DNA from: Chloroflexota bacterium
GTDB taxonomy: Bacteria > Chloroflexota > Anaerolineae > Anaerolineales > Anaerolineaceae
Reading direction: 5' to 3'
Length of the DNA: 64,000 nucleotides
Assembly (NCBI GenBank): GCA_012522475.1
Contig: JAAYKH010000061.1
Span: 55,559 to 119,558 of the forward strand
In this document: positions 1-64,000 of the stretch, in pieces
How positions within the stretch are numbered: the first letter of the stretch is position 1
Layout of the letters: each line of letters opens with the position of its first letter
The notes under the pieces: model-generated
Seen by the model: the letters and a program-made list of their open reading frames with translations, nothing else
What the model was told of the DNA's origin: nothing
The model's database searches: none
Made by a program: the position numbers and the translations under genes

Positions 1-1225
1 AAGTCAGATTGAACAAATAGAAGGGTTAGAAATATCTGCGATTGCTGATATTGCAACTGACAAAGCTGTTTCAGCATTTCTAAATGCCGGCGTAGATGAA
101 AAAACAATAATTACTAATGAAAAAAAGATAAATCTCATTCAAGATCAAATTGAATCCAAAAAGCGTATCGTTACCCAACACGCTCAATTAATTCCTGAAA
201 TTCCGAATATCGATGTAATCGTTGAGGCAACTGGGGTGCCAGAAATTGGGGCGGAAATTTGCCATAAAGCCTTGCTTGAGGGGAAGCATGTGGTGAACAT
301 GAACGTTGAATCGGATGTTGTTGTTGGTTATTATCTTAATCGCATAGCGAAAGCTTCAGGATTAATTTACACATTAATCTCTGGTGATGAACCAGGTTCT
401 ATTAAAGAGTTATTTGATTTTGGAAGTATTTTGGGATTTGATATTGTTTGTGTTGGTAAGGGAAAGAACAACATTTTGGATGTTACCGCCACTCCTGATT
501 CTGTAAAACAGCTTGCAAAGACTAAAAAAATGAATCCGAAAATGTTGGCATCTTTTGTTGACGGTACAAAAACGATGGCTGAATTAACGTCAATTGCCAA
601 TGGCATCGGTTACCCGCCCGACAAAAGGGGCGCACATGGTCCTGAAGTGCTCGTTAAAGACCTTTCTAAAACATTTATTCCTAAAGAATTTGGTGGAATT
701 CTAAACAATAAATATGTTGTTGACTTTGCTGTTGGCAACGATGTCGCCCCAGGAGTCTTCATAATTGTTACATCAGATCATCCTGTAATTTTGGACGATA
801 TGAGATATTTAAATAATAAACATGGGTTTGGTAACTTTTGGAGTATTTATCGCCCATATCATTTATGCAATCTAGAGGCACCAATATCGATCCTTCGAGC
901 AGTTTTCAATCATGAAGCAACATTGGCAACCTATAAGAAGCCTGTCGCAGAATTAATTTCGATTGCTAAACGTGATCTAAATGAAGGTGAATTAATTGAT
1001 CAAATTGGTGGCTACACCGTTTACGGAACCATCGAGAATGCTGAAACCGCCCATGAAGAAGGATTTGTTCCATTGGGCTTAATTGAAGGTGCAAGAGTAA
1101 AAAAGAAGATCATTAAGGGTAATCCTATTCATTTTTCTGATATTAGCATAAATACTCAACAATCCATCTTTCACTTACGAATGCTGCAAGACAAAATGTT
1201 AGGATTAAAATGCCCTGTGCAATGA
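1..1225 (+). CDS. SAF-domain NAD(P)-dependent dehydrogenase, homoserine-dehydrogenase-like (5' truncated)
   Basis: The frame is open from base 2 through the ORF-track start at 236, so the gene runs in from the left edge; about 407 residues are visible. The stretch IVEATGVPEIGAEICHKAL followed by GKHVVNMNVE looks like the second half of a homoserine-dehydrogenase-type Rossmann domain. The C-terminus (GELIDQIGGYTVYGTIENAE...GARVKKKIIKG) resembles a SAF domain. Together these match the COG4091 type of predicted homoserine dehydrogenases with a C-terminal SAF domain. The family is often found beside carbohydrate genes and its true substrate is usually unknown, so I do not call it a threonine-pathway homoserine dehydrogenase. 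An AT-rich hairpin follows about 100 bases after the stop. The upstream part and start cannot be seen. Confidence 0.75.
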   Translation, partial: SQIEQIEGLEISAIADIATDKAVSAFLNAGVDEKTIITNEKKINLIQDQIESKKRIVTQHAQLIPEIPNIDVIVEATGVPEIGAEICHKALLEGKHVVNMNVESDVVVGYYLNRIAKASGLIYTLISGDEPGSIKELFDFGSILGFDIVCVGKGKNNILDVTATPDSVKQLAKTKKMNPKMLASFVDGTKTMAELTSIANGIGYPPDKRGAHGPEVLVKDLSKTFIPKEFGGILNNKYVVDFAVGNDVAPGVFIIVTSDHPVILDDMRYLNNKHGFGNFWSIYRPYHLCNLEAPISILRAVFNHEATLATYKKPVAELISIAKRDLNEGELIDQIGGYTVYGTIENAETAHEEGFVPLGLIEGARVKKKIIKGNPIHFSDISINTQQSIFHLRMLQDKMLGLKCPVQ

Positions 1226-1326
1226 CAGTGGCACGAATACACGCTTTCAGTTCAATTAGAACCATCGATTTTCAGAATTGATGCTTACTGAAACAGCGAC
1301 CGGCTGAATTGCAGTATTAGCAATCT

Positions 1327-1396
1327 AAAAAAGACAAAATCAAAAACAATCTCGCCTCAGTATCTAGCGATATTTCAATTGATTATTGTCTTTTTT
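1327..1396 (+). terminator. AT-rich long-stem hairpin, likely terminator of the upstream dehydrogenase
   Basis: AAAAAAGACAAAATCA (1327-1342) pairs with TGATTATTGTCTTTTTT (1380-1396) with one bulged base, giving a stem of about 16 bp around a 37-base loop. The right arm ends in six T. It lies about 100 bases past the dehydrogenase stop, so a rho-independent terminator is the simplest reading. The large loop and low GC make this less certain than the other terminators in the window. Confidence 0.45.
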
Positions 1397-1699
1397 GGTT
1401 AATAAATTTTGAAATGACTGCATCTATGACAAAATAGTTAATAAATTTGCCAATTGTCAGCAGCGTGAATTTTCCATACATTAGTAAAAGAATGACTCGC
1501 AGCATCATGCCAACAGTCAGCAGGCCAATAAAAGGACATGACCATGCTCTATGCGAGGTGAGATGATATTTAATCCAAGCATCTTCCCATAACGCCAGAC
1601 GGATTGTCTCATTTGTGGTTTCATTCAACGTCGATAGGCGATCGTGCTGCATGCTCGCATGTGGCTCTCATAGGAATATTGTCATTCACACATTGCTTA

Positions 1700-1729
1700 T
1701 TGGGAAGTTTTCTACAAGTCGTTTATAAT
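1700..1729 (+). promoter_or_regulatory. Putative sigma70 promoter of the GH4-kinase operon
   Basis: TTGGGA and TATAAT are separated by 18 bases, about 54 bases before the chosen start of the GH4 gene. The -10 box is perfect and the -35 box matches 4 of 6 positions. Confidence 0.4.
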
Positions 1730-1782
1730 TCAAATATCCTTTTTGATTTATGTGTCAAGAATGGCGAAAGTTGGGTGACCCT

Positions 1783-3078
1783 ATGTTAAAAGTTGCTGTA
1801 TTGGGTGGGGGATCAACCTACACCCCAGAGTTAATCCAGGGTTTTTTTCAGCACCAGGGTGACTTCCCCCTGGATGAGCTATGGCTGATGGATGTTGATC
1901 AGGAGCGTTTAACCATTGTTGGCAATTTTATTAAGAAAATTGCTTCTGCGCATGGAGCTCATTTTGATATCATACTCAGTAATGAACAGAAGCCAACCAT
2001 CGAAAATGCGAATTATGTCATCACTCAGCTCCGTGTTGGGCAGATGGAAACCCGTCAGGCGGATGAATACCTGGGGAAGCGGCATGGATTAATTGGGCAG
2101 GAGACCACTGGTGTTGGTGGTATGGCAAATGCACTCCGAGCAATTCCCGTTGTCCTGGATATTGCACGCGATATTCAGGACTATGCACCTGAAGCCCTTT
2201 TGGTGAATTTCACGAACCCGGCAGGTTTGGTCACGGAAGCAGTTACACGTTATGCTCCGGAAATTCAAACCGTGGGTGTTTGTAATGTCGCTGTCACAAT
2301 TAAAATGGAAATCATTGATTACCTTAAGAAACACTTGAATTGCTCAATTGATCCTGAGCATGTGCAAATTGATTGTTTAGGGTTGAATCATTTAACCTGG
2401 TTTTATGGATTAAAAATCGATGGCAAAGATTATTGGCCAGAAGTAATGCGCGCGATTATTCATAAATTCTCTGCCGAGGAAGACCCCTTATTCGACATTC
2501 AGACATTGAATAACCTGAAAATGTTTCCTAACTATTATTTACAATACTACTACTACACTGATAAGATGCTAGCGCTGCAGGAACAATGGCCGCCCTCAAG
2601 AGCTGAAGAAGTAACGAAAATTGAGACTGACCTCCTCAGGCAATTCCAGGAAAAGAGCCGCACTGAACTCCCCAAGGATATGACTAAACGCGGTGGTTCT
2701 TATTACTCAACTGTTGCAACAAAGCTGCTTAACGCACATTTTAATGATCTTCACCAAATTCAGGTGTTGAATGTGCCTCATAACGGTGCAGTGCCCGGTT
2801 GGAATAAAGATTGGGTACTTGAAATGCCCTGTGAAGTCTCAGCTTTGGGCGTGCAACCCTTACCAACCAGCCCTCTTCCGCCAGTGTGTGAAGGCTTACT
2901 CGCGCAGGTAAAAGCTTATGAAATTTTAACAGTTGAAGCTGCGGTAAAGGGGGATTATCAAGCAGCTTACCAGGCGCTCCTTGCCCACCCTTTGGGGCCG
3001 CCCGCTGACCGGATTCAAACCGTCCTTGATGATATGCTGAAAACAAATCGTAACTACCTGCCCAAATTCTTTGATTGA
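1783..3078 (+). CDS. Glycoside hydrolase family 4, 6-phospho-beta-glucosidase type
   Basis: GH4 enzymes cleave phosphorylated or acidic glycosides by an NAD+- and Mn2+-dependent redox/elimination mechanism in the cytoplasm. The N-terminus MLKVAVLGGGSTYTPELIQG is the NAD-binding loop typical of the 6-phospho-beta-glucosidase branch. GVCNVAV and CLGLNHLTWF carry the Cys/Asn and His expected around the metal site. The ORF track starts at 1750, but the second Met (1783) begins exactly at the conserved Rossmann strand and follows a GGGTGA stretch, so I prefer it (431 residues, usual for the family). A sugar kinase follows after 24 bases, suggesting an operon. No PTS gene is visible, so how the substrate becomes phosphorylated is unknown; sugar specificity cannot be read from the sequence. 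Confidence 0.85.
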   Translation: MLKVAVLGGGSTYTPELIQGFFQHQGDFPLDELWLMDVDQERLTIVGNFIKKIASAHGAHFDIILSNEQKPTIENANYVITQLRVGQMETRQADEYLGKRHGLIGQETTGVGGMANALRAIPVVLDIARDIQDYAPEALLVNFTNPAGLVTEAVTRYAPEIQTVGVCNVAVTIKMEIIDYLKKHLNCSIDPEHVQIDCLGLNHLTWFYGLKIDGKDYWPEVMRAIIHKFSAEEDPLFDIQTLNNLKMFPNYYLQYYYYTDKMLALQEQWPPSRAEEVTKIETDLLRQFQEKSRTELPKDMTKRGGSYYSTVATKLLNAHFNDLHQIQVLNVPHNGAVPGWNKDWVLEMPCEVSALGVQPLPTSPLPPVCEGLLAQVKAYEILTVEAAVKGDYQAAYQALLAHPLGPPADRIQTVLDDMLKTNRNYLPKFFD

Positions 3079-3102
3079 AAATCGCTCGCACGGAGGTGAA
3101 TA

Positions 3103-4104
3103 ATGAAAAAACATCAAAATCCTCACGGCTTTCTTTTAGGCGTGGACGTGGGTTCCAGTAAAACCCATGCGTTGATCACAGATACTTCAGGCAAGGCTCT
3201 CGGGCTTGGTATTGCAGGTTGCGGAAATTACGAGGTAGTCGGTTTGGAGGGGTTCAAATATGCCATACAAACCGCTGCCCAAAATGCCTGCAAGCAGGCA
3301 AGCGTTCACTATCAAGATGTTTTGGGGATGGGGTTAGGTATCGCAGGTTATGACTGGCCATCCCAAGATAAGTTAATGATTGAAACCATTGAGGCCTTGG
3401 GGGTTGGGTGCCCGTATCACTATGTCAACGATGTGGAACTTGGGTTGATTGCGGGTTCATCTTCAGGCTGGGGCATTGCAGTGGATGCAGGCGCAGGTAA
3501 TAACGTCCGTGGAAAAGATCAGACGGGCAAAATTGGCCGCATTACCGGTAATAGTGTTTATTCCGGTGAAATTGGCGGTGGTGGTGAAATGGTATGGCTG
3601 GCCCAGGTAGGCGTCACACACGCCTGGACGCAACGCGGACCAAAAACAGCTTTAACCCAGGCTTTAATTTCATTTGCTGAAGTAAATAGCGAATTTGAGT
3701 TAATCCAGGGTTTGGCCACCAGACAAATCCATTTGCCCCCAACGTTAGCCGAGACTGTTTTTCAAATCGCTAATGAAGGTGATCAGTTAGCCCAAGAAAT
3801 CATTAATACGTCAGCACGCGAGTTAGCACTGAATGTCAATGCTGTGATTAAGCAATTAGGGTTTGAGGGTCATACATTTGACCTTGTTCTGATTGGCAGT
3901 ATCTTTCAATCTGGTGACATATATCTCAATCCGTTCAGCGAAATCGTACATTCATTTGCGCCTAACGCAAGGCTGGTGCAATTGTCCACCCCGCCCGTTG
4001 CAGGATCAATTTTACTGGCAGCACAAACCGCTGGCATTCATCCCAATACAATCAAAGAGACGTTGGTCGACTCTATCAGTGATTTATCACTCACTGACGA
4101 ATAA
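3103..4104 (+). CDS. BadF/BadG/BcrA/BcrD-type ATPase, N-acetylglucosamine-kinase-like
   Basis: This 333-residue protein begins with the ASKHA phosphate-1 loop (GVDVGSSKTHALITD) and contains a second nucleotide loop (VDAGAGNNVRG) and an EIGGGGEMVW segment typical of the BadF/BcrA family that includes GlcNAc kinases. It has no cysteines placed like the 4Fe-4S ligands of 2-hydroxyacyl-CoA dehydratase activators, which favours sugar kinase. A good ribosome site (CGGAGGTG) precedes the ATG. It lies 24 bases after a GH4 glycosidase, so it may phosphorylate a sugar released from, or needed by, that enzyme. The exact sugar is not deducible; GlcNAc or a related hexose is inference. Confidence 0.75.
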   Translation: MKKHQNPHGFLLGVDVGSSKTHALITDTSGKALGLGIAGCGNYEVVGLEGFKYAIQTAAQNACKQASVHYQDVLGMGLGIAGYDWPSQDKLMIETIEALGVGCPYHYVNDVELGLIAGSSSGWGIAVDAGAGNNVRGKDQTGKIGRITGNSVYSGEIGGGGEMVWLAQVGVTHAWTQRGPKTALTQALISFAEVNSEFELIQGLATRQIHLPPTLAETVFQIANEGDQLAQEIINTSARELALNVNAVIKQLGFEGHTFDLVLIGSIFQSGDIYLNPFSEIVHSFAPNARLVQLSTPPVAGSILLAAQTAGIHPNTIKETLVDSISDLSLTDE

Positions 4105-4147
4105 ACTTTTAAAGCCGAAATACAGACAAACAACTTACGATTATCAA

Positions 4148-4175
4148 TTGACATTAGGTCAACCAATGTTATGAT
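4148..4175 (+). promoter_or_regulatory. Strong sigma70 promoter with overlapping inverted repeat, upstream of the DegT-type gene
   Basis: TTGACA (4148-4153), 16 bases, TATGAT (4170-4175). The -35 box forms part of the perfect inverted repeat TTGAC-ATTAG-GTCAA (4148-4162), which could be a repressor operator. The aminotransferase start lies about 40 bases downstream, so this gene seems separately transcribed from the GH4-kinase pair. Confidence 0.6.
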
Positions 4176-4216
4176 ATTAAATTAATCACGAGTTTTTCAC
4201 CAAAAGGAGATGTTCA

Positions 4217-5524
4217 ATGTCTGAATTAGCTTTGCTGGGCGGCCAACCGGTGCGAAGCGAACCCTATCCGCGCTGGCCGGTTTTTGATGATGCTGAAATT
4301 CAATCCATTACAAAAACGGTTTTATCAGGCCGCTGGGGAGGATCACCTCACCCTGGGCCAAATACAGTTGAGTTTGCAACGAAGTTTTCTGAACTTATTG
4401 GTGGTGGAATCGCTGTGCCCATGATCAATGGAACCATTACCATGGAGGTTGCTTTACGAGCTGCAGGGATTGGTTGGGGTGATAAGGTAATCGTCCCTGC
4501 TTACACCTTTCAAGCCACTGCTGCAGCACCAATGGCAGCAGGCGCAATCCCAGTAATTGTCGACATCAGTCCAGATAGTTATTGCATTGACCCTATCGCT
4601 GTTGAACGGGCGATCACCTCAAAAACCAAAGCTATCATTGTTGTTCATATTGCTGCCCAAATGGCAGATATGGATGCAGTTATGGACATCGCCAAAGCCC
4701 ACAATTTGATCGTTATCGAAGATGCTGCCCACGCGCATGGTGCCTGTTGGCGAGGAATGGGTTCCGGCACCATTGGTGATTTTGGCTCCTTCAGTTTACA
4801 TTCCGCAAAAATTATCACAACAGGCGAGGGTGGTGTTTTACTCTGCAAAGACGAAGAAATGGCAGAACTGGCCGCCAGTATTATTGATTGCGGCCGCGCA
4901 AAAGATCCCGAAAAAGTGAACTTTACCATGGGCGTCAATTATCGATGGTCTGAATTGCATGCTGCTCTTGGATTGGTTGCCTTAGAACGCTTCCCGGAAC
5001 AAATGGCTCAACGGTCGCAAATGGCTGATTATTTAGAAGAATGCCTGAGTGAAATACCGGGCATCCGCCTGCTAAAACGCGATCCCAGGCTGACCCGTCG
5101 TAGCCTGTACCGCTATATCTTCAATATTGACACAGAGCATTTTGGCTGCAACAACGACACTTTTAGCTTTGCCATGGTCGCTGAAGGAATCCCCTTTGAT
5201 ACGGGATACCCGCCTATGCACCGTTATCACCTCTTCCAGCCTCAGCTATCTAAACTCGCCGTACCTGCAGCATTTCCAGAATTTTTTGACTTTGATGCCA
5301 TGTCTTTCCCGGTAACTGAAACCGCATCTGAAAAAGAATCGATTTGGATGAGTGAATCGATCTTCAGATCGGGTCGACAAGGGATTGAAGACCTCGTGCG
5401 TGGAATTCAAAAGTTAGAACGAAACCGTGACAAATTACCGCAAATCGCTGAGGACTATGCAGTACAAGTTGAAACAATTAATCAAAACACCAAGATGCTT
5501 AAACGAGGTGTCAAAAAAGCCTGA
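4217..5524 (+). CDS. DegT/DnrJ/EryC1/StrS family PLP-dependent sugar aminotransferase-like protein
   Basis: Members transaminate keto sugars, mostly nucleotide-linked, or act as dehydratases on them. The protein (435 residues) shows VPAYTFQATAAAP, the PLP-binding VIEDAAHAHG and SFSLHSAKIITTGEGG, where Lys198 occupies the Schiff-base position, so it is a likely aminotransferase rather than a Lys-less dehydratase. AAAGGAGATG precedes the ATG. It has its own promoter. Sitting next to sugar-catabolic genes and no glycosyltransferase, it may act on a free or phosphorylated sugar or cyclitol; this is inference. The C-terminal 60 residues are rather long and charged. Confidence 0.85.
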   Translation: MSELALLGGQPVRSEPYPRWPVFDDAEIQSITKTVLSGRWGGSPHPGPNTVEFATKFSELIGGGIAVPMINGTITMEVALRAAGIGWGDKVIVPAYTFQATAAAPMAAGAIPVIVDISPDSYCIDPIAVERAITSKTKAIIVVHIAAQMADMDAVMDIAKAHNLIVIEDAAHAHGACWRGMGSGTIGDFGSFSLHSAKIITTGEGGVLLCKDEEMAELAASIIDCGRAKDPEKVNFTMGVNYRWSELHAALGLVALERFPEQMAQRSQMADYLEECLSEIPGIRLLKRDPRLTRRSLYRYIFNIDTEHFGCNNDTFSFAMVAEGIPFDTGYPPMHRYHLFQPQLSKLAVPAAFPEFFDFDAMSFPVTETASEKESIWMSESIFRSGRQGIEDLVRGIQKLERNRDKLPQIAEDYAVQVETINQNTKMLKRGVKKA

Positions 5525-5567
5525 AACCGTTAAAGTTCATTCAGCAAAAACCTGAGGTTAGCAAGTC

Positions 5568-7253
5568 TCACCAACCCAGAGCGCACCCGTCTTTGCGAGG
5601 ATCGCTCCCACCGATCAGAACGCCGGTTTCAATGTTTCTTTGGATGACCTGACCACCACCGAACATTTGGCGCTGTCGGCCTTGAATGGGCGAGATACGA
5701 TGTCCCTTTTCTCTTAATGCAGCCATTGCACTGAAATCGAAGCCCTTTTCTAAAAAGACCTCTCCCCCGGGTTCGGCAGCGCCTACACCAACCCCATCGT
5801 TGACATTCAAACAAAATCGGGGCATGTCAAGTGCTTGCTGGGGGTTGTGACCTAAGTCTACAAGGTTGGAGAGGACTTGCAGGTGGCCTTGGGGTTGCAT
5901 GAAACCGCCCATAACCCCGAAACTGGCGAATAATTCACCCTCTTTTGTGAGCATGCCGGGGATAATGGTGTGGTACGGTCTTTTGCCTCCTGCCAAAACG
6001 TTTGGATGAGCAGGGTCAAGCTCAAACAAGGCTGCCCTGTTTTGTAACAAGACACCCGTTCCCGGCACCACCAATCCGGCACCACCACCCATATACAAAC
6101 TATTGATCAGCGAACAAGCATTGCCGGCGCCATCAACAACACTAAGGTAGACAGTTTCATAACCTGAGGGTGATATTTTAACGGGCAGGTTTTTTATCGC
6201 TCGCTCTGATGCGATCATTTTAATGCGTTCCTGCAGATATGCGTGCGAAAAAAGATTTTCATAAGGGATGTCCACATGATAGGGGTCAGCCACCCATTGT
6301 AAGGCTTCAAGAAAACCCAGCCGCATACATTCAATCAGCGTATGCGTTCGCTCGATGAAGTCCATCGAAGACAGGTCAAATTCATTTGCCATTTTGGCAG
6401 CCATAATGGCTGCCAAGCCCTGCCCATTTGGGGGACATTCATATAAGCGAACACCCCGATAGTCTGCGTAGATTGGCTCAACCCATTCAGGGTCAAAGTC
6501 AGCGAAATCGGAAGGCTCAAGCCAGCCGCCATAGCGCTGCACGTGATCGCAAGCTTTTTGAGAAAAATCGCCACTATAAAAATAACTGCGACCTTCAGAT
6601 GCAATTTGCCGCATTGTCTCACTCAAACTGGTGAGTTTCATCATTTCACCCACCCGGGGTGGGCGGCCGTCAATTAAAAATTCATTTCCGCTGGGCTGTG
6701 AAGGCCCTGGGAATTGAAGATGTATGGGTTGGGTTGGATCATTATTAATCCTTAGCAATCGGTTGACCATCAAAGGCCAGCCCGACCCGATCAACTCTGT
6801 GACCGGAAAACCCTCTGCGGCATAGCGGATCGCTGGCGCCAGCACGTCCCCCAACGACAGCTGTCCGAATCGCCTCAACAATGCATCCCATGCGCCCACT
6901 GCTCCTGGCACACTCACGGCGTGACCGGTGAAGAGCGGATGTTGCTCATATCCTGCGGCGATTAATTCGTCAAGGTTGGCAGATTTTGCTGTTGGCCCAC
7001 TGCCATTGAGCGCGGATACCGTCTTCGTAGACGCATCCCAATACAAAACGAAACAGTCGCCGCCAATCCCGGTCGAGAAGGGTTCAACCACAGTTAACAT
7101 TGCAGCGACGGCGACGGCCGCATCTGCAGCTGTTCCCCCTGCCCGTAATACATCCAAACCAGCCAGGGATGCTAGCGGTTGACTCGAAGCCACCATCCCG
7201 TTTTGAGCGATAACATTGCTGCGCCTAGATCGAAATTCATAATCAAATTGCAT
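5568..7253 (-). CDS. Gamma-glutamyltranspeptidase family Ntn-hydrolase
   Basis: GGT-family proenzymes autocleave before a Thr that becomes the N-terminal nucleophile. The predicted Thr is in ETVYLSVVDGAG (Thr367 from the chosen start), equivalent to TTHYSVVD of classical GGT. Downstream GGGAGLVVPGTGVLLQNRA and GKRPYHTIIPGM match the small-subunit signature, and NGMVASSQPLASLAGLDVLRAGGTAADAA is the usual large-subunit opening. I chose the third in-frame ATG (7253), which has GGAG six bases upstream, over 7274. No signal peptide is visible, so the enzyme looks cytoplasmic, unlike periplasmic or secreted GGTs; an acylase-type role is possible. It is convergent with the DegT-type gene, 43 bases between stops. 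Confidence 0.88.
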   Translation of the reverse strand: MQFDYEFRSRRSNVIAQNGMVASSQPLASLAGLDVLRAGGTAADAAVAVAAMLTVVEPFSTGIGGDCFVLYWDASTKTVSALNGSGPTAKSANLDELIAAGYEQHPLFTGHAVSVPGAVGAWDALLRRFGQLSLGDVLAPAIRYAAEGFPVTELIGSGWPLMVNRLLRINNDPTQPIHLQFPGPSQPSGNEFLIDGRPPRVGEMMKLTSLSETMRQIASEGRSYFYSGDFSQKACDHVQRYGGWLEPSDFADFDPEWVEPIYADYRGVRLYECPPNGQGLAAIMAAKMANEFDLSSMDFIERTHTLIECMRLGFLEALQWVADPYHVDIPYENLFSHAYLQERIKMIASERAIKNLPVKISPSGYETVYLSVVDGAGNACSLINSLYMGGGAGLVVPGTGVLLQNRAALFELDPAHPNVLAGGKRPYHTIIPGMLTKEGELFASFGVMGGFMQPQGHLQVLSNLVDLGHNPQQALDMPRFCLNVNDGVGVGAAEPGGEVFLEKGFDFSAMAALREKGHRISPIQGRQRQMFGGGQVIQRNIETGVLIGGSDPRKDGCALGW

Positions 7254-7372
7254 TGAAAACTCCATTAATAACAATAAACGTTTTCCCGTTTCGGTTTATT
7301 CTGCGTAAGACAACACCAAGTTTACCATAAGGCGATAGTTGCCTTGGTTAAAACCTGTTTCAGGAGCTGGTC

Positions 7373-7420
7373 TTGAAAACAAAATATCCATCGCTTCCTT
7401 TCACAAAGCAATGGATATTT
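7373..7420 (-). terminator. Intrinsic terminator of padR-DUF5320 operon
   Basis: AAATATCCAT (7382-7391) pairs with ATGGATATTT (7411-7420); after one mismatch the inner GCTT/AAGC continues the stem. Read on the minus strand the hairpin is followed by TTTTGTTTTC. It lies about 30 bases after the DUF5320 stop. Confidence 0.65.
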
Positions 7421-7452
7421 GTGATTATAGAGATCATTTGCAATTGTGGTTA

Positions 7453-7701
7453 TCAGTCCCCTTTGGTTTGATCAATCATCTGGTTAATTGTATCAAGACG
7501 TCTTTCCAAGAAGCGTTTCTCTGTTTCAAGGTCAGGCATTGTGTCGTACTGTCGGGGGAAAAACCCGCGATAGCCGCGTCCACCGCCGCGCCTTCCCCGA
7601 CGGAAGAAAAACGGACCGCGTTCATCGCCTTCAGCGCACGGCCCAAACCGTCTGCCGAAAGGTCCACGTCCATCAGGTCCAGTACCATCAAAACCGGGCA
7701 T
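7453..7701 (-). CDS. DUF5320 family small Gly/Arg-rich protein
   Basis: The 82-residue protein opens MPGFDGTGPDGRGPFGRRFGPC, the hallmark of DUF5320-type proteins, and ends in a charged helix (DLETEKRFLERRLDTINQMI) with coiled-coil character. Its function is not known; in many anaerobes such proteins are encoded beside NifX/NifB-type and Mrp/MinD-ferredoxin genes, exactly as here. GAAAGGAG precedes the ATG. It is co-directional with padR (37-base gap), and the pair diverges from the Fe-S cluster genes. One Cys and a high-glycine N-terminus are all that could bind metal; I do not assign a function. Confidence 0.85.
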   Translation of the reverse strand: MPGFDGTGPDGRGPFGRRFGPCAEGDERGPFFFRRGRRGGGRGYRGFFPRQYDTMPDLETEKRFLERRLDTINQMIDQTKGD

Positions 7702-7738
7702 TTTAAAACTCCTTTCTCAAATTACGAACTTGTTGTTG

Positions 7739-8170
7739 CTAAGATTCTTTAACCTCAAAAACCTGTAGTATTTTTTCTATGCGAAATGTCGTATCTCTCA
7801 ATGAAGAGATAGCTCTTTCTAATGTGGCTTTGCCTTCCTCGGTGAGCGTGTATACCCGCTTAGGTGGACCCTGTGTTGTATCTGTATCCCATTCAGATTG
7901 GACCACCCCAAATTCTTCATAATCTCGCAAAATCCGGTAGACCAGGCTGGGGTTAATCCCGCTCAACCCGATATCCGCGAGTTTATCGATTAATCCATAA
8001 CCATGGAGTTTTTCGTGATCTAAAAAGATCAATAATGCCGGTTCAACCAGGCGGATATCCAGTAATGAGTAATCCCCCGCCCAGCGCCGACCTCTTCCAA
8101 GGCCGCGTCCGCGACCCCGCCCTCCTCCTCCGGCCATACGCGAGAATTCATTGATTTCACGTTCGCCCAT
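7739..8170 (-). CDS. PadR family transcriptional regulator
   Basis: A 143-residue protein with a Gly/Arg-rich N-terminal tail (GGGGRGRGRGLGRGRRW) followed by a PadR winged helix: LLDIRLVEPALLIFLDHEKLHGYGLIDKLADIGLSGINPSLVYRILRDYEEFGVV, then QGPPKRVYTLTEEGKATLE of the wing. PadR proteins are dimeric repressors. The gene diverges from the nifX-like/MinD operon, and an overlapping palindrome sits 20-40 bases upstream of its start, suggesting it controls both directions. CTCCTTT (minus AAAGGAG) is placed just before the start. The basic glycine-rich tail resembles the N-terminus of the adjacent DUF5320 protein. Confidence 0.9.
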   Translation of the reverse strand: MGEREINEFSRMAGGGGRGRGRGLGRGRRWAGDYSLLDIRLVEPALLIFLDHEKLHGYGLIDKLADIGLSGINPSLVYRILRDYEEFGVVQSEWDTDTTQGPPKRVYTLTEEGKATLERAISSLRDTTFRIEKILQVFEVKES

Positions 8171-8190
8171 CTTTACATTTCTCCTTTAGG

Positions 8191-8211
8191 TATATACTAG
8201 TATACTATATA
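8191..8211. promoter_or_regulatory. Overlapping palindromic operator between padR and the nifX-like operon
   Basis: Two perfect palindromes overlap: TATACTAGTATA (8193-8204) and TAGTATACTA (8198-8207), within an almost symmetric 21-base stretch. This is in the 93-base divergent intergenic region and is AT-rich enough to overlap -10 elements. Binding by the PadR protein is inference. Confidence 0.6.
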
Positions 8212-8263
8212 CATAATGTCAATAGTGTGGCATAATTGTTTGTCTATAATAAAAGGAGTGAAC

Positions 8264-8599
8264 ATGTTATTAATGATTACCAGCCAGGATAAAGACTTAC
8301 AAAGTCAGCCAAACCCACAATTTGGACGCACCCCCTATTTCATCAAATACATTCTTGAGAATGATGACTGGGAAGCCTTGGAAAACGCCGCACAGAGCGA
8401 ATCCGGGGGGGCTGGCGTCGCTGCTTCACAATTCGTTATCAACAATCAAGCTTCGGCTGTTATCAGCGGGAGATTTGGCCCCAACGCCTATCATGCGCTC
8501 AAAGCTGCTGGGCTAGAATTGTGGACTTTTGAACCGGATTGTGTATCCGTAGAACAAGTCATTGAACAATACAAAAAAGGATTGTTAAAACGAGGATGA
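8264..8599 (+). CDS. NifX/NifB-type dinitrogenase Fe-Mo cofactor-binding-like protein
   Basis: A 111-residue single-domain protein of the Nitro_FeMo-Co type: MLLMITSQDKDLQSQPNPQFGRTPYFIKY at the start, a central GGAGVAASQFVINNQASAVISGRFGPNAYHALKAAG, and a C-terminal LELWTF segment. Such small proteins bind Fe-S or Fe-Mo type clusters in nitrogenase systems, but standalone copies in anaerobes have no proven role. The ORF track extends to 8216; I chose 8264 because AAAAGGAG lies six bases upstream and the fold begins there. Its stop overlaps the next ATG (ATGA), so it is translationally coupled to the MinD/ferredoxin ATPase. No nif structural gene is visible in the window. Confidence 0.88.
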   Translation: MLLMITSQDKDLQSQPNPQFGRTPYFIKYILENDDWEALENAAQSESGGAGVAASQFVINNQASAVISGRFGPNAYHALKAAGLELWTFEPDCVSVEQVIEQYKKGLLKRG

Positions 8600-9474
8600 G
8601 TTCAATAAAAATTGCCATTGCCAGTGGAAAAGGTGGGACTGGCAAAACAATGATCGCGACCAGCTTGGCGGCCTCGCTGGCGGCTTCTAAAAAAGTTCAT
8701 CTCGTCGATTGTGATGTTGAGGCACCCAATTCGCATTTATTCCTCAAGCCTGAGATTTCAAAATCAACTCCGGCTGTTTTGAAAATTCCCCAGATCGATC
8801 TGGATGCATGTATTTTATGCGGTGCCTGTGTAGAGGCATGTCAATTTCATGCTCTGGCAATGATCGCAGATCAAATTTTGTTCTTTTCGCAACTTTGTCA
8901 TGGTTGCGGAGGCTGCTTTCATGCCTGCCCAACAAACGCGATCACTGAAGTTGACAAGGAGGTCGGAAAGCTAAATCAGGGCCAAATAGAGCATGGCGCC
9001 TCCCATGATTTTGGTGTGATGACAATTAGCGAAGCCATGCCCACCCCCATTATCTATCAGTTGAAAGCCTTGAACAGGGATTCGGCAGAAGTAATCCTTC
9101 TCGACACGCCTCCAGGGGCTTCGTGTGCTGTTGTCGCCACCATTTATGATGCAGATTATGTCGTGCTGGTCACCGAATCTACCCCGTTTGGCTTCCATGA
9201 CCTGAAAAAAGCACTCGGAATCATATCCAAAACAGGTGCGCCAGCAGGTGTCATTATTAATCGTGATGGCATTGGTGACGGACAGGTAGAGGCATACCTC
9301 AGCCAGACCCCTTATCCGGTCTTGATGAAAATTCCCTATCGTGTTGATATTGCAGAGGGTTTAGGTTCGGGAAAGCTTCTAACTGACATTGTTCCATCAT
9401 TAAGAACGGAATTTCTAAACCTTTTTGAAGTGATTACAGCAGCCATCAACACTCACAAAGGTAAAGCATGTTAA
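8596..9474 (+). CDS. MinD/Mrp-type P-loop ATPase with inserted 2[4Fe-4S] ferredoxin domain (copy 1)
   Basis: The deviant Walker A motif SGKGGTGKT (residues 10-18) and HLVDCDVEAPN place it in the MinD/Mrp/NBP35 group. A ferredoxin insertion follows the first strands: CILCGACVEAC (Cys72,75,78,82) and CHGCGGCFHACP (Cys101,104,107,111), two complete 4Fe-4S motifs. LLDTPPGASCAVVATIYDADYVVLVTE completes the ATPase core. Relatives are linked to Fe-S cluster assembly or redox-coupled ATP hydrolysis; the substrate is unknown. The gene overlaps the nifX-like stop by four bases and its 3' end overlaps copy 2 by seven. Length 292 is typical. Confidence 0.92.
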   Translation: MSSIKIAIASGKGGTGKTMIATSLAASLAASKKVHLVDCDVEAPNSHLFLKPEISKSTPAVLKIPQIDLDACILCGACVEACQFHALAMIADQILFFSQLCHGCGGCFHACPTNAITEVDKEVGKLNQGQIEHGASHDFGVMTISEAMPTPIIYQLKALNRDSAEVILLDTPPGASCAVVATIYDADYVVLVTESTPFGFHDLKKALGIISKTGAPAGVIINRDGIGDGQVEAYLSQTPYPVLMKIPYRVDIAEGLGSGKLLTDIVPSLRTEFLNLFEVITAAINTHKGKAC

Positions 9475-10400
9475 CGAAAACGAGTTCTTTAAAACAATTG
9501 GTGATCTTAAGTGGCAAAGGTGGAACAGGTAAGACCAGTGTGGCAGCTGGCTTGATGCACCTCTCAGCCTCGTCAAAGTTTGCGGGTGTGTTTGTCGATG
9601 CAGACGTGGATGCCGCTAATCTGGGGTTGGTTACAGAGGCAAAACCCCTGGAAACGCATGCCTATTGGGGCAGTCAATCTGCTGAAATTAAACCCGAATT
9701 ATGCAATCGCTGCGACCTTTGTTACCAGGTTTGTCGTTTCAATGCCATCCAACAACCGAGAAGTCACCAGGACGCCTACCAGGTAGTGGATCTATTGTGT
9801 GAAGGTTGCGCGGTCTGCGCACAACTTTGCCCTCAATCGGCTATTTCAATGTCTAAACAACAGGACGGGGAATGGTACCGCGCACACACGCCCTATGGGC
9901 ACCTTTTTCACGCAGAATTATTTCCTGGGGCAGAGAATTCAGGCAAACTTGTTACCACTGTGAAGCAATTCGGCAAGTTATTCGCTGAAGACAACAACTT
10001 GCCCCTGATGCTCATCGATGGGCCCCCGGGTATTGGCTGCCCGGTCATATCAGCCAGCGGGGGCGCTGATTTATCCTTGCTGGTTGCTGAGCCAGGTGTT
10101 TCTGGTATCCATGATCTTGAGAGAATCATACAAACACTGGACCATTTTAACATACCGAAGGTTGTTTGCATCAATAAAGCAGACATTTTCCCTGAGGGGA
10201 CACAAGCTATCACCGAATTAACCGAAGCAATAGGGTTAACCATAATTGGTAGAATTCCATTTGATCCATTGTTGCCGAAATCGATTGTGAACGGACAACC
10301 GATCACGAAATTTGCTCCTCAAAGCCCGGCTGCGTTAGCGATCAAGGACATCTGGAGGAGACTGAAAGATATTTTATTTAATCAGGACGGCATAGAATGA
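9468..10400 (+). CDS. MinD/Mrp-type P-loop ATPase with inserted 2[4Fe-4S] ferredoxin domain (copy 2)
   Basis: A paralogue of the preceding gene (310 residues). Walker A is SGKGGTGKT (15-23), followed by VFVDADVDAANLGL. The ferredoxin insertion has CNRCDLCYQVC (Cys79,82,85,89) and CEGCAVCAQLCP (Cys111,114,117,121). LMLIDGPPGIGCPVISASGGADLSLLVAEP follows. Tandem pairs of these ATPases are typical in anaerobes, and they may form a heterodimer, since MinD-type proteins dimerise across the nucleotide; that is inference. It is coupled to the upstream gene (7-base overlap) and to the downstream DUF59 gene (ATGA overlap). No membrane helix is present. Confidence 0.92.
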   Translation: MLTKTSSLKQLVILSGKGGTGKTSVAAGLMHLSASSKFAGVFVDADVDAANLGLVTEAKPLETHAYWGSQSAEIKPELCNRCDLCYQVCRFNAIQQPRSHQDAYQVVDLLCEGCAVCAQLCPQSAISMSKQQDGEWYRAHTPYGHLFHAELFPGAENSGKLVTTVKQFGKLFAEDNNLPLMLIDGPPGIGCPVISASGGADLSLLVAEPGVSGIHDLERIIQTLDHFNIPKVVCINKADIFPEGTQAITELTEAIGLTIIGRIPFDPLLPKSIVNGQPITKFAPQSPAALAIKDIWRRLKDILFNQDGIE

Positions 10401-10717
10401 TCGTTTTAGAAAAAATCAAAGAAGATATCATATCTGCTTTGCGCAATGTTATTGACCCCGAAACTGGTGCCGACGTCATCAGGATGCGACTTGTGCTTGA
10501 TCTTCAAATCCATCCAGACGGCACCGCAGAATATATTTTTCGCCCTTCTTCACCCTTGTGCCCAATCGCTTTAACCCTGATAATTTCGATCATTGAGGCG
10601 ATTAAACCTGTTGAAGGTGTGATGGACCAAAAAGTCACCGTTGTTGATTACGTGGGAGCTGATGAGTTAAACACGCTTCTGGCATCGTTGCCGCTATCTA
10701 AAAAAATAAATAAATAA
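10397..10717 (+). CDS. DUF59/MIP18-like metal-sulfur cluster assembly protein
   Basis: A 106-residue protein beginning with the DUF59 pattern EDIISALRNVIDPETGADVIRMRLVLDLQI, then a central Cys in SSPLCPIALTLIISIIEAIKPVEGV at the place where the family carries its conserved reactive Cys. DUF59 proteins (SufT, MIP18, PaaD) assist Fe-S cluster insertion into client proteins. It is the last gene of the nifX-like/MinD/MinD operon, overlapping copy 2 by four bases. It is followed by a 112-base gap with a new promoter, so the peroxiredoxin downstream is separately transcribed. Confidence 0.85.
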   Translation: MIVLEKIKEDIISALRNVIDPETGADVIRMRLVLDLQIHPDGTAEYIFRPSSPLCPIALTLIISIIEAIKPVEGVMDQKVTVVDYVGADELNTLLASLPLSKKINK

Positions 10718-10741
10718 CACCAAAGGGTTGTGAAAGCTTCT

Positions 10742-10769
10742 TTGACGAACACCAACCTCAAGGTATAAT
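10742..10769 (+). promoter_or_regulatory. Strong sigma70 promoter of the selenocysteine peroxiredoxin gene
   Basis: TTGACG (10742-10747), 16 bases, TATAAT (10764-10769), about 60 bases before the peroxiredoxin start. Both boxes are near consensus. This shows the interrupted gene keeps a good promoter. Confidence 0.65.
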
Positions 10770-10829
10770 TATTGCAGTTTACAAGTTTTGCGCCAATTCA
10801 TTAAATAACCTATTAACGAAGGAGGACGA

Positions 10830-11537
10830 ATGACGGACTTACCCGCAGGATGTGCAACACCATCTCAAGGACCAATTGCTCTCGAGCAAAAGGAACCACA
10901 AAAAGTAACTCATAGCCAGGAGGCAATTATGGAAATAGCTAAAGTTGGAAAACCCGCACCAGATTTTGAACTGACAGGTTATTTGGATGGCGGGTTTAAA
11001 AATTTCAGACTATCTGATTACAAAGGAAAATGGATTGTCGTCTGCTTCTATCCAGGCGATTTCACCTTTGTCTGACCGACCGAATTAACAGCGGTCGCTG
11101 TTAAATATGATGAACTTAAGGAATTGGGTGTTGAGGTTTTGGCGCTCAGCACCAATAGTCACTTCTCCCACAAAATTTGGCAGGAAATTGAGCTTTCTAA
11201 AATGATTGAGGGCGGCGTTCCTTTTCCATTATTAGCCGATTCAGGCGGACGTGTGGGCACCCTGTATGGTGTTTATGATGAAGCAGCTGGCGTCGATATC
11301 CGTGGCCGATTCATCATTGACCCCGATTTTGTCATTCGAGCCTCAGAGGTGTTGACGGCGGAAGTTGGACGGAATGTCTCAGAATTATTCCGCCAGGTGC
11401 AAGCCTTCCAACATGTGGTTAAAACGGGTGAGGTTACTCCTTCAGGCTGGCGTCCCGGTAAAAAGACACTTAAACCAAGCCCAGATTTGGCTGGCAATGT
11501 TTGGAAAGAGTGGAAACCGGAAGAAGCATTCGAGTAA
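10830..11537 (+). CDS. Selenocysteine-containing AhpC/Prx-family peroxiredoxin (in-frame TGA read as Sec)
   Basis: The track splits this gene in two, 10830-11075 and 11124-11537, but both halves are in the same frame, separated only by TGA at 11073-11075. Reading through gives 235 residues with [24 protein letters not shown]. This is the AhpC active site FTFVCPTE with the peroxidatic Cys replaced by codon 82, TGA. The rest is intact ([43 protein letters not shown]). A perfect 8-bp hairpin with a GGTC loop begins nine bases after the TGA, as expected of a bacterial SECIS. The usual resolving Cys (GEVCP) is Thr203, so this looks like a 1-Sec enzyme. A strong promoter and terminator flank it. 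Two starts have good ribosome sites, 10830 (AAGGAGG) and 10929 (AGGAGG). Selenocysteine insertion is inferred; sel genes are not in the window. Confidence 0.9.
11073..11104 (+). promoter_or_regulatory. Bacterial SECIS-like element with Sec UGA codon
   Basis: After TGA (11073-11075), TTAACAGC (11085-11092) pairs perfectly with GCTGTTAA (11097-11104) around the four-base loop GGTC (11093-11096). The apical loop starts 17 bases after the TGA and begins with G. This fits the published description of bacterial SECIS elements: a small apical loop, G in its first two positions, and about 16-37 bases from the UGA. SelB binding is inference. Confidence 0.85.
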
Positions 11538-11560
11538 TCACCCTTGGCGCAATTCAAATC

Positions 11561-11591
11561 AAGGTCTGGTCACAAAACCAGGCCTTTTTTT
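11561..11591 (+). terminator. Intrinsic terminator after the peroxiredoxin gene
   Basis: AAGGTCTGGT pairs with ACCAGGCCTT (one G-U) around CACAAA, followed immediately by a run of T. It lies 24 bases past the peroxiredoxin stop. The rest of the gap up to manA (11592-11731) shows nothing recognisable. Confidence 0.85.
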
Positions 11592-11731
11592 ATTCGCCCT
11601 TATCATCCAACAAGCAAAAATTTAATAATCTATACGAAGAACATAAAAATTTAAGTATTTCTTGCTATCAAGAGGCTTATTCTCAAGGGTTGGTTTCATT
11701 TCTCGTTCACCAGGACGATGATAAATTTGGG

Positions 11732-12736
11732 TCAATTTTGGATCGCTTCTTTAGTGTAGATGCGTAACAATTGACTATTTTCTTTGACCTGAAAAGTAAA
11801 CTCCCCTAACCCCGCAGGTAGCAAACAAAATTTAACGCGCGCCATTTTATCCCTATGAATTTCTGCACACCCCTGAATGACACCCCAAATTTCCATGGTG
11901 GTACCATCACAAAAACCCTGATATTTTGCCGCCTGTTTGAACGTTAAGCGTTCAACGACAAAGTACGCGTTTAAACATAAGGTTTCACGTAAAAGCTGTG
12001 GGCTGTCTTCGATAGTTTTTGAGATCGGGAGCTGTTCATTGACCTGCTGGAAGTTGAGCACATCTAATGCCCGATCCACATGCAATGCCCGTGCGCGTCC
12101 CTGGTTATCCAATCGTCCCCAATCATAAACCCGGTACGTTGTATTTGAATTTTGTTGTATTTCCGCTAATAAGACGCCATCAAGAATTGCATGCAAGGTG
12201 CCCGGTGGCACACAAACGTGATCGCCGGCTTTCACAGGCAAGAAATTTAAAAGCGGGTCCAACGTCTCGGCTTGAATTGCCTGTCGGAACACTTCCGGGG
12301 TTGTTTCCTGTGAAAAACCATAAATAATTCCAGCGCCAGGGGTTGCACTTAAGATAACCCACATTTCCGCTTTCCCCAGTTCATTTCCACCTTCATGTTC
12401 GCAAGCGTAAGTATCATCAGGGTGCACTTGGATGGACAAACGTGTTTTAGCATCTAACAGCTTTACCAAAAGCGGAAAAACACCCCTTTCTAAGGCCCAT
12501 AGATTATTGGAGCCTACAAGGTCTTCTCCGAGAAGCGTTAACAGCTCGGCTAAATTTTTGCCAGCATAATGACCATTACTGACAACGGTCCTCCCATCAG
12601 AATGGCTGGCTATTTCCCAACTCTCAGCAACCTGTAAGTCGCTGGGAAGTTCGCGCCCCAATTTTTCAAGATTACGTCCACCCCACAGATAATGTTTCAA
12701 GACAGGGGAAAAGAATAACGGGTAAAGTTCTGACAT
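11732..12736 (-). CDS. manA: Mannose-6-phosphate isomerase, type I
   Basis: Interconverts mannose-6-phosphate and fructose-6-phosphate with a bound Zn. The protein opens with SELYPLFFSPVLKHYLWGGRNLEKLG, and LSIQVHPDD plus GKAEMWVIL carry the Gln, His and Glu of the metal site; PPGTLHAI supplies the second His. It is 334 residues, the compact form found in Firmicutes-like bacteria. I start at 12736 (AGAGGCAAG upstream) rather than the track's 12757. It is convergent with the peroxiredoxin gene and lies 40 bases downstream of a DeoR-family gene on the same strand, so the regulator and manA may be co-transcribed. Confidence 0.9.
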   Translation of the reverse strand: MSELYPLFFSPVLKHYLWGGRNLEKLGRELPSDLQVAESWEIASHSDGRTVVSNGHYAGKNLAELLTLLGEDLVGSNNLWALERGVFPLLVKLLDAKTRLSIQVHPDDTYACEHEGGNELGKAEMWVILSATPGAGIIYGFSQETTPEVFRQAIQAETLDPLLNFLPVKAGDHVCVPPGTLHAILDGVLLAEIQQNSNTTYRVYDWGRLDNQGRARALHVDRALDVLNFQQVNEQLPISKTIEDSPQLLRETLCLNAYFVVERLTFKQAAKYQGFCDGTTMEIWGVIQGCAEIHRDKMARVKFCLLPAGLGEFTFQVKENSQLLRIYTKEAIQN

Positions 12737-12787
12737 CTTGCCTCTTAACAAAAACAATTGGTCTGCGTATTGAAAATACTTAATATG

Positions 12788-13585
12788 TTAAATCAATCGA
12801 ATATCCATGCCGCGTTCAATCAGCGCCGCGATGATAGTCGGATCTGCATCGTGGTTTGTAACCAAAACATCTATTTCGTTGAGACCCATAACTTGCGTGA
12901 GCGCGCCTTTTCCAATTTTCATCGAATCAAGCATAACAACACGCTTTCGAGCACTTTTGCACATAACACGTTTCATACTATCATAGATTGGTGATGGATC
13001 AACCAATCCCTGTTGTAAGGTTAACCCTGAGGCACTAACAATGGCGATGTCAGCTCGATAAGACAAAAAGAAATTCTCTGCCTGCGGGCCAATAAAAATC
13101 GCATTTGGCTGATTTAAAACGCCTCCACAACATAATATCGTTTGCACGGTTTTATACACCTGGGCTAAAGTTATTGTGTATAAACCATTGGTTATTGCAG
13201 TGATATCTTCAGCAGTCAAAAACGGGATAATGCAAGAAACCGTTGATCCACCTTCGAGAATCAGATCATCGCCAGACTTGATGATTTCCCTGGCAACATA
13301 TTTCCCCAGAACTAATCGGCGCGGATCACTCAAACCGGCAGGGAATTCAAAAATATGTTCGCCATGGATCGTGCTATCCAAAATGTGTTCATCGCCCAAT
13401 TCCCAGCCTGGAAGTGAAATTCCCCCATGGATCCGTTTAACCAATGCCTGCCCTTCCAAATCCCTGATGTCTCGCCAGACTGTCATTTGTGATACGTCGA
13501 ATCGATTTATTATTTCATGTGTCGTGAGGAATCCTTTTTGATGAAGCAACTGCAAAATCTGATTTTGGCGATCTAATGGCAACAT
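12788..13585 (-). CDS. DeoR family transcriptional regulator
   Basis: LPLDRQNQILQLLHQKGFLTTHEIINRFDVSQMTVWRDIRDLEGQALVKRIHGG is the DeoR helix-turn-helix followed by the family's HGG turn. The rest (GGSTVSCIIPFL, ITNGLYTITLAQ, CCGGVLNQ, DSMKIGKGALTQVM, TNHDADPTIIAAL) is the DeoR sugar-phosphate sensor domain. Start at 13585 is supported by AAAGGATAT upstream; the track's 13606 has no such site. It diverges from deoC across a long AT-rich inverted repeat, and precedes manA. A sugar phosphate effector is expected from the family; which one is unknown. Confidence 0.9.
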   Translation of the reverse strand: MLPLDRQNQILQLLHQKGFLTTHEIINRFDVSQMTVWRDIRDLEGQALVKRIHGGISLPGWELGDEHILDSTIHGEHIFEFPAGLSDPRRLVLGKYVAREIIKSGDDLILEGGSTVSCIIPFLTAEDITAITNGLYTITLAQVYKTVQTILCCGGVLNQPNAIFIGPQAENFFLSYRADIAIVSASGLTLQQGLVDPSPIYDSMKRVMCKSARKRVVMLDSMKIGKGALTQVMGLNEIDVLVTNHDADPTIIAALIERGMDIRLI

Positions 13586-13623
13586 ATTTATATCCTTTAT
13601 AAACATTTATAATCATATTATAT

Positions 13624-13652
13624 CATATATTAATTATTTATGTTAATATATG
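13624..13652. promoter_or_regulatory. Inverted repeat, candidate DeoR-family operator
   Basis: CATATATTAA (13624-13633) and TTAATATATG (13643-13652) form perfect 10-base arms with a 9-base spacer. It lies in the 126-base divergent region between the DeoR-type regulator and deoC, where an operator serving both would sit. The AT-rich composition makes chance symmetry more likely than usual. Confidence 0.5.
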
Positions 13653-13711
13653 TTGTGTAAAAATATTTGGCAATCGGTAAATAATAATTTGAAACAGAAA
13701 GGCAAGATAAT

Positions 13712-14431
13712 ATGACTCTACCCCGGATAACAAGACTGGCGCTGTCGAAAATGATTGATCACTCGTTGCTCAAACCGGGATTGACGAAGGCTGAAACGAT
13801 CGCTGGTTGTGAAGTTGCTATACGGGAGCAGGTTGCAGCTGTAACCATCAAACCCTGTTACACCAAACTCGTGGCAGAAATTCTTTCTGGAAGCGGTGTA
13901 ATGGTCAATCCTGTCATTTGTTTTCCTCATGGTTACGATTCAACAGAGACGAAAACCTTTGCCACCCAGCAAGCTATTGATAAAGGTGCGGAAGAAATTG
14001 ACATGGTGCTTAATCTGGGTGCATTATTTGGCGGCGACTATCAGTTTGTCCAGGATGACATTGCTGCAGTGGTCCAAGCATCTCAAGGCAAAACTGTCAA
14101 GGTAATCCTCGAAACCGGGTACTACCGGGACATGGACTTGATCGTGAAGGCTTGCCAATTAATAGAAGCTGCCGGTGGTCACTTTGTAAAAACCAGCACC
14201 GGTTTTGCCCCCTCCCCTTACACCAACGTTTATGGTGAAACCGTTGGCTACACACTTGATATATTGAAACTCATGCGTCAATCTGTAAGTGAAGCGGTTC
14301 AGGTCAAAGCGGCACAGGGTGTTCGCCGCCTAAACGATGCGCTTGAAGTCATCGCTATTGGGGTCACTCGTTTCGGCGTCAGTGGCACAGAAGCGCTGAT
14401 GAAAGAATATGACGACACTTACAAGGTTTAG
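13712..14431 (+). CDS. deoC: Deoxyribose-phosphate aldolase
   Basis: Cleaves 2-deoxyribose-5-phosphate to acetaldehyde and glyceraldehyde-3-phosphate. Class I aldolase residues are visible: Asp in EEIDMVLNLG, Schiff-base Lys in GHFVKTSTGFAP, and the activating Lys in VQVKAAQGVR. The length, 239 residues, is slightly longer than the common 220. AAGGCAAGATAAT precedes the ATG. It diverges from a DeoR-type regulator and ends at a strong hairpin shared with the convergent bacterioferritin gene. Confidence 0.95.
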   Translation: MTLPRITRLALSKMIDHSLLKPGLTKAETIAGCEVAIREQVAAVTIKPCYTKLVAEILSGSGVMVNPVICFPHGYDSTETKTFATQQAIDKGAEEIDMVLNLGALFGGDYQFVQDDIAAVVQASQGKTVKVILETGYYRDMDLIVKACQLIEAAGGHFVKTSTGFAPSPYTNVYGETVGYTLDILKLMRQSVSEAVQVKAAQGVRRLNDALEVIAIGVTRFGVSGTEALMKEYDDTYKV

Positions 14432-14458
14432 GGACCCTTGACTGCTTAAGGAATAACA

Positions 14459-14495
14459 AAAGGGGCTGTCCCACGTCATTGAGGACAGCCCCTTT
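14459..14495. terminator. Bidirectional hairpin between deoC and bacterioferritin genes
   Basis: AAAGGGGCTGTCC (14459-14471) pairs with GGACAGCCCCTTT (14483-14495), a perfect 13-bp stem with an 11-base loop. A-rich and T-rich flanks suit termination in both directions between the convergent genes. Confidence 0.8.
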
Positions 14496-14517
14496 ACTAA
14501 TTAATCGGCTATGTAAG

Positions 14518-14982
14518 CTATGCCTGCTTATTAAGGTACCGCTGGAATCCCATCTGCTCGATTAAATCGTTCTGTTCTTCAATCCAATCGATATGGTCTT
14601 CTTCATCCTGGAGGATTGACTCGACCAGCATTTTCGTGCCATGGTCGCCCAATTCCGAGATAAGCGCGATCGCTTTGTTATAAGCATTAATCGCATCCAA
14701 TTCAGCTGCATGGTCAAACTTCAATTGTTCCTGAACGTTTTCACCAATGTGGATTTTGTTTAACTTGTCTACAACGGGCATACCTTCAAGAAAAAGAATG
14801 CGCCCGATCAGCTTTTCTGCATGGACCATTTCTTGAATGGCGCGTTTTTCGATGACTTCATGAAGCTTCCCATAACCCCAATCCTCACACATTTCACCGT
14901 GAAGGATGTATTGGTTGATTGCTGTCAATTCATCAGCCAGAAGCTCGTTTAAAACTTTAATAATATCTGGGTGACCTTTCAT
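14518..14982 (-). CDS. bfr: Bacterioferritin
   Basis: A 154-residue iron-storage subunit that oxidises and stores Fe(II). Ferroxidase ligands are in place: Glu in LADELTAINQY, Glu and His in QEMVHAEK, Glu in AAELDAI, and Glu/His in DEEDHIDW. The Met in EMVHAEK matches the axial haem ligand of bacterioferritins, so haem binding is expected. GGAGGAATAAGG precedes the ATG. A near-consensus promoter lies upstream at 15026-15054. It is convergent with deoC. Confidence 0.93.
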   Translation of the reverse strand: MKGHPDIIKVLNELLADELTAINQYILHGEMCEDWGYGKLHEVIEKRAIQEMVHAEKLIGRILFLEGMPVVDKLNKIHIGENVQEQLKFDHAAELDAINAYNKAIALISELGDHGTKMLVESILQDEEDHIDWIEEQNDLIEQMGFQRYLNKQA

Positions 14983-15025
14983 GTTCCTTATTCCTCCAAA
15001 TTCTCTAATTGATTTTTACAAAGTT

Positions 15026-15054
15026 ATTATACATGAGAAATGAAAAGATATCAA
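15026..15054 (-). promoter_or_regulatory. Near-consensus sigma70 promoter of bfr
   Basis: On the minus strand TTGATA, 17 bases, TATAAT, about 45 bases upstream of the bfr start. No Fur-like palindrome was recognised around it. Confidence 0.65.
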
Positions 15055-15099
15055 AAGACTTCACTTTTAAATAATTTTGACCCAATGCAGGCAGTTCAC

Positions 15100-16077
15100 T
15101 CAATCAAAAGTCAACGCTTCTTGCAAGACGGCTTGAATGGCCGCCACATTCGGGAGCAATACATTGGCACCCATAGGCGTGATCCAGGAAGTCGTCTCAT
15201 TAGGGCCAATCGTGAACCTTCTGACATCTTCGTTACTGTTTATTAATTTCGCAAATTTTGCCATCGTTAAGATCTGGTCTGGATTGATATTACTATCGAC
15301 ACGGGAGTTGAAAATCTCCATCAATTGGGGTGTTTTTAACAACCCACCGGGAGTAATCGCTTTGTCAAAGATGGCTTTAAGCACTTCCTGATTGCGCCGC
15401 ATGCGGTCAAAATCGCTGGAGCTGTAACGTGCACGAACATACCACAAGGCCCAATCCCGATCCATACGCACTGTGCCAGGGTAAACTTCGCACCACTTAT
15501 GGCTGTTTAGATAGGTCTCGCAGGCATCGCCCGTATATTGGTCTGTAGTAACGTCAATTCCGCCTAATACATCGACCACTTCCATAAAGCCTTGCATATC
15601 AATCATCGCATATTGCGTCGGGTAAACACCAAAGTTCGTTTGCAGCGTATTGGCCAAAAGCTGAAAGCCGCCTGTCTGCATAACGGTGTTGATGCGTTGT
15701 TCACCATAGCCAGGAATTGTCACCCATAAATCTCTAGGAAAAGAGACCATACTTGCTGTCCCGGAAGATCCATCGACCGCAACAAGTATAATGGTGTCTG
15801 TTCTAAAACCTGCTTCTGGGCGGTAATCAGTTCCTAAAAGCATATACAAACGCACCCCTGTAAATGGCTCTAAATCCGTCACGCCAGGGTTGACATCGGG
15901 TTTTTCTGCCAGTAATGATGAACCATCATCAAATCCATCAAGAAGCTGAAAGAACGGTAGCATTGACCGAAATTGCGTTGCCCCAAGGTAAATCATCAGG
16001 CAGGAAACAATTAACATCAATGAGAAAAATATTAACAACAACCCCTGGCGCTTCGGGGGATTTTTACTTGTTTTCAT
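15100..16077 (-). CDS. LytR-CpsA-Psr (LCP) family cell-wall glycopolymer transferase
   Basis: LCP proteins attach lipid-linked glycopolymers to peptidoglycan outside the membrane. The chosen start (16077) gives a positively charged N-terminus (MKTSKNPPKRQG) and one membrane helix (LLLIFFSLMLIVSCLMIYLG). The LCP core is then seen: YMLLGTDYRPEAGFRTDTIILVAVD, SFPRDLWVTIPGYGEQRINTVMQTGG, and DFDRMRRNQEVLKAI, with the conserved Asp and Arg residues that bind the pyrophosphate. The ORF track adds 16 residues upstream that lack a ribosome site. Two Cys (GDACETYLNSHKWCEV) may form a disulfide. Confidence 0.9.
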   Translation of the reverse strand: MKTSKNPPKRQGLLLIFFSLMLIVSCLMIYLGATQFRSMLPFFQLLDGFDDGSSLLAEKPDVNPGVTDLEPFTGVRLYMLLGTDYRPEAGFRTDTIILVAVDGSSGTASMVSFPRDLWVTIPGYGEQRINTVMQTGGFQLLANTLQTNFGVYPTQYAMIDMQGFMEVVDVLGGIDVTTDQYTGDACETYLNSHKWCEVYPGTVRMDRDWALWYVRARYSSSDFDRMRRNQEVLKAIFDKAITPGGLLKTPQLMEIFNSRVDSNINPDQILTMAKFAKLINSNEDVRRFTIGPNETTSWITPMGANVLLPNVAAIQAVLQEALTFD

Positions 16078-16285
16078 AGCAAAATCATCTCCGTGAAAAG
16101 TAATTTTACAGAATAATTTGTGCAAGTTGTATTTATACCTTAAAAAATAAAATCTGCTAGAGATGAAAGGATGGTTTAGTTTTGTAAAAATATTTAATAC
16201 TAAAAGGTGTTTATGGAAACAAAGGTTTCACAAGTAATTGTCCATTGCTCTTAAAACCAGTGTTTTGCTCAATTAACGCGCGCCT

Positions 16286-17692
16286 TTAAGGTACGCTATT
16301 GATCAGTAAGAGCATCAAGTCATTGACGTTAGTCCCTGTTGACCCAGTTTTAATTAATCCCCCCATTGCTTCATGGTAATGATAGGAATCGTTGTCTTTA
16401 ATAAAAGCATCAATATTTAACCCGAAGTAATCTCGCCCTTCGCAATACATAAGTCCATCTGCAACAGCACCAGCAGCATCGGTCGGCCCATCTTCTCCAT
16501 CTGTTGCAAAAGAAATAAACAAAACGCCCTTTTTCCCAGAAAGTTTTGGAACAATTTTTAGAGCTAAATCCATATTCCTTCCGCCCAATCCATCTCCAGC
16601 AACAATTACTGTGGGTTCACCACCAAAAAGAATGCAGGCTGGTTTTGAAACGGGAACATCATATTTGATGACGGTATCAGCGATCCCATCAATAAAACCT
16701 GCGATATGGTCTGTTAATCCAATCAGCGCAGTTGTGATGAGGACAGAATGGTAGCCTAAAGCCTTTGCTTTTTCTAAAGCAGCCATTGCGGCTCGATAGT
16801 TTGTTCCGACAATAAAATTAAAAACATTTTCAGACAAGGTTTGCCCTGGCTTAAGCGTTTCTGGAACAAGTCCATTTACCCCTTTGCCAAGATGGGCGAG
16901 GATAGTTTCAGGCACCTGCTCAAGCACACCATAGCGCTGAAGAACCTCAATGGCATCCTGGTAAGTTGTTGGATCAGGAACCGTCGGGCCGGAGGCAATA
17001 ATATCCAACCGGTCACCGATTACATCGGAAAGAATTAACGTCGCCACACAGGCAGGTTGAAGTCTAATTGCAAGGCGTCCCCCCTTCATCTGGTCTAAAT
17101 GTTTTCTTAGGGTATTAATTTCATCAATATCAGCGCTGGAATTTAATAGAATCTGTGTCAATTTCTGTAAATCATCAAGCGATATCCCTGGGACGGGATC
17201 GGTAAAAAGCGCGGACCCGCCCCCAGAGATCACAACGAACACCAGGTCATCTTTTGTCATTTCAGGCAGGTTGGTCAGCAAGGTTCTGGTTGAATTAATC
17301 GAAAGACCCGATGGAATGGGATGATCGCCCAAGTATACTTTGAGCTTACCCTGATAGCTATTTTCAGCCAGGAATTTTGGGTCTTTTGTGATCACCGCGG
17401 CCTGGTTAAGGATTGAACCCAGTTTGTCAATAACAGCCTTGGCCATCGGCACAGCAGCTTTGCCAAACCCCAGCAAGAACACCCGCTTAAAGTTTTTGAG
17501 ATTAAAAACCTTATCATCAATTATTATCTGCTGGTTTTGGACCTGCAATTGTTCATACGTACATGTGTAAGGATCAACGGCATTAACTGCCTGGGCGAGT
17601 ATTTCACATGCATCCAAACCAAGTTTTTCATTGCGTAAAATAACCCTGTTTGTTAGGGCATCTTTTTCAAGTATTTGCACGTCCTGATTCAT
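16286..17692 (-). CDS. Glycerate 2-kinase, GckA/TtuD type (MOFRL domain)
   Basis: Phosphorylates glycerate to 2-phosphoglycerate. The N-terminal DUF4147-type domain shows VFLLGFGKAAVPMAKAV and FVVISGGGSALFTDPVPGISLDD, with INTLRKHLDQMKGGRLA. The C-terminal MOFRL domain shows CILFGGEPTVIVAGDGLGGRNMDLAL and FISFATDGEDGPTDAAGAVAD. Start at 17692 omits the six leading track residues (MLRFIA) and leaves GAGG at a suitable distance. It diverges from the acyl-CoA synthetase. In this setting it would feed glycerate into lower glycolysis next to pyruvate kinase activity. Confidence 0.9.
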   Translation of the reverse strand: MNQDVQILEKDALTNRVILRNEKLGLDACEILAQAVNAVDPYTCTYEQLQVQNQQIIIDDKVFNLKNFKRVFLLGFGKAAVPMAKAVIDKLGSILNQAAVITKDPKFLAENSYQGKLKVYLGDHPIPSGLSINSTRTLLTNLPEMTKDDLVFVVISGGGSALFTDPVPGISLDDLQKLTQILLNSSADIDEINTLRKHLDQMKGGRLAIRLQPACVATLILSDVIGDRLDIIASGPTVPDPTTYQDAIEVLQRYGVLEQVPETILAHLGKGVNGLVPETLKPGQTLSENVFNFIVGTNYRAAMAALEKAKALGYHSVLITTALIGLTDHIAGFIDGIADTVIKYDVPVSKPACILFGGEPTVIVAGDGLGGRNMDLALKIVPKLSGKKGVLFISFATDGEDGPTDAAGAVADGLMYCEGRDYFGLNIDAFIKDNDSYHYHEAMGGLIKTGSTGTNVNDLMLLLINSVP

Positions 17693-17849
17693 GGCGATAA
17701 ACCTCAACAATTTATGGGATAATTGTCATTGAATATTTTTGCACTTGAATTATAAGGTACAATTGCCGGTGGTAAATGACCGAATTATTTTGTTTATTTG
17801 CCGACCAATATTTGCAATTTTAACAAACTATTTTCTCTAGGAGGAACAC

Positions 17850-19955
17850 GTGGATGACGTTTTGACGGGCCTTTTAAGGCCAAAGGGGATTGCGATTGTG
17901 GGTGCCTCAGCAACACCAGGAAAAATTGGGCATACCGTTGTGAAGAACTTGATCGATGGCGGTTATCAAGATGGCATTTACCCAATCAACCCCACAGCAG
18001 ATGAAATTATTGGATTGAAAGTCTATAAATCTGTTTTAGATGTCCCGGAACAGATTGATGCGGCTGTCATCACCATCCCGGCGAAATTTGTACTGGATGC
18101 GATTAAAGAATGTGGGGAAAAGGGCGTCAAAGGCTTAATCGTATTCACTTCAGGCTTCAGCGAAGTTGGTGATTCCAAGCTTGAAGAAGAAGTGGTTAAA
18201 CTTGCCAATTCCTACGGGATGCGCGTACTCGGGCCAAATATCGTCGGCACGCTTTCAAACTCGGATAAATTGAATGCCTCTTTTGCGCCTTTCTTGCCTT
18301 TAGAGGGCACTGCTTCGCTTATTACTCAAAGTGGTGCCTTGCTGATTGCGATTGACGCCATCACTTATACCCGTCGAATCGGGTTTGATAAATTAATCTC
18401 TATCGGGAATATGTCTGACGTAAATATTGCTGATACAGTGGGCTGGTTGAATACGGATGAAAACACAAAGTGCATCACTTTATATATCGAAGGTTTGAAG
18501 AATGGTCGCCGTTTTATTGAAGAATGCACAAAAGCGAAAAAACCAATTGTGGCGCTGAAAGCAGGTGTCTCTGAACATGGCGCAATCGCAGCAGCCTCGC
18601 ATACGGGTTCATTGGCCGGCGCCCAAAAAATATATAGTGCAGCTTTTGAACAGGCCGGCGTTATCCAGGCCACAGATTTAAGTGACCTCTTCGACTGTAC
18701 TCTAGCGCTTTCTTTACAGCCGCCAATGCATGGGGACAATCTGCTGATTATCACCAATGGCGGCGGCGTGGGCGTTTTAGCCACCGATTCGGCGGAAACT
18801 GCTGGACTCCCCCTGAAATTTGCTCCGGAACCTGTCCAGGAAGAGTTTAAAAAGCATATGCCTTCTTATGGGTCTGCAAAAAATCCGGTTGATCTGACTG
18901 GTATGGCCGGTAACGATTGGTATTTTGATAGCACAAAGTTTGCCTATGCTCATGACTGGGTGGATGGTCTGGTTGTTCTGTATTGTGAAACCGCCATAAC
19001 CAACCCGATGGAAATCGCTAAAGCGGTGCACAGGGCAATTAAAGAAACTGGGATTATCGATAAGCCTGTTACGATTTCTTTCGTCGGTGGCGAACGGTGT
19101 GATAAGGCCATGCAGTGGTTGGTTGAAAACGGCATTCCTGCCTATAACGACCCCGACCTTGCCGTTAAAGCCATGGGGACCTTGCGAGACTATGCCAAGT
19201 TGCAGGATTTGAAAGATATACCCATTAGCAACGATCACCAAGTTGACAAAAAAGCTGCACTGGACATCATTGCTAAAGTAAGAGCTGATGGCCGCACCGG
19301 TTTAACTGAAATTGAAGCAAAGGAAATATTTTCAGTCTATGGCCTGCCCGTTGTCAGCACAACGTTAGCGACCAGTGAGGATGAAGCCGTTTCACAGGCA
19401 GAAGCTCTCGGCTACCCGATTGTGATGAAGATTGTTTCCCCGGACATCCTGCACAAATCTGACGCAGGCGGCGTTAAGGTCAACATCAAGGACGAGGCTG
19501 GAGTTCGAGAAGCTTATCAAACCATTCTTAAAAGTGCAAAGGCTTACAAAGCAGAAGCCGATATCCATGGGATTCTGGTTCAAGAAATGGCGCCCTGGGG
19601 AACAGAAACAATTGTGGGATCGGTCAACGATACTACCTTCGGGCCCACGGTGATGTTTGGGTTGGGTGGAATATTCGTCGAAGTTCTCAAGGATGTCGTC
19701 TTCCGTGTTGCGCCAATCTCCGACAAGGAAGCTGCCATGATGCTGGAAGCTATTCGGGGCGCACCAATTCTTGACGGTGTGCGCGGAGAGGCGCCAAGAG
19801 ATAAGAAAGTTCTTGCCCAGGTGCTTTCGAAGTATGCCCACATGATCAATGATCTAGGTGAGCACATCCAGGAGTCGGACGCCAATCCAATTTTAGTGTA
19901 TGAAGAGGGTGAAGGCGTCGCAGTCGTTGACGCCAGGATCATCTTGAAAGACTGA
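17850..19955 (+). CDS. ADP-forming acetate/acyl-CoA synthetase, fused alpha-beta
   Basis: Makes ATP from acyl-CoA, ADP and phosphate, an energy-saving step in fermenters. Domains in order: CoA-binding (GIAIVGASATPGKIGH, residues ~10-130), two succinyl-CoA-ligase-like domains with the phospho-His region AIAAASHTGSLAG (~245-260), and a C-terminal ATP-grasp domain from ~470 (SVYGLPVVSTTLATS, PIVMKIVSPDILHKSDAGGV, EMAPWGTETIVGS). At 701 residues it is the usual length of fused forms. The start is GTG: AGGAGGAACAC precedes GTGGATGAC, and no in-frame ATG is near. An intrinsic terminator follows. Substrate range (acetate, propionate, branched acids) is not readable. Confidence 0.9.
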   Translation: MDDVLTGLLRPKGIAIVGASATPGKIGHTVVKNLIDGGYQDGIYPINPTADEIIGLKVYKSVLDVPEQIDAAVITIPAKFVLDAIKECGEKGVKGLIVFTSGFSEVGDSKLEEEVVKLANSYGMRVLGPNIVGTLSNSDKLNASFAPFLPLEGTASLITQSGALLIAIDAITYTRRIGFDKLISIGNMSDVNIADTVGWLNTDENTKCITLYIEGLKNGRRFIEECTKAKKPIVALKAGVSEHGAIAAASHTGSLAGAQKIYSAAFEQAGVIQATDLSDLFDCTLALSLQPPMHGDNLLIITNGGGVGVLATDSAETAGLPLKFAPEPVQEEFKKHMPSYGSAKNPVDLTGMAGNDWYFDSTKFAYAHDWVDGLVVLYCETAITNPMEIAKAVHRAIKETGIIDKPVTISFVGGERCDKAMQWLVENGIPAYNDPDLAVKAMGTLRDYAKLQDLKDIPISNDHQVDKKAALDIIAKVRADGRTGLTEIEAKEIFSVYGLPVVSTTLATSEDEAVSQAEALGYPIVMKIVSPDILHKSDAGGVKVNIKDEAGVREAYQTILKSAKAYKAEADIHGILVQEMAPWGTETIVGSVNDTTFGPTVMFGLGGIFVEVLKDVVFRVAPISDKEAAMMLEAIRGAPILDGVRGEAPRDKKVLAQVLSKYAHMINDLGEHIQESDANPILVYEEGEGVAVVDARIILKD

Positions 19956-19981
19956 TTAAATCATTTAATCTAATTCGATAT

Positions 19982-20019
19982 AAGCTACTGCTCATCATAA
20001 GCAGTGGCTTTTCTTTTTT
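19982..20019 (+). terminator. Intrinsic terminator after the acyl-CoA synthetase gene
   Basis: AAGCTACTGCT pairs with AGCAGTGGCTT (one G-U) around CATCATA, followed by TTCTTTTTT. The remaining ~230 bases before the L,D-transpeptidase gene show no clear element. Confidence 0.85.
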
Positions 20020-20252
20020 CTTACCACAGTGGTTTGTTTTATTATTAAATTCAAGTGGCATACCACTGCCTGTCAAGCCAATGCAACCAGAGCAGTTTGG
20101 CATCACCTATATTTCGACAAAAAATTAATGATGATGTCATTTCGTTTATAGATTAACGACGCATTAAGAATTGAAATGTAATCAAAATTTGCAGTCTAAT
20201 CTGGAATGTCAACTTTTTAACTTGTATGCAGTAAAATAAATAATGATGAACT

Positions 20253-21284
20253 ATGGATAAAAAAACTTTTTCACGGAGAGATTTTATTAAATTATCGGCA
20301 TTGGGTTTGGGATCCCTGCCATTGCTCTCTTTCAAAGAAAAAGGACAGTGGCAACAACCCCGAATGATGCGGGTTAGCGGCTCCGGAAATATCAAATCAG
20401 TCAGCATTCATAAAGCTCCCGATGAAGATAGTGTCATCCTCTACCAACGCGCAAAAGATGACATCATCAATGTCTATGAAGAAGTTGAATCGGAATTTGG
20501 GCCTGTTTACAACCCGATCTGGTATCGAGTTTGGGGCGGGTATGTCCACAGAAAGTGGCTAGCAGAAGTAAAACACATCTTAAATCCTGTCACAGACACC
20601 ATTCACGAAGACGGGCAGCTCGGCGAAGTCACCGTGCCATTTACCCGGGCAATGATGTACTCATCGCAAAAAGGTTGGACGTCCGTATACCGTCTGTATT
20701 ATCAGACCATGCACTGGATTCGAGACATCATCGAAGGGCCCGATAAACGTCCCTGGTATCAACTGGAAGATGAGCTGCTCAAAATTAAATATGCCATTCC
20801 TGCAGAACATATGCGTGTTATGGCCGATTCGGAATTCGACCCGATTTCACCTGAAGTTCCCCCAGGAGAAAAACGGGTTGAGATCTCAATATCACGCCAG
20901 TTTTTGACAGCATTCGAAGGCGACGACGTTATATTCCAAACAGAGGTTTCCACAGGGTCCTTAACGCCAGCCAAAAAAACGCCGACAGGGAACTTTGTGA
21001 TTGACCCCAAACATCCATCTAAGCACATGGGTGATGGGCAGATCACCGATAATATTTATGCTTATGAATTGGTCGGCGTGCCTTGGAGTTGTTTTTTTCA
21101 ATGGGAAGACGGTATTGCCACACATGGTACTTATTGGCACAATAATTATGGCACACCGATGAGCCTGGGTTGTGTCAACATGCGCATTCACGACGCGAAA
21201 TGGCTGTATCTTTGGACAACCCCACACGGTACCTCCCACGAGAAGGTCGTCAATGGTTACGGTACCAGGGTCACCGTTGTTTAA
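20253..21284 (+). CDS. L,D-transpeptidase (YkuD domain) with Tat-type signal
   Basis: L,D-transpeptidases make 3-3 peptidoglycan cross-links or anchor proteins. The N-terminus has a twin-arginine motif (FSRRDFIKLSALGLGSLPLL), so export in folded form is likely. Residues ~35-105 look like an SH3-like module (SVSIHKAPDEDSVILYQRAKDDIINVY...YVHRKWLAE). The YkuD domain occupies the last ~140 residues, with HGTYWHNNYGTPMSLGCVNMR containing the catalytic His and Cys. RBS is weak. The stop abuts that of hemW on the opposite strand with no gap. Confidence 0.9.
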   Translation: MDKKTFSRRDFIKLSALGLGSLPLLSFKEKGQWQQPRMMRVSGSGNIKSVSIHKAPDEDSVILYQRAKDDIINVYEEVESEFGPVYNPIWYRVWGGYVHRKWLAEVKHILNPVTDTIHEDGQLGEVTVPFTRAMMYSSQKGWTSVYRLYYQTMHWIRDIIEGPDKRPWYQLEDELLKIKYAIPAEHMRVMADSEFDPISPEVPPGEKRVEISISRQFLTAFEGDDVIFQTEVSTGSLTPAKKTPTGNFVIDPKHPSKHMGDGQITDNIYAYELVGVPWSCFFQWEDGIATHGTYWHNNYGTPMSLGCVNMRIHDAKWLYLWTTPHGTSHEKVVNGYGTRVTVV

Positions 21285-22466
21285 TTATATAAAACGCATA
21301 AACACCTGATTTGCGACCATGACCCCCCTCCTGGTCAATTTAAGGTTTATTTCTTTTCCACCGTGCCATTCAAGCAGTTCGAGGTGAACCAACGCGTCAA
21401 TAGGCTCCTGAAAAACCTGAAGCGCAGAAAGTCCAAATTCTTTTTCGAACCTGGATAATGAAACGCCGTCCTTTACCAATCGGAGCGCCAGCCACATAAA
21501 GTCTTTCATTCGCGTCATTCTATCAACTTTATGCACGTTAACTGCTACGGGTGTAAAGGGAAAGTTTCCATAATACTTACAAACCCCGGTTATCAGTTGA
21601 AGGTAGCTGTCAATCGGCCCTACATTTTCAGTGCGGCTACCATCAACAAAGCCATGTGCCCCAGCCCCAAGTCCGAAATACGGTTGACTCATCCAATACT
21701 GCAGGTTGTGAACACATCGATATGGTTTGTTTGGATCTTTTTTTGCCCAATTTGAAATCTCATAATGCTCATAACCAGCTTGTTCCAAATAGTCCATTGT
21801 GAATTCAAACATGTCTGCGCCTAAATCTTCATCTTGGGGAGCAATCAATCCCCTTTGATGCCACTCGTAAAACGGTGTGCCTTGTTCAATAATCAGACTG
21901 TAAACTGAAAGGTGTTCAGGTGCCAAAGCGACTGCCCTGCCAAGAGAAGCTTTCCATGATTCCAGATCCTGCCAGGGGAGATTATTGATTAAATCCAAAT
22001 TGATGTTGGTAAAACCGGCTCGTCTGGCAAACTCAACGGCGCTAAGGGTCTCTTCGACCGTATGCGTACGACCTAAACGCGCTAAATCTGTGGCATTGGT
22101 TGATTGAGCGCCAAAGCTGATGCGATTAAAACCGAGGGCATGCAAGTCCCGCAGATAGCTTAAATTAACCGATTCCGGGTTTGCCTCGAGGCTGATCTCA
22201 CATTTTTCTTGAATTAAGGATTGCTTTTCAATCGCTTTTAACAGTCTTTCAAATTCAGAAACCGGGACCAGCGAAGGCGTGCCTCCTCCAAAATAGATGG
22301 AGTGGATGGAAGACTTTGAAATATGCTTTGATACGATGCGAAATTCTTCTATTAATCCGTCGATATACTCAGGAATTAACGACTCTTTACCTGTGTTTGT
22401 GTTAAAATCACAATAAGGACAGCGTTTTTTACAAAACGGAATGTGGAAATATAAACTATAATTCAT
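21285..22466 (-). CDS. hemW: HemW-like radical SAM protein (haem chaperone)
   Basis: The radical-SAM motif CKKRCPYCDF (CxxxCxxC) lies near the N-terminus. The fourth Cys of true HemN (CxxxCxxCxC) is absent, which points to HemW, a haem-binding chaperone, rather than oxygen-independent coproporphyrinogen oxidase. IYFGGGTPSLV and EANPESV follow. The C-terminal HemN_C-like segment is also present. I start at 22466 (MNYSLYFHIPF), the conserved opening, instead of the track's 22493. Convergent with the L,D-transpeptidase gene, zero bases between stops. Confidence 0.87.
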   Translation of the reverse strand: MNYSLYFHIPFCKKRCPYCDFNTNTGKESLIPEYIDGLIEEFRIVSKHISKSSIHSIYFGGGTPSLVPVSEFERLLKAIEKQSLIQEKCEISLEANPESVNLSYLRDLHALGFNRISFGAQSTNATDLARLGRTHTVEETLSAVEFARRAGFTNINLDLINNLPWQDLESWKASLGRAVALAPEHLSVYSLIIEQGTPFYEWHQRGLIAPQDEDLGADMFEFTMDYLEQAGYEHYEISNWAKKDPNKPYRCVHNLQYWMSQPYFGLGAGAHGFVDGSRTENVGPIDSYLQLITGVCKYYGNFPFTPVAVNVHKVDRMTRMKDFMWLALRLVKDGVSLSRFEKEFGLSALQVFQEPIDALVHLELLEWHGGKEINLKLTRRGVMVANQVFMRFI

Positions 22467-22548
22467 CAGCCTACTTATACCACCCAGTGACATTCCATAA
22501 TTTATTACACAAATTTACTCCTATGAGGTATACTAGTCCAGATTAATT

Positions 22549-23697
22549 ATGAGCCCAGAAAAAAAACCTTCATCTACAAAACTTTGCCCAGTTTGCGGCA
22601 CACGATTAAGCGATAGTGCTACACGCTGCCTTGTGTGCGGAACCGAGTTTGACCAAAACAATAAAACACTGCGAGAACCGGATATTCGCACAAAACGGCT
22701 TCCGGAGGTCACGCTCAGTTTACCAGCAATTTTGGGGCTTCTCGTTTTATTCATCACGCTCATTGCAGTGGTCGTTTTTATGGTGATTAACAATAAAACC
22801 AAGGACCCTGGAGATAATGCTCAGGTTGAGCTTATTGAGGAACCCCCCACAGCCAGCCCAACAATTACCACAACCCCCACCATCACATTAACACCAACGG
22901 AAGCGCCCACCTGGACGCCTTTACCCCCAATTGACTACGTTGTTAAACCCGGTGAATCCTGTGCAGGCATTGCTGCTGCCTTCAACGTTTCCGTCCAGAG
23001 TATTATCTTAGAAAATAACCTGGCCGCAAATTGTGAATTGTTCGAGAACCAGGAGTTAAGGATTCCCCAACCGACACCAACTGCTTCTCCTCAGCCCACG
23101 GCCACATTGAGTGAAATTGAACAAACTGAAGCTGCTTGTGAAACGATTTCATATACGGTGCAATTGAATGACACCCTCAGCTCAATTGCTAACACCTATA
23201 ATGTTGCCATGGCCACGATTCGTGAATACAACGGTTTGCTGAGTGACACGGTATTTGAAGGGCAAAATTTGACCATCCCGTTGTGCCAGCGCCGACCTAC
23301 GCCCGGACCAACGCCAACACCGACGCAACTCCCACCATATCCTGCACCAAATTTACTCCTCCCAGCTGATGGCGCCTCGTTCATTGCCGTCTCAGACACA
23401 ATTACACTTCAATGGGCTGCTGTCGGTGCGTTAGAAACAAATGAAGCTTACGCTGTCACTATAATGGACCTGACAAGCGAAGAAAAGTGGAGCACCACGG
23501 AATATGTCAGAGACACCTCCTTTATTATTCCGGCTTCATTCGCCCCCCCAGAGGGAAAACCACATGTCTTTCGATGGTCTGTCAACATCGTCCGCCAAGT
23601 GGGCGGCAGTGAGGAAGATGGTGAAAACTGGGAAATTGCAGGAACTCGCAGCGAGGAACGAGTCTTCGCCTGGATGAATTCCTCCGCATTACCGTAA
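22549..23697 (+). CDS. Membrane-anchored Zn-ribbon/double-LysM protein
   Basis: A composite 382-residue protein. Residues ~12-35 are a zinc ribbon (CPVCGTRLSDSATRCLVCGTEF). A single membrane helix follows (LPAILGLLVLFITLIAVVVFMVI, ~57-80). Then comes a Thr/Pro-rich linker (PTASPTITTTPTITLTPTE), LysM 1 (IDYVVKPGESCAGIAAAFNVSV), a second Thr/Pro linker, LysM 2 (ISYTVQLNDTLSSIANTYNVAM), a Pro-rich stretch, and a C-terminal Ig-like domain (~255-382) of the type that reads out as beta strands. LysM domains bind peptidoglycan, so the ribbon should face the cytoplasm and the LysM part the wall. Such Thr/Pro linkers are common in Anaerolineae. No enzyme domain; function unknown. An intrinsic hairpin follows. 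Confidence 0.85.
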   Translation: MSPEKKPSSTKLCPVCGTRLSDSATRCLVCGTEFDQNNKTLREPDIRTKRLPEVTLSLPAILGLLVLFITLIAVVVFMVINNKTKDPGDNAQVELIEEPPTASPTITTTPTITLTPTEAPTWTPLPPIDYVVKPGESCAGIAAAFNVSVQSIILENNLAANCELFENQELRIPQPTPTASPQPTATLSEIEQTEAACETISYTVQLNDTLSSIANTYNVAMATIREYNGLLSDTVFEGQNLTIPLCQRRPTPGPTPTPTQLPPYPAPNLLLPADGASFIAVSDTITLQWAAVGALETNEAYAVTIMDLTSEEKWSTTEYVRDTSFIIPASFAPPEGKPHVFRWSVNIVRQVGGSEEDGENWEIAGTRSEERVFAWMNSSALP

Positions 23698-23709
23698 ACA
23701 ATTAAAATA

Positions 23710-23740
23710 AACCGGAGGTTGTGCATTCCTCCGGTTATTT
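23710..23740 (+). terminator. Hairpin after the LysM protein gene, shared with trxB
   Basis: AACCGGAGG (23710-23718) pairs with CCTCCGGTT (23728-23736), then ATTTATTTA. It sits between the convergent LysM-protein and trxB genes. Confidence 0.7.
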
Positions 23741-23759
23741 ATTTAACGAAATATTTTTT

Positions 23760-24713
23760 CTATGCTTCGTTTTCTAAATTCTCTAAATAACGAGTCGCTT
23801 GAATTCCAGCCGCAGCGCCCATGCCCGCGGAGGTGATTACCTGCCGGAAGGTAGGATCGGCAATCTCGCCTGCAGCAAAAACACCGGGTACCGAAGTTTC
23901 CATAAACCTGTTAATTTTAATATAGCCTGTCTCATCCAATTCCAATTGACCGGCGAACATTTCAGCATTGGGTTTATGACCAATGAAAATGAATATCCCA
24001 TCCGTAGAAATAACACGTTCTTCATCCGTTTTGGTGTTTATTATCCGGACAGCTTGTACACCATCTTCGCCCAAAATCTCTGAGACAACAGCGTCCCACA
24101 CAAAGCTGATTTTTTGGTTTTCAAATGCTCGATTTTGTAAAATTGCACCCGCTCTTAATTTATCACGACGGTGAACAATGGTTACAGTTTTTGCAAAACG
24201 AGTTAAGAACAGCCCCTCTTCTATTGCGCTATCCCCTCCTCCGACAACGATAATGTCTTTATCTTTAAAAAACCAGCCGTCACACGTACCACAATAGGAA
24301 ACGCCCCGACCAGTAAACTCTTTTTCGCCTGGAACGTTTAATTTTTTTGGAGCAGCACCGGTAGAAATGATCAGGCTTTTAGCAGTGTAAGTGCCACTGT
24401 ATGTATTGACAACAAATGGCCGTTTCTTCAAATCAACACTAACCGCCTGGTCCATGACAATCTCTGCACCAAAGCGTTCCGCCTGGGTTTGAAATAACAA
24501 TCCCAATTCGCTGCCACCAATACCATCTGGAAAACCCGGATAATTTTCAATGACGTCCGTTGTTGAAGCCTGCCCATGCAAGACCATACCGGTTAATAAA
24601 ATCGGCGATAAATCGGCTCTGGCAGCATAAAGCGCTGCAGTAAGCCCTGCCGGGCCTGAACCCAGTATGAGGACTTCTCTTTCGATCATGCTATTTTTTT
24701 TAATTTCAGACAT
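23760..24713 (-). CDS. trxB: Thioredoxin-disulfide reductase
   Basis: An FAD enzyme that passes electrons from NADPH to thioredoxin. FAD loop LILGSGPAGLTAALYAA (16-31), redox pair CGTC (Cys141-Cys144) in SYCGTCDGWFF, NADPH loop VVGGGDSAIEEG with the following IVHRRDKLRA that prefers NADPH, and the C-terminal FAD motif GVFAAGEIADPTFRQVITSAGMGAAA. Length 317 is usual. GGAGGG lies 12 bases before the first ATG. No thioredoxin gene is near. The enzyme could supply electrons, through thioredoxin, to the Sec-peroxiredoxin; this is inference. Confidence 0.95.
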   Translation of the reverse strand: MSEIKKNSMIEREVLILGSGPAGLTAALYAARADLSPILLTGMVLHGQASTTDVIENYPGFPDGIGGSELGLLFQTQAERFGAEIVMDQAVSVDLKKRPFVVNTYSGTYTAKSLIISTGAAPKKLNVPGEKEFTGRGVSYCGTCDGWFFKDKDIIVVGGGDSAIEEGLFLTRFAKTVTIVHRRDKLRAGAILQNRAFENQKISFVWDAVVSEILGEDGVQAVRIINTKTDEERVISTDGIFIFIGHKPNAEMFAGQLELDETGYIKINRFMETSVPGVFAAGEIADPTFRQVITSAGMGAAAGIQATRYLENLENEA

Positions 24714-24930
24714 AAAAATATAACCCTCCAGAGGTTTTGAAACTTTAGATGCAAATTCAAGTTTTTGGTTACATAGACATTTTAATAAACGATTTATTCT
24801 TTTGGCACAAACCGCCTTTGGGTGAACTCGTGCCTGCTGAAATTATTATACGAGCACTTTGGTAAAAAGATAGCTGAAATTAAAAAACTGTCCTATAATC
24901 AATTAAAATTAAATTTCGAAAAGGATGATT

Positions 24931-26301
24931 ATGTCAAAAACAAAGGTGACTGATGCGCTAAATTATTACCATCAAAATCAAAGTGAATTCCTTGGTGAAT
25001 TATTTGACTTTCTTCGGATACCATCCATATCAACTAGCGAGATCAACCAGGAAGATGTTCAAAAAGCAGCGGTATTTCTGCAGCGTAAATTGACAGAAAT
25101 TGGCTTTGAAAAGGTAAAGGTGTGTTCAACACTTATGCACCCGATTATCTACGCGGAAAAAATAGTCGACCCGCAAAAACCGACCATTCTTATTTATGGG
25201 CATTATGACGTTCAACCCCCAGACCCACTTTCTGAATGGAACACCCCTCCTTTCGAACCAAAAATTGAAAGCGAATATCTCCTGGCTCGTGGCGCGTCGG
25301 ATATGAAGGGGCAAATTTGGGCTGCCATCTCTGCATTGCAGTCGATATTGCAGACCGGTGAATTATCCGCCAATATCAAATTCTTAATTGAAGGCGAAGA
25401 GGAAATTGGATCTCCAAGCTTAGATCCGTTTTTAATGGAAAATAAAGCCTTGTTGACTTGCGATATGATCTTAAACCCGGATGGGAGCATGCTGGCGCCA
25501 GATAAGCCAACCATTATTTACGCATTAAGGGGGATGGCTTATTTCGAGTTGCGTGTTTATGGCCCATCTGCAGACCTGCATTCGGGCACTTTTGGCGGCG
25601 TTGTAGATAATCCTGCCAACGTTCTGTGTCGTTTAATCGGCGGGATGCATGACGAATTTGGCCGGGTAACCTTACCAGGGTTTTATAATGGAGTTCGCTC
25701 AATTTCGCCTCAGGAAAGCGCGGAATTATCGAAAATTGGCATGGATGCTGATGCGTATAAAGCATTAACCGGTGTCCCCGCGCTGGGAGGTGAAGCAGGT
25801 TTTCAACCCATTGAACGCATCGGCGCCAGGCCTACCTTAGATGTGAACGGCCTTTACGCAGGATATGTTGAGGAAGGCGCTAAAACGATAATACCTGCTT
25901 ATGCAATGGCGAAAATTTCATCACGTTTGGTTCCAGACCAAGATCCTGAAAATATTGAGGAAAGCCTCAAGCAATACCTCAAAGAAAACGCGCCTGATAC
26001 TGTTCGGTGGGAGTTAGAGATGCTGTCTGGGGCAACGGCTTATATTGCTGAAGCAGAAGCGCCCGGGGTAAGTTCATTTATTAACGCTTTAGAACAAACC
26101 TGGGGAAAACCACCAATTAGAAAACGAGAAGGTGGTTCGATTCCGGTAGCAACGTCTATGAAAAACATCCTCGGGGTTGATTCAATTATCACCGGGTTTG
26201 GACTGCCAGATGACCAGATCCACTCGCCAAATGAGAGGATGCACCTCCCCACACATTACAAAGGTGTTGAGGCTTTAATACGTTTCTTTTGCGGTTTTTA
26301 A
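24931..26301 (+). CDS. M20-family metallo-dipeptidase (ArgE/DapE/CNDP-like)
   Basis: M20 enzymes hydrolyse peptides or acylated amino acids with two Zn ions. Metal residues are in GHYDVQPP (His), ARGASDMKGQ (Asp), IEGEEEIGSPSL (Glu pair), NPDGSM (Asp) and DQIHSPNE (His). A dimerisation insert lies between (~residues 190-320). I start at the second ATG (24931), which has AAAAGGA seven bases upstream; the track starts at 24925. It is the first of three tightly spaced genes (gap 19 to DUF1385). The broad family prevents naming the substrate; the pattern is closest to CNDP-type dipeptidases. Confidence 0.88.
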   Translation: MSKTKVTDALNYYHQNQSEFLGELFDFLRIPSISTSEINQEDVQKAAVFLQRKLTEIGFEKVKVCSTLMHPIIYAEKIVDPQKPTILIYGHYDVQPPDPLSEWNTPPFEPKIESEYLLARGASDMKGQIWAAISALQSILQTGELSANIKFLIEGEEEIGSPSLDPFLMENKALLTCDMILNPDGSMLAPDKPTIIYALRGMAYFELRVYGPSADLHSGTFGGVVDNPANVLCRLIGGMHDEFGRVTLPGFYNGVRSISPQESAELSKIGMDADAYKALTGVPALGGEAGFQPIERIGARPTLDVNGLYAGYVEEGAKTIIPAYAMAKISSRLVPDQDPENIEESLKQYLKENAPDTVRWELEMLSGATAYIAEAEAPGVSSFINALEQTWGKPPIRKREGGSIPVATSMKNILGVDSIITGFGLPDDQIHSPNERMHLPTHYKGVEALIRFFCGF

Positions 26302-26320
26302 TTTACTGAAGGATCATTTG

Positions 26321-27220
26321 ATGAATGAAAGAATGCCAGCTTATGGTGGTCAGGCGGTAATTGAAGGCGTCCTCATGCGTGGGAAGTACGCCATTGCTAT
26401 GGCCAATAGAGCACCAACCCAAGAAATTGTTATAGTCCAGGAGTTATTGACCGGCCTGTATTCCGGTAAACTATCAAAAATCCCTTTTTTGCGAGGATTG
26501 ATCGGTTTGTGGGATGCGTTAGGGCTGGGGATGCGCTATTTAACGCTTTCTGCCAATATCCAGACCGGTGAGGCTGAAAAAATTGAAGGCCCCGCTCTTT
26601 ATTTAGCCTTGGCTTTATCCTTAATGTTTGGAATCGGAGTTTTCTTTTTGGTACCTGCGCTTATCTCTGGTTTGTTAATCAAGTATATGGCCCTAAGCTC
26701 CTGGTTAGCAAATTTGCTCGAGGGAATTCTTAGATTGGCTTTGCTCATTATCTATCTACTGTTAATTGGAAAAATGCCTGATATCCAAAGGGTTTTCATG
26801 TACCATGGGGCAGAACATAAAACCATAAACGCTTATGAAGGTGGCGCTGAATTGACCGTTGAGAATGTGGCGGAGTATCCACTTCAGCACCCTCGTTGCG
26901 GCACCTCGTTTATTCTTACCCTGGTGCTGCTTTCTATCCTCCTGTTTTCTCTGTTTGGCCCCCTGCCTCTCCACTGGCGTTTGCTTTCACGCCTTTTGAT
27001 GGTCCCCATTTTATCCGGTATAGCCTATGAATATATTCGGTTGCTTTCCAGGCATTTGGATAAGCCTTTTGTGCGGTGGATCATCAAACCTAATCTTGCC
27101 CTGCAAAATATGACCACACGTGAACCAACCCCTGAAATGCTAGAGGTAGCTATTCAGGCGTTTAATTCAATGTCAGAATTGGAAAAAGAACAATCTTCAG
27201 AAAAGGATTCCCATCTATAA
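26321..27220 (+). CDS. DUF1385 (YqhQ-like) membrane protein
   Basis: About 299 residues. The N-terminus AYGGQAVIEGVLMRGKYAIAMANR is the diagnostic DUF1385 opening. Three to four hydrophobic segments follow (ALYLALALSLMFGIGVFFLVPALISGLLI, LLEGILRLALLIIYLLLIG, SFILTLVLLSILLFSLFG), with the conserved MYHGAEHKTINAYE and HPRCGTSF between them. The His/Glu/Cys-rich motif suggests a metal site or catalysis, but no activity is established for the family. The track starts at TTG 26318; ATG at 26321 with GAAGGA upstream is preferred. Middle gene of a three-gene operon. Confidence 0.9.
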   Translation: MNERMPAYGGQAVIEGVLMRGKYAIAMANRAPTQEIVIVQELLTGLYSGKLSKIPFLRGLIGLWDALGLGMRYLTLSANIQTGEAEKIEGPALYLALALSLMFGIGVFFLVPALISGLLIKYMALSSWLANLLEGILRLALLIIYLLLIGKMPDIQRVFMYHGAEHKTINAYEGGAELTVENVAEYPLQHPRCGTSFILTLVLLSILLFSLFGPLPLHWRLLSRLLMVPILSGIAYEYIRLLSRHLDKPFVRWIIKPNLALQNMTTREPTPEMLEVAIQAFNSMSELEKEQSSEKDSHL

Positions 27221-27237
27221 TTTAGAAGGAATTGCCT

Positions 27238-27849
27238 ATGAAACCTTGGCAGCTTCTCTTAGCAGGTGTTTTGTTTGGGTTGCTTGCAGCTGGAGCGATT
27301 TTACTCGTCTCACAGCCTGAAAGAGGTGACCCAATTTCACTTTTTCCGGCACCTACAATCACCCATACAGCACCTCCCAAACCCACAGCGACAATTCCGC
27401 CCATTCAAGTGCTGATTAAAGGAGAGGTTAATAATCCGGGTATTTATCTGCTTGATCGGGAAAACAGGTTGTTTGATTTGATTGAAATCGCTGGCGGTCT
27501 GACTGAACAGGCTGATGCTGATAGGGTCAACGATGTTTTTTTATTACGAGATGGCGACTATTTCTACATTCCAGGTTTGGGTGAACATATCCCAGATACT
27601 GCCCGCAACGCCCCGGGTAATAATCCTCTAGATGATCCGAGTTATTTTGATTACCCCTTGAACATTAATACAGCTTCTCAAGAGGCATTTGAATCATTGC
27701 CCGGTATTGGGCCTGCCAAGGCAGCAGATATCATCGCTTTTCGTGAAAAAAATGGTGGGTTTACCGCTATCGAAGATCTATTACGTGTGCCTGGCATCGG
27801 TAATGCCACATTGGATGCAATTCGTGACTATCTCATTATCCAGCCTTAA
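27238..27849 (+). CDS. ComEA-like helix-hairpin-helix protein with membrane anchor
   Basis: 203 residues: one N-terminal membrane helix (WQLLLAGVLFGLLAAGAILLV), a Thr/Pro linker (PTITHTAPPKPTATIPP), a SLBB-like domain (VLIKGEVNNPGIYLLDRENRLFDLIEIAGGLTEQAD), and two helix-hairpin-helix motifs (LNINTASQEAFESLPGIGPAKAADIIAFREKNGGF and IEDLLRVPGIGNATLDAIRDYL). This is the ComEA layout, the DNA receptor of natural transformation. Whether uptake occurs here is unknown; ComEC is not in the window. Start at 27238 with AGAAGGA seven bases upstream; the track's TTG (27232) is not needed. Confidence 0.85.
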   Translation: MKPWQLLLAGVLFGLLAAGAILLVSQPERGDPISLFPAPTITHTAPPKPTATIPPIQVLIKGEVNNPGIYLLDRENRLFDLIEIAGGLTEQADADRVNDVFLLRDGDYFYIPGLGEHIPDTARNAPGNNPLDDPSYFDYPLNINTASQEAFESLPGIGPAKAADIIAFREKNGGFTAIEDLLRVPGIGNATLDAIRDYLIIQP

Positions 27850-28006
27850 TAACCTTCTCATTAATACAACTGTATAAAAGCCAAGTTCTTTTCCAGTTTT
27901 TGGCATGTGAAAATCATTGCTGATCTTGCTTAGATTTATACCATCCTCAGCAAGCTGATGCAGTTCACGGCCTAACAATCGGAGAAGTAAAGGTATAATC
28001 AAAGAA

Positions 28007-30118
28007 ATGGAAATAAAAGGCAAAACTCGCAAGCAATTAATCCAGCCGGGATTTCTTAAAACGCTAATTTTAAGCGTTTCAGCGCTGCTTGCTTTTTTTA
28101 CACTTATTTTGCCTGATATCATCAAACAATCATCGCTCCAAATACAAATTGGAGATGTGACCTCACAAGATATTCTTGCGCCTTATTCGCTCAGCTTTGA
28201 AAGTGAACTGTTAACTGAGCGTGCGCGCAAGGACGCAGCCAATTCAGTACAGCCCATATACCTGCCCACCGACCCAAGCATCGGTCGCAGGCAAGTTGAA
28301 CAATTGCGCACGGTTTTATACTTTATTACGACAGTGCGCCTGGACCCCTTTGCCAGCATTGAACGAAAAATATCTGATATTCAAACTGTAGAAAACCTCG
28401 ATCTTTCGGAAGAAACAATTATCCGCATTTTACAATTAAACGATGCGCGTATGGCGGCAATTGAGGTCGAATCCACTACGGTTCTTGAGCAGATCATGCG
28501 CAATACATTGCGCGAGCCTGATATTTTAACAGTCAAAAGAAACATCCTCGCACTTATTGACTTCTCATTCCCCGAAGAACAAGCGCATATTGTGGTTGCA
28601 CTTGTTGAGCCATTTATCGTTCCCAATAGCATCTTTTCTGCTGAACAAACCGATGCTGCCATTGAAGAAGCACGCCAATCTGTGAATCCAGTCGTTCGCT
28701 CTTTTGTATCGGGTGAAACATTGGTCAGATTGGGACAGATCATCAGTGAAATCGAGTGGGAAGCCTTACAACGGTATGGGCTGATTCAGTCCGGAAGTTA
28801 TTGGCAAAATATTATTGGTGCAAGTATTTTAACATTGGTAATTGCCCTATTGATTGGCTTATATTATAAAAAGAATCCGGACAGTTCAATTTCCTCAGTA
28901 AAATCTGTGTTGCTGGTGGCTGTTGTATTTTTGCTATTCCTTAGCATCGCCAGGTTCTTTGTAATCAACCGGACAATTTTGCCTTACCTGTATCCTTTGG
29001 CGGCCTTTGGTCTGACAATAGCCATCATTTTTACTGTTGAGGAGGCGATGCTGCTGTCAATAACCTTAGGATTATTGACAGCCTATGGGCTACCGAATGG
29101 ATTTGACCTGTCTGTGTTTTATATTGTTCCGACAGTACTTGGCATATTAACCCTGGGTAAAGCCAGGCGTATCGGTGCATTTTTCTTTTCTGGTTTGACA
29201 ATTGGGCTCGCTGGTATTGCGATTGTTTTGGGATACCGACTGCCAGATTCCGCAACGGATTGGGTCGGGATTGCCACGCTTAGCGGTGCCGCCCTCATCT
29301 ATGGGGTCGCATCAGCCAGCCTTACTTTATTATTGCAATACATCTTTTCCCAGTCTTTGGAAATCACCACCTCGTTACAACTTCTCGACACTTCGCGTCC
29401 TGATCACCCCCTGCTGCAGTTAATGCTCAGGAACGCGCCCGGGAGTTATCAACATTCCCTTCAGGTCGCTAATCTTGCAGAACAAGCGGCTGAAGCAATC
29501 GGTGCAGATGGCTTGCTTGTGCGTGTTGGCGCTATTTACCATGACTGTGGGAAATCCCTCAATCCCCATTTTTTTATTGAAAACCAAATTCAAAACGAAT
29601 CCAATCCTCACGATGAGATTGACCCATACCTGAGTGCGCGGACGATTATCAGCCATGTCACGGATGGTGTGAATCTGGCAAGAAAACACCGTTTACCTGA
29701 GCGGGTCATTGATTTCATCAAGGAACATCATGGCACAATGCATACGCATTACCAGTATACAAAAGCCCTCCAGGAAGCTGAAAATCGGGCAGATGTGGAT
29801 AAAACCTTGTTTACATATCCGGGCCCACGGCCCCAATCCAAAGAGACTGCATTGTTAATGTTAGCCGACGGCACTGAGGCGCGTACTCGCGCTGAGCGGC
29901 CAAAAGATGAGGGTGAATTAGAGGCATTGATCGACATCGTTTTTACATTTTATTCACAAAACAATCAATTAGACGATACAAACTTAACCCTCAAAGACCT
30001 TCAATCAATCAAGGAATCTTTTTTCCACACCCTTAAGGGTGCTTATCACCCCCGGGTAAAATACCCTGAGATTGTCAAAACTGATCATCAGTCCATCGAT
30101 AATGCTAAGAAAAAATGA
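28007..30118 (+). CDS. pgpH: PgpH/YqfF-type 7TM-HD family membrane phosphohydrolase
   Basis: 703 residues, the family's usual length. One N-terminal helix (LKTLILSVSALLAFFTLILPDI), a long extracytoplasmic domain (~45-265), a block of seven helices (~270-460) and a cytoplasmic HD domain: HSLQVANLAEQAAEAIG...AIYHDCGKSLNP, EHHGT and MLADGTEARTRA. PgpH of Listeria hydrolyses cyclic di-AMP, so this gene is a likely c-di-AMP phosphodiesterase. A TATAAT lies only seven bases upstream of the ATG and no good ribosome site is seen, so the start deserves checking. It overlaps ybeY by four bases (ATGA). Confidence 0.9.
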   Translation: MEIKGKTRKQLIQPGFLKTLILSVSALLAFFTLILPDIIKQSSLQIQIGDVTSQDILAPYSLSFESELLTERARKDAANSVQPIYLPTDPSIGRRQVEQLRTVLYFITTVRLDPFASIERKISDIQTVENLDLSEETIIRILQLNDARMAAIEVESTTVLEQIMRNTLREPDILTVKRNILALIDFSFPEEQAHIVVALVEPFIVPNSIFSAEQTDAAIEEARQSVNPVVRSFVSGETLVRLGQIISEIEWEALQRYGLIQSGSYWQNIIGASILTLVIALLIGLYYKKNPDSSISSVKSVLLVAVVFLLFLSIARFFVINRTILPYLYPLAAFGLTIAIIFTVEEAMLLSITLGLLTAYGLPNGFDLSVFYIVPTVLGILTLGKARRIGAFFFSGLTIGLAGIAIVLGYRLPDSATDWVGIATLSGAALIYGVASASLTLLLQYIFSQSLEITTSLQLLDTSRPDHPLLQLMLRNAPGSYQHSLQVANLAEQAAEAIGADGLLVRVGAIYHDCGKSLNPHFFIENQIQNESNPHDEIDPYLSARTIISHVTDGVNLARKHRLPERVIDFIKEHHGTMHTHYQYTKALQEAENRADVDKTLFTYPGPRPQSKETALLMLADGTEARTRAERPKDEGELEALIDIVFTFYSQNNQLDDTNLTLKDLQSIKESFFHTLKGAYHPRVKYPEIVKTDHQSIDNAKKK

Positions 30119-30585
30119 TCCCAGAAAAATTTGTTATCAATATTTTTGTTAACCCGAAATTTAAAACGAAAATTGATCAATCAATAATCCGTAATGCAGT
30201 TCAAACCACACTTGAAAGCGAAGGTAACACGCACGTTTCTCTTTCGATTAAATTCACAAAGGATAAAGAGGTACGTCTATTAAACAAGGCTTACCGAAAT
30301 ATTGACAAGACGACGGACGTGCTGGCATTCAATCAGGGTTATATTGACCCTGAAACAGACCTGCTTTACCTGGGTGACATCATTATTTCTTGTGAACAAG
30401 CACAATTACAAGCCAATGAAAATGGCCGCTCGGTTACAGAAGAATGTGCTCTATTAACCGTTCATGGAACACTGCATTTATTGGGGTACGACCATGCAAC
30501 ACCCGGTGAAAAAGCGATCATGTGGAAAAAACAAGACCATATTCTTAAGTCTGTTTTAAGACCTGGATTGGAGGATGACACATGA
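30115..30585 (+). CDS. ybeY: Endoribonuclease YbeY (rRNA maturation factor)
   Basis: A 156-residue Zn-dependent RNase acting in 16S rRNA 3'-end processing and ribosome quality control. The metal motif HGTLHLLGYDH gives His117, His121 and His127. DKTTDVLAF precedes it as in the family. The pgpH-ybeY order is a widely conserved pair, and the ATGA overlap fits translational coupling. It also overlaps the next gene by four bases. Confidence 0.95.
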   Translation: MIPEKFVINIFVNPKFKTKIDQSIIRNAVQTTLESEGNTHVSLSIKFTKDKEVRLLNKAYRNIDKTTDVLAFNQGYIDPETDLLYLGDIIISCEQAQLQANENGRSVTEECALLTVHGTLHLLGYDHATPGEKAIMWKKQDHILKSVLRPGLEDDT

Positions 30586-31439
30586 AAATCAGCTTAAATA
30601 ACAGGAAGTTAGGGCAAATTTTAATAAGTATTGCCCTCATTGGAATGATCTTTTCATTTTTTGGCATCATTACAACCTGGTATTACAAACCAAAAATTGA
30701 GGAAACAATGCTTGGGGTCCTCGATTCCCTGGAACAAGTATTAAATAATACTAGAAGCGGCCTGATCGTTATCAATGATACAATGACTGTAGCGACTGGA
30801 AACATTGAAATGATCACTGACTCGCTGGAAAATGCGACAAACACGTTAGACAATATAGCGGTGTCTTTAACCTCCTCGGCCGATTTAATCGGCGGTGATT
30901 TACGAGAGACAATTATTGATACTCAGATAGCGTTGACCTCTGCCGCTCAGAGCGCCGGTATCATCGATAATACCCTGCGGTTGATCGCTGCAATCCCAAT
31001 TTTAGGGGCCGATTATCGACCTGAAGTCCCTCTTAGCACAAGTTTGGCAAATGTTTCAGAAAGTTTAATGAATGTCCCAGAAAAATTCCTTGAAATTAAT
31101 CAATTCATCAAGGAAACCGAAGGCGGTTTGGGAGATCTACAAACAGATATTTCAGTATTTTCTGCAGAGATCCAAAGCTTTGAAGATTCTTTGACAGAAA
31201 CCCAGACTTTAGTTGCTGAATACGATTTAATTTTTGAGACAATGCAGGAACAATTTTTAGGCATGCGCAAACAAATTCCCACTTTTTTGCTGCTGGTCAG
31301 CATTTTCATCACAGGTGGTTTCTTTTTCCTTGGTTTTTCACAAATCATCATTTACGATCAAGGCAAGACGCTTAGAGATGGCGAGCGCGTTTTACTTTCT
31401 CTGTCCGAGTTAAACCAGAACAAGACAACAGATCATTAG
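30582..31439 (+). CDS. Hypothetical two-helix membrane protein with helical extracytoplasmic region
   Basis: 285 residues. A helix near the N-terminus (ILISIALIGMIFSFFGIITTWYY) and one near the C-terminus (FLLLVSIFITGGFFFLGFSQIII) flank about 210 residues rich in Ser, Thr and heptad-like Leu/Ile (DSLEQVLNNTRSGLIVINDTM, SLENATNTLDNIAVSLTSSA, FSAEIQSFEDSLTETQTL). These are probably long helices outside the membrane, somewhat like methyl-accepting or phage-tail type coiled coils, but no known domain is recognised. It overlaps ybeY by four bases and is followed by argF, so it lies inside a housekeeping operon. Function unknown. Confidence 0.8.
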   Translation: MKISLNNRKLGQILISIALIGMIFSFFGIITTWYYKPKIEETMLGVLDSLEQVLNNTRSGLIVINDTMTVATGNIEMITDSLENATNTLDNIAVSLTSSADLIGGDLRETIIDTQIALTSAAQSAGIIDNTLRLIAAIPILGADYRPEVPLSTSLANVSESLMNVPEKFLEINQFIKETEGGLGDLQTDISVFSAEIQSFEDSLTETQTLVAEYDLIFETMQEQFLGMRKQIPTFLLLVSIFITGGFFFLGFSQIIIYDQGKTLRDGERVLLSLSELNQNKTTDH

Positions 31440-31458
31440 TCGAAATTACGGAGGTTCT

Positions 31459-32397
31459 ATGAAACATTTTATTGATATTGCCGACTTTTCAGTCGCAGAG
31501 TTGCAAAGTATGTTGGATTTGGCGTTGAGTCTCAAAGCTGAGTATAAAAACGGGGTTATAAGGCCGCTTTTAAAAGACAAAGTGCTTGCGATGGTATTTG
31601 AAAAGCCGAGTCTGAGAACACGGGTAAGCTTTGATATGGCCATGCGAACACTTGGTGGAGATGCCTTATATTTGTCGCCCCAAGAAGTTGGGCTCGGAAA
31701 ACGTGAATCGATCCCTGATGTCGCTCGAGTCCTTTCTGGCTATGTGCAGGCAATCATGGCAAGAGTCTTCGAGCACGAGCATATTCTCGAATTGGCACGA
31801 TGGTCATCGGTCCCCGTGATCAATGGGCTGAGCGATTACAACCACCCTTGCCAGGCCATAGCAGATGCACTAACAATTATTGAAGAATTTGACGACCTGA
31901 AGGGGAGAACGGTAGCTTATATTGGAGATGGTAACAACGTTGCTATCTCGCTTATGAAAATCGTCACCAAACTCGGTGGAGACTTTCGAATTGCAAACCC
32001 AGAAGATTACGACATGCCAGAAGATGCCATTCAACAATCCAGAGAATTTGCGGTTGAAACAGGTGGATCAGTAGCCCTGTTCAGAGCTCCAGAAGAAGCA
32101 GCTGAAGCTGCTGATGTGTTATACACAGACACCTGGATCAGCATGGGCCAAGAAGAAGAAGGAAAAAAGCGGGAAATGATCTTTCCGCCCTACCAGATTA
32201 ACGAGAAATTAGTGGGTATGGCGAAGTCAGACGCGATTGTTTTGCACTGCTTGCCTGCTTATCGGGGCAAAGAAATTACGGATGAAGTTGCAGATGGCCC
32301 ACATTCGAGGCTGTTTGAGCAAGCAGAAAACCGTATGCACGCCCAAAAAGCGATACTTGTTCAACTTTTTGATAAAGGAGACGATCATGTTGAATAG
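31459..32397 (+). CDS. argF: Ornithine carbamoyltransferase
   Basis: Makes citrulline from ornithine and carbamoyl phosphate in arginine synthesis. Substrate motifs: SLRTR (residues 51-55, where the family often has STRTR), HPCQ in NHPCQAIADAL, and HCLPAYRGKEI. YIGDGNNVAISLMKI opens the ornithine domain. 312 residues is typical. ACGGAGGTTCT precedes the ATG. Its last 11 bases overlap the ornithine aminotransferase gene, so both enzymes that compete for ornithine are co-expressed. Anabolic versus catabolic direction cannot be decided from the sequence. Confidence 0.95.
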   Translation: MKHFIDIADFSVAELQSMLDLALSLKAEYKNGVIRPLLKDKVLAMVFEKPSLRTRVSFDMAMRTLGGDALYLSPQEVGLGKRESIPDVARVLSGYVQAIMARVFEHEHILELARWSSVPVINGLSDYNHPCQAIADALTIIEEFDDLKGRTVAYIGDGNNVAISLMKIVTKLGGDFRIANPEDYDMPEDAIQQSREFAVETGGSVALFRAPEEAAEAADVLYTDTWISMGQEEEGKKREMIFPPYQINEKLVGMAKSDAIVLHCLPAYRGKEITDEVADGPHSRLFEQAENRMHAQKAILVQLFDKGDDHVE

Positions 32398-33592
32398 TGA
32401 ATATTTTATTAATCTTGAAAATCAGTATGGCGCTCACAATTATCATCCATTGGATGTCGTTCTTGTAAAAGGAGAGGGCGTATGGGTGTATGATGTTGAG
32501 GGAAACAAATATCTCGATTGTCTAAGCGCTTATTCTGCGGTTAGCCAGGGACATAACCATCCAAAGATCAAACAAGCAATGATTGACCAGCTTGATCGAT
32601 TGACCCTGACCTCGCGGGCCTTTTACAATGATAAGCTTGGCTTGTTTTACAAAAAACTATCCGAAATGACAGGCTATGAAATGTCCTTGCCCATGAACAG
32701 CGGCGCGGAAGCGGTTGAAACAGCCATCAAAGTTGCACGAAAATGGGGTTACCACATCAAAGGAGTTCCGCGACATCAGGCGGAAATTATTGTAGCAGAT
32801 GGGAATTTCCACGGTAGGACAATCACAATCATCTCATTTACGTCCACACATCAATACAAACATGATTTTGGCCCCTTTACTCCAGGGTTCCCGATGGTTA
32901 AGTACGGCGATATCAAAGCAATTGAAGATGCGATTAATGACAATACGGTGGCAATTATGCTGGAACCCCTCCAGGGAGAAAATGGCATTCTGATACCGCC
33001 TGAGGGTTATTTTAAAGCTGTCGAAAATCTTTGCCGAGAAAACAATATCCTTCTTATTGCTGATGAAATCCAAACCGGACTTGGGCGCACAGGCGCCTTT
33101 TTTGCCAGCGATCACGAAAATGTAAGGCCAGATATTATGGTCATTGGCAAAGCTTTGTCGGGCGGCTTTTATCCCGTATCTGCGGTTTTAGCAGATGAGC
33201 CGATTTTGGGCTTGATTGTGCCAGGAGACCATGGCTCTACATTTGGTGGAAACCCACTCGGTGCCGCAGTGGCAATCGCTGCTTTGGAGGTCATTGAGGA
33301 AGAAAAGTTAGTCGAAAACTCCAGGGATTTGGGTCAATACATGATGGACTATCTGGAAGAAGTTCCCAAGAAAAATATTCATGACTTGCGTGGCAAAGGA
33401 CTGTTCATTGGTATTGAGTTAAAACACGAATTGGGCGGTGCCAGAAGATATGCTGAGGTCCTCAAACAAAAGGGGATTCTGGCAAAAGAGACCCATACAC
33501 ACACCATCCGGCTGGCACCACCGCTGGTCTTAGACAAAGATACCGCTGATTGGATGTTGCCCATTATCCGTGACACCTTATTAATGGATTAA
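32387..33592 (+). CDS. rocD: Ornithine aminotransferase (ornithine-oxo-acid transaminase)
   Basis: A class III PLP enzyme that converts ornithine to glutamate semialdehyde. The sequence SEYFINLENQYGAHNYHPLDVVLVKGEGVWVYDVEGN is the typical start. PLP residues: LLIADEIQTGLGRTG and the Lys in VIGKALSGGFYPVSAVL. The track runs upstream to 32237, but ATG 32387 has AAAGGAG six bases before it and matches the family start (401 residues). It overlaps argF by 11 bases and is followed by pyruvate kinase after 23 bases. A link between arginine and proline metabolism is likely. Confidence 0.93.
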   Translation: MLNSEYFINLENQYGAHNYHPLDVVLVKGEGVWVYDVEGNKYLDCLSAYSAVSQGHNHPKIKQAMIDQLDRLTLTSRAFYNDKLGLFYKKLSEMTGYEMSLPMNSGAEAVETAIKVARKWGYHIKGVPRHQAEIIVADGNFHGRTITIISFTSTHQYKHDFGPFTPGFPMVKYGDIKAIEDAINDNTVAIMLEPLQGENGILIPPEGYFKAVENLCRENNILLIADEIQTGLGRTGAFFASDHENVRPDIMVIGKALSGGFYPVSAVLADEPILGLIVPGDHGSTFGGNPLGAAVAIAALEVIEEEKLVENSRDLGQYMMDYLEEVPKKNIHDLRGKGLFIGIELKHELGGARRYAEVLKQKGILAKETHTHTIRLAPPLVLDKDTADWMLPIIRDTLLMD

Positions 33593-33615
33593 CCGGGCGT
33601 TTTGGAGAGAATAAT

Positions 33616-35064
33616 ATGCACCGTTTTGCGAAGATTGTCTGCACCTTAGGCCCAAGTAGCGATTCAAAGGAGACCATTCAAGCATTGGTAGCTGCTGGGA
33701 TGAACGTTGCTCGCTTGAATTTTTCTCACGGTTCTCACGAAACGCACGGCAACATGATGGATCTCATTCATGAGATATGCATTGAAATGGGCGTTCCAAT
33801 CACGATCCATCAAGACCTTCAAAGTCCAAAGCTTAGGATCGGGACCTTGCCAGAAGGGGGGATTTTGTTAAAGGCCGGCGACCATGTCACACTAAGCTCA
33901 TCAAAATCCTACGTCCCTGACAAGGCTGATATTTTCATCCCCTTTGAAATTCCAGATTTGCATAAATGCTTGCAACCCGGGAACCATATTTTGCTTGATG
34001 ACGGCTATCTTGAAATGGAAGTTAAAGCCATCGATGGCGAGCGGATTGATGCCATGGTCATTTTGGGCGGCCTGTTAAAATCAAATAAAGGCGTAAATCT
34101 TCCTGGTGCTAATTTAACGACACCCAATTTTACTGAAAAAGATTGTGAAGATTTGAAATTCGGCCTTCATAAAGGTGTTGACTTTGTTGCAGTCTCATTT
34201 GTCCGTAAAGCAGACGATATTCTTACGGTGCGCCAAGCGATAGAATCTTTGGCAGGGCATTCTGGTGCTGCAAAAGTACCCATTATTGCCAAATTGGAAC
34301 GCCCTGAAGCGCTATCTGACCTTGAGAGCATCATGAAAGTCACAGATGGCGTCATGGTTGCGAGGGGCGACCTGGGGGTTGAAATGACGCCCGCAGCAGT
34401 GCCTATCGCTCAGAAAGAAATCATTGCCTGCGCCAATGCACACGGTAAATTTGTCATCACAGCAACGCAAATGTTAAATTCAATGATTGACAACCCCCGC
34501 CCGACACGAGCAGAAGTCACGGATGTAGCGAATGCGATCTTTGATGGGACAGACGCCGTAATGCTTTCGGGAGAGACCGCAGCCGGGAAATTCCCGTTAG
34601 AAAGTGTGCAGATGATGGTTGACATCATTCAGAGGGCAGAAAAAGACATTAACAAATGGGGCAAGTTTGATTATTCTGCAGCGCTTTTAAAACAGGAGGA
34701 TTCCTTATCGATTACATGGGCAGCTAAAGAATTGGCGCACGATCGCAACGTTGCTGCAGTGATTGTTTTTACCCAATCGGGAAGAACCGCTCGACTTATG
34801 TCAAAAACAAGGCCCGAAGCTCCAATTTTTGCTTTTACACCAGAATTGAAGACTTATCAAGAAATGGGCTTATATTGGGGTGTAACCCCAATCTTTGTAC
34901 CCTATGCAGACACGCTTGAGACCATGATTAAGCATGTCGAAACAGCCATTTCAACAGCTACCAAGCTTGAAAAAGGTCAAAAAGTTGTTTTGATTTCAGG
35001 GTTTCCAGTCGGTGCCCTCAAGCAGCCAAACCTCGCGCTGTTATACACATTAGGAGAAATGTAA
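33616..35064 (+). CDS. pyk: Pyruvate kinase
   Basis: Converts phosphoenolpyruvate to pyruvate with ATP formation. KIVCTLGPSS at the N-terminus, VARLNFSHG, DLQSPKLRIG (usual DLQGPKIR), the catalytic IIAKLERPEAL (usual IAKIE), and MVARGDLGVE are present. The C-terminal allosteric domain extends to residue 482 without the extra PEP-utilising domain of some bacilli. TTGGAGAG precedes the ATG. It is 23 bases behind rocD and ends before a perfect palindrome. Confidence 0.95.
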   Translation: MHRFAKIVCTLGPSSDSKETIQALVAAGMNVARLNFSHGSHETHGNMMDLIHEICIEMGVPITIHQDLQSPKLRIGTLPEGGILLKAGDHVTLSSSKSYVPDKADIFIPFEIPDLHKCLQPGNHILLDDGYLEMEVKAIDGERIDAMVILGGLLKSNKGVNLPGANLTTPNFTEKDCEDLKFGLHKGVDFVAVSFVRKADDILTVRQAIESLAGHSGAAKVPIIAKLERPEALSDLESIMKVTDGVMVARGDLGVEMTPAAVPIAQKEIIACANAHGKFVITATQMLNSMIDNPRPTRAEVTDVANAIFDGTDAVMLSGETAAGKFPLESVQMMVDIIQRAEKDINKWGKFDYSAALLKQEDSLSITWAAKELAHDRNVAAVIVFTQSGRTARLMSKTRPEAPIFAFTPELKTYQEMGLYWGVTPIFVPYADTLETMIKHVETAISTATKLEKGQKVVLISGFPVGALKQPNLALLYTLGEM

Positions 35065-35077
35065 ACCATTAATCAAC

Positions 35078-35105
35078 GACAGCGGAGTGAATTCACTCCG
35101 CTGTC
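35078..35105. terminator. Perfect 28-base palindrome between pyk and korB
   Basis: GACAGCGGAGTGAA is followed directly by its reverse complement TTCACTCCGCTGTC. It sits between convergent gene ends, so it could fold into a cruciform or a short-looped hairpin and terminate in either direction. No T run follows, which leaves the terminator call tentative. Confidence 0.55.
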
Positions 35106-35135
35106 AGGTTATGTGCTCAATTTGCCACCCCTGCC

Positions 35136-36170
35136 TCAATACATACCCTGGTTGATCTTATCCAAAGTCTCTGGAGATGGCCGCAAATCTTCAGCGTTGA
35201 TACGGTTTAATGGTCGCTCAACCAAATCCATAAAATCATACAAAGAAGGCTGCTCCGGGTTGATATAGAGCAACCCGGTCACGAGCCAATTATTTTTTTC
35301 AGCATCTTCAAGAATTTTTAAAGCCTGCCATTTGTCCTGTGGGTCATACTCTTTGTCGAGTTTTTTTAGCACAACCACTGATCCGTCGTGCAGAGCAACT
35401 TCTTTAATTTCGCCTTCCTGGAATTCTTTTAAGATAATCGTTTTGCGTCTTGGCACATAGGCAATATCATGTAACGGGGCTTGGTGCTGACGCCCCCATT
35501 GGTAGGAATGCAATGTGTCTTCCCGATTATTAAAACTGACACAAGGGCTGATGATATCCAAAACAGCAGTCCCGCGATGACTGAGTGCGGCTTTAATAAG
35601 CTCCCGCACCTGGGCAGGATCACCTGCAAAAGAGCGGGCAACAAAACTCGCGTTGCCAATCAAAGCCTCCTTAGCGATGTCAATCGGCAAAAATGGATTG
35701 ACACCCTGACGTTTCAGCTCCAAACCTTGTTCAGCGGTCGCAGAAAATTGACCTTTTGTCAACCCATATACCCCATTGTTTTCAACGATGTAGACCATGG
35801 GTAAATTTCGCCTGATTAAATGTTTGAACTGCCCCAGGCCGATACTGGCCGTATCACCATCTCCAGATACCCCGATAACCTTCATGGTCGTATCAGCAAA
35901 GGCGGCACCCAAAGCCATAGAAGGCATGCGTCCATGCAAACCGTTGAATCCAAATGATCTTTTTAAGAAATAAGTTGGGCTTTTGCTGGAACAACCAATA
36001 CCGCTGAATTTTACAATTCGCTCTGGCGAAATGCTCATCTCAAAGCAGGCTCTGACAATTTGAGCTGAGATGGTATTATGCCCACATCCTGGGCACAGGG
36101 TGGATCGCAAACCCTGGTAATCTGCTCGGGCAAGCCCAATCGCATTGGTTTCTTCGATAATATCAGTCAT
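35136..36170 (-). CDS. 2-oxoacid:ferredoxin oxidoreductase, beta subunit
   Basis: The TPP-binding subunit of a CoA-dependent 2-oxoacid:ferredoxin oxidoreductase. STLCPGCGHNT opens it, and VSGDGDTASIGLGQFKHLIRRN with ENNGVYGLTKGQFS forms the TPP/Mg site. It has no ferredoxin-type Cys clusters, as in KorB-type subunits. Its start overlaps the alpha subunit's end by eight bases. The sequence style is that of the 2-oxoglutarate-type group, but the substrate (pyruvate, 2-oxoglutarate or branched 2-oxoacids) is not decided. Confidence 0.92.
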   Translation of the reverse strand: MTDIIEETNAIGLARADYQGLRSTLCPGCGHNTISAQIVRACFEMSISPERIVKFSGIGCSSKSPTYFLKRSFGFNGLHGRMPSMALGAAFADTTMKVIGVSGDGDTASIGLGQFKHLIRRNLPMVYIVENNGVYGLTKGQFSATAEQGLELKRQGVNPFLPIDIAKEALIGNASFVARSFAGDPAQVRELIKAALSHRGTAVLDIISPCVSFNNREDTLHSYQWGRQHQAPLHDIAYVPRRKTIILKEFQEGEIKEVALHDGSVVVLKKLDKEYDPQDKWQALKILEDAEKNNWLVTGLLYINPEQPSLYDFMDLVERPLNRINAEDLRPSPETLDKINQGMY

Positions 36171-38004
36171 TTCGTTGCTGCTCCTTTTCAGAAACGATAT
36201 CCTTGATCCAGTTTGCCGTCATAGGCAAGCCATCAGCGTAAGCACATGAGATTAATTGATTGGAAAGCTCACAATTTTCGAGTACAAGCAGTTGGTGCAA
36301 TTGTCCATCTCGATTCAATTCCAATACATAGTTCCTCTCATGTGAATAAATAAATTTTTTCACTTGCTCAGAAAACGGTAAGGCTCGTACACGCAAAAAA
36401 TCTGTTGGTATGCCCGCTTTTGCCAGCAAGTCCTGGGCTTCAAGCACTGCTGGTTCTGTTGAACCCATGGCGATGAGCCCAATTTTTGCCTCAGGTAAAT
36501 TATGGAAAACAGGTTGGGGTAATGCCTCTCTGGACGATTCAATTTTTTGTTTGAGACGGTCCATCAAGGATTGCCAAACTTCGGGGTCCTCGCTATATTC
36601 GCCAAATTCGTTGTGACCCGTGCCGCGGGAAAAATAGGGCGCTTTTTTGTGGGAATTACCCATCACTGCTCTGAAGGGAATGCCATCACCATCAACATCT
36701 AAATAACGACCCCATTCACCTGGAAAAGCCTCAAGGTCCTCTTCCCAAAGTATTTTCCCACGATCAATGGGCTGATCCGGGTATTCAAATCGCTTGGTCA
36801 TCCACAGGTTCATGCCCAAATCCAGGTCGCTGAGAACAATCACGGGAGTTTGATATTTCTCTGCAATATCAAAGGATTTCCAACCAAACTTGAAGCATTC
36901 TGTCACAGAAGAAGGGATTAAAACAATATGCTGTGTATCACCATGACCAAGGAAATAGTTTAACGTCAGATCCCCTTGCGCAGTGCGTGTTGGTAACCCT
37001 GTGCTAGGACCAACCCGCTGCACATCCCACAAAACCAGGGGCACTTCCGAAAAATAAGCCAGGCCCATATATTCAGTCATCAAACTAATCCCCGGCCCAG
37101 AGGTTGAAGACATCGCTCGCAAGCCTGCCCAACCAGCACCAACAACCATGCCGATAGCTGCCAGCTCATCTTCAGCCTGAACGATGGCATAATTGTTCTT
37201 TTTCGATTCGGGGTCTTGTCTTAAGCGCGGTGCATAGGTGATCAAAGATTCAACCATGCTTGAAGCAGGCGTAATTGGATACCAACCACAAAATTGAAAG
37301 CCACCGTAAATTGCCCCCAGGGCACCTGCGGTGTTTCCATCGGTCATGATGTATTCATGAAGTGCTGGCATGGGCTCAACGTAGTACCGATCTCGTTTTT
37401 CTAAATTGTTTTTGGCCCAATCAGCTGAGCGTTGAACGATTTCAAAATTCGACTCTGCCACGGATGTTTTGTAGTGAAATTGCGATAACAAAGTTTGCTT
37501 GATGACGTTCAAATCAATACCCAACATCTCGGCGACAACACCGACATAAACCATATTTTCCATATAGTCCTGCAAGTTTCGTGGGACCGCAGCTTGCTTA
37601 ATCAGGTCTCTTACCGGCATCGGGTACATGATGACATCATCGCGGTCGTGAGGGACTTTGATATGATCTGCAAAGAACACGACACCACCAGGCACATTGT
37701 AAGCAATATCCTTTGTAAAAGTCCCGGGATTCATTTGAACGATAATATCATCATGCGCAACGCGGGCTAAGTAACCATCCTTTGAGACCCGTATTGAAAA
37801 CCAGGTTGGTAACCCCTTAATGTTCGAGGGGAAGATATTCTTTCCTGAAACAGGAATCCCCATCCGAAAAAGCGATCTTAACAGTGTATTATTGGCTGTA
37901 GCGCTTCCTGAGCCGTTTATTGAACAAATTGTCAAACAAAAATCGTTAACGTTACGTTCCCCGGCTGATGGCTTGTTGTTTTCAGCTTTGCTTAAACTAA
38001 TCAT
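36163..38004 (-). CDS. 2-oxoacid:ferredoxin oxidoreductase, fused gamma-alpha subunit
   Basis: 613 residues combining a gamma domain and an alpha domain. The gamma part is SINGSGSATANNTLLRSLFRMGIPVSGKNIFPS...PTWFSIRVSKDGYLARV. The alpha part, from ~residue 215, shows MTDGNTAGALGAIYGGFQFCGWYPITPASSM and QAEDELAAIGMVVGAGWAGLRAMSSTSGPGISLM. Such gamma-alpha fusions pair with a separate beta subunit, encoded next. It is separated from the upstream FCD regulator by 19 bases. With the acyl-CoA synthetase and ferredoxin ATPases it fits ferredoxin-based fermentation. Confidence 0.92.
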   Translation of the reverse strand: MISLSKAENNKPSAGERNVNDFCLTICSINGSGSATANNTLLRSLFRMGIPVSGKNIFPSNIKGLPTWFSIRVSKDGYLARVAHDDIIVQMNPGTFTKDIAYNVPGGVVFFADHIKVPHDRDDVIMYPMPVRDLIKQAAVPRNLQDYMENMVYVGVVAEMLGIDLNVIKQTLLSQFHYKTSVAESNFEIVQRSADWAKNNLEKRDRYYVEPMPALHEYIMTDGNTAGALGAIYGGFQFCGWYPITPASSMVESLITYAPRLRQDPESKKNNYAIVQAEDELAAIGMVVGAGWAGLRAMSSTSGPGISLMTEYMGLAYFSEVPLVLWDVQRVGPSTGLPTRTAQGDLTLNYFLGHGDTQHIVLIPSSVTECFKFGWKSFDIAEKYQTPVIVLSDLDLGMNLWMTKRFEYPDQPIDRGKILWEEDLEAFPGEWGRYLDVDGDGIPFRAVMGNSHKKAPYFSRGTGHNEFGEYSEDPEVWQSLMDRLKQKIESSREALPQPVFHNLPEAKIGLIAMGSTEPAVLEAQDLLAKAGIPTDFLRVRALPFSEQVKKFIYSHERNYVLELNRDGQLHQLLVLENCELSNQLISCAYADGLPMTANWIKDIVSEKEQQRND

Positions 38005-38023
38005 TCAGGCTCCACAGATAAGA

Positions 38024-38731
38024 TTATTCAAAAGGGATGTTGACATTTTTGGGGTCGCGTTGAAACAATAAGTCCAAGTGGGTAATTAATGCATGATAGC
38101 CTGCTGCAAAATCTCCCTGGACAATGGAATCAACCATTTGCTGATGAAAAACCCAAACACGCTGTAAATATTTCCGGTCTTCATACACATTTAATCCTAC
38201 CGCTTCATAAATATCCCAATAAGCTTCTAAGATCCCCTGGACAAAGATATTGTCCAGTTTGGCATAAATCCCCAGGTGCAAAAGGCGATGTTCGGCATGT
38301 GGGATTTCAATTGGATCAGCATACAATTTTCTTTGCGCTCTTTGAATAATTTCTTTCAGCGCTGCAATGTCTTCAGTTGTCAGGCCGCTCACAGCCTGGT
38401 ACCAATACGAGGCTTCAAGATGATTGCGCAAGTCTGAAAATTGCTTGAAGGCCCCTTTGTTCAGGCTGAGCGCATATGTCAGGCTTTTTGAAACAGCGGG
38501 CGTGAATGTAAAAGGCAGGCTTTTTATTCCAACCCGAGGCTTAATTTCAACCAAGCCCAACGCCTTTGCGACCTCAAGTTCTTCCCTCAACGTAGAAACG
38601 CTTCTGCCAAGCTCCTTGCTGATATCGGTCAAACTCGGCAAGTATTCGGTTCCAGAATTCTGATTTTTTGAAAGATACTTTAAAAATGGGGAGAGTTTGT
38701 CAATTTTGGTTTGAGGATACATAGCATACAT
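38024..38731 (-). CDS. GntR-type regulator with FCD ligand domain
   Basis: 235 residues. The N-terminal winged helix is visible as LPSLTDISKELGRSVSTLREELEVAKALGLVEIKPRVGI, and the C-terminal FCD domain as RNHLEASYWYQAVSGLTTEDIAALKEIIQRAQ with HAEHRLLHLGIYAKLDNIFVQGILEAYWDIYE. FCD regulators usually sense organic acids. It lies 19 bases upstream of korA on the same strand, so the regulator heads the oxidoreductase operon. The first or fourth codon Met could start translation (38731 or 38722). Confidence 0.88.
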   Translation of the reverse strand: MYAMYPQTKIDKLSPFLKYLSKNQNSGTEYLPSLTDISKELGRSVSTLREELEVAKALGLVEIKPRVGIKSLPFTFTPAVSKSLTYALSLNKGAFKQFSDLRNHLEASYWYQAVSGLTTEDIAALKEIIQRAQRKLYADPIEIPHAEHRLLHLGIYAKLDNIFVQGILEAYWDIYEAVGLNVYEDRKYLQRVWVFHQQMVDSIVQGDFAAGYHALITHLDLLFQRDPKNVNIPFE

Positions 38732-38742
38732 CTTATTTATCA

Positions 38743-38758
38743 GATTAATATGATTAAT
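38743..38758. promoter_or_regulatory. Possible operator upstream of the FCD regulator
   Basis: GATTAATATGATTAAT repeats GATTAAT and is also symmetric (ATTAAT-ATG-ATTAAT). It is 12 bases upstream of the regulator gene and 155 bases before tex. AT-rich, so chance symmetry is possible. Confidence 0.3.
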
Positions 38759-38912
38759 GTTGTTTACAGTATAACATCATCATAATTAAATTTCAATATA
38801 GAAAACCCGAAATGAATCATCAGATTACATTTGTCCTCTTAAAAGGTGTTACAATTCTGGCCTCAGAGGCTTAACGCATGATGTGGTTTTGCCTTCATAT
38901 TCAGGATTAACA

Positions 38913-41042
38913 ATGAGCATAATTAACGAACTGGCAAAGACTCTGAATTTGCCTGTCGATAATATTCAAAAAACTATTTCCTTACTTCAAGAAGGTAATA
39001 CGATACCCTTCATCGCCCGTTATCGAAAAGAAATGACAGGCAGCCTTGATGAAGAGCAAATTCGCAAAATTTCTTCAGAATATTCGCGTTTGGAGAACCT
39101 TGAAGAACGCCGCCAGGTGATATTAAAGACAATCAACGCGCAAGGAAATCTGACCGATGTTTTGCGAAGTCAACTTCTTGCAGCAGCCAACCTCACCGAA
39201 CTGGAGGATCTATACCTGCCCTTCCGCCCCAAAAAACGCACTCGTGCGATGATCGCCAGGGAAAAAGGTTTAGAATCCCTGGCCGATATGATCAAAAAAC
39301 AACCCGTGGTGGACAAATCCCTTCAAGAGATTCTGGAACCCTATATTAGCCGGGGTGTTCCCAGTCCACAAATGGCTCTCTCGGGGGCTTGTGATATCGT
39401 CGCTGAATTAATCAGTGATCACGCCACAGTCCGAAAGAAAGTTCGGGAAATTGGCGCCACTTATGGAAGCATCGCAAGCGAGAAAACTAAGGGGAGTGAG
39501 GACAAACGTAAAGTTTTTGAACTTTATTATCAATTTCACCAAAGATTAAAGGACCTCCAGCCCCATCAAGTCTTGGCATTGAATCGTGGAGAACGAGAAA
39601 GAATCCTCAAAGTTGACATAATAATTCCTGAACAAGACTGTTTGAGGGTTGTTAAATCAATTTTTCCTGCCAACCATAATTCCATTTTTTATGACGCGTT
39701 AAACCTGGCTATTGATGATGGCATACAGCGCTTATTGCTGCCTGCGATTAAGCGTGATCTTCGTCGCTCATTGACTGAAACGGCAGAAAGCCACGCCATC
39801 CAGGTCTTTGCGAATAATCTGTACAGTTTACTTACACAGCCTCCTTTGGCAGGCCACGTTGTTTTGGGTATCGACCCTGGTTTTAGAACGGGTTCAAAGG
39901 TGGCTGTCGTTGACCCTACTGGAAAATTGTTGACAACAACCACCATTTATCCACACCCGCCGCAAAACCAAAAAAACGATGCACAAAAGATGCTGAATGC
40001 TTTGATCGATGCCCACCAGGTCACATTAATTGTGATTGGGAACGGCACTGCTTCGCGTGAAACGGAAAGCTTTGTTGCTGAAATTGTAAAACAACGCCCT
40101 GGCTTATACTATTTGATCACAAGCGAGGCTGGAGCAAGTGTCTATAGCGCCAGTCATCTTGCCCGCAAGGAATTCCCGGATCTGGATGTCAGCTTGCGCG
40201 GTGCCGTTTCAATTGCCCGAAGGGTGCAGGACCCGCTGGCAGAATTGGTAAAAATTGACCCGAAGTCGATCGGTGTTGGCATGTATCAACATGACGTTAA
40301 TCAAACGCAGCTCTCACAAGCCCTTGGTCAAGTTATCGAGACAGCGGTCAATAACGTTGGCGTTGAGGTCAATACAGCTTCGGCAGCCCTTTTAACCTAT
40401 GTGGCTGGTGTCGGCCCAACATTGGCTGAAAATATCATTGAGCATCGTGATACATATGGTCCGTTTTATGACCGGTTGGAATTGAAGGCCGTGAAAGGGA
40501 TGGGTAAAAAAACCTTCGAACAGTCAGTAGGTTTTTTACGTATCCGTGATGGAAAGAACCCGTTGGATGCCACTGCCATCCATCCTGAAAGCTATGGGAT
40601 AGCAGAAAATATTCTTGAAGAACTCAAACGTAATATAATCAACAAGTCGTCAGACCAAATAACCGCAATTCAAAAATTCAAAGAAACCGAAGATCTGGAG
40701 CCGTTAGCACAAGCGTTGAATACAGGTCTGCCCACCCTTCTTGATATTTTGTCTGAACTTGCCCGTCCAGGGAGAGACCCTCGCGAGGATGTTCCAAAGC
40801 CAATTTTACGTAATGACATCCTCTCAATGAATGATTTGGCTCAAGGTATGGTTTTAAAGGGTACAATCCGAAATGTTGTAGATTTCGGTGTTTTTGTCGA
40901 CCTGGGTGTTGAAGTGGATGGTTTGCTTCATCGATCGAAGATACAGCCTAACGCAACCCTTACTGTTGGCGATGTTATTGAAGTTGAAATTATTGCAATC
41001 GATTGTGACCGGGATCGCATCGCATTAAAAATGAAAGAATGA
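38913..41042 (+). CDS. tex: Tex-family transcription accessory protein with S1 RNA-binding domain
   Basis: 709 residues from ATG 38913. N-terminal Tex helices (GNTIPFIARYRKEMTGSLDEEQIRKI), the YqgF-like RNase H fold domain (HVVLGIDPGFRTGSKVAVVDPTGKL), helix-hairpin-helix motifs (LTYVAGVGPTLAENIIEHRDTYGPF, AVKGMGKKTFEQSVGFLRI), and a C-terminal S1 domain (GMVLKGTIRNVVDFGVFVDLGVEVDGLLHRSKI). Tex proteins affect transcription and translation of selected genes. The track's upstream GTG is not supported by a ribosome site. It is followed after 4 bases by the ABC exporter genes, apparently in one operon, an unusual partner. Confidence 0.93.
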   Translation: MSIINELAKTLNLPVDNIQKTISLLQEGNTIPFIARYRKEMTGSLDEEQIRKISSEYSRLENLEERRQVILKTINAQGNLTDVLRSQLLAAANLTELEDLYLPFRPKKRTRAMIAREKGLESLADMIKKQPVVDKSLQEILEPYISRGVPSPQMALSGACDIVAELISDHATVRKKVREIGATYGSIASEKTKGSEDKRKVFELYYQFHQRLKDLQPHQVLALNRGERERILKVDIIIPEQDCLRVVKSIFPANHNSIFYDALNLAIDDGIQRLLLPAIKRDLRRSLTETAESHAIQVFANNLYSLLTQPPLAGHVVLGIDPGFRTGSKVAVVDPTGKLLTTTTIYPHPPQNQKNDAQKMLNALIDAHQVTLIVIGNGTASRETESFVAEIVKQRPGLYYLITSEAGASVYSASHLARKEFPDLDVSLRGAVSIARRVQDPLAELVKIDPKSIGVGMYQHDVNQTQLSQALGQVIETAVNNVGVEVNTASAALLTYVAGVGPTLAENIIEHRDTYGPFYDRLELKAVKGMGKKTFEQSVGFLRIRDGKNPLDATAIHPESYGIAENILEELKRNIINKSSDQITAIQKFKETEDLEPLAQALNTGLPTLLDILSELARPGRDPREDVPKPILRNDILSMNDLAQGMVLKGTIRNVVDFGVFVDLGVEVDGLLHRSKIQPNATLTVGDVIEVEIIAIDCDRDRIALKMKE

Positions 41043-41046
41043 TTAA

Positions 41047-42816
41047 ATGACTGTAAAAACAATTGAACCCGTTGCAGAATTCAGCTTTGCCACCAAGTAC
41101 AAAACAAAACACCAAAAACCCGGTACGTGGGTATTATCCCATTCCGTTAGACAATGGCACTGGATTCTACTAGCCCTCATCGGGGCGGTCAGCAACGCTG
41201 CGCTAGCCAGCGTTGTCCCGATTTATATCGGGAAAGCCTATTTTGAAATCACGCAACCATCGCCCTCACTGCAAACAATTGGAAGCTACGCGCTGATCAT
41301 CGCAATATCGCAGACCTTGCGTGGTTTCTTGCATTTTTTACGAAACTTTAGCTTTGAGGTCATTGCTCAGAATATTGAGCGTTACGTCAGACAGGAATTG
41401 TTCGTCAATCTACTGGGGAAAAGCATGACTTTTCATAACCTGCAATCCGTAGGCGACCTGATGGCACGCGCAACTAACGACGTACGCGAAGTAAATTATA
41501 TGTTCAGCCCCGGGTTTAACCTGGTGATTGGTTCAATCAACTTTCTTCTACTGCCATTATTTGTTGGCCCTACATATCACCCCTCGTTAATTATTGTTCC
41601 TGTGGCATTCATCATTCTTTATGCAATTGCGTTATGGCATTATCTTAGCGTCCTCAATCCGATCACACGTGATGTACGCCAAACATTTGGCACACTAAAT
41701 AGCCGTCTTACAGAAGCCATTGATGGTGTCGAAATTGTGAAAGCTTCAGCGAAAGAAGATGCGGAAATCGATCTATTTGGTAATAACGCGTTTGAATACC
41801 GGGATGCGTCAGTCAGACAGGGCGATGTTGAAAGCCGATTTCTTCCCTTTCTTTTACTGGCAGTCACCATGGCCGCCGGGTTGGCTCATGCACTTTATCT
41901 TATGCAACAAGGATTAATTACTATTGGTGATGTAATCGGTTATTTTGGTACCCTTTCTTTGTTGGGTTTTCCAACGAATGTTTCTTTGTTCGCCTATTCG
42001 CAGATCTCCCTTGGTTTTGCTGGCGCACGCAGGATCCTTGAATTGATTAATACTGAAAACAATCTAGACCAGAACCTCGATGGTTATTCGCAGCCTATTG
42101 ACGGCGCGATCTCATTTGAAAATGTTTCATTTGGTTATACCGAAGATGAATTATTTTTGCGGGAGATTAATATTGAAATAAAACCCGGTCAAACAGTGGC
42201 CATCGTCGGCCAAACGGGTTCAGGGAAAACCTCACTGGTTAAGCTGATCAACCGGACTTTTGACGTTCACAGCGGCGCAGTCAAAGTTGATGGCGTTGAT
42301 GTCCGAGATTGGTACCTTGAAACCTTGCGCAGCCAGATTTCCATTATTGAACAGGACGTGTTTCTCTTTTCAAAATCAATTGCAGAAAACATAGCCTTTG
42401 GCAAGCCTGAAGCCACACAGGAAGAAATAATCCAGGCAGCCAAAGAGGCTCAGGCACACGATTTTATCATGAGTTTTGACAATGGTTATGAAACCGTTAT
42501 AGGCGAACGTGGAGCTACCCTCTCTGGCGGACAAAGGCAGCGGCTAGCCTTAGCCAGGGCATTTCTTACCTCTCCCAAGATTTTAGTTTTGGATGATTCA
42601 ACCAGTGCCATTGATTCAGACACTGAAGACCGCATCCAGCAGGCAATCTTTCGAGTTTCGCAGGGTCGAACCACAGTTATCATCACCCATCGGCTGTCGC
42701 AAATCAGATGGGCGGATCTTATTGTCGTTCTGAGGCAGGGCAAAGTATCAGCGATTGGCAGTCATGAATCGTTAATGAAAACATCTAAATCATATCAAGA
42801 AATTTTTAGCGAGTAA
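41047..42816 (+). CDS. ABC exporter half-transporter (subunit with degenerate ATPase site)
   Basis: A fused membrane/ATPase protein of 589 residues. Six helices lie in the first ~340 residues (WILLALIGAVSNAALASVVPIYIG and others). The NBD has Walker A GQTGSGKTS, signature LSGGQRQRLALARA, Walker B VLDDSTSAID and switch His in VIITHRLSQ. The catalytic Glu after Walker B is Asp, as in the degenerate-site subunits of heterodimeric exporters such as TM287/TM288. The next gene begins two bases later and encodes the partner. Substrate unknown; lipid or drug export are family possibilities. Confidence 0.92.
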   Translation: MTVKTIEPVAEFSFATKYKTKHQKPGTWVLSHSVRQWHWILLALIGAVSNAALASVVPIYIGKAYFEITQPSPSLQTIGSYALIIAISQTLRGFLHFLRNFSFEVIAQNIERYVRQELFVNLLGKSMTFHNLQSVGDLMARATNDVREVNYMFSPGFNLVIGSINFLLLPLFVGPTYHPSLIIVPVAFIILYAIALWHYLSVLNPITRDVRQTFGTLNSRLTEAIDGVEIVKASAKEDAEIDLFGNNAFEYRDASVRQGDVESRFLPFLLLAVTMAAGLAHALYLMQQGLITIGDVIGYFGTLSLLGFPTNVSLFAYSQISLGFAGARRILELINTENNLDQNLDGYSQPIDGAISFENVSFGYTEDELFLREINIEIKPGQTVAIVGQTGSGKTSLVKLINRTFDVHSGAVKVDGVDVRDWYLETLRSQISIIEQDVFLFSKSIAENIAFGKPEATQEEIIQAAKEAQAHDFIMSFDNGYETVIGERGATLSGGQRQRLALARAFLTSPKILVLDDSTSAIDSDTEDRIQQAIFRVSQGRTTVIITHRLSQIRWADLIVVLRQGKVSAIGSHESLMKTSKSYQEIFSE

Positions 42817-42818
42817 TT

Positions 42819-44636
42819 ATGGGTTTCTACTCAGGATTGGCAGCAGAAAAATACGATCGGCAATATTCAGACAAGAAATTGCTGCAACGAATTTTTGAAT
42901 ATTTCAAAAGACAAACGAGCTATTTGTTAATTATTTTTGTTGCGCTCATTGTGAGGGCGATCATTGAAGCAGTTTCTCCTGTGATTGTAGCGCGTGGGCT
43001 CGACCAGGTTTCTCAGCAAGGCGTTACCAATCAATTTATTTTAACGCTATCAGGTATCGTCCTTGCCTTAGGTGTACTGGGCTGGTCTGCGAGCTTCTTA
43101 AGACGCCGTTACGCGGCCAGGACGATTGCTGAACTCATCCGACTGCTCTCAACTGATGCTTTTCAGGCCTCAGTACAGCAAGACCTTTCATTTCATGATA
43201 GTTTTGATTCTGGAAAGATCGTGTCAAGGATCACCTTTGACACCAGAGAGTTTGGGCAGTTGGTGACCATAGCAACAGATGTTCTATCGCAGCTCATTTC
43301 ATCAATCACGCTGCTGGTCATTCTGTTTCGAACTGAGTGGCGCTTATCACTGGCAGTTTTATTATTGGTTCCCATATCAATTTTAATCGTGGTGCGGTAC
43401 CGGCACGCGGCCCGTAAGATTACCCGAGCAGGTATGCGCGCCATGGCTAACGTCAACTCGGCTATTAAGGAAGCCATCAGCGGCATTGCCATTGCGAAAA
43501 ACTTTCGTCAGGAAGAGGCCATCTATGACGAATTTAATGAAGCAAATCAAACCTCATTTGAAGTCAATATCAAACGCGGCTTTGTTCTATCCATCGTATT
43601 TCCCATTTTGCGGATTGTAGGCAGTATTGCCACGGCATTAATGGTGTATTTTGGTGCAATTACAGTTTTGGGTGGTTACATCTCTGCAGGCGCCTGGTAT
43701 TTGTTCCTCTCGACTTTGGAGCAATTTCTTTTCCCTGTTTTCAGCGTGGCCTCGTTCTGGACGAACGTTCAAACGGGTTTGTCAGCTGCTGAAAGGATTT
43801 TCGCCTTGATTGACGCTGAGCATTCTGTTAAGCAAACTGATCACTTCGCGCCGGAACGCATTGAGGGTCATATTGAAATGAAACACCTCTATTTCAAATA
43901 TACGCCTGATGAGCCGGTTTTGAGCGATTTTTCATTGAACATCGAGCCAGGGGAAACTCTGGCCCTGGTTGGACACACCGGCGCAGGGAAAACGTCCATT
44001 GGCCGGTTGATTGCCAGGTTCTATGAATTTCAGGAAGGTGAATTATTAATTGACGGCGTAGATATTCGGAAATATGATCTATCTGCATTAAGAAACCAGA
44101 TGGGAATCGTCTCCCAAGTGCCTTTTTTGTTTGCGGGGACCGTTGAAGACAATATCCGTTACGGTAAGCCAGATTGCCGACGAGAAGAGATGCTCAATAT
44201 TGGAGGGAAAATTGGTGATGGAGAATGGTTAGAAACCTTGCCAAATGGCATTGACACGCAAGTCGGAGAACGTGGTTCACAACTTTCAATGGGGCAACGC
44301 CAGTTGGTCGCTCTGATGCGTGTGTTGGTTCAAAAACCCTCTATTTTTATCCTTGATGAGGCGACGGCCAGTATCGATCCCTTCACTGAAAAACAGATCC
44401 AAGCAGCATTGGATCTCATCCTGGCGAATACCACCAGCATCCTGATCGCTCATCGCCTCTCCACGGTGCGTTCTGCAGATCGCATTCTAGTGATGCGCAT
44501 GGGAGAAATTATCGAAGAAGGTAATCACGAAGCGTTAATGAGCCAAGGCAATCATTATGCGGAGTTGTACAACACCTACTTCCGGCATCAGTCTTTACAG
44601 TACATTGAAGAAGCAGGAAAATATGCGCGGAAATAA
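42819..44636 (+). CDS. ABC exporter half-transporter (subunit with consensus Walker B)
   Basis: 605 residues, same layout as its partner: membrane helices to ~residue 330 (LLIIFVALIVRAIIEAVSPVIVA and others), Walker A GHTGAGKTS, Walker B FILDEATASID with the catalytic Glu, and LIAHRLSTV. Its signature is LSMGQRQ where Gly of LSGGQ is Met. With the partner's Asp Walker B this makes one consensus and one degenerate site, the usual heterodimer design. Its 3' end lies 262 bases before gcvH. Confidence 0.92.
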   Translation: MGFYSGLAAEKYDRQYSDKKLLQRIFEYFKRQTSYLLIIFVALIVRAIIEAVSPVIVARGLDQVSQQGVTNQFILTLSGIVLALGVLGWSASFLRRRYAARTIAELIRLLSTDAFQASVQQDLSFHDSFDSGKIVSRITFDTREFGQLVTIATDVLSQLISSITLLVILFRTEWRLSLAVLLLVPISILIVVRYRHAARKITRAGMRAMANVNSAIKEAISGIAIAKNFRQEEAIYDEFNEANQTSFEVNIKRGFVLSIVFPILRIVGSIATALMVYFGAITVLGGYISAGAWYLFLSTLEQFLFPVFSVASFWTNVQTGLSAAERIFALIDAEHSVKQTDHFAPERIEGHIEMKHLYFKYTPDEPVLSDFSLNIEPGETLALVGHTGAGKTSIGRLIARFYEFQEGELLIDGVDIRKYDLSALRNQMGIVSQVPFLFAGTVEDNIRYGKPDCRREEMLNIGGKIGDGEWLETLPNGIDTQVGERGSQLSMGQRQLVALMRVLVQKPSIFILDEATASIDPFTEKQIQAALDLILANTTSILIAHRLSTVRSADRILVMRMGEIIEEGNHEALMSQGNHYAELYNTYFRHQSLQYIEEAGKYARK

Positions 44637-44897
44637 GATCTAGCCGCGTAACATATAAAATGAATTCAGATTATAATTGGGTCGGTTAATTACGCACATC
44701 ATGATGGCGGTCAGCCAATTAAGCGAAAAGCCATTTTAGTATCTATTGGTATTATGCATCTGCAACATAACAGCCCTAATGAGCCGCTGTTAATGCAAAA
44801 CGCTCAGACTAAACAAAACCTTTGCTGTAAACCGGGCTTTAACAATTTATAAAAAATACGGATCTTTTTGAAAAATAAAACTGTAAAGGAGTAAAAC

Positions 44898-45290
44898 ATG
44901 AAAACCCCCAAAGATTTAAAGTATGCCAAAACTGATGAGTGGATCAAGGTTGAAGGCGAAGAAGCGACTATTGGTATCAGCGACTATGCCCAGGACCAAT
45001 TGTCAGATATTGTCTATGTTGAGATTCTGGTGGAAGAAGGAGATGCAATCGAAAAAGGTGATGAAATTGCCACCATAGAATCTGTAAAAGCCGCTGCCGG
45101 CGTAAATACTTTGGCTTCCGGCACAGTGATCGCTATCAACGAAGCGTTGGATGATGAGCCAGAACAATTAAACAGTGACCCCTATGAGGCAGGCTGGATC
45201 ATCAAGATCAAATTGGACGATGTTGCCCAACTCGATGATTTGCTGTCAGCAGAAGAATACGAAGCCTACAACGAAGAACGCGAGGGCTAA
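44898..45290 (+). CDS. gcvH: Glycine cleavage system H protein
   Basis: A 130-residue lipoyl carrier that shuttles the aminomethyl group. Lipoyl Lys64 sits in ATIESVKAAAGV. KYAKTDEWIKVEGEEATIGISDYAQDQLSDIVYVEI is the usual front part. AAAGGAG precedes the ATG. Its TAA overlaps the gcvPA ATG by one base (TAATG). The 261-base leader shows no glycine riboswitch that I can recognise. Confidence 0.96.
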   Translation: MKTPKDLKYAKTDEWIKVEGEEATIGISDYAQDQLSDIVYVEILVEEGDAIEKGDEIATIESVKAAAGVNTLASGTVIAINEALDDEPEQLNSDPYEAGWIIKIKLDDVAQLDDLLSAEEYEAYNEEREG

Positions 45291-46645
45291 TGTATACACC
45301 TCATAGCCCTCAAGAAATTGAGGAGATGCTGAATGTTATTGGCATAAAATCTGTTGAGGACCTGTTTGAAAAAGTCCCAGCCAAATATCGCTACCCTGAT
45401 CTTGATTTACCGCAAGGTCTCACTGAAATGGAGGTCGCAGCAGAATTAAACGAAATTGCTACTGCCAATGCAAGTTCAGACGAATTCATCTCCTTTTTAG
45501 GCGCTGGCGCCTATAACCATTACATTCCTTCAGTTGTGGATGCGATTCTCAGTCGCGGCGAGTTTTACACAGCCTATACGCCCTACCAGCCTGAGGTATC
45601 TCAGGGGACATTACAGGCCATTTTTGAATACCAATCATTGATGACCGAGCTCACCGGTATGGATATCAGCAATGCATCACATTACGACGGTGCAACAGCC
45701 GCTGCCGAAGCCGCAAACCTCGCATATCACAATTTCCGGGGAAAGCGAAAAAAAGTACTGGTTACCCGCTCTGTGAATCCGGAATATCGAGAGACAATCC
45801 GAACCTACATGTATGGCTTGGGCGATGTTCATGTGCTTGGCGATGACCCGCTTAATGCCCGTGAAGATGAAACAGCAAAACTATTGGAAATGATCAACGC
45901 TGACACCGCGGTTGTCATTGTTCAGTACCCTGATTTCTTCGGTCGTATTACAGACTATACGAAGATTGTTGAAAAAGCTCACGAAGCTGGCGCTTTAGTG
46001 ACCTTTGTCTTTAATCCCACCGCTCTGGGCATCCTTAAACCACCCGGTGCATTTGATGCAGATATCGCAGTGGGAGATGGACAACCCTTAGGTATTCCCC
46101 TCTCCTTTGGCGGGCCATATCTGGGGATCTTTACAGTTAAAGACAAGCTAGTGCGAAAATTGGCGGGAAGATTAGTCGGTGAGACCGTTGATGAAGCCGG
46201 TAATCGTGCCTATGTGTTGACCCTCACTGCACGTGAACAGCACATTCGCCGAGAGAAATCCACCTCGAACATCTGCACCAACCAGGGTCTGATGGCGCTT
46301 GCTGCAGCCGTTTATCTTTCAGTTTTGGGTAAATCTGGCTTCAAACAAGTTGCCAATCTTTGCTATCAAAAAGCTCATTACGCTGCAGAGAAAATTTCTA
46401 AGCTGCCTGGGTTTGAACTGGCCTTCCCTGAAACACCCTTTTTCCACGAATTTGTTATCAAGACGCCTAAACCCGTTGAAGAAATTAATGCCCGCCTTGA
46501 GGATTACTGGATCCTCGGTGGCTATGACCTGAGTCAAACCTATCCAGAGATGAAAAACCAGATGCTTGTTGCTGTTACCGAGAAAGTCTCTCGTGAGGAC
46601 ATCGATGATTTTGTTGCAGCTCTTGAGGAGGTGACCAATGACTGA
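45290..46645 (+). CDS. gcvPA: Glycine dehydrogenase (decarboxylating) subunit 1
   Basis: The N-terminal half of the P protein in split form, 451 residues. FLGAGAYNHYIPSVVDAILSRGEFYTAYTPYQPEVSQGTLQAIFEYQSLMTELTGMDISNASHYDGATAAAEA is the typical P-protein core. It lacks the PLP Lys, which lies in subunit 2. It is coupled to gcvH by a one-base overlap and to gcvPB by eight bases. The gcvT gene is not in the window. Confidence 0.95.
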   Translation: MYTPHSPQEIEEMLNVIGIKSVEDLFEKVPAKYRYPDLDLPQGLTEMEVAAELNEIATANASSDEFISFLGAGAYNHYIPSVVDAILSRGEFYTAYTPYQPEVSQGTLQAIFEYQSLMTELTGMDISNASHYDGATAAAEAANLAYHNFRGKRKKVLVTRSVNPEYRETIRTYMYGLGDVHVLGDDPLNAREDETAKLLEMINADTAVVIVQYPDFFGRITDYTKIVEKAHEAGALVTFVFNPTALGILKPPGAFDADIAVGDGQPLGIPLSFGGPYLGIFTVKDKLVRKLAGRLVGETVDEAGNRAYVLTLTAREQHIRREKSTSNICTNQGLMALAAAVYLSVLGKSGFKQVANLCYQKAHYAAEKISKLPGFELAFPETPFFHEFVIKTPKPVEEINARLEDYWILGGYDLSQTYPEMKNQMLVAVTEKVSREDIDDFVAALEEVTND

Positions 46646-48101
46646 AAAAACGATCTATGAACTTTCGCAGCCTGGTCGTAAGGGTTTTGTATTCCCTGAC
46701 TCTGATGTGCCTGCAGCGCCCCTCCCAAAGGCGTTTGAAAGAGGATCAATCAATTTACCTGAACTATCCGAGTTAGATGTCATCCGGCATTTTACGAACC
46801 TGTCACGATTAAACTATTCGGTGGATGGTGGCTTTTATCCTTTAGGTTCTTGCACGATGAAATACAATCCCAAAATCAACGAAGTCGCTGTCCGACTGCC
46901 GGGTTTTTCTCAAACCCACCCCCTTCAACCGATTACCAGTGTTCAGGGTAACCTTTACCTGATGTACCAACTCCAGGAAATGCTCCAGGAGATTAGCGGA
47001 TTTCACAGGGTTACACTGACGCCGGCTGCTGGTGCTCAGGGCGAACTGGTTGGTGCGCTGATCATAAAGAAATTTCATGAAAGCAATAAAGACACCAAAC
47101 GAGTTAAGATCTTAATTCCCGATTCAGCGCATGGCACTAACCCGGCCACATCAGCTATGAGCGGTTTTGAAGTTGCTCCCCTGCCTTCAGACGCGCGTGG
47201 CAACGTGGATTTAGAAGCTTTGAAACTGCATTGCGATGAAACCCTGGCCGGTTTGATGCTGACAACCCCAAACACGCTGGGGCTGTTTGACGAAAATGTC
47301 ATTGAAGTCATTGAAATGGTCCATAATGCAGGCGGCTTGGTCTACGGTGATGGCGCAAATCTCAATGCGCTTTTAGGCATTGTCCGACCTGGTGACCTTG
47401 GTTTCGATATTATGCATTTCAACCTGCATAAAACCTTTGCAACACCGCACGGTGGTGGTGGGCCAGGATCAGGGCCAGTGGGTGTTTCGGAACGTTTGGC
47501 GAAATTCTTACCCGGACCGATTGCCACGATTGTCGACGAGGGTGATGATGATACCCCGCCCTTCTATGGTTTTTACACGCCGGAGGAATCGATTGGCAGA
47601 ATGAAAGCGTTTTATGGACATTTTGGCGTTGTTGTCAAAGCTTTTACCTATATCGCCATGCATGGCCCAGACGGATTGAGAGATATTGGTGAGAAAGCTG
47701 TCTTGAATGCCAATTATCTGATGGAAAAGGTGAAGGAAGATTATTACCTGCCCTACGATCGCACCTGTATGCACGAATTTGTGGTTGAAGGCACTTGGAA
47801 GGATATTCCCAACGTGCACGCCCTAGACATCAGCAAGCGCTTAATGGATTATGGTTTCCATCCACCCACAAATTATTTCCCACTGGTTGTTCATGAAGCA
47901 TTGATGATTGAACCAACCGAAACCGAATCTAAGCAGACCCTGGATGCATTTGCTGCTGCAATGAAAGCGATCGCCAAGGAAGCACGCGAAGACCCAGGCA
48001 TGCTTAACAAAGCACCCTATACAACGCCTATTCGCCGCTCCGACGAAGTCAAGGCTGCACGTGATCTTGTCTTGTGTTGTTGGACGCCTGATAGTTTTTA
48101 A
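46638..48101 (+). CDS. gcvPB: Glycine dehydrogenase (decarboxylating) subunit 2
   Basis: The PLP-bearing C-terminal half of the P protein, 487 residues. PLP Lys265 lies in MHFNLHKTFATPHGGGGPGSGPVGV, and PDSAHGTNPATSAMSG and YPLGSCTMKYNPK match the family. With subunit 1 it decarboxylates glycine and transfers the aminomethyl group to lipoyl-H. A perfect hairpin follows the stop, closing the operon. Confidence 0.95.
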   Translation: MTEKTIYELSQPGRKGFVFPDSDVPAAPLPKAFERGSINLPELSELDVIRHFTNLSRLNYSVDGGFYPLGSCTMKYNPKINEVAVRLPGFSQTHPLQPITSVQGNLYLMYQLQEMLQEISGFHRVTLTPAAGAQGELVGALIIKKFHESNKDTKRVKILIPDSAHGTNPATSAMSGFEVAPLPSDARGNVDLEALKLHCDETLAGLMLTTPNTLGLFDENVIEVIEMVHNAGGLVYGDGANLNALLGIVRPGDLGFDIMHFNLHKTFATPHGGGGPGSGPVGVSERLAKFLPGPIATIVDEGDDDTPPFYGFYTPEESIGRMKAFYGHFGVVVKAFTYIAMHGPDGLRDIGEKAVLNANYLMEKVKEDYYLPYDRTCMHEFVVEGTWKDIPNVHALDISKRLMDYGFHPPTNYFPLVVHEALMIEPTETESKQTLDAFAAAMKAIAKEAREDPGMLNKAPYTTPIRRSDEVKAARDLVLCCWTPDSF

Positions 48102-48115
48102 TTTTCAATGAATTT

Positions 48116-48150
48116 AAGGCGTTGGGATGAACTTGTCCCAACGCCTTGAT
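48116..48150. terminator. Hairpin between gcvPB and the exonuclease III gene
   Basis: AAGGCGTTGGGA pairs perfectly with TCCCAACGCCTT around an eight-base loop, then GATGTTTTAAT. It closes the gcv operon, and its first bases precede the end of the convergent exonuclease gene. Confidence 0.8.
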
Positions 48151-48153
48151 GTT

Positions 48154-48918
48154 TTAATCCTTAAGCAAGAGGCTGACCGGGCAGTGATCGGACCCCATAA
48201 TATCACTGTGAATTACGACATCCTCCACAACACCCATCAGCGCATCAGAAACCAAGTAATAATCCAATCGCCAGCCGATATCACGTTCACGAGAATTGAA
48301 TCGATAGGTCCACCAAGTATATTTTTCAACCTCGGGATACAACTCGCGATAAGCATCTTTAAAGCCATGAGCTAAATATCGGTCGATCCATTCCCGTTCT
48401 TCTGGTAAAAAGCCCGTGTTCTTTTCATTTTGCTTTGGGTTAGCTAAATCAATTTCCCTGTGTGCTGTATTAAAATCGCCCGTGATGATAATTTTTTCAC
48501 CCTGTGCGTGTAAATCGTCACATATCTCTAAAAGCGTTTCATAAAAATCCAGCTTAAAGGGCACCCGTTTATTTCCCTCACCCCCGTTTGGAAAATAAAT
48601 ATTATAAAGATAAAAATCGGGATATTTAAACCTGATTACGCGACCTTCAACATCAAATCGGTCAATGCCAAGTCCCCTCTCAACGTTGAGTGGTTCATCC
48701 TTGAAAAAAGAGGCGGTACCGCTGTAGCCCTTGCGTTCTGCAGGATGCCAAATTCCCGTATACGGTTCAATAATAGCTTCCTCTTCGCTAATTTGTTCCA
48801 AGTTTGCTTTTATTTCCTGCAAACATAAAATATCGGGGGCTACTTCAGGCAGCCAATCCAAAGCGTTTTTTCTTAGTATTGCTCGATAACCGTTTACATT
48901 CCATGTTGTAATTTTCAC
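48154..48918 (-). CDS. xth: Exodeoxyribonuclease III (AP endonuclease)
   Basis: A 254-residue EEP-fold nuclease of base excision repair. MKITTWNVNGYRAI, ILCLQEIKA (metal Glu), ITGDFNTAHREIDL, WWTYRFNSRERDIGWRLDYYLVSD and SDIMGSDHCPV are the family motifs; the final Asp-His pair is catalytic. It is convergent with gcvPB. Confidence 0.95.
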   Translation of the reverse strand: MKITTWNVNGYRAILRKNALDWLPEVAPDILCLQEIKANLEQISEEEAIIEPYTGIWHPAERKGYSGTASFFKDEPLNVERGLGIDRFDVEGRVIRFKYPDFYLYNIYFPNGGEGNKRVPFKLDFYETLLEICDDLHAQGEKIIITGDFNTAHREIDLANPKQNEKNTGFLPEEREWIDRYLAHGFKDAYRELYPEVEKYTWWTYRFNSRERDIGWRLDYYLVSDALMGVVEDVVIHSDIMGSDHCPVSLLLKD

Positions 48919-49103
48919 AGTAACACCTTTGTTTTCATTGAATTATCTTTATTATTATACCAGCTACAATGATCGGCCATCACCAGCGCCCATCTAGAAG
49001 ACCCGATTAGCAATTGCAGATCTACTTTGGCGGTTGTTGTTTTTCAAAAATGAATACAAGCAGAAGGTTTCCCTTACAATCATGGCTATGGTAAACTTAT
49101 TGC

Positions 49104-50591
49104 TTGAGTTATCAGAAGATTGATCTTACCCTGCCAAAACAGGTTCACCGATTGAACAGGATTCTTGTTTTGAAGAAAAGTTACACACGCCCTCGTAAAA
49201 TAAGAATTGGTCAACTAATTTTGCTCTTGACCGTTATCGTGATGACGATCATCCCTTCGCAGCCCGGGGCTGCACGCGCAACTTATCAGGAAGCAGGGCC
49301 CATTTATATCATCCAGCCTGGCGACACCCTCAACGAGGTCGCCATCCGCTTCGGTATTACTGCTGAAGAGATCATCACTGTCAACGCGCTGGAAAACCCG
49401 AATGCACTAGACGTCGGCCAGAGGATTGTAATCCCGGGTTTAAAGGGGCTCTCTGGCGAGTTAACCTCAGAGATTGTCCCGCTTGGCGCATCCTTAGCAG
49501 GGTTTGCCCGTCAAAACCGTCTGAAACAAAGCGACCTTATCACTTTGAATCGCATAACCAGCCCTTCCGAAATAATCGCTGGTGTTTCATTCATCATCTC
49601 AATTCCTTCTGAACGGGTGCAGTTGACCAATATCCCAATGATGAAGCCGGGATTTTCAGCCCTGGAAACCGCTATTCTTGCAGGTGTCTCCCCCTGGGAA
49701 ATGGTTGCGGATAACCAATTTCTTGGAACTTGGGATGTGTTACCTGGCGATCCCATTTTTGTCAAAGCGTCATCGGACTCTGTTGACGGTGAGGCATCCG
49801 AAAATTTATCTATTTCTGTGAACACGCTTCCCCCGGTGCAAGGGGAAACGATGCAAATAATCATCACAACAAAAACACCGATGGATTTTAGTGGTCGTTT
49901 CAACGGTGATTCGATTCACTTTTTTTCTGACGACGGCAAGGTGTTCTCTGGTTTTTTCGGCGTGCACGCATTGGCAGAGCCAGGCGTATACCCCCTAGAA
50001 ATTCAAGGGGTGGACATTGATGGCAATTCGTTTGAATTCAACCAGCTTGTATTGGTTGCATCTAAATATTACGAAACACAAATGGTCTACGTCGGAGCTG
50101 AATATCTCGATGACGATGTCATTGTTGAGGAAGAAGCTTATATTCATCCAATCGTCCGTCAATTAACCCCAGAGCGACTATGGTCAGGTCAATTTCAATA
50201 CCCTGTTGATGACCCTTGTGTCAACAGTGCTTTTGGGCTTCGCCGGATTTACAACGATGGCCTGTTGTTTTACTACCATACCGGCACTGATTTCGCAGTG
50301 TGTGCACCCAACTTAAATATCTATGCAGTTGCTGCTGGCAAAGTTGTCTTAGCAGAAGAACTTATAGTCCGCGGCAATGCTATCCTGATCGATCATGGTT
50401 GGGGAATTATGTCAGGTTACTGGCACCTTTCAGAATTCAATGTCAGTGTTGGAGACACCGTCCAACCCGGTGATTTATTGGGCCTGATCGGTAACACCGG
50501 ACGCTCTGCCGGGCCTCACTTACATTTTGAAATATTAATTAATGGGACACCGGTCAATTCACAAACCTGGCTTGACCAAACCTTCCCTTGA
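49104..50591 (+). CDS. Secreted LysM/M23 peptidase (DD-endopeptidase-like)
   Basis: Signal-like helix LILLLTVIVMTIIPS, a LysM domain (YIIQPGDTLNEVAIRFGITAEEIITVNAL) near residue 68-110, a weaker second LysM-like stretch (SEIVPLGASLAGFARQNRLKQSDLITLNRI), a beta-rich middle, and a C-terminal M23 domain with HTGTDFAVCAPNL, YWHLS and HLHFEILING, giving the His/Asp/His metal set. It probably cleaves or binds peptidoglycan. The start is uncertain: the track uses TTG 49104, but TTG 49170 has ACAGGA eight bases upstream and would leave a shorter positively charged leader (KKSYTRPRKIRIG). No ATG fits. Confidence 0.87.
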   Translation: MSYQKIDLTLPKQVHRLNRILVLKKSYTRPRKIRIGQLILLLTVIVMTIIPSQPGAARATYQEAGPIYIIQPGDTLNEVAIRFGITAEEIITVNALENPNALDVGQRIVIPGLKGLSGELTSEIVPLGASLAGFARQNRLKQSDLITLNRITSPSEIIAGVSFIISIPSERVQLTNIPMMKPGFSALETAILAGVSPWEMVADNQFLGTWDVLPGDPIFVKASSDSVDGEASENLSISVNTLPPVQGETMQIIITTKTPMDFSGRFNGDSIHFFSDDGKVFSGFFGVHALAEPGVYPLEIQGVDIDGNSFEFNQLVLVASKYYETQMVYVGAEYLDDDVIVEEEAYIHPIVRQLTPERLWSGQFQYPVDDPCVNSAFGLRRIYNDGLLFYYHTGTDFAVCAPNLNIYAVAAGKVVLAEELIVRGNAILIDHGWGIMSGYWHLSEFNVSVGDTVQPGDLLGLIGNTGRSAGPHLHFEILINGTPVNSQTWLDQTFP

Positions 50592-50598
50592 ACTTTTA

Positions 50599-50629
50599 AA
50601 AGAAAACAAGCACCGAACGCAGTGCTTGT
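50599..50629 (-). terminator. Intrinsic terminator of tRNA-Leu(GAG)
   Basis: ACAAGCAC (50606-50613) pairs with GTGCTTGT (50622-50629) around eight bases. Read on the minus strand it is followed by TTTTCTTTT, directly after the tRNA. Confidence 0.75.
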
Positions 50630-50636
50630 AATTGCA

Positions 50637-50718
50637 TGCGCTGGGAGGGAATCGAACCCTCACGCCTTTCGGCACGTGGCCCTCAACCACGCCTGTCTGC
50701 CAGTTCCAGCACCAGCGC
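50637..50718 (-). tRNA. tRNA-Leu, anticodon GAG
   Basis: On the minus strand the acceptor arm GCGCTGG pairs with CCAGCGC and the discriminator base is A. The anticodon stem GTGG/CCAC encloses TTGAGGG with GAG at the anticodon position. A long variable arm (GTGCCGAAAGGCGT) is typical of leucine tRNAs, and the T arm is GAGGGTTCGATTCCCTC. No CCA is encoded. Length 82. Confidence 0.95.
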
Positions 50719-50790
50719 ATGAGCAATGTAATTATATCCTTGCCGATTCAGTTGTCAAGCTGAGCTAATAAGCTTTCAAAGGAGTAAAAA

Positions 50791-51780
50791 ATGACGATTA
50801 TTCTCGATGCAATGGGTAGTGATGAACGTCCAAAACCAGAAATTCAGGCAGCAGTGATTGCATCACAAGCGTTTCAAGAAGATATTATTTTAGTGGGAGA
50901 CAAACAGGTTCTGACTAAAAATTTGGCTGCTACCCAGGGCGACAAGGCGAGAGTGCGCATTGTACACGCACCTGAAGCGCTCGATATGGAAGACCATATC
51001 GCAGATGCCCGTCGTAAAAAGCAAAACAGTATGCGCGTGGGCATGGAATTAATCAGAGAGGGCGTCGGTGATGCGTTCGTGACCGCTGGAAACACTGGCA
51101 TGGCCATGTATTATGCCATTAAAAGTTTTGGAACGATTAAAGGCGTCACACGACCTTGTTTGTGCGCCGTGTTCCCTGTCAGAAATGGGCACGCAGTTAT
51201 CTTGGATATCGGTGCTAATGCAGAATGTCGTCCAGACTTCCTGGTACAGTTCGCAATGATGGGAAAAGTTTATGCTCACTCACTTCTGGGATTACCAAAT
51301 CCCCGGGTTGGCCTTTTATCGAACGGTGAAGAAGAAGGCAAAGGCAATGACCTGGTTCGAGAAACACACCCTCTTTTGAAAAATACTCAGCTTAACTTCA
51401 TTGGCAACGTTGAGGGAAAAGAAGTTTTTGATGGCGCTGTTGATGTCGTCGTTACCGATGGCTTTACAGGGAATATTGTCTTAAAATCAACAGAGGCGGT
51501 GGCAAAATTAATTGTAGACACGCTCAAGGAAGAATTGATGGGTTCTTTCAGGAGCAAAATGGGCGCTCTACTGGCCAAACCAGCCTTTCAAAAATTGCGA
51601 TCCATGCTTGATCCTGCAGAAACCGGCGCGGCGCCACTACTGGGTATTAATGCCTTAGTTTTCGTTGGGCATGGCCGTTCAGATGCGCGTGCGTTGGTCA
51701 GCGCTATCGGTTCGGCAAAACAAGCCGTCGACAATCATTTACTTGATAATTTACGCCAAGAATTTACAAACAACATATAA
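50791..51780 (+). CDS. plsX: Phosphate acyltransferase PlsX
   Basis: Makes acyl-phosphate from acyl-ACP for phospholipid synthesis. TIILDAMGSDERPKPEIQAAV is the hallmark opening, and VTAGNTGMAMYYAIKSFG, ILDIGANAECRPDFLVQFA, LLSNGEEEGKGNDLVRETHPLL and DVVVTDGFTGNIVLKSTEA are conserved. The length of 329 is usual. AAAGGAG precedes the ATG. No plsY, fabD or acpP follows; instead a hypothetical gene starts after 16 bases. Confidence 0.95.
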   Translation: MTIILDAMGSDERPKPEIQAAVIASQAFQEDIILVGDKQVLTKNLAATQGDKARVRIVHAPEALDMEDHIADARRKKQNSMRVGMELIREGVGDAFVTAGNTGMAMYYAIKSFGTIKGVTRPCLCAVFPVRNGHAVILDIGANAECRPDFLVQFAMMGKVYAHSLLGLPNPRVGLLSNGEEEGKGNDLVRETHPLLKNTQLNFIGNVEGKEVFDGAVDVVVTDGFTGNIVLKSTEAVAKLIVDTLKEELMGSFRSKMGALLAKPAFQKLRSMLDPAETGAAPLLGINALVFVGHGRSDARALVSAIGSAKQAVDNHLLDNLRQEFTNNI

Positions 51781-51796
51781 GGAACAATCAATCAAA

Positions 51797-52492
51797 ATGA
51801 AAATATTAATCAATGAAAAACTCATCACTAGAAATAAAACCATTGGCAATACCCTCTCCATAATTGGGATCGTCATCCTTGTTGGTGGGTTGATTTTGAA
51901 CTTCTCGCCCACACCTACCAAAACGCTCATTTCATTTGCCGCTTTGATCATTGGTTTCGTTATTTCGCAAATCAGTACCGGTTTTGTGACCCGTTTTGCG
52001 CGCAGCCCTCGCTTTGATGAAATCATTGCCGACAATCTCAACAAGCTTAGCAGTCAATATACATTCTATGTCTATTACGGGCCGATACCAATGCTATTGG
52101 TAGGCCCTGCAGGGTTATGGATCCCTATCCCGATATTAGCAGGTGGTGAAATATACTATGATAAAAAATGGCGGCAACGTGGAGGCTCTTTTTTTATGAA
52201 AATATTCGGCCAGGAAAGTATCGGAAAGCCCGAAATTGAGATCAACAACCAAGAAAAACAAATTTATGATTTTCTTAAAAAGCACATCCCTGAAGATGAA
52301 ATTCCACCAATAAACAGTATTCTCGTATCTTTGCACCCAAAGGGTGTTATCGGTGATGTGGAAAATGCGCCAGTTCCGATTGTTGAGCTTCAGGCGCTAA
52401 GACGGTCAATCAGAAAATCTGACCGCAAAGATGAAACTGAAATTTCAGATCGTTTGCTGGAAAAAATCAACGCCGCATTAAGTGAGAGCTAA
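51797..52492 (+). CDS. Hypothetical membrane protein with conserved-looking GPAGLW core
   Basis: 231 residues from ATG 51797; the track start 51665 lies inside plsX. Two close hydrophobic segments at the N-terminus (LSIIGIVILVGGLILNF and LISFAALIIGFVISQIST) form a membrane hairpin. The rest is cytoplasmic: PIPMLLVGPAGLWIPIPILAGGEIYYDKKWRQRGG and a charged C-terminal helix. The core weakly recalls the NERD-type pattern of a hydrophobic strand and GPxGhhv, but the characteristic catalytic residues are not evident, so I do not assign it. It follows plsX by 16 bases; an imperfect hairpin (GAGAGCT/AGCTTCTC) overlaps its stop. Confidence 0.75.
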   Translation: MKILINEKLITRNKTIGNTLSIIGIVILVGGLILNFSPTPTKTLISFAALIIGFVISQISTGFVTRFARSPRFDEIIADNLNKLSSQYTFYVYYGPIPMLLVGPAGLWIPIPILAGGEIYYDKKWRQRGGSFFMKIFGQESIGKPEIEINNQEKQIYDFLKKHIPEDEIPPINSILVSLHPKGVIGDVENAPVPIVELQALRRSIRKSDRKDETEISDRLLEKINAALSES

Positions 52493-52512
52493 AAAGCTTC
52501 TCGCTTTTCACT

Positions 52513-53232
52513 TCAGGACACATACTCTTTCAGGGCGTTAATTTCATCGGGACGTAGATAGCGGAAATGCCCGGGTTGGAGTTTCCCCAGCCAAATTGGC
52601 CCAATTCTAACCCGGCGGATCTGCCGTACCGGCAATCCAATCCGCAAACCCGTCCGTCGGATTTGTCGGTTCTTTCCCTCGCGCAGCATGATTATCAACC
52701 AGGCACCGTTTTTGGTGAAGGATTTAACTTCCACCTGGGCGGGTAAGGTGCGATATCCATCTTCAAGCACAACCCCACGCCGCCATATCGTTAATTGTTC
52801 ATCGTCTGGTTTGCGAGTGACGCGGACCTCATATTCTTTATCGTGTTCATAACGTGGATGAGACAGTTGGTTTGCCATTTCGCCATCATTGGTGAGTAAA
52901 ACCAGGCCTTCGCTTTCAAAATCCAAACGTCCAACAGGGAACAAGTGCCGCTCATCTTTTACAAGATCAAAAATGCTGGGCCGATCATCATCCGATACAT
53001 TGAGAGAAAGCATGTTGCGAGGTTTGTTTACCGCAATATAAACTTTTTTCTCCGGTTTGCCAACTTGGTTACCGTCCACTCGAATTTCATCAATTCTCGG
53101 GTCCGCTTTGGCACCCAGTGAAATGGTCTTTCCGTTGACGCTGACACGCCCTTCATCGATTAATTTCTCACAGGCTCGCCGCGAACCAAGCCCGGCCTGC
53201 GCCAGTATTTTTTGAACTCTCTCCAGTGCCAT
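52513..53232 (-). CDS. rluB: RluB-type pseudouridine synthase with S4 domain
   Basis: 239 residues: N-terminal S4 RNA-binding domain (RVQKILAQAGLGSRRACEKLIDEGRVSVNGK) and the synthase domain. The catalytic Asp is in PVGRLDFESEGLVLLTNDG, and GKNRQIRRTGLRIGLPVRQIRRVRIGPI closes it. It modifies large-subunit rRNA; RluB or a close relative is the likeliest assignment. It shares one base with scpB at its start, matching the common scpB-rluB arrangement. Confidence 0.9.
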   Translation of the reverse strand: MALERVQKILAQAGLGSRRACEKLIDEGRVSVNGKTISLGAKADPRIDEIRVDGNQVGKPEKKVYIAVNKPRNMLSLNVSDDDRPSIFDLVKDERHLFPVGRLDFESEGLVLLTNDGEMANQLSHPRYEHDKEYEVRVTRKPDDEQLTIWRRGVVLEDGYRTLPAQVEVKSFTKNGAWLIIMLREGKNRQIRRTGLRIGLPVRQIRRVRIGPIWLGKLQPGHFRYLRPDEINALKEYVS

Positions 53233-53816
53233 TATGTTTTTAATACCTCCTTGGTTCCGTTTTCTTCCTGGATTTCTTCTAAAGCATCAAAATCTATAAA
53301 CGGAAGTTTGTTCAACGATTCCAAGCCAAAATGCTGTAAGAATTCAGGGGTTGTCCCGTAATTGATCGGGCGCCCTGGCGAATCGGAGCGGCCCAGTTCT
53401 TCTATCAAGCCTTTTGATAATAAGGTACGTAAGACAGCATCACTATTAACGCCGCGAATGGCATCCACATCAGGTCGTGTAACCGGTTGTTTGTAAGCGA
53501 TGATGGACAGGGTTTCCAATGCAGCCCGCGATAAGGTCGTCGATATTTCAAGGTCAAGATAGCTCTCAATGGTTTTGCTAATCTCCGGGGCTGTAGTCAA
53601 CTGCACCCTGGATTTTACCCGCATTAAGCGTAGGCCATGACCGTGTTCTTTATAATGCTCTTCGAGTTCAATTAACGCAGATTCAACAACACTTTCCGAG
53701 GCAACGACTGCCTTTGCTAGTTGATGAATCCCAACAAGCCCCGATGAAACAAACAACAAACCTTCAATTTTGCCTAAAAGGTTTTCAACATTTTTATTTT
53801 CTACCATGGTTAACAC
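53232..53816 (-). CDS. scpB: Segregation and condensation protein B
   Basis: 194 residues with two winged helices (ENLLGKIEGLLFVSSGLVGIHQLAKAV and LETLSIIAYKQPVTRPDVDAIRGVNSDAVLRTLLSKGLIEE, then PINYGTTPEFLQHFGLESLNKLP). ScpB is a kleisin-associated subunit of SMC condensin. The start is either GTG 53816 (AGGA just upstream) or ATG 53807. The usual scpA gene is not upstream: the next gene is a divergent epimerase, so scpA must lie elsewhere. Confidence 0.92.
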   Translation of the reverse strand: MLTMVENKNVENLLGKIEGLLFVSSGLVGIHQLAKAVVASESVVESALIELEEHYKEHGHGLRLMRVKSRVQLTTAPEISKTIESYLDLEISTTLSRAALETLSIIAYKQPVTRPDVDAIRGVNSDAVLRTLLSKGLIEELGRSDSPGRPINYGTTPEFLQHFGLESLNKLPFIDFDALEEIQEENGTKEVLKT

Positions 53817-53958
53817 TGTTCCTGCTCGATATTCTTGAATTAAGCAGAGTGATTATACTCGAAATAAACCCTCCGAAGGCAAACTTAGCTGGTAAAATTG
53901 GTTGGCAGGCACAGCAGAGTCATCCAACATAAATTTTGAAAGTGAAACTGAAACAATT

Positions 53959-54903
53959 ATGCGAATTTTATTAACTGGTGCAGCAGGTTTTCTAGGTTCA
54001 CATCTTACTGATCGGCTCCTCAGAGAAGGCTATACCGTCATCGGGATGGACAATTTCATCACTGGCAACCAAGGAAATCTCGCTCATCTGGAGAAAAACC
54101 CTAATTTTAATTTGATTTGCCACGATGTTTCAAATTTTATCTCGGTTAATGGTCAGATAGATTACGTAGTTCACTTTGCATCGCCAGCCAGCCCAAACCC
54201 TGCATCCCCATTAGGTTACCCCAACTTGCCTATTCAAACATTGAAAGCAGGTGCTTTAGGCACACATAACGCACTTGGTGTTGCCCGAGCTTATCAGGCA
54301 AAATTTCTGCTGGCTTCCACCAGTGAGATTTACGGCGACCCTCTCGAACATCCGCAAAAAGAGACCTATCGAGGAAATGTTGACCCTGTTGGAACACGTT
54401 CTGTTTACGACGAAGCAAAACGCTTTGCTGAAGCCCTGACTATGGCATACCACCGCTTTCACAAAATAGATACACATATTGTGCGTATTTTCAACACATA
54501 CGGACCTCGTATGCGCATTGATGATGGTCGAGTAATCCCTAATTTCCTGTTGCAAGCCCTGCGGGGAGAGCCAATAACAATTTTTGGCGATGGTTCTCAA
54601 ACCAGAAGTTTTTGTTATGTTGACGATTTAATCGAAGGGATTTACCTATTGATGCTGAGCGATTATCATGCTCCAGTCAATATTGGCAATCCTGCTGAGA
54701 TAAGTATTTGTGAACTTGCTAACCAAATTAATCAGTTAACGGAGAATAAAGCAGGCACCGTGACCTTGATTGAAAAAAGGCTTTCAACCGATCCGCAAAG
54801 ACGTAAACCTGATATCAGTTTGGCGAAATCAGTTCTCGGTTGGGAACCAAAAACAAGCCTGGAGAACGGCCTCCTGGAAACCATTCGCTATTTTCAAGGA
54901 TAA
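53959..54903 (+). CDS. NAD-dependent sugar epimerase/decarboxylase, UDP-glucuronate decarboxylase (UXS)-like
   Basis: An extended short-chain dehydrogenase of 314 residues: [20 protein letters not shown] (NAD loop), [24 protein letters not shown] (UXS-like loop), [11 protein letters not shown], and [13 protein letters not shown] with the Tyr/Lys pair. [24 protein letters not shown] is shared by UXS enzymes that make UDP-xylose from UDP-glucuronate. The start is ATG 53959; the track's 53902 GTG or TTG is not supported. A GtrA gene begins eight bases after its stop, hinting at a surface-glycan pathway. Confidence 0.85.
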
Positions 54904-54910
54904 AACTTTA

Positions 54911-55432
54911 ATGAGGTTTTTAGCCAACAAACAGGAACGGACAAGGTTTCTAAAGTTTTCTTTTGTCGGTGTCACCGGTACAATTGTCGACTTTGGGTTT
55001 ATGAATCTGCTTAGCCTGGCTTTTCACCTGCCATTGGTTTGGGCGCAAGGTATCTCTTTTTCTATTGCTGTCATCAACAATTTTCTCTGGAATAGGTATT
55101 GGACATACCCTGATTCGCGCTCAAAAAATATTCGGACACAATTGCTGCAATTTGTGTTTATAAATATAATTGGCATCCTCATCAGAACGCCGTTGATCTC
55201 ATGGTTAAACAACCTCATCATGCAATTTTTAATGCGCTCTGGAATACAGCTTCCACTTGAGGATATTGTTATCAGTCAAAATTTGGCCCTGACAATCAGC
55301 ATTGCCGTGATCTTGCTTTGGAATTTTTTCGCAAACCGCTACTGGACATATAGTGATGTCTCTGCTGGAAGCGAAAATAAACACAGTACGCCGTCAATAA
55401 ACCAGGATGCGGGCAGCAAAGAAATGAATTGA
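54911..55432 (+). CDS. GtrA-family membrane protein
   Basis: 173 residues with four helices (LKFSFVGVTGTIVDFGFMNLLSLAF, VWAQGISFSIAVINNFLWNRYWTY, LLQFVFINIIGILIRTPLISWL, LALTISIAVILLWNFFANRYWTY). The NFLWNRYWTY and NFFANRYWTY repeats are GtrA hallmarks. GtrA proteins are thought to move lipid-linked sugars across the membrane. ATG 54911 lies eight bases after the epimerase stop; the track starts too far upstream, inside that gene. Confidence 0.88.
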   Translation: MRFLANKQERTRFLKFSFVGVTGTIVDFGFMNLLSLAFHLPLVWAQGISFSIAVINNFLWNRYWTYPDSRSKNIRTQLLQFVFINIIGILIRTPLISWLNNLIMQFLMRSGIQLPLEDIVISQNLALTISIAVILLWNFFANRYWTYSDVSAGSENKHSTPSINQDAGSKEMN

Positions 55433-55858
55433 GACATATTGCCAACTTATTGTTGTGACCTATTACAATCCAGGTTACAAAAAGAAGAACCTGCTTTTTC
55501 CACAGGTATTCAAAGACACATTTCTCAAGTTGACAATCTTGTGCAATTTTTATACACATCAATGGTGGCCCTGCATATTCAGTTTACTCAACGATTTCCC
55601 AACGAAGGTTGCAGACTGGAATGAAGGCGCTTAGTAAGGAAAGGCTTAAAATGCCTTCCGGACAATGTTTGCGGTGATATTATTTGATTTTTGAGGTTTG
55701 GGGTTGCGTTTTCAAAAACAGCCCCGTGGGGACGCTCTACAGGCTGTACAGCAAACCTGGGGTGAACATTTGACCCTGATTACTAATTGCTCCCTGCTTC
55801 AACCCAAAACATTTTAAAAATCAGTTGTATTTCAAAAGAGAATTAAGGAATCCCAATT
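55433..55858 (+). other. Gene-free interval before rsmD with a candidate RNA
   Basis: This 426-base stretch has no coding pattern and no recognisable protein. Its second half holds a candidate structured RNA (55685-55823). The first part has minor stems: CAGGTT/AACCTG near 55473 and GGAAGGC/GCCTTCC near 55645. No T-rich terminator was found for gtrA. Confidence 0.5.
55685..55823. ncRNA. Candidate structured noncoding RNA, strand unknown
   Basis: Distant arms pair: TGATTTTT (55685-55692) with AAAAATCA (55816-55823) and, inside, GGGTTG (55701-55706) with CAACCC (55800-55805), with TTT/AAA adjoining across a bulged G. Within the ~90-base interior further short stems occur (ACAGCC/GGCTGT, GGGT/ACCC). 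The long closing stem around a structured interior resembles a small RNA such as 6S-like or a repeat-derived element, but no conserved signature was recognised. No terminator or clear promoter is attached. Confidence 0.35.
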
Positions 55859-56419
55859 ATGCGTGTAATCTCTGGCAGCGCCAAAGGCATCAACCTCTAC
55901 AGTGTTCCGGGTAAGTCGACCCGGCCAATCACTGATCAGGTTAAAGAAGCTCTTTTCAATATCATTGGTCACGACATGGAAGGAAGATTGTTTTTAGATC
56001 TGTTCGGCGGTACGGGAGCGGTTGGCATCGAAGCCCTTTCTAGGGGTGCAGAACATGCCGTATTTTTAGAAATTAATTACCATGCCTTCAAGATAATTGA
56101 AAAGAATTTACAAAAAACCCAGCTTGAAACATGGGCAACATTGATAAAAAAAGATGCTTTTGTCTACCTGCAGGAATTGCCAAAACATGCCTTTGACTAT
56201 GTGTATATTGCCCCACCACAATACAAGTCCATTTGGTCCAAAGCACTACAAGCTCTTGATGAAAATCCAAATTGGGTCAAGCCAGGGGAAACAGTGATTG
56301 TTCAAATTCATCCCAAAGAATTTGTTGAGGGCTTAATTTATTCAAATTTCAGTGAGTATGACCGCCGCACTTATGGGGATACGATGTTGATTTTCTATGA
56401 GCGTTCTTCACGAAAATAA
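55859..56419 (+). CDS. rsmD: RsmD-like 16S rRNA (guanine-N2) methyltransferase
   Basis: 186 residues. MRVISGSAKGINLYSVPGKSTRPITDQVKEALFNII is the RsmD start, and LFLDLFGGTGAVGIEALSRGAEHAVFLE binds S-adenosylmethionine. The catalytic (D/N)PPY motif reads YIAPPQYK: Ala replaces Asp and Gln replaces Tyr, although Tyr follows one position later. The rest is intact, so this may be a lineage variant rather than a dead enzyme. It overlaps the NUDIX gene by 12 bases, tail to tail. Start is weak in ribosome signal (AAGGAATCCCAATT). Confidence 0.85.
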   Translation: MRVISGSAKGINLYSVPGKSTRPITDQVKEALFNIIGHDMEGRLFLDLFGGTGAVGIEALSRGAEHAVFLEINYHAFKIIEKNLQKTQLETWATLIKKDAFVYLQELPKHAFDYVYIAPPQYKSIWSKALQALDENPNWVKPGETVIVQIHPKEFVEGLIYSNFSEYDRRTYGDTMLIFYERSSRK

Positions 56420-56911
56420 GATCTTAAGTTCGTCATTTTCATCATAGCTATATTTGGCATTAATTACCGGTGCTGGTGCCTGATACGCTGCAATCCGTGG
56501 AATTAAGATTGGCAAATCTTCAACAAGAGGCGTTTGATCAATCTCATCCAAATTGATCCAGGATAAAGTTCCTTCAGGAGAGCTTTTGAAAGTATCTTTC
56601 GAAAAAAGGCCTTTAAAGACAAAGAGCATTACGCCAACTTGTTCAGATACATCAATTATTATCTGACAGCAAAAATGCAAAGCAACGTCAACAATTCCCG
56701 CCTCTTCAAACAACTCCCGATACGCTGCAGTATAAATGTCTTCTCCTCTTTCAACGTGTCCCCCGATTCCGTTATACAAGCCAGCCCATCTGGTTTTGTT
56801 TTGAGCGCCTTTAAGCAATAAAACCCGTTCCTGATCATCAAACAAAAAAATTAAAGTTCGTGGGACAACTTGGTAACGCTTTTGATCAAGTCGTTGTTCG
56901 GATTTTAACAT
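56408..56911 (-). CDS. NUDIX hydrolase, MutT-like
   Basis: 167 residues with the Nudix box GGHVERGEDIYTAAYRELFEEAGI (GX5EX7REUXEEXGU), whose Glu residues bind Mg. The region before (RTLIFLFDDQERVLLLKGAQNKTRWAGLYNGIGGH) is typical of 8-oxo-dGTP or nucleotide pyrophosphatases, but substrate is not fixed by this motif. Its 3' end overlaps rsmD by 12 bases, and a pfk terminator lies just upstream of its start. Confidence 0.88.
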   Translation of the reverse strand: MLKSEQRLDQKRYQVVPRTLIFLFDDQERVLLLKGAQNKTRWAGLYNGIGGHVERGEDIYTAAYRELFEEAGIVDVALHFCCQIIIDVSEQVGVMLFVFKGLFSKDTFKSSPEGTLSWINLDEIDQTPLVEDLPILIPRIAAYQAPAPVINAKYSYDENDELKILFS

Positions 56912-56923
56912 CTTGACCCTTCT

Positions 56924-56961
56924 AAAAATCCAGCCCGTGTCTTTTTGCTCGACACGGGCTG
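56924..56961 (-). terminator. Intrinsic terminator of pfk
   Basis: CAGCCCGTGTC (56931-56941) pairs perfectly with GACACGGGCTG (56951-56961). Read on the minus strand it is followed by ATTTTTAG. It lies 13 bases past the pfk stop and just before the NUDIX gene start. Confidence 0.85.
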
Positions 56962-56974
56962 TTAAAAACTATTT

Positions 56975-58147
56975 TTAAGTCAAAAACATTGGCACACCAA
57001 TGAAGTCCTTGACCTTGGGTTTGTAGTTTTCTTTGTCGTAATAAGCGTCGATATCCAATTGCTTATTTCCTGAAAGAACAATTTCAATGGGTACAGTGGT
57101 ATAGCGTCCACCTTGCAAAGCGACCATTTTCCCAAAATCATTTCTTTGTACCAATTGAATGGCCAGGTTTCCAAATGACATCGCAACCATTCTATCCAGA
57201 GAGTCAGGGGCGCCAGAACGCATCACATAGCCAAATTTGTGGTACATAATACGTTGACCTGTCAACTTCTCAATGTTGTCAGCCACAATTTCACCGATCC
57301 CGCCCAGTTTCCGATGCCCATAAGCATCAGCAGGGCCTGATTCAATGATTTCTCCATCAATCATATGCGCACCTTCAGAAATGGTGACGATTGAATAGTT
57401 TGAAGGATTTGCCAGTTTGTCCTCATGAAGAAATTTGGCCAATTTTTCCATATCAAAGGGAACCTCGGAGATGATTGCCCGATCAACATAGGCCAGGAAG
57501 CCACTGATCAAGCTGGTTTCACCAGAATTCCGTCCAAACAACTCAAAAACACCAATCCGTTCATGAGATCCGACCGATGTGCGCAATCGTGTGATTAAAT
57601 CAACTGAACGAGTTACAGCGGTCGAAAACCCAATACAGTAATCTGTACCAAAAACGTCATTATCCATGGTTTTTGGTATCGCAACTACTGGGAAACCTTC
57701 TCTGTATAATCGAGCACTATAGCTGAGGGTGTCATCGCCTCCAATTGTGACCAAAGCATTAATGCCCAGGTGGTCGAGGACTTTCAGCACATGGTCAGAA
57801 TAATCCATAGTGCCTTTATCGTCGATCGGTTTTCCCAGATCCGAATCCGCCAGGAATTTGGGTGTATCTTTCTGTCTCACCTTTTGCGGGTTAGTCCGTG
57901 AGGTATGGAGAAATGTACCGCCGGTTCTATCGATTGAGCGTACATCATTTCTTGTTAGGTTAACCACATACTTTTCATGCGTTGTGGGGTCATCGAAGTC
58001 GTACCAAAGCAAGCCCCCCCACCCCCTCCGAATACCGATGACCTCATAGTCAGCATTGAGTGCATCAAGGACAACTTCCTTAATAGCAGGGTTCAATCCG
58101 GGGACATCACCGCCGCCGGTAAGCAGTCCAATTCGTTTTTTCTTCAT
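56975..58147 (-). CDS. pfkA: 6-phosphofructokinase with PPi-type signature
   Basis: 390 residues. [22 protein letters not shown] opens it and [20 protein letters not shown] is the substrate loop. Two diagnostic positions favour pyrophosphate rather than ATP: TIGGDDT has Asp139 where ATP-dependent enzymes have Gly (GGDG), and PKTMDND has Lys159 where ATP enzymes have Gly (PGTIDND). This is the rule used for PPi-PFK of bacteria and protists, so a reversible PPi enzyme is likely. The rest of the PFK core ([32 protein letters not shown]) is intact. AAGGAGAAAAG lies before the ATG. Confidence 0.9.
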
Positions 58148-58281
58148 CTTTTCTCCTTCAAATAAAAATAATTTTCGTTAGCAAACATCTACACGATAAG
58201 ATAATGACCTGTGTCTTTTCAAATGACAAACTTTTCCAAGTATAGCACAAAAATAAATCGGAATGGTACGAAGCACCACTT

Positions 58282-59526
58282 TTACAATCTTTCCAAGGGC
58301 ATTTTTGGAATCTTCAATGTCCACCAGCGAATCCAGATCATTCCCACAAAAGTTACTAATGGGTACCCAAAGATTAACCAAGGAGTCTCTATTGAATGGG
58401 TGAAGTCAAAGTCCGGAAAAGCAAAAAACCAGGAGACTGCCCCTGTTAAGATCAAAAAAGCCCAACCAACGAAGAAACCTGCACGCTTCCATCTTTCGGA
58501 CCAATATCGGACAACAAATATTAATGCAGGAACAATTAAAAACAAAACAACAATTGATGCTTGAAGATGTAAAAAATAGGAAAGGAGCAATAACGAGAAT
58601 ATATTGTAAATAAAAGCACGCTCTTTCCTCCCAAGTAGTGATACGAAGAAAAAAACACCAAATAAAAAAAAGAGTCCATGTAAAGATATTGAGAGCGGTT
58701 TGGCGATTCCAGGTAATATTGCTGCCATACCCATCAATGGGGTTCGTATCCAATTCCAATCGATATTTAACCTCAATAAAACTGAAGCCCAATCAAGAAA
58801 CCAGGTGGGCATGATTAAAAATGAAATTATTACCAGGAAAAGGATTCCAGAAAAAAAGCTCACAATCAATGGCCATCGTTTTTTAGCGATTGCCCAAACC
58901 AATAAAAGAACGATAACCAGCCCAATCGTTAGGAAACAACTGGATGCAAGGGCCAACAAAAAACCTGCTGTCGTGTCTTGATGGTTTTGAATTAAATAAA
59001 TACTGCTCAAGAGCATTCCAATAATAATCGGGGTAATATAACCACCTAGAATTGTAAAAGCTCCAGGCAATGAGAAAAGCAGCACAATGATCACACAGAA
59101 CAGTCCCAACTGATTAAGTTTCCAATCGATAAGTTTGATGCTAAGAACACCAATAAAACCCACGAAAAAACTCAAACTAGTAACCCAGAACGTTCGGGCA
59201 AGCGTAAAGGGCAGTAAACTAAAAGGCAAGTAGAAAGCTAAAGAGAAAAGTGGTTGTGAAAATAATTGTGGTTGGTCAAGCTGCCCCATGAAAGGCGCTT
59301 CCTCCATTGCAGCGAGCGCTGTATCGATCGCTGCAGGGCCATAAGGGCTGCCACCTTCTAATAACCAGACCCTTCCCGCCGCCCATGGAATCGCGAAATT
59401 ATCAATATATGGGACATGCCTCGTCACAACAAAACCTAGGTAACCAACACTCAAAACGAGCACAAGAACCAGGGTTACAAGCGCATATTGAGAAAGAGCT
59501 GTTCTTCGGTATCTTTTCATCATCAT
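58282..59526 (-). CDS. Polytopic membrane protein, DUF2029/GT87-like
   Basis: 414 residues with about ten hydrophobic segments (YALVTLVLVLVLSVGYLGFVV, LGLFCVIIVLLFSLPGAFTI, PLIVSFFSGILFLVIISFLIM, FIYNIFSLLLLSYFLHL). Between helices one and two is the motif region YIDNFAIPWAAGRVWLLEGGSPYGP, and a Pro-Leu-rich stretch follows. This layout is that of GT-C fold glycosyltransferases using polyprenyl-phosphate mannose (GT87/DUF2029), but I see no strict catalytic Asp motif, so this is a likely relative only. It is alone on the minus strand, with 134 bases before pfk. Confidence 0.7.
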   Translation of the reverse strand: MMMKRYRRTALSQYALVTLVLVLVLSVGYLGFVVTRHVPYIDNFAIPWAAGRVWLLEGGSPYGPAAIDTALAAMEEAPFMGQLDQPQLFSQPLFSLAFYLPFSLLPFTLARTFWVTSLSFFVGFIGVLSIKLIDWKLNQLGLFCVIIVLLFSLPGAFTILGGYITPIIIGMLLSSIYLIQNHQDTTAGFLLALASSCFLTIGLVIVLLLVWAIAKKRWPLIVSFFSGILFLVIISFLIMPTWFLDWASVLLRLNIDWNWIRTPLMGMAAILPGIAKPLSISLHGLFFLFGVFFFVSLLGRKERAFIYNIFSLLLLSYFLHLQASIVVLFLIVPALIFVVRYWSERWKRAGFFVGWAFLILTGAVSWFFAFPDFDFTHSIETPWLIFGYPLVTFVGMIWIRWWTLKIPKMPLERL

Positions 59527-59859
59527 TGGAACTCGAAGGGATTTTACCCGTCAAAAGAAATTCGGTCAATTTAAACGCCTCTCTGCCAACAAAAAAAGAG
59601 CTCTTTTAATAAAGTGTTAAAGAATAACTATGAACGTGTATCTCTCTTATACTTAATGGTTTACGCCTTTTTTACCACAGGGCAACGCACCTGTTTTTAA
59701 TAATCAGATCAGATCGTTGTTGATTTTTTACAAAAAAAATAGTATTCTCAAAGCTATAAATGTCATATCCCATATCCAGAATTACTCCTAACCAATGGCC
59801 GTAAAGGCACTTGGTTTTATTGGTAATTTAATAAGCAGCAAATCAAATAGAAGGAATTC
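59527..59859. other. Divergent intergenic region between the DUF2029-like gene and rpoD
   Basis: 333 bases hold no gene. A weak hairpin (ACAGG at 59677-59681 with CCTGT at 59690-59694, then T-rich) and the rpoD promoter candidate are visible; otherwise nothing recognised. Confidence 0.5.
59717..59745 (+). promoter_or_regulatory. Possible promoter of rpoD
   Basis: TTGTTG, 17 bases, TAGTAT about 115 bases before the rpoD start. Both boxes are moderate matches, and the spacer contains a run of eight A. Confidence 0.35.
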
Positions 59860-61062
59860 ATGGACATAGATTCAATCGCAGACGGTAAGTCGAACGTGGA
59901 TAATCAATTTTCACCCATTGCTCGTTTGATTCAGGTGGGAAGAAAAAAATCATTTGTCACTTTAAATGACATATTAGAATTCTTCCCCGAAGCAGAACAA
60001 GACGTTGAACAGCTCGAAGAAGCCTTTGCAGCATTGGTTTCAGCAGGAATCCCCTACATTGAAGATGCGGATTTGTTGATAGAGCCTTCCGATGAAGAAA
60101 TTCAACAAGTAAAAGAGGAAGAGGAGAAAAACGCCGACGATCTGGCTAATATAGATACAGACGACACGATTGGCTTATATCTAAAAGAAGTTAGCCGAGT
60201 TCCCCTGTTGACTGCTCAGGAGGAAGTTGAGTTAGCACAGCGCATTGAAAGTGGGCGTATGGCACGAGAAGAATTGGCGCGAGGAAATGTGACCTCACGT
60301 CGGCGGATTGAACTTCGCCTTCTCATTGAAAAAGGTTGGGCAGCTCGCGAACACCTGATCACTGCCAATTCTCGCCTGGTGATCAGTGTCGCAAAAAAAT
60401 ATATGGGTCGTGGTGTTCCTTTCCTTGACCTGATCCAGGAAGGGAATATTGGCCTGATTCGAGCGACAAAGAAGTTTGAATACCGCCGCGGCCACAAATT
60501 CAGCACCTATGCCACATGGTGGATCAGGCAGGCGGTCACTCGGGCAATTGCCGATCAAGGGAGAACGATCCGCGTGCCTGTCCACATGGGTGATCAAATT
60601 AACAAATTATTGCGGATTCAACATCAATTAACCCAACGCTTAGGGCGTGAACCAACAGTGGAAGAATTGGCTGAAACACTCGAGGTTCCACCTAAAAAAG
60701 TAGAGAATATGATTCAGGTTGCCAGACGGCCGCTATCATTGGAAACGCCCACTGATGACGAGGAAGATTCAATGCTGGGTGATTTTATTGAAGATGATGA
60801 AGTGCCGCCTCCTGATGACACAGCAACCTATAATTTGTTAAAGGAACACTTGGTTACTGTTTTAGATTCCTTGCCCCCCAGAGAAGTGCGCATACTTCAA
60901 TTACGCTATGGCCTCCTTGATGGCCAATCGTACACATTAGAGGAAGTTGGTCGAAAAATGGGTGTTACACGTGAACGTGTTCGCCAAATAGAAGCGCAGG
61001 CGCTTAGCCGGTTGCGTCACCCATCTGTCAAACGCCGCCTGAGAGATTATTTGGGCGAATAG
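59860..61062 (+). CDS. rpoD: Primary sigma factor RpoD/SigA
   Basis: 400 residues, short for a primary sigma factor but with all essential regions. Region 1.1-like helices lie at ~20-70 ([26 protein letters not shown]), region 1.2 starts near 100 ([28 protein letters not shown]), region 2 is [43 protein letters not shown], region 3 follows ([23 protein letters not shown]), and region 4.2 is [36 protein letters not shown] precedes the ATG. Alone with its own promoter candidate and a strong terminator. Confidence 0.95.
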
Positions 61063-61085
61063 GTGTAACTTTTTGGTTGTTCTAG

Positions 61086-61114
61086 AGCCGCCCATCCCAA
61101 GGGCGGCTTTTTCT
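61086..61114 (+). terminator. Intrinsic terminator after rpoD
   Basis: AGCCGCCC pairs with GGGCGGCT around ATCCCAA, followed by TTTTTCTT. Confidence 0.9.
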
Positions 61115-61121
61115 TGACCAA

Positions 61122-61149
61122 TATACCAATCAAGCGTATGATTGGTGTA
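61122..61149. repeat. Inverted repeat between rpoD and the acidic-protein gene
   Basis: ACCAATCA (61125-61132) and TGATTGGT (61139-61146) are perfect arms around AGCGTA; three flanking pairs extend the stem to 11 bp with one G-U. No T run follows. An operator or an mRNA 5' structure for the next gene is possible. Confidence 0.5.
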
Positions 61150-61190
61150 AAGAAAAAATCCGAAGACGTTTTACAGGGCGAGGTACTTCA

Positions 61191-62354
61191 ATGGATAATA
61201 ATCATCCCAACAATAATGATTCGGTTAACAATGATGATAACCTCAACGAGCAGTCCGAAGGCATAGGCGTTCCTTCGAGGTTGCCAGACGTAGAAGATCC
61301 GGAAATTGATACGACGAAACCGATCAATCCAAATAAACAGCAGGAAAGTACATGGATACGCGAAATCAATGGTAAATCTGCTGCTGACCATATTGAATCA
61401 CCTGAATTTGAGGCGGAAATTGAAATTACTTCTGTTGCCAATGACCGGGATGACGCACTGCTTGATGAAGATATTAAACAAACCTCAGATGAATTTGGCC
61501 TTGAACTTGAGGACAAGGAAACCACAGAAGAAATTGACTTATTTGAAAAGTCTGATTTACCTCATATAGGGGCAATTCGTTCAGATATCAATGTGCCATC
61601 ATCGGTAGAGGGTTTTGTAGACATCTCTGGAATGGACTTTGGAAAAGTAGATGATGAAACCGACTTGCTTCCAGATGCTGAACCCATAAGAGGGGGCGAA
61701 CTCCCTGAGTGGTTACAGGAAATGATTTCTGAAACAGATCAAGAACCCGATCTGCCGAAAGAAACGTTAGACGCATCAAGCAAAAGCAATTTTTATGACC
61801 AAATAGATGAATTAGATCCAGTCTTCTTGGCAGAAGAAGCTTCACAGGCTGCTTCCCATCAAACAATAGACGAACCAGCTTTTGATGATGAGATTCTGGA
61901 GCCCGATGATTTTGATCTTGAACATGCCCTGAGCATCGCAAAAGAAGACACAACCCCTGTTTTCTTGAGTGCTACTGAAGAAGAACTCTCTTTACCTGTT
62001 GAAGAAATAATAGCTTTTGAAGATTCAGAAGTCTTGCCCGCGCCACGCAAAGAAGAATTAGTGACAGCGTCAGATGAAGATCAACTCTATCAGGTTAAAC
62101 ATTACCTTGATCAAGATCAAATCGCTGATGCCCTGCCTATTGCCCAGGCCTTAATTGAGAAATCAGTACATTTGGAGCAACTCGAAACGTGGTTTAGTGA
62201 ATATTCAGAAATTAACCCAAAATCAAATGAAAGCATGGAAATTATTGGGGATATTGGATTAAAACAAAACAAACCTGATATAGCTCTGAAAGCCTATACG
62301 AAGACCTTGAAATTGCTGTTAGAAAGCCACGAGGACAAAAATGGAATTAATTAG
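61191..62354 (+). CDS. Hypothetical strongly acidic protein with TPR-like C-terminus
   Basis: 387 residues dominated by Asp and Glu, with low-complexity stretches (MDNNHPNNNDSVNNDDN at the N-terminus) and no signal peptide or helix. A short GGELPEWLQEM motif recalls the LPxWL motif of Anaerolineae Zn-ribbon/TPR proteins. Only the last ~100 residues look folded: DEDQLYQVKHYLDQDQIADALPIAQALIEK and IGDIGLKQNKPDIALKAYTKTLKLLLE resemble two TPR helices. It begins after rpoD's terminator and a perfect inverted repeat, and overlaps the DUF2007 gene by 14 bases. Function unknown; I infer a scaffold role only from composition. Confidence 0.75.
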   Translation: MDNNHPNNNDSVNNDDNLNEQSEGIGVPSRLPDVEDPEIDTTKPINPNKQQESTWIREINGKSAADHIESPEFEAEIEITSVANDRDDALLDEDIKQTSDEFGLELEDKETTEEIDLFEKSDLPHIGAIRSDINVPSSVEGFVDISGMDFGKVDDETDLLPDAEPIRGGELPEWLQEMISETDQEPDLPKETLDASSKSNFYDQIDELDPVFLAEEASQAASHQTIDEPAFDDEILEPDDFDLEHALSIAKEDTTPVFLSATEEELSLPVEEIIAFEDSEVLPAPRKEELVTASDEDQLYQVKHYLDQDQIADALPIAQALIEKSVHLEQLETWFSEYSEINPKSNESMEIIGDIGLKQNKPDIALKAYTKTLKLLLESHEDKNGIN

Positions 62355-62622
62355 CGTTTACTCGGCTGCCGGCCTCTTGGAGGCAAATATTCTCAAAGGT
62401 TTTCTTGAAGCCCAGGGTTTGCAGGTTTTCTTAAGTCAGGAAAGTGTCGGGAGGACGTTAGGCTTATCTGCTGGCGTTCTTGGCGTTGTGGACATTCTGG
62501 TTCCTGAATCACAGGTTAGTGAAGCAAATAGTTTAATTGATGAGATTATCTCAGACGATTTTGAAGATGCTGATTTTACAGATCGCCCACCAGAGTCTCC
62601 TTCACAAGATTTGAGCAATTAA
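62341..62622 (+). CDS. DUF2007-family small protein
   Basis: 93 residues, MELISVYSAAGLLEANILKGFLEAQGLQVFLSQESVG followed by a GVVDILVPESQVSEANSLID stretch, the usual DUF2007 pattern. These small proteins (putative signal-transducing in databases) have no proven activity. It overlaps the acidic protein's end by 14 bases, so expression is coupled. It is followed by L32 after 79 bases. The C-terminus is acidic and Ser/Pro-rich. Confidence 0.8.
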   Translation: MELISVYSAAGLLEANILKGFLEAQGLQVFLSQESVGRTLGLSAGVLGVVDILVPESQVSEANSLIDEIISDDFEDADFTDRPPESPSQDLSN

Positions 62623-62701
62623 CGCATCTTGACGGCACCGTTAGCAACCGGTATAATCTCGGGGTTGTATTTGCATTATTTGGATTATTAAGGAGTGAAA
62701 G

Positions 62702-62890
62702 ATGCCCCCTCTGCCAAAACGAAGAGTCTCCTCTGGCCGGAGAGATCGCCGTCGTGCCCATGACGCTTTGAAGACCAGCAATTTTATTGTTTGCCCCAAT
62801 TGTGGCGAACCTCGTTTACCCCATCGAGTATGCGCAAATTGTGGCCACTATCAAGGCCGCGAGATCATTGAAGTGACTAAAAAAGATTAA
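62702..62890 (+). CDS. rpmF: 50S ribosomal protein L32
   Basis: 62 residues: MPPLPKRRVSSGRRDRRRAHDAL is the L32 front part, and CPNCGEPRLPHRVCANCGHYQGREII carries a CxxC...CxxC zinc ribbon, the Zn-binding form. AAGGAGTGAAAG precedes the ATG. An intrinsic terminator follows. Confidence 0.95.
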   Translation: MPPLPKRRVSSGRRDRRRAHDALKTSNFIVCPNCGEPRLPHRVCANCGHYQGREIIEVTKKD

Positions 62891-62917
62891 AACAATACAG
62901 TAATGACTCATGAAAAT

Positions 62918-62946
62918 AGGGCGACGCACTCGCCCTTTTGCTTTTA
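62918..62946. terminator. Intrinsic terminator between rpmF and hflX
   Basis: AGGGCGA pairs with TCGCCCT around CGCAC, followed by TTTGCTTTT. It serves rpmF and may also sit at the end of the convergent hflX gene. Confidence 0.8.
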
Positions 62947-64000
62947 ATCAACCAAATTTGTTTCAAAAGCATCTTCATCGATATCGGCTAATTCACCAGG
63001 GGGTAATAAAAAAGGCTTATACCTGTTAATCAATCGCCTTGGAATTAAACCACTGATGCGGGTACCGTTTTCCTGATCATCTACATCTCTAACCTGGCCT
63101 TTTTCATGAAACAGTGAGCGCAAATTCCCCTGATCATAGGGAATACGAACATCGACTTCAATAAAAGTTTCATATAACAAATCTTCGACACCCCGTAATA
63201 GCTCTTCCAAACCCTGCCCGGCGAGTGCCGAGATAGGATATGTATTCGGAAACTCATCAAGAGTAGCCATTGCCTCCTGTGGGTCCTGTAGACGATCCAC
63301 TTTATTGATTGCGGTGACAATCGGTATATCTCCGGCGTCAATGTCCACCAATGTCTCTTGAACTGACCTTGCCTGTGCGCTGGCATTGGCATGTGTAATG
63401 TCGACCACATGTAAAAGGACGTCCGCTGATGAAATTTCTTCCAACGTGGCTCGAAAAGCGGCAATCAACTCTGTTGGAAGCTTTCGAATGAAGCCGACAG
63501 TGTCCGTGAACAAGACTGTCTGACCGCCAGGTAGTGAAACTCGGCGTGTGGTTGGGTCCAATGTCGCAAACAATTGATCAGCTACATACAAATCAGCGTC
63601 GGATAAGTTGTTGAGCAATGTGGACTTCCCGGCGTTAGTATAACCAACGAGTGAAACAACTGGTATTCGCGATTTTTTCCGCCGGTCACGATAAAGGGAG
63701 CGATGCGACCGCACCTTCTCCAATTCTTTTTTAAGGAATTCAATTCGCGCTGATATCGTCCGTCGATCAACCTCTAACTGTGTCTCACCTGGACCACGCA
63801 ATCCAACACCCCCAACGCTTCCTGTCCGACCGCCGCCGCCGCCTGCCTGTCGCGCAAGATGAGTCCATGCTCGCGTGAGACGCGGCAAACGATATTCATA
63901 TTGAGCCAACTCAACCTGCAAGCTGCCCTCCCTGGTGTGTGCGTGCTGAGCGAATATATCCAGAATTAACGCAGTACGGTCAATGACCTGCAGTGAATCA
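62944..64000 (-). CDS. hflX: GTPase HflX (3' part; 5' end beyond the window)
   Basis: A ribosome-associated GTPase that rescues stalled ribosomes. The frame stays open from the track start (63921) to the window edge and reads VIDRTALILDIFAQHAHTREGSLQVELAQYEYRLPRL, an HflX pattern. The GTPase motifs are SLVGYTNAGKSTLLNNL (G1), DPTTRRVSLPGG (G2 zone), LFTDTVGFIRKLP (G3) and INKVDRL (G4); the glycine-rich RQAGGGGGRTGSVGGVGLRGPGETQLEVDRR is also characteristic. About 350 residues are visible; the N-terminal HflX domain is missing off the right edge. Confidence 0.93.
   Translation of the reverse strand, partial: DSLQVIDRTALILDIFAQHAHTREGSLQVELAQYEYRLPRLTRAWTHLARQAGGGGGRTGSVGGVGLRGPGETQLEVDRRTISARIEFLKKELEKVRSHRSLYRDRRKKSRIPVVSLVGYTNAGKSTLLNNLSDADLYVADQLFATLDPTTRRVSLPGGQTVLFTDTVGFIRKLPTELIAAFRATLEEISSADVLLHVVDITHANASAQARSVQETLVDIDAGDIPIVTAINKVDRLQDPQEAMATLDEFPNTYPISALAGQGLEELLRGVEDLLYETFIEVDVRIPYDQGNLRSLFHEKGQVRDVDDQENGTRISGLIPRRLINRYKPFLLPPGELADIDEDAFETNLVD

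Follow-up and report, generated by a model that had tools for sequence, protein, structure and literature searches.

Selenocysteine (Sec) peroxiredoxins with a TxxU active site are counted among the known prokaryotic selenoproteins in two publications (PMC13188914; PMC1794560), and the founding PrxU protein is that of Eubacterium acidaminophilum (Sohling et al. 2001, as cited in PMC13188914). The gene analyzed here, located in a 64,000-nucleotide stretch of DNA (the window), is a further member of this already known and curated family, because such TxxU Sec peroxiredoxins have been published, because its product has a peroxiredoxin fold, and because it scores 373 bits against the PrxU model of NCBIfam, NF040737 (cut-off 270; Sec entered as Cys), with protein residues 6-231 placed on positions 2-232 of a model of 233. 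The same protein does not reach the cut-off of the AhpC model TIGR03137 (182.4 bits vs 272). Its predicted structure (pLDDT 87) resembles human Prx2 (7kj1) with a TM score of 0.77 and 45% identity. We thus consider that the gene is almost certainly prxU, encoding a Sec-containing AhpC-type peroxiredoxin, although Sec insertion itself is something that we infer from the sequence. What it appears to add to the described systems is a second translation start nested within the gene. Bacterial genes such as infB and clpB are known to produce a long and a short protein from nested in-frame starts, but to our knowledge, no such case is known for a selenoprotein or a peroxiredoxin. The features of the locus on which the following argument draws are these:

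10742-10769, + strand: sigma-70-type promoter, TTGACG-16-TATAAT (consensus scan, 11 of 12 matches)
10820-10832, + strand: first Shine-Dalgarno (SD) sequence, AGGAGG (10820-10825), and long-form start, ATG 10830 (sequence and homologues)
10830-11537, + strand: prxU, long form of 235 residues with TGA taken as Sec82 (reading frame and NF040737 match)
10851-10874, + strand: N-terminal motif CATPSQGP with conserved Cys8, which may act as resolving Cys in the long form (homologue conservation)
10918-10931, + strand: internal SD sequence, AGGAGG (10918-10923), and in-frame ATG 10929 (Met34), start of a putative short form of 202 residues (homologue comparison and codon bias)
11043-11045, + strand: Cys72, conserved in 121 of 123 homologues
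11073-11075, + strand: predicted Sec codon TGA, residue 82, at the peroxidatic position of PGDFTFVU (sequence and homologue alignment)
11085-11104, + strand: apical hairpin of a bacterial SECIS, TTAACAGC-GGTC-GCTGTTAA, with a perfect 8-bp stem (comparison with homologues)
11436-11438, + strand: Thr203, where typical 2-Cys peroxiredoxins have their C-terminal resolving Cys (alignment to 4fh8)
11561-11593, + strand: intrinsic terminator, a 10-pair stem (11561-11586) followed by a T run

A previous sequence-only reading of this DNA had placed an in-frame TGA at the peroxidatic Cys of an AhpC-type peroxiredoxin, within a single frame that is intact on both sides and flanked by a promoter and a terminator, and all of this agrees with what we observed; it named neither the curated PrxU family nor the second conserved start. 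The frame runs from 10830 to 11534, followed by TAA, with a single in-frame TGA and no further stop, and this TGA replaces the peroxidatic Cys codon of a PxxxTxxU motif in the context PGDFTFV-U-PTEL. It was also anticipated that ORF callers would fail here, and in fact, a standard ORF listing breaks the gene into 10830-11075 and 11124-11537. Given that standard ORF calling truncates PrxU at its active site, current annotation understates the oxidative defence of such anaerobes.

The homologues used for comparison were the best 80 loci of public genomes plus relatives found in 298 genomes belonging to the same class; a few loci were common to both sources, the same gene thus appearing twice, and the later tests were restricted to distinct sequences. 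The records of the best 80 loci are labelled Anaerolineae, Dehalococcoidales, Geobacter, Nitrospirae, Armatimonadetes, Ignavibacteriaceae, Aminicenantes, Spirochaetales, and others. The earlier guess that the DNA comes from Anaerolineae fits the homologues from named Anaerolineaceae, for instance, that of Levilinea, which is 75% identical to the PrxU of the window.

The internal AGGAGG lies 5 nt from ATG 10929, so that there is a complete second ribosome-binding site at the canonical N-terminus of AhpC. Since the length of the linker in front of it varies, we located the inner site in homologues by searching for the SD sequence rather than at alignment column 34, requiring an in-frame ATG, GTG, or TTG 3-12 nt past a GGAGG. 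Such a site was found in 104 of 114 distinct homologues vs 38 of 1427 control windows from the same genes, and the other ten homologues have weaker SD-like sites at the inner start. The first start is equally well preserved: in every one of the 103 distinct homologues with the Cys8 motif, a start preceded by an SD-like site is found there, the Cys lies 7 residues past the start in 91 of them, and both starts are present in 94. The codons that make up the inner SD sequence are also biased, as the Glu codon within it is GAG in 89 of 99 cases vs 895 of 2090 elsewhere (p 1e-21) and the Lys or Gln codons preceding that Glu end in G in 81 of 81 (p 3e-19), although both p-values are too small because related sequences were counted as independent. 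Some of the conservation of Met34 and of the Lys-Glu pair could be due to shared ancestry or to constraint on the protein. On these grounds, we think that both starts of prxU are probably used.

The most serious alternative, which we nevertheless consider unlikely, is that this Sec-containing PrxU is made in the long form only, with the internal AGGAGG serving as a pause site for translation or surviving as a relic. Elongation can be slowed by SD-like sites, and the one found here may act in that way. Moreover, copies that have no N-terminal extension (L133 and one copy in L065) start at a site equivalent to the inner start. This suggests an ancestral inner start that later gained the extension upstream, so the inner site may be an ancestral leftover. 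A relic, however, would be expected to decay, whereas in several phyla AGGAGG or GGAGG has been retained in other registers and with other residues (EGGENM, NGGKRF, SGGVGM), and an in-frame ATG, GTG, or TTG is always found at initiation spacing. In addition, local folding is weakest near the inner start, also when compared with positions of equal G+C, which likewise argues against this alternative. Thus, the use of both starts remains our preferred reading.

The pattern of cysteines gives a possible reason for having two forms. Sec-type homologues have three conserved Cys or Sec positions, namely Cys8, Cys72, and Sec82. Where typical 2-Cys peroxiredoxins have EVCPAGW, PrxU has EVTPSGW (Thr203-Pro204; alignment to 4fh8), and the C-terminal region of 123 Sec-type homologues has no conserved Cys, neither that of the VCP resolving motif nor any other. 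At the other end of the protein, Cys8 is kept in 110 of the 111 homologues that have the N-terminal extension, within a C-x-x-P-x-x-G-P motif. This conservation suggests that Cys8 may be the resolving residue for Sec82 in the long form, a proposal to which we give slightly less than even credence. We are a little more tentative about its extension to the whole family, according to which prxU in many phyla might produce two isoforms, a long one in which a Cys8-Sec82 selenenylsulfide replaces the C-terminal resolving Cys and a short one without it.

One could also propose that only the short form is functional and that the upstream frame serves as a regulatory leader, in frame by chance. This would agree with the linker that joins the Cys8 motif to the peroxiredoxin domain and Met34, which is variable in sequence and length and has low confidence in the predicted model, but it is improbable, as the motif and its 7-residue distance from the first start are conserved at the protein level and the first start has an SD sequence of its own. 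The use of both starts therefore still appears the better explanation.

As for the TGA, the sequence-only reading had proposed that a SECIS-like hairpin follows it, and this claim is borne out by the hairpin at 11085-11104, whose conservation in 113 homologues is above that expected from a synonymous null. Its loop lies 17 nt past the UGA and comprises nucleotides 18-21 after it (11093-11096 of the window). The hairpin of the window alone is weak evidence, since its eight Watson-Crick pairs are reached by 1.6% of synonymous recodings, and given that the 53-nt stretch folded by itself favours a different structure over the SECIS hairpin (z -1.56), the case for a SECIS rests on the comparison of homologues. 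We therefore compared a six-pair upper stem at a fixed distance in 113 distinct homologues with 1000 synonymous recodings. Pairing was found in 93.2% of cells vs 73.7 +/- 1.1% under recoding (maximum 76.8%), and the loop was GGUC or AGUU in 97% of the homologues vs 12%. GGUC occurs in 72 of the 113 and AGUU in 38, with the outer loop bases covarying and the inner GU fixed. Both stem and loop are absent from Cys-type relatives. An Rfam scan of 10400-11700 gave two matches, both at chance level.

The codon itself is also conserved. Among 130 aligned homologous sites, 123 have TGA, four TGC, two TGT, and one CGA, so TGA and Cys codons do alternate at residue 82, with six Cys codons in all. The decay among homologues that would be expected of a dying gene was not seen, apart from the truncated CGA copy (L128, at G296:C458), which has kept its SECIS stem and has, within a long open frame, unrelated sequence instead of the N-terminal part; this copy may be a broken gene or a misassembly. 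A Calditrichota MAG contig (L065) carries a pair of prxU genes some 1 kb from each other, each with a TGA (at 166-168 and 1165-1167); one of these genes has no N-terminal extension.

The sel genes that a selenoprotein would require are all present in the genome of the window (2.26 Mb, 98.6% complete), with matches to selA, selB, and selD of 535.9, 356.6, and 334.1 bits, respectively, and a tRNA-Sec with anticodon TCA. Two other tRNA-Sec-like matches were rejected, as they correspond to tRNA-Ser. The selD of this genome also contains an in-frame TGA, at the site of the catalytic Cys (SSCAGUASKLHADVL; L016, G000:C33, about 1315-2532), and another is found in a second AhpC/TSA-like gene (GFA-U-PHC, UxxC) on the minus strand at G000:C31:22188-22559 (L151); the latter gene likely encodes a Prx-like thiol:disulfide selenoprotein. 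A strong SelA match is missing from five genomes of the class sample that have TGA-type prxU, all of which have SelB, while the two prxU-homologue genomes with neither SelA nor SelB (G238 and G259) have only Cys-type relatives.

Taken together, TGA conservation, the Sec machinery, and the conserved SECIS support the earlier proposal of a selenoprotein. That the gene is instead dead, a TGC or TGT Cys codon having become TGA by mutation or sequencing error, is barely credible, for although TGA is one base away from either codon and cuts the frame, its conservation across phyla, together with that of the flanking residues on both sides, the intact promoter and terminator, the full Sec machinery, and the SECIS led us to reject this reading. 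Equally remote is a change of code by which this organism would read TGA as Trp or Cys, which would also leave the frame open, as it would be for any residue encoded by TGA; we rejected it because 15 of the window's 42 long ORFs stop at TGA and PrxU uses TGG for all five of its Trp, so that TGA is an ordinary stop elsewhere in the genome, and because tRNA-Sec (TCA), SelA, and SelB are present and relatives have Cys codons, not TGG, at the site.

Upstream of prxU lies a run of genes that had also been pointed out previously:

8216-10717, + strand: NifX-like Fe-Mo cofactor protein, two MinD/ferredoxin ATPases, and an FeS_assembly_P protein (family matches and recurrence)

Its order, NifX/MinD/MinD/FeS_assembly_P, is preserved in a genome of the same genus (G263, L136). 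The proposed association with an Fe-S/MinD neighbourhood holds in part: MinD-type genes are the commonest neighbours of prxU and recur in 18 of 123 neighbourhoods (a raw count over prxU loci only), but the association is not general. Other recurrent neighbours, named by looking at their sequences, are NifX, Fur-type regulators, rubrerythrin, and catalase-peroxidase. Fe-S/MinD runs in varied order are found beside prxU in other phyla at six loci (L052, L067, L071, L080, L082, and L112). About 3 kb downstream of prxU, a gene on the minus strand (14518-14982) looks by eye like a bacterioferritin. We read the neighbourhood as one that may serve the defence of oxygen-sensitive Fe-S chemistry.

The sequence establishes the codon for Sec, the machinery to decode it, a conserved SECIS hairpin, two start sites, and the pattern of Cys residues, and a mechanism may be proposed as follows. 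SelB and Sec-tRNA (TCA), directed by the downstream hairpin, would decode the UGA at 11073 as Sec82, which as the peroxidatic residue would reduce hydroperoxides and be converted into a selenenic acid. Translation from ATG 10830 would yield the long form carrying the Cys8 motif, while translation from ATG 10929 with its own AGGAGG would yield a short form whose N-terminus coincides with that of ordinary AhpC proteins. Because Thr203 occupies the position of the usual C-terminal resolving Cys, Sec82 would be resolved either by Cys8, through a putative Cys8-Sec82 bond in the long form, or by an outside thiol in the short form, such as a low-molecular thiol or thioredoxin, the latter suggested by the family name only.

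Compared with the PrxU family (NF040737), the protein of the window shares a full-length match over 226 residues, the TxxU active site, and an N-terminal extension that lies within the model, and we found nothing that places it outside the family. With AhpC and typical 2-Cys peroxiredoxins (TIGR03137; human Prx2, 7kj1), it shares the fold and the PxxxTxxC/U motif, but it differs from them in having Sec as the peroxidatic residue, Thr203, and a Cys8-bearing extension. Our literature search, which covered publications other than the founding PrxU paper, found no description of an internal start, whether for PrxU or for another selenoprotein, nor of the PrxU pattern of Cys8 with no C-terminal Cys, and the nested start and the Cys8 pattern look like the only new parts of this system. 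The combination of a nested start retained across phyla with an N-terminal Cys and a lost resolving Cys can be tested, seems not to have been described for a selenoprotein family, and would explain how Sec82 is recycled. If it is true, the ratio between the two starts would tune the resolution of peroxide or the sensitivity to overoxidation. As in genes of the infB and clpB type, prxU has a second SD sequence and start in frame within the gene; in contrast to them, its two forms would differ by a redox-active Cys.
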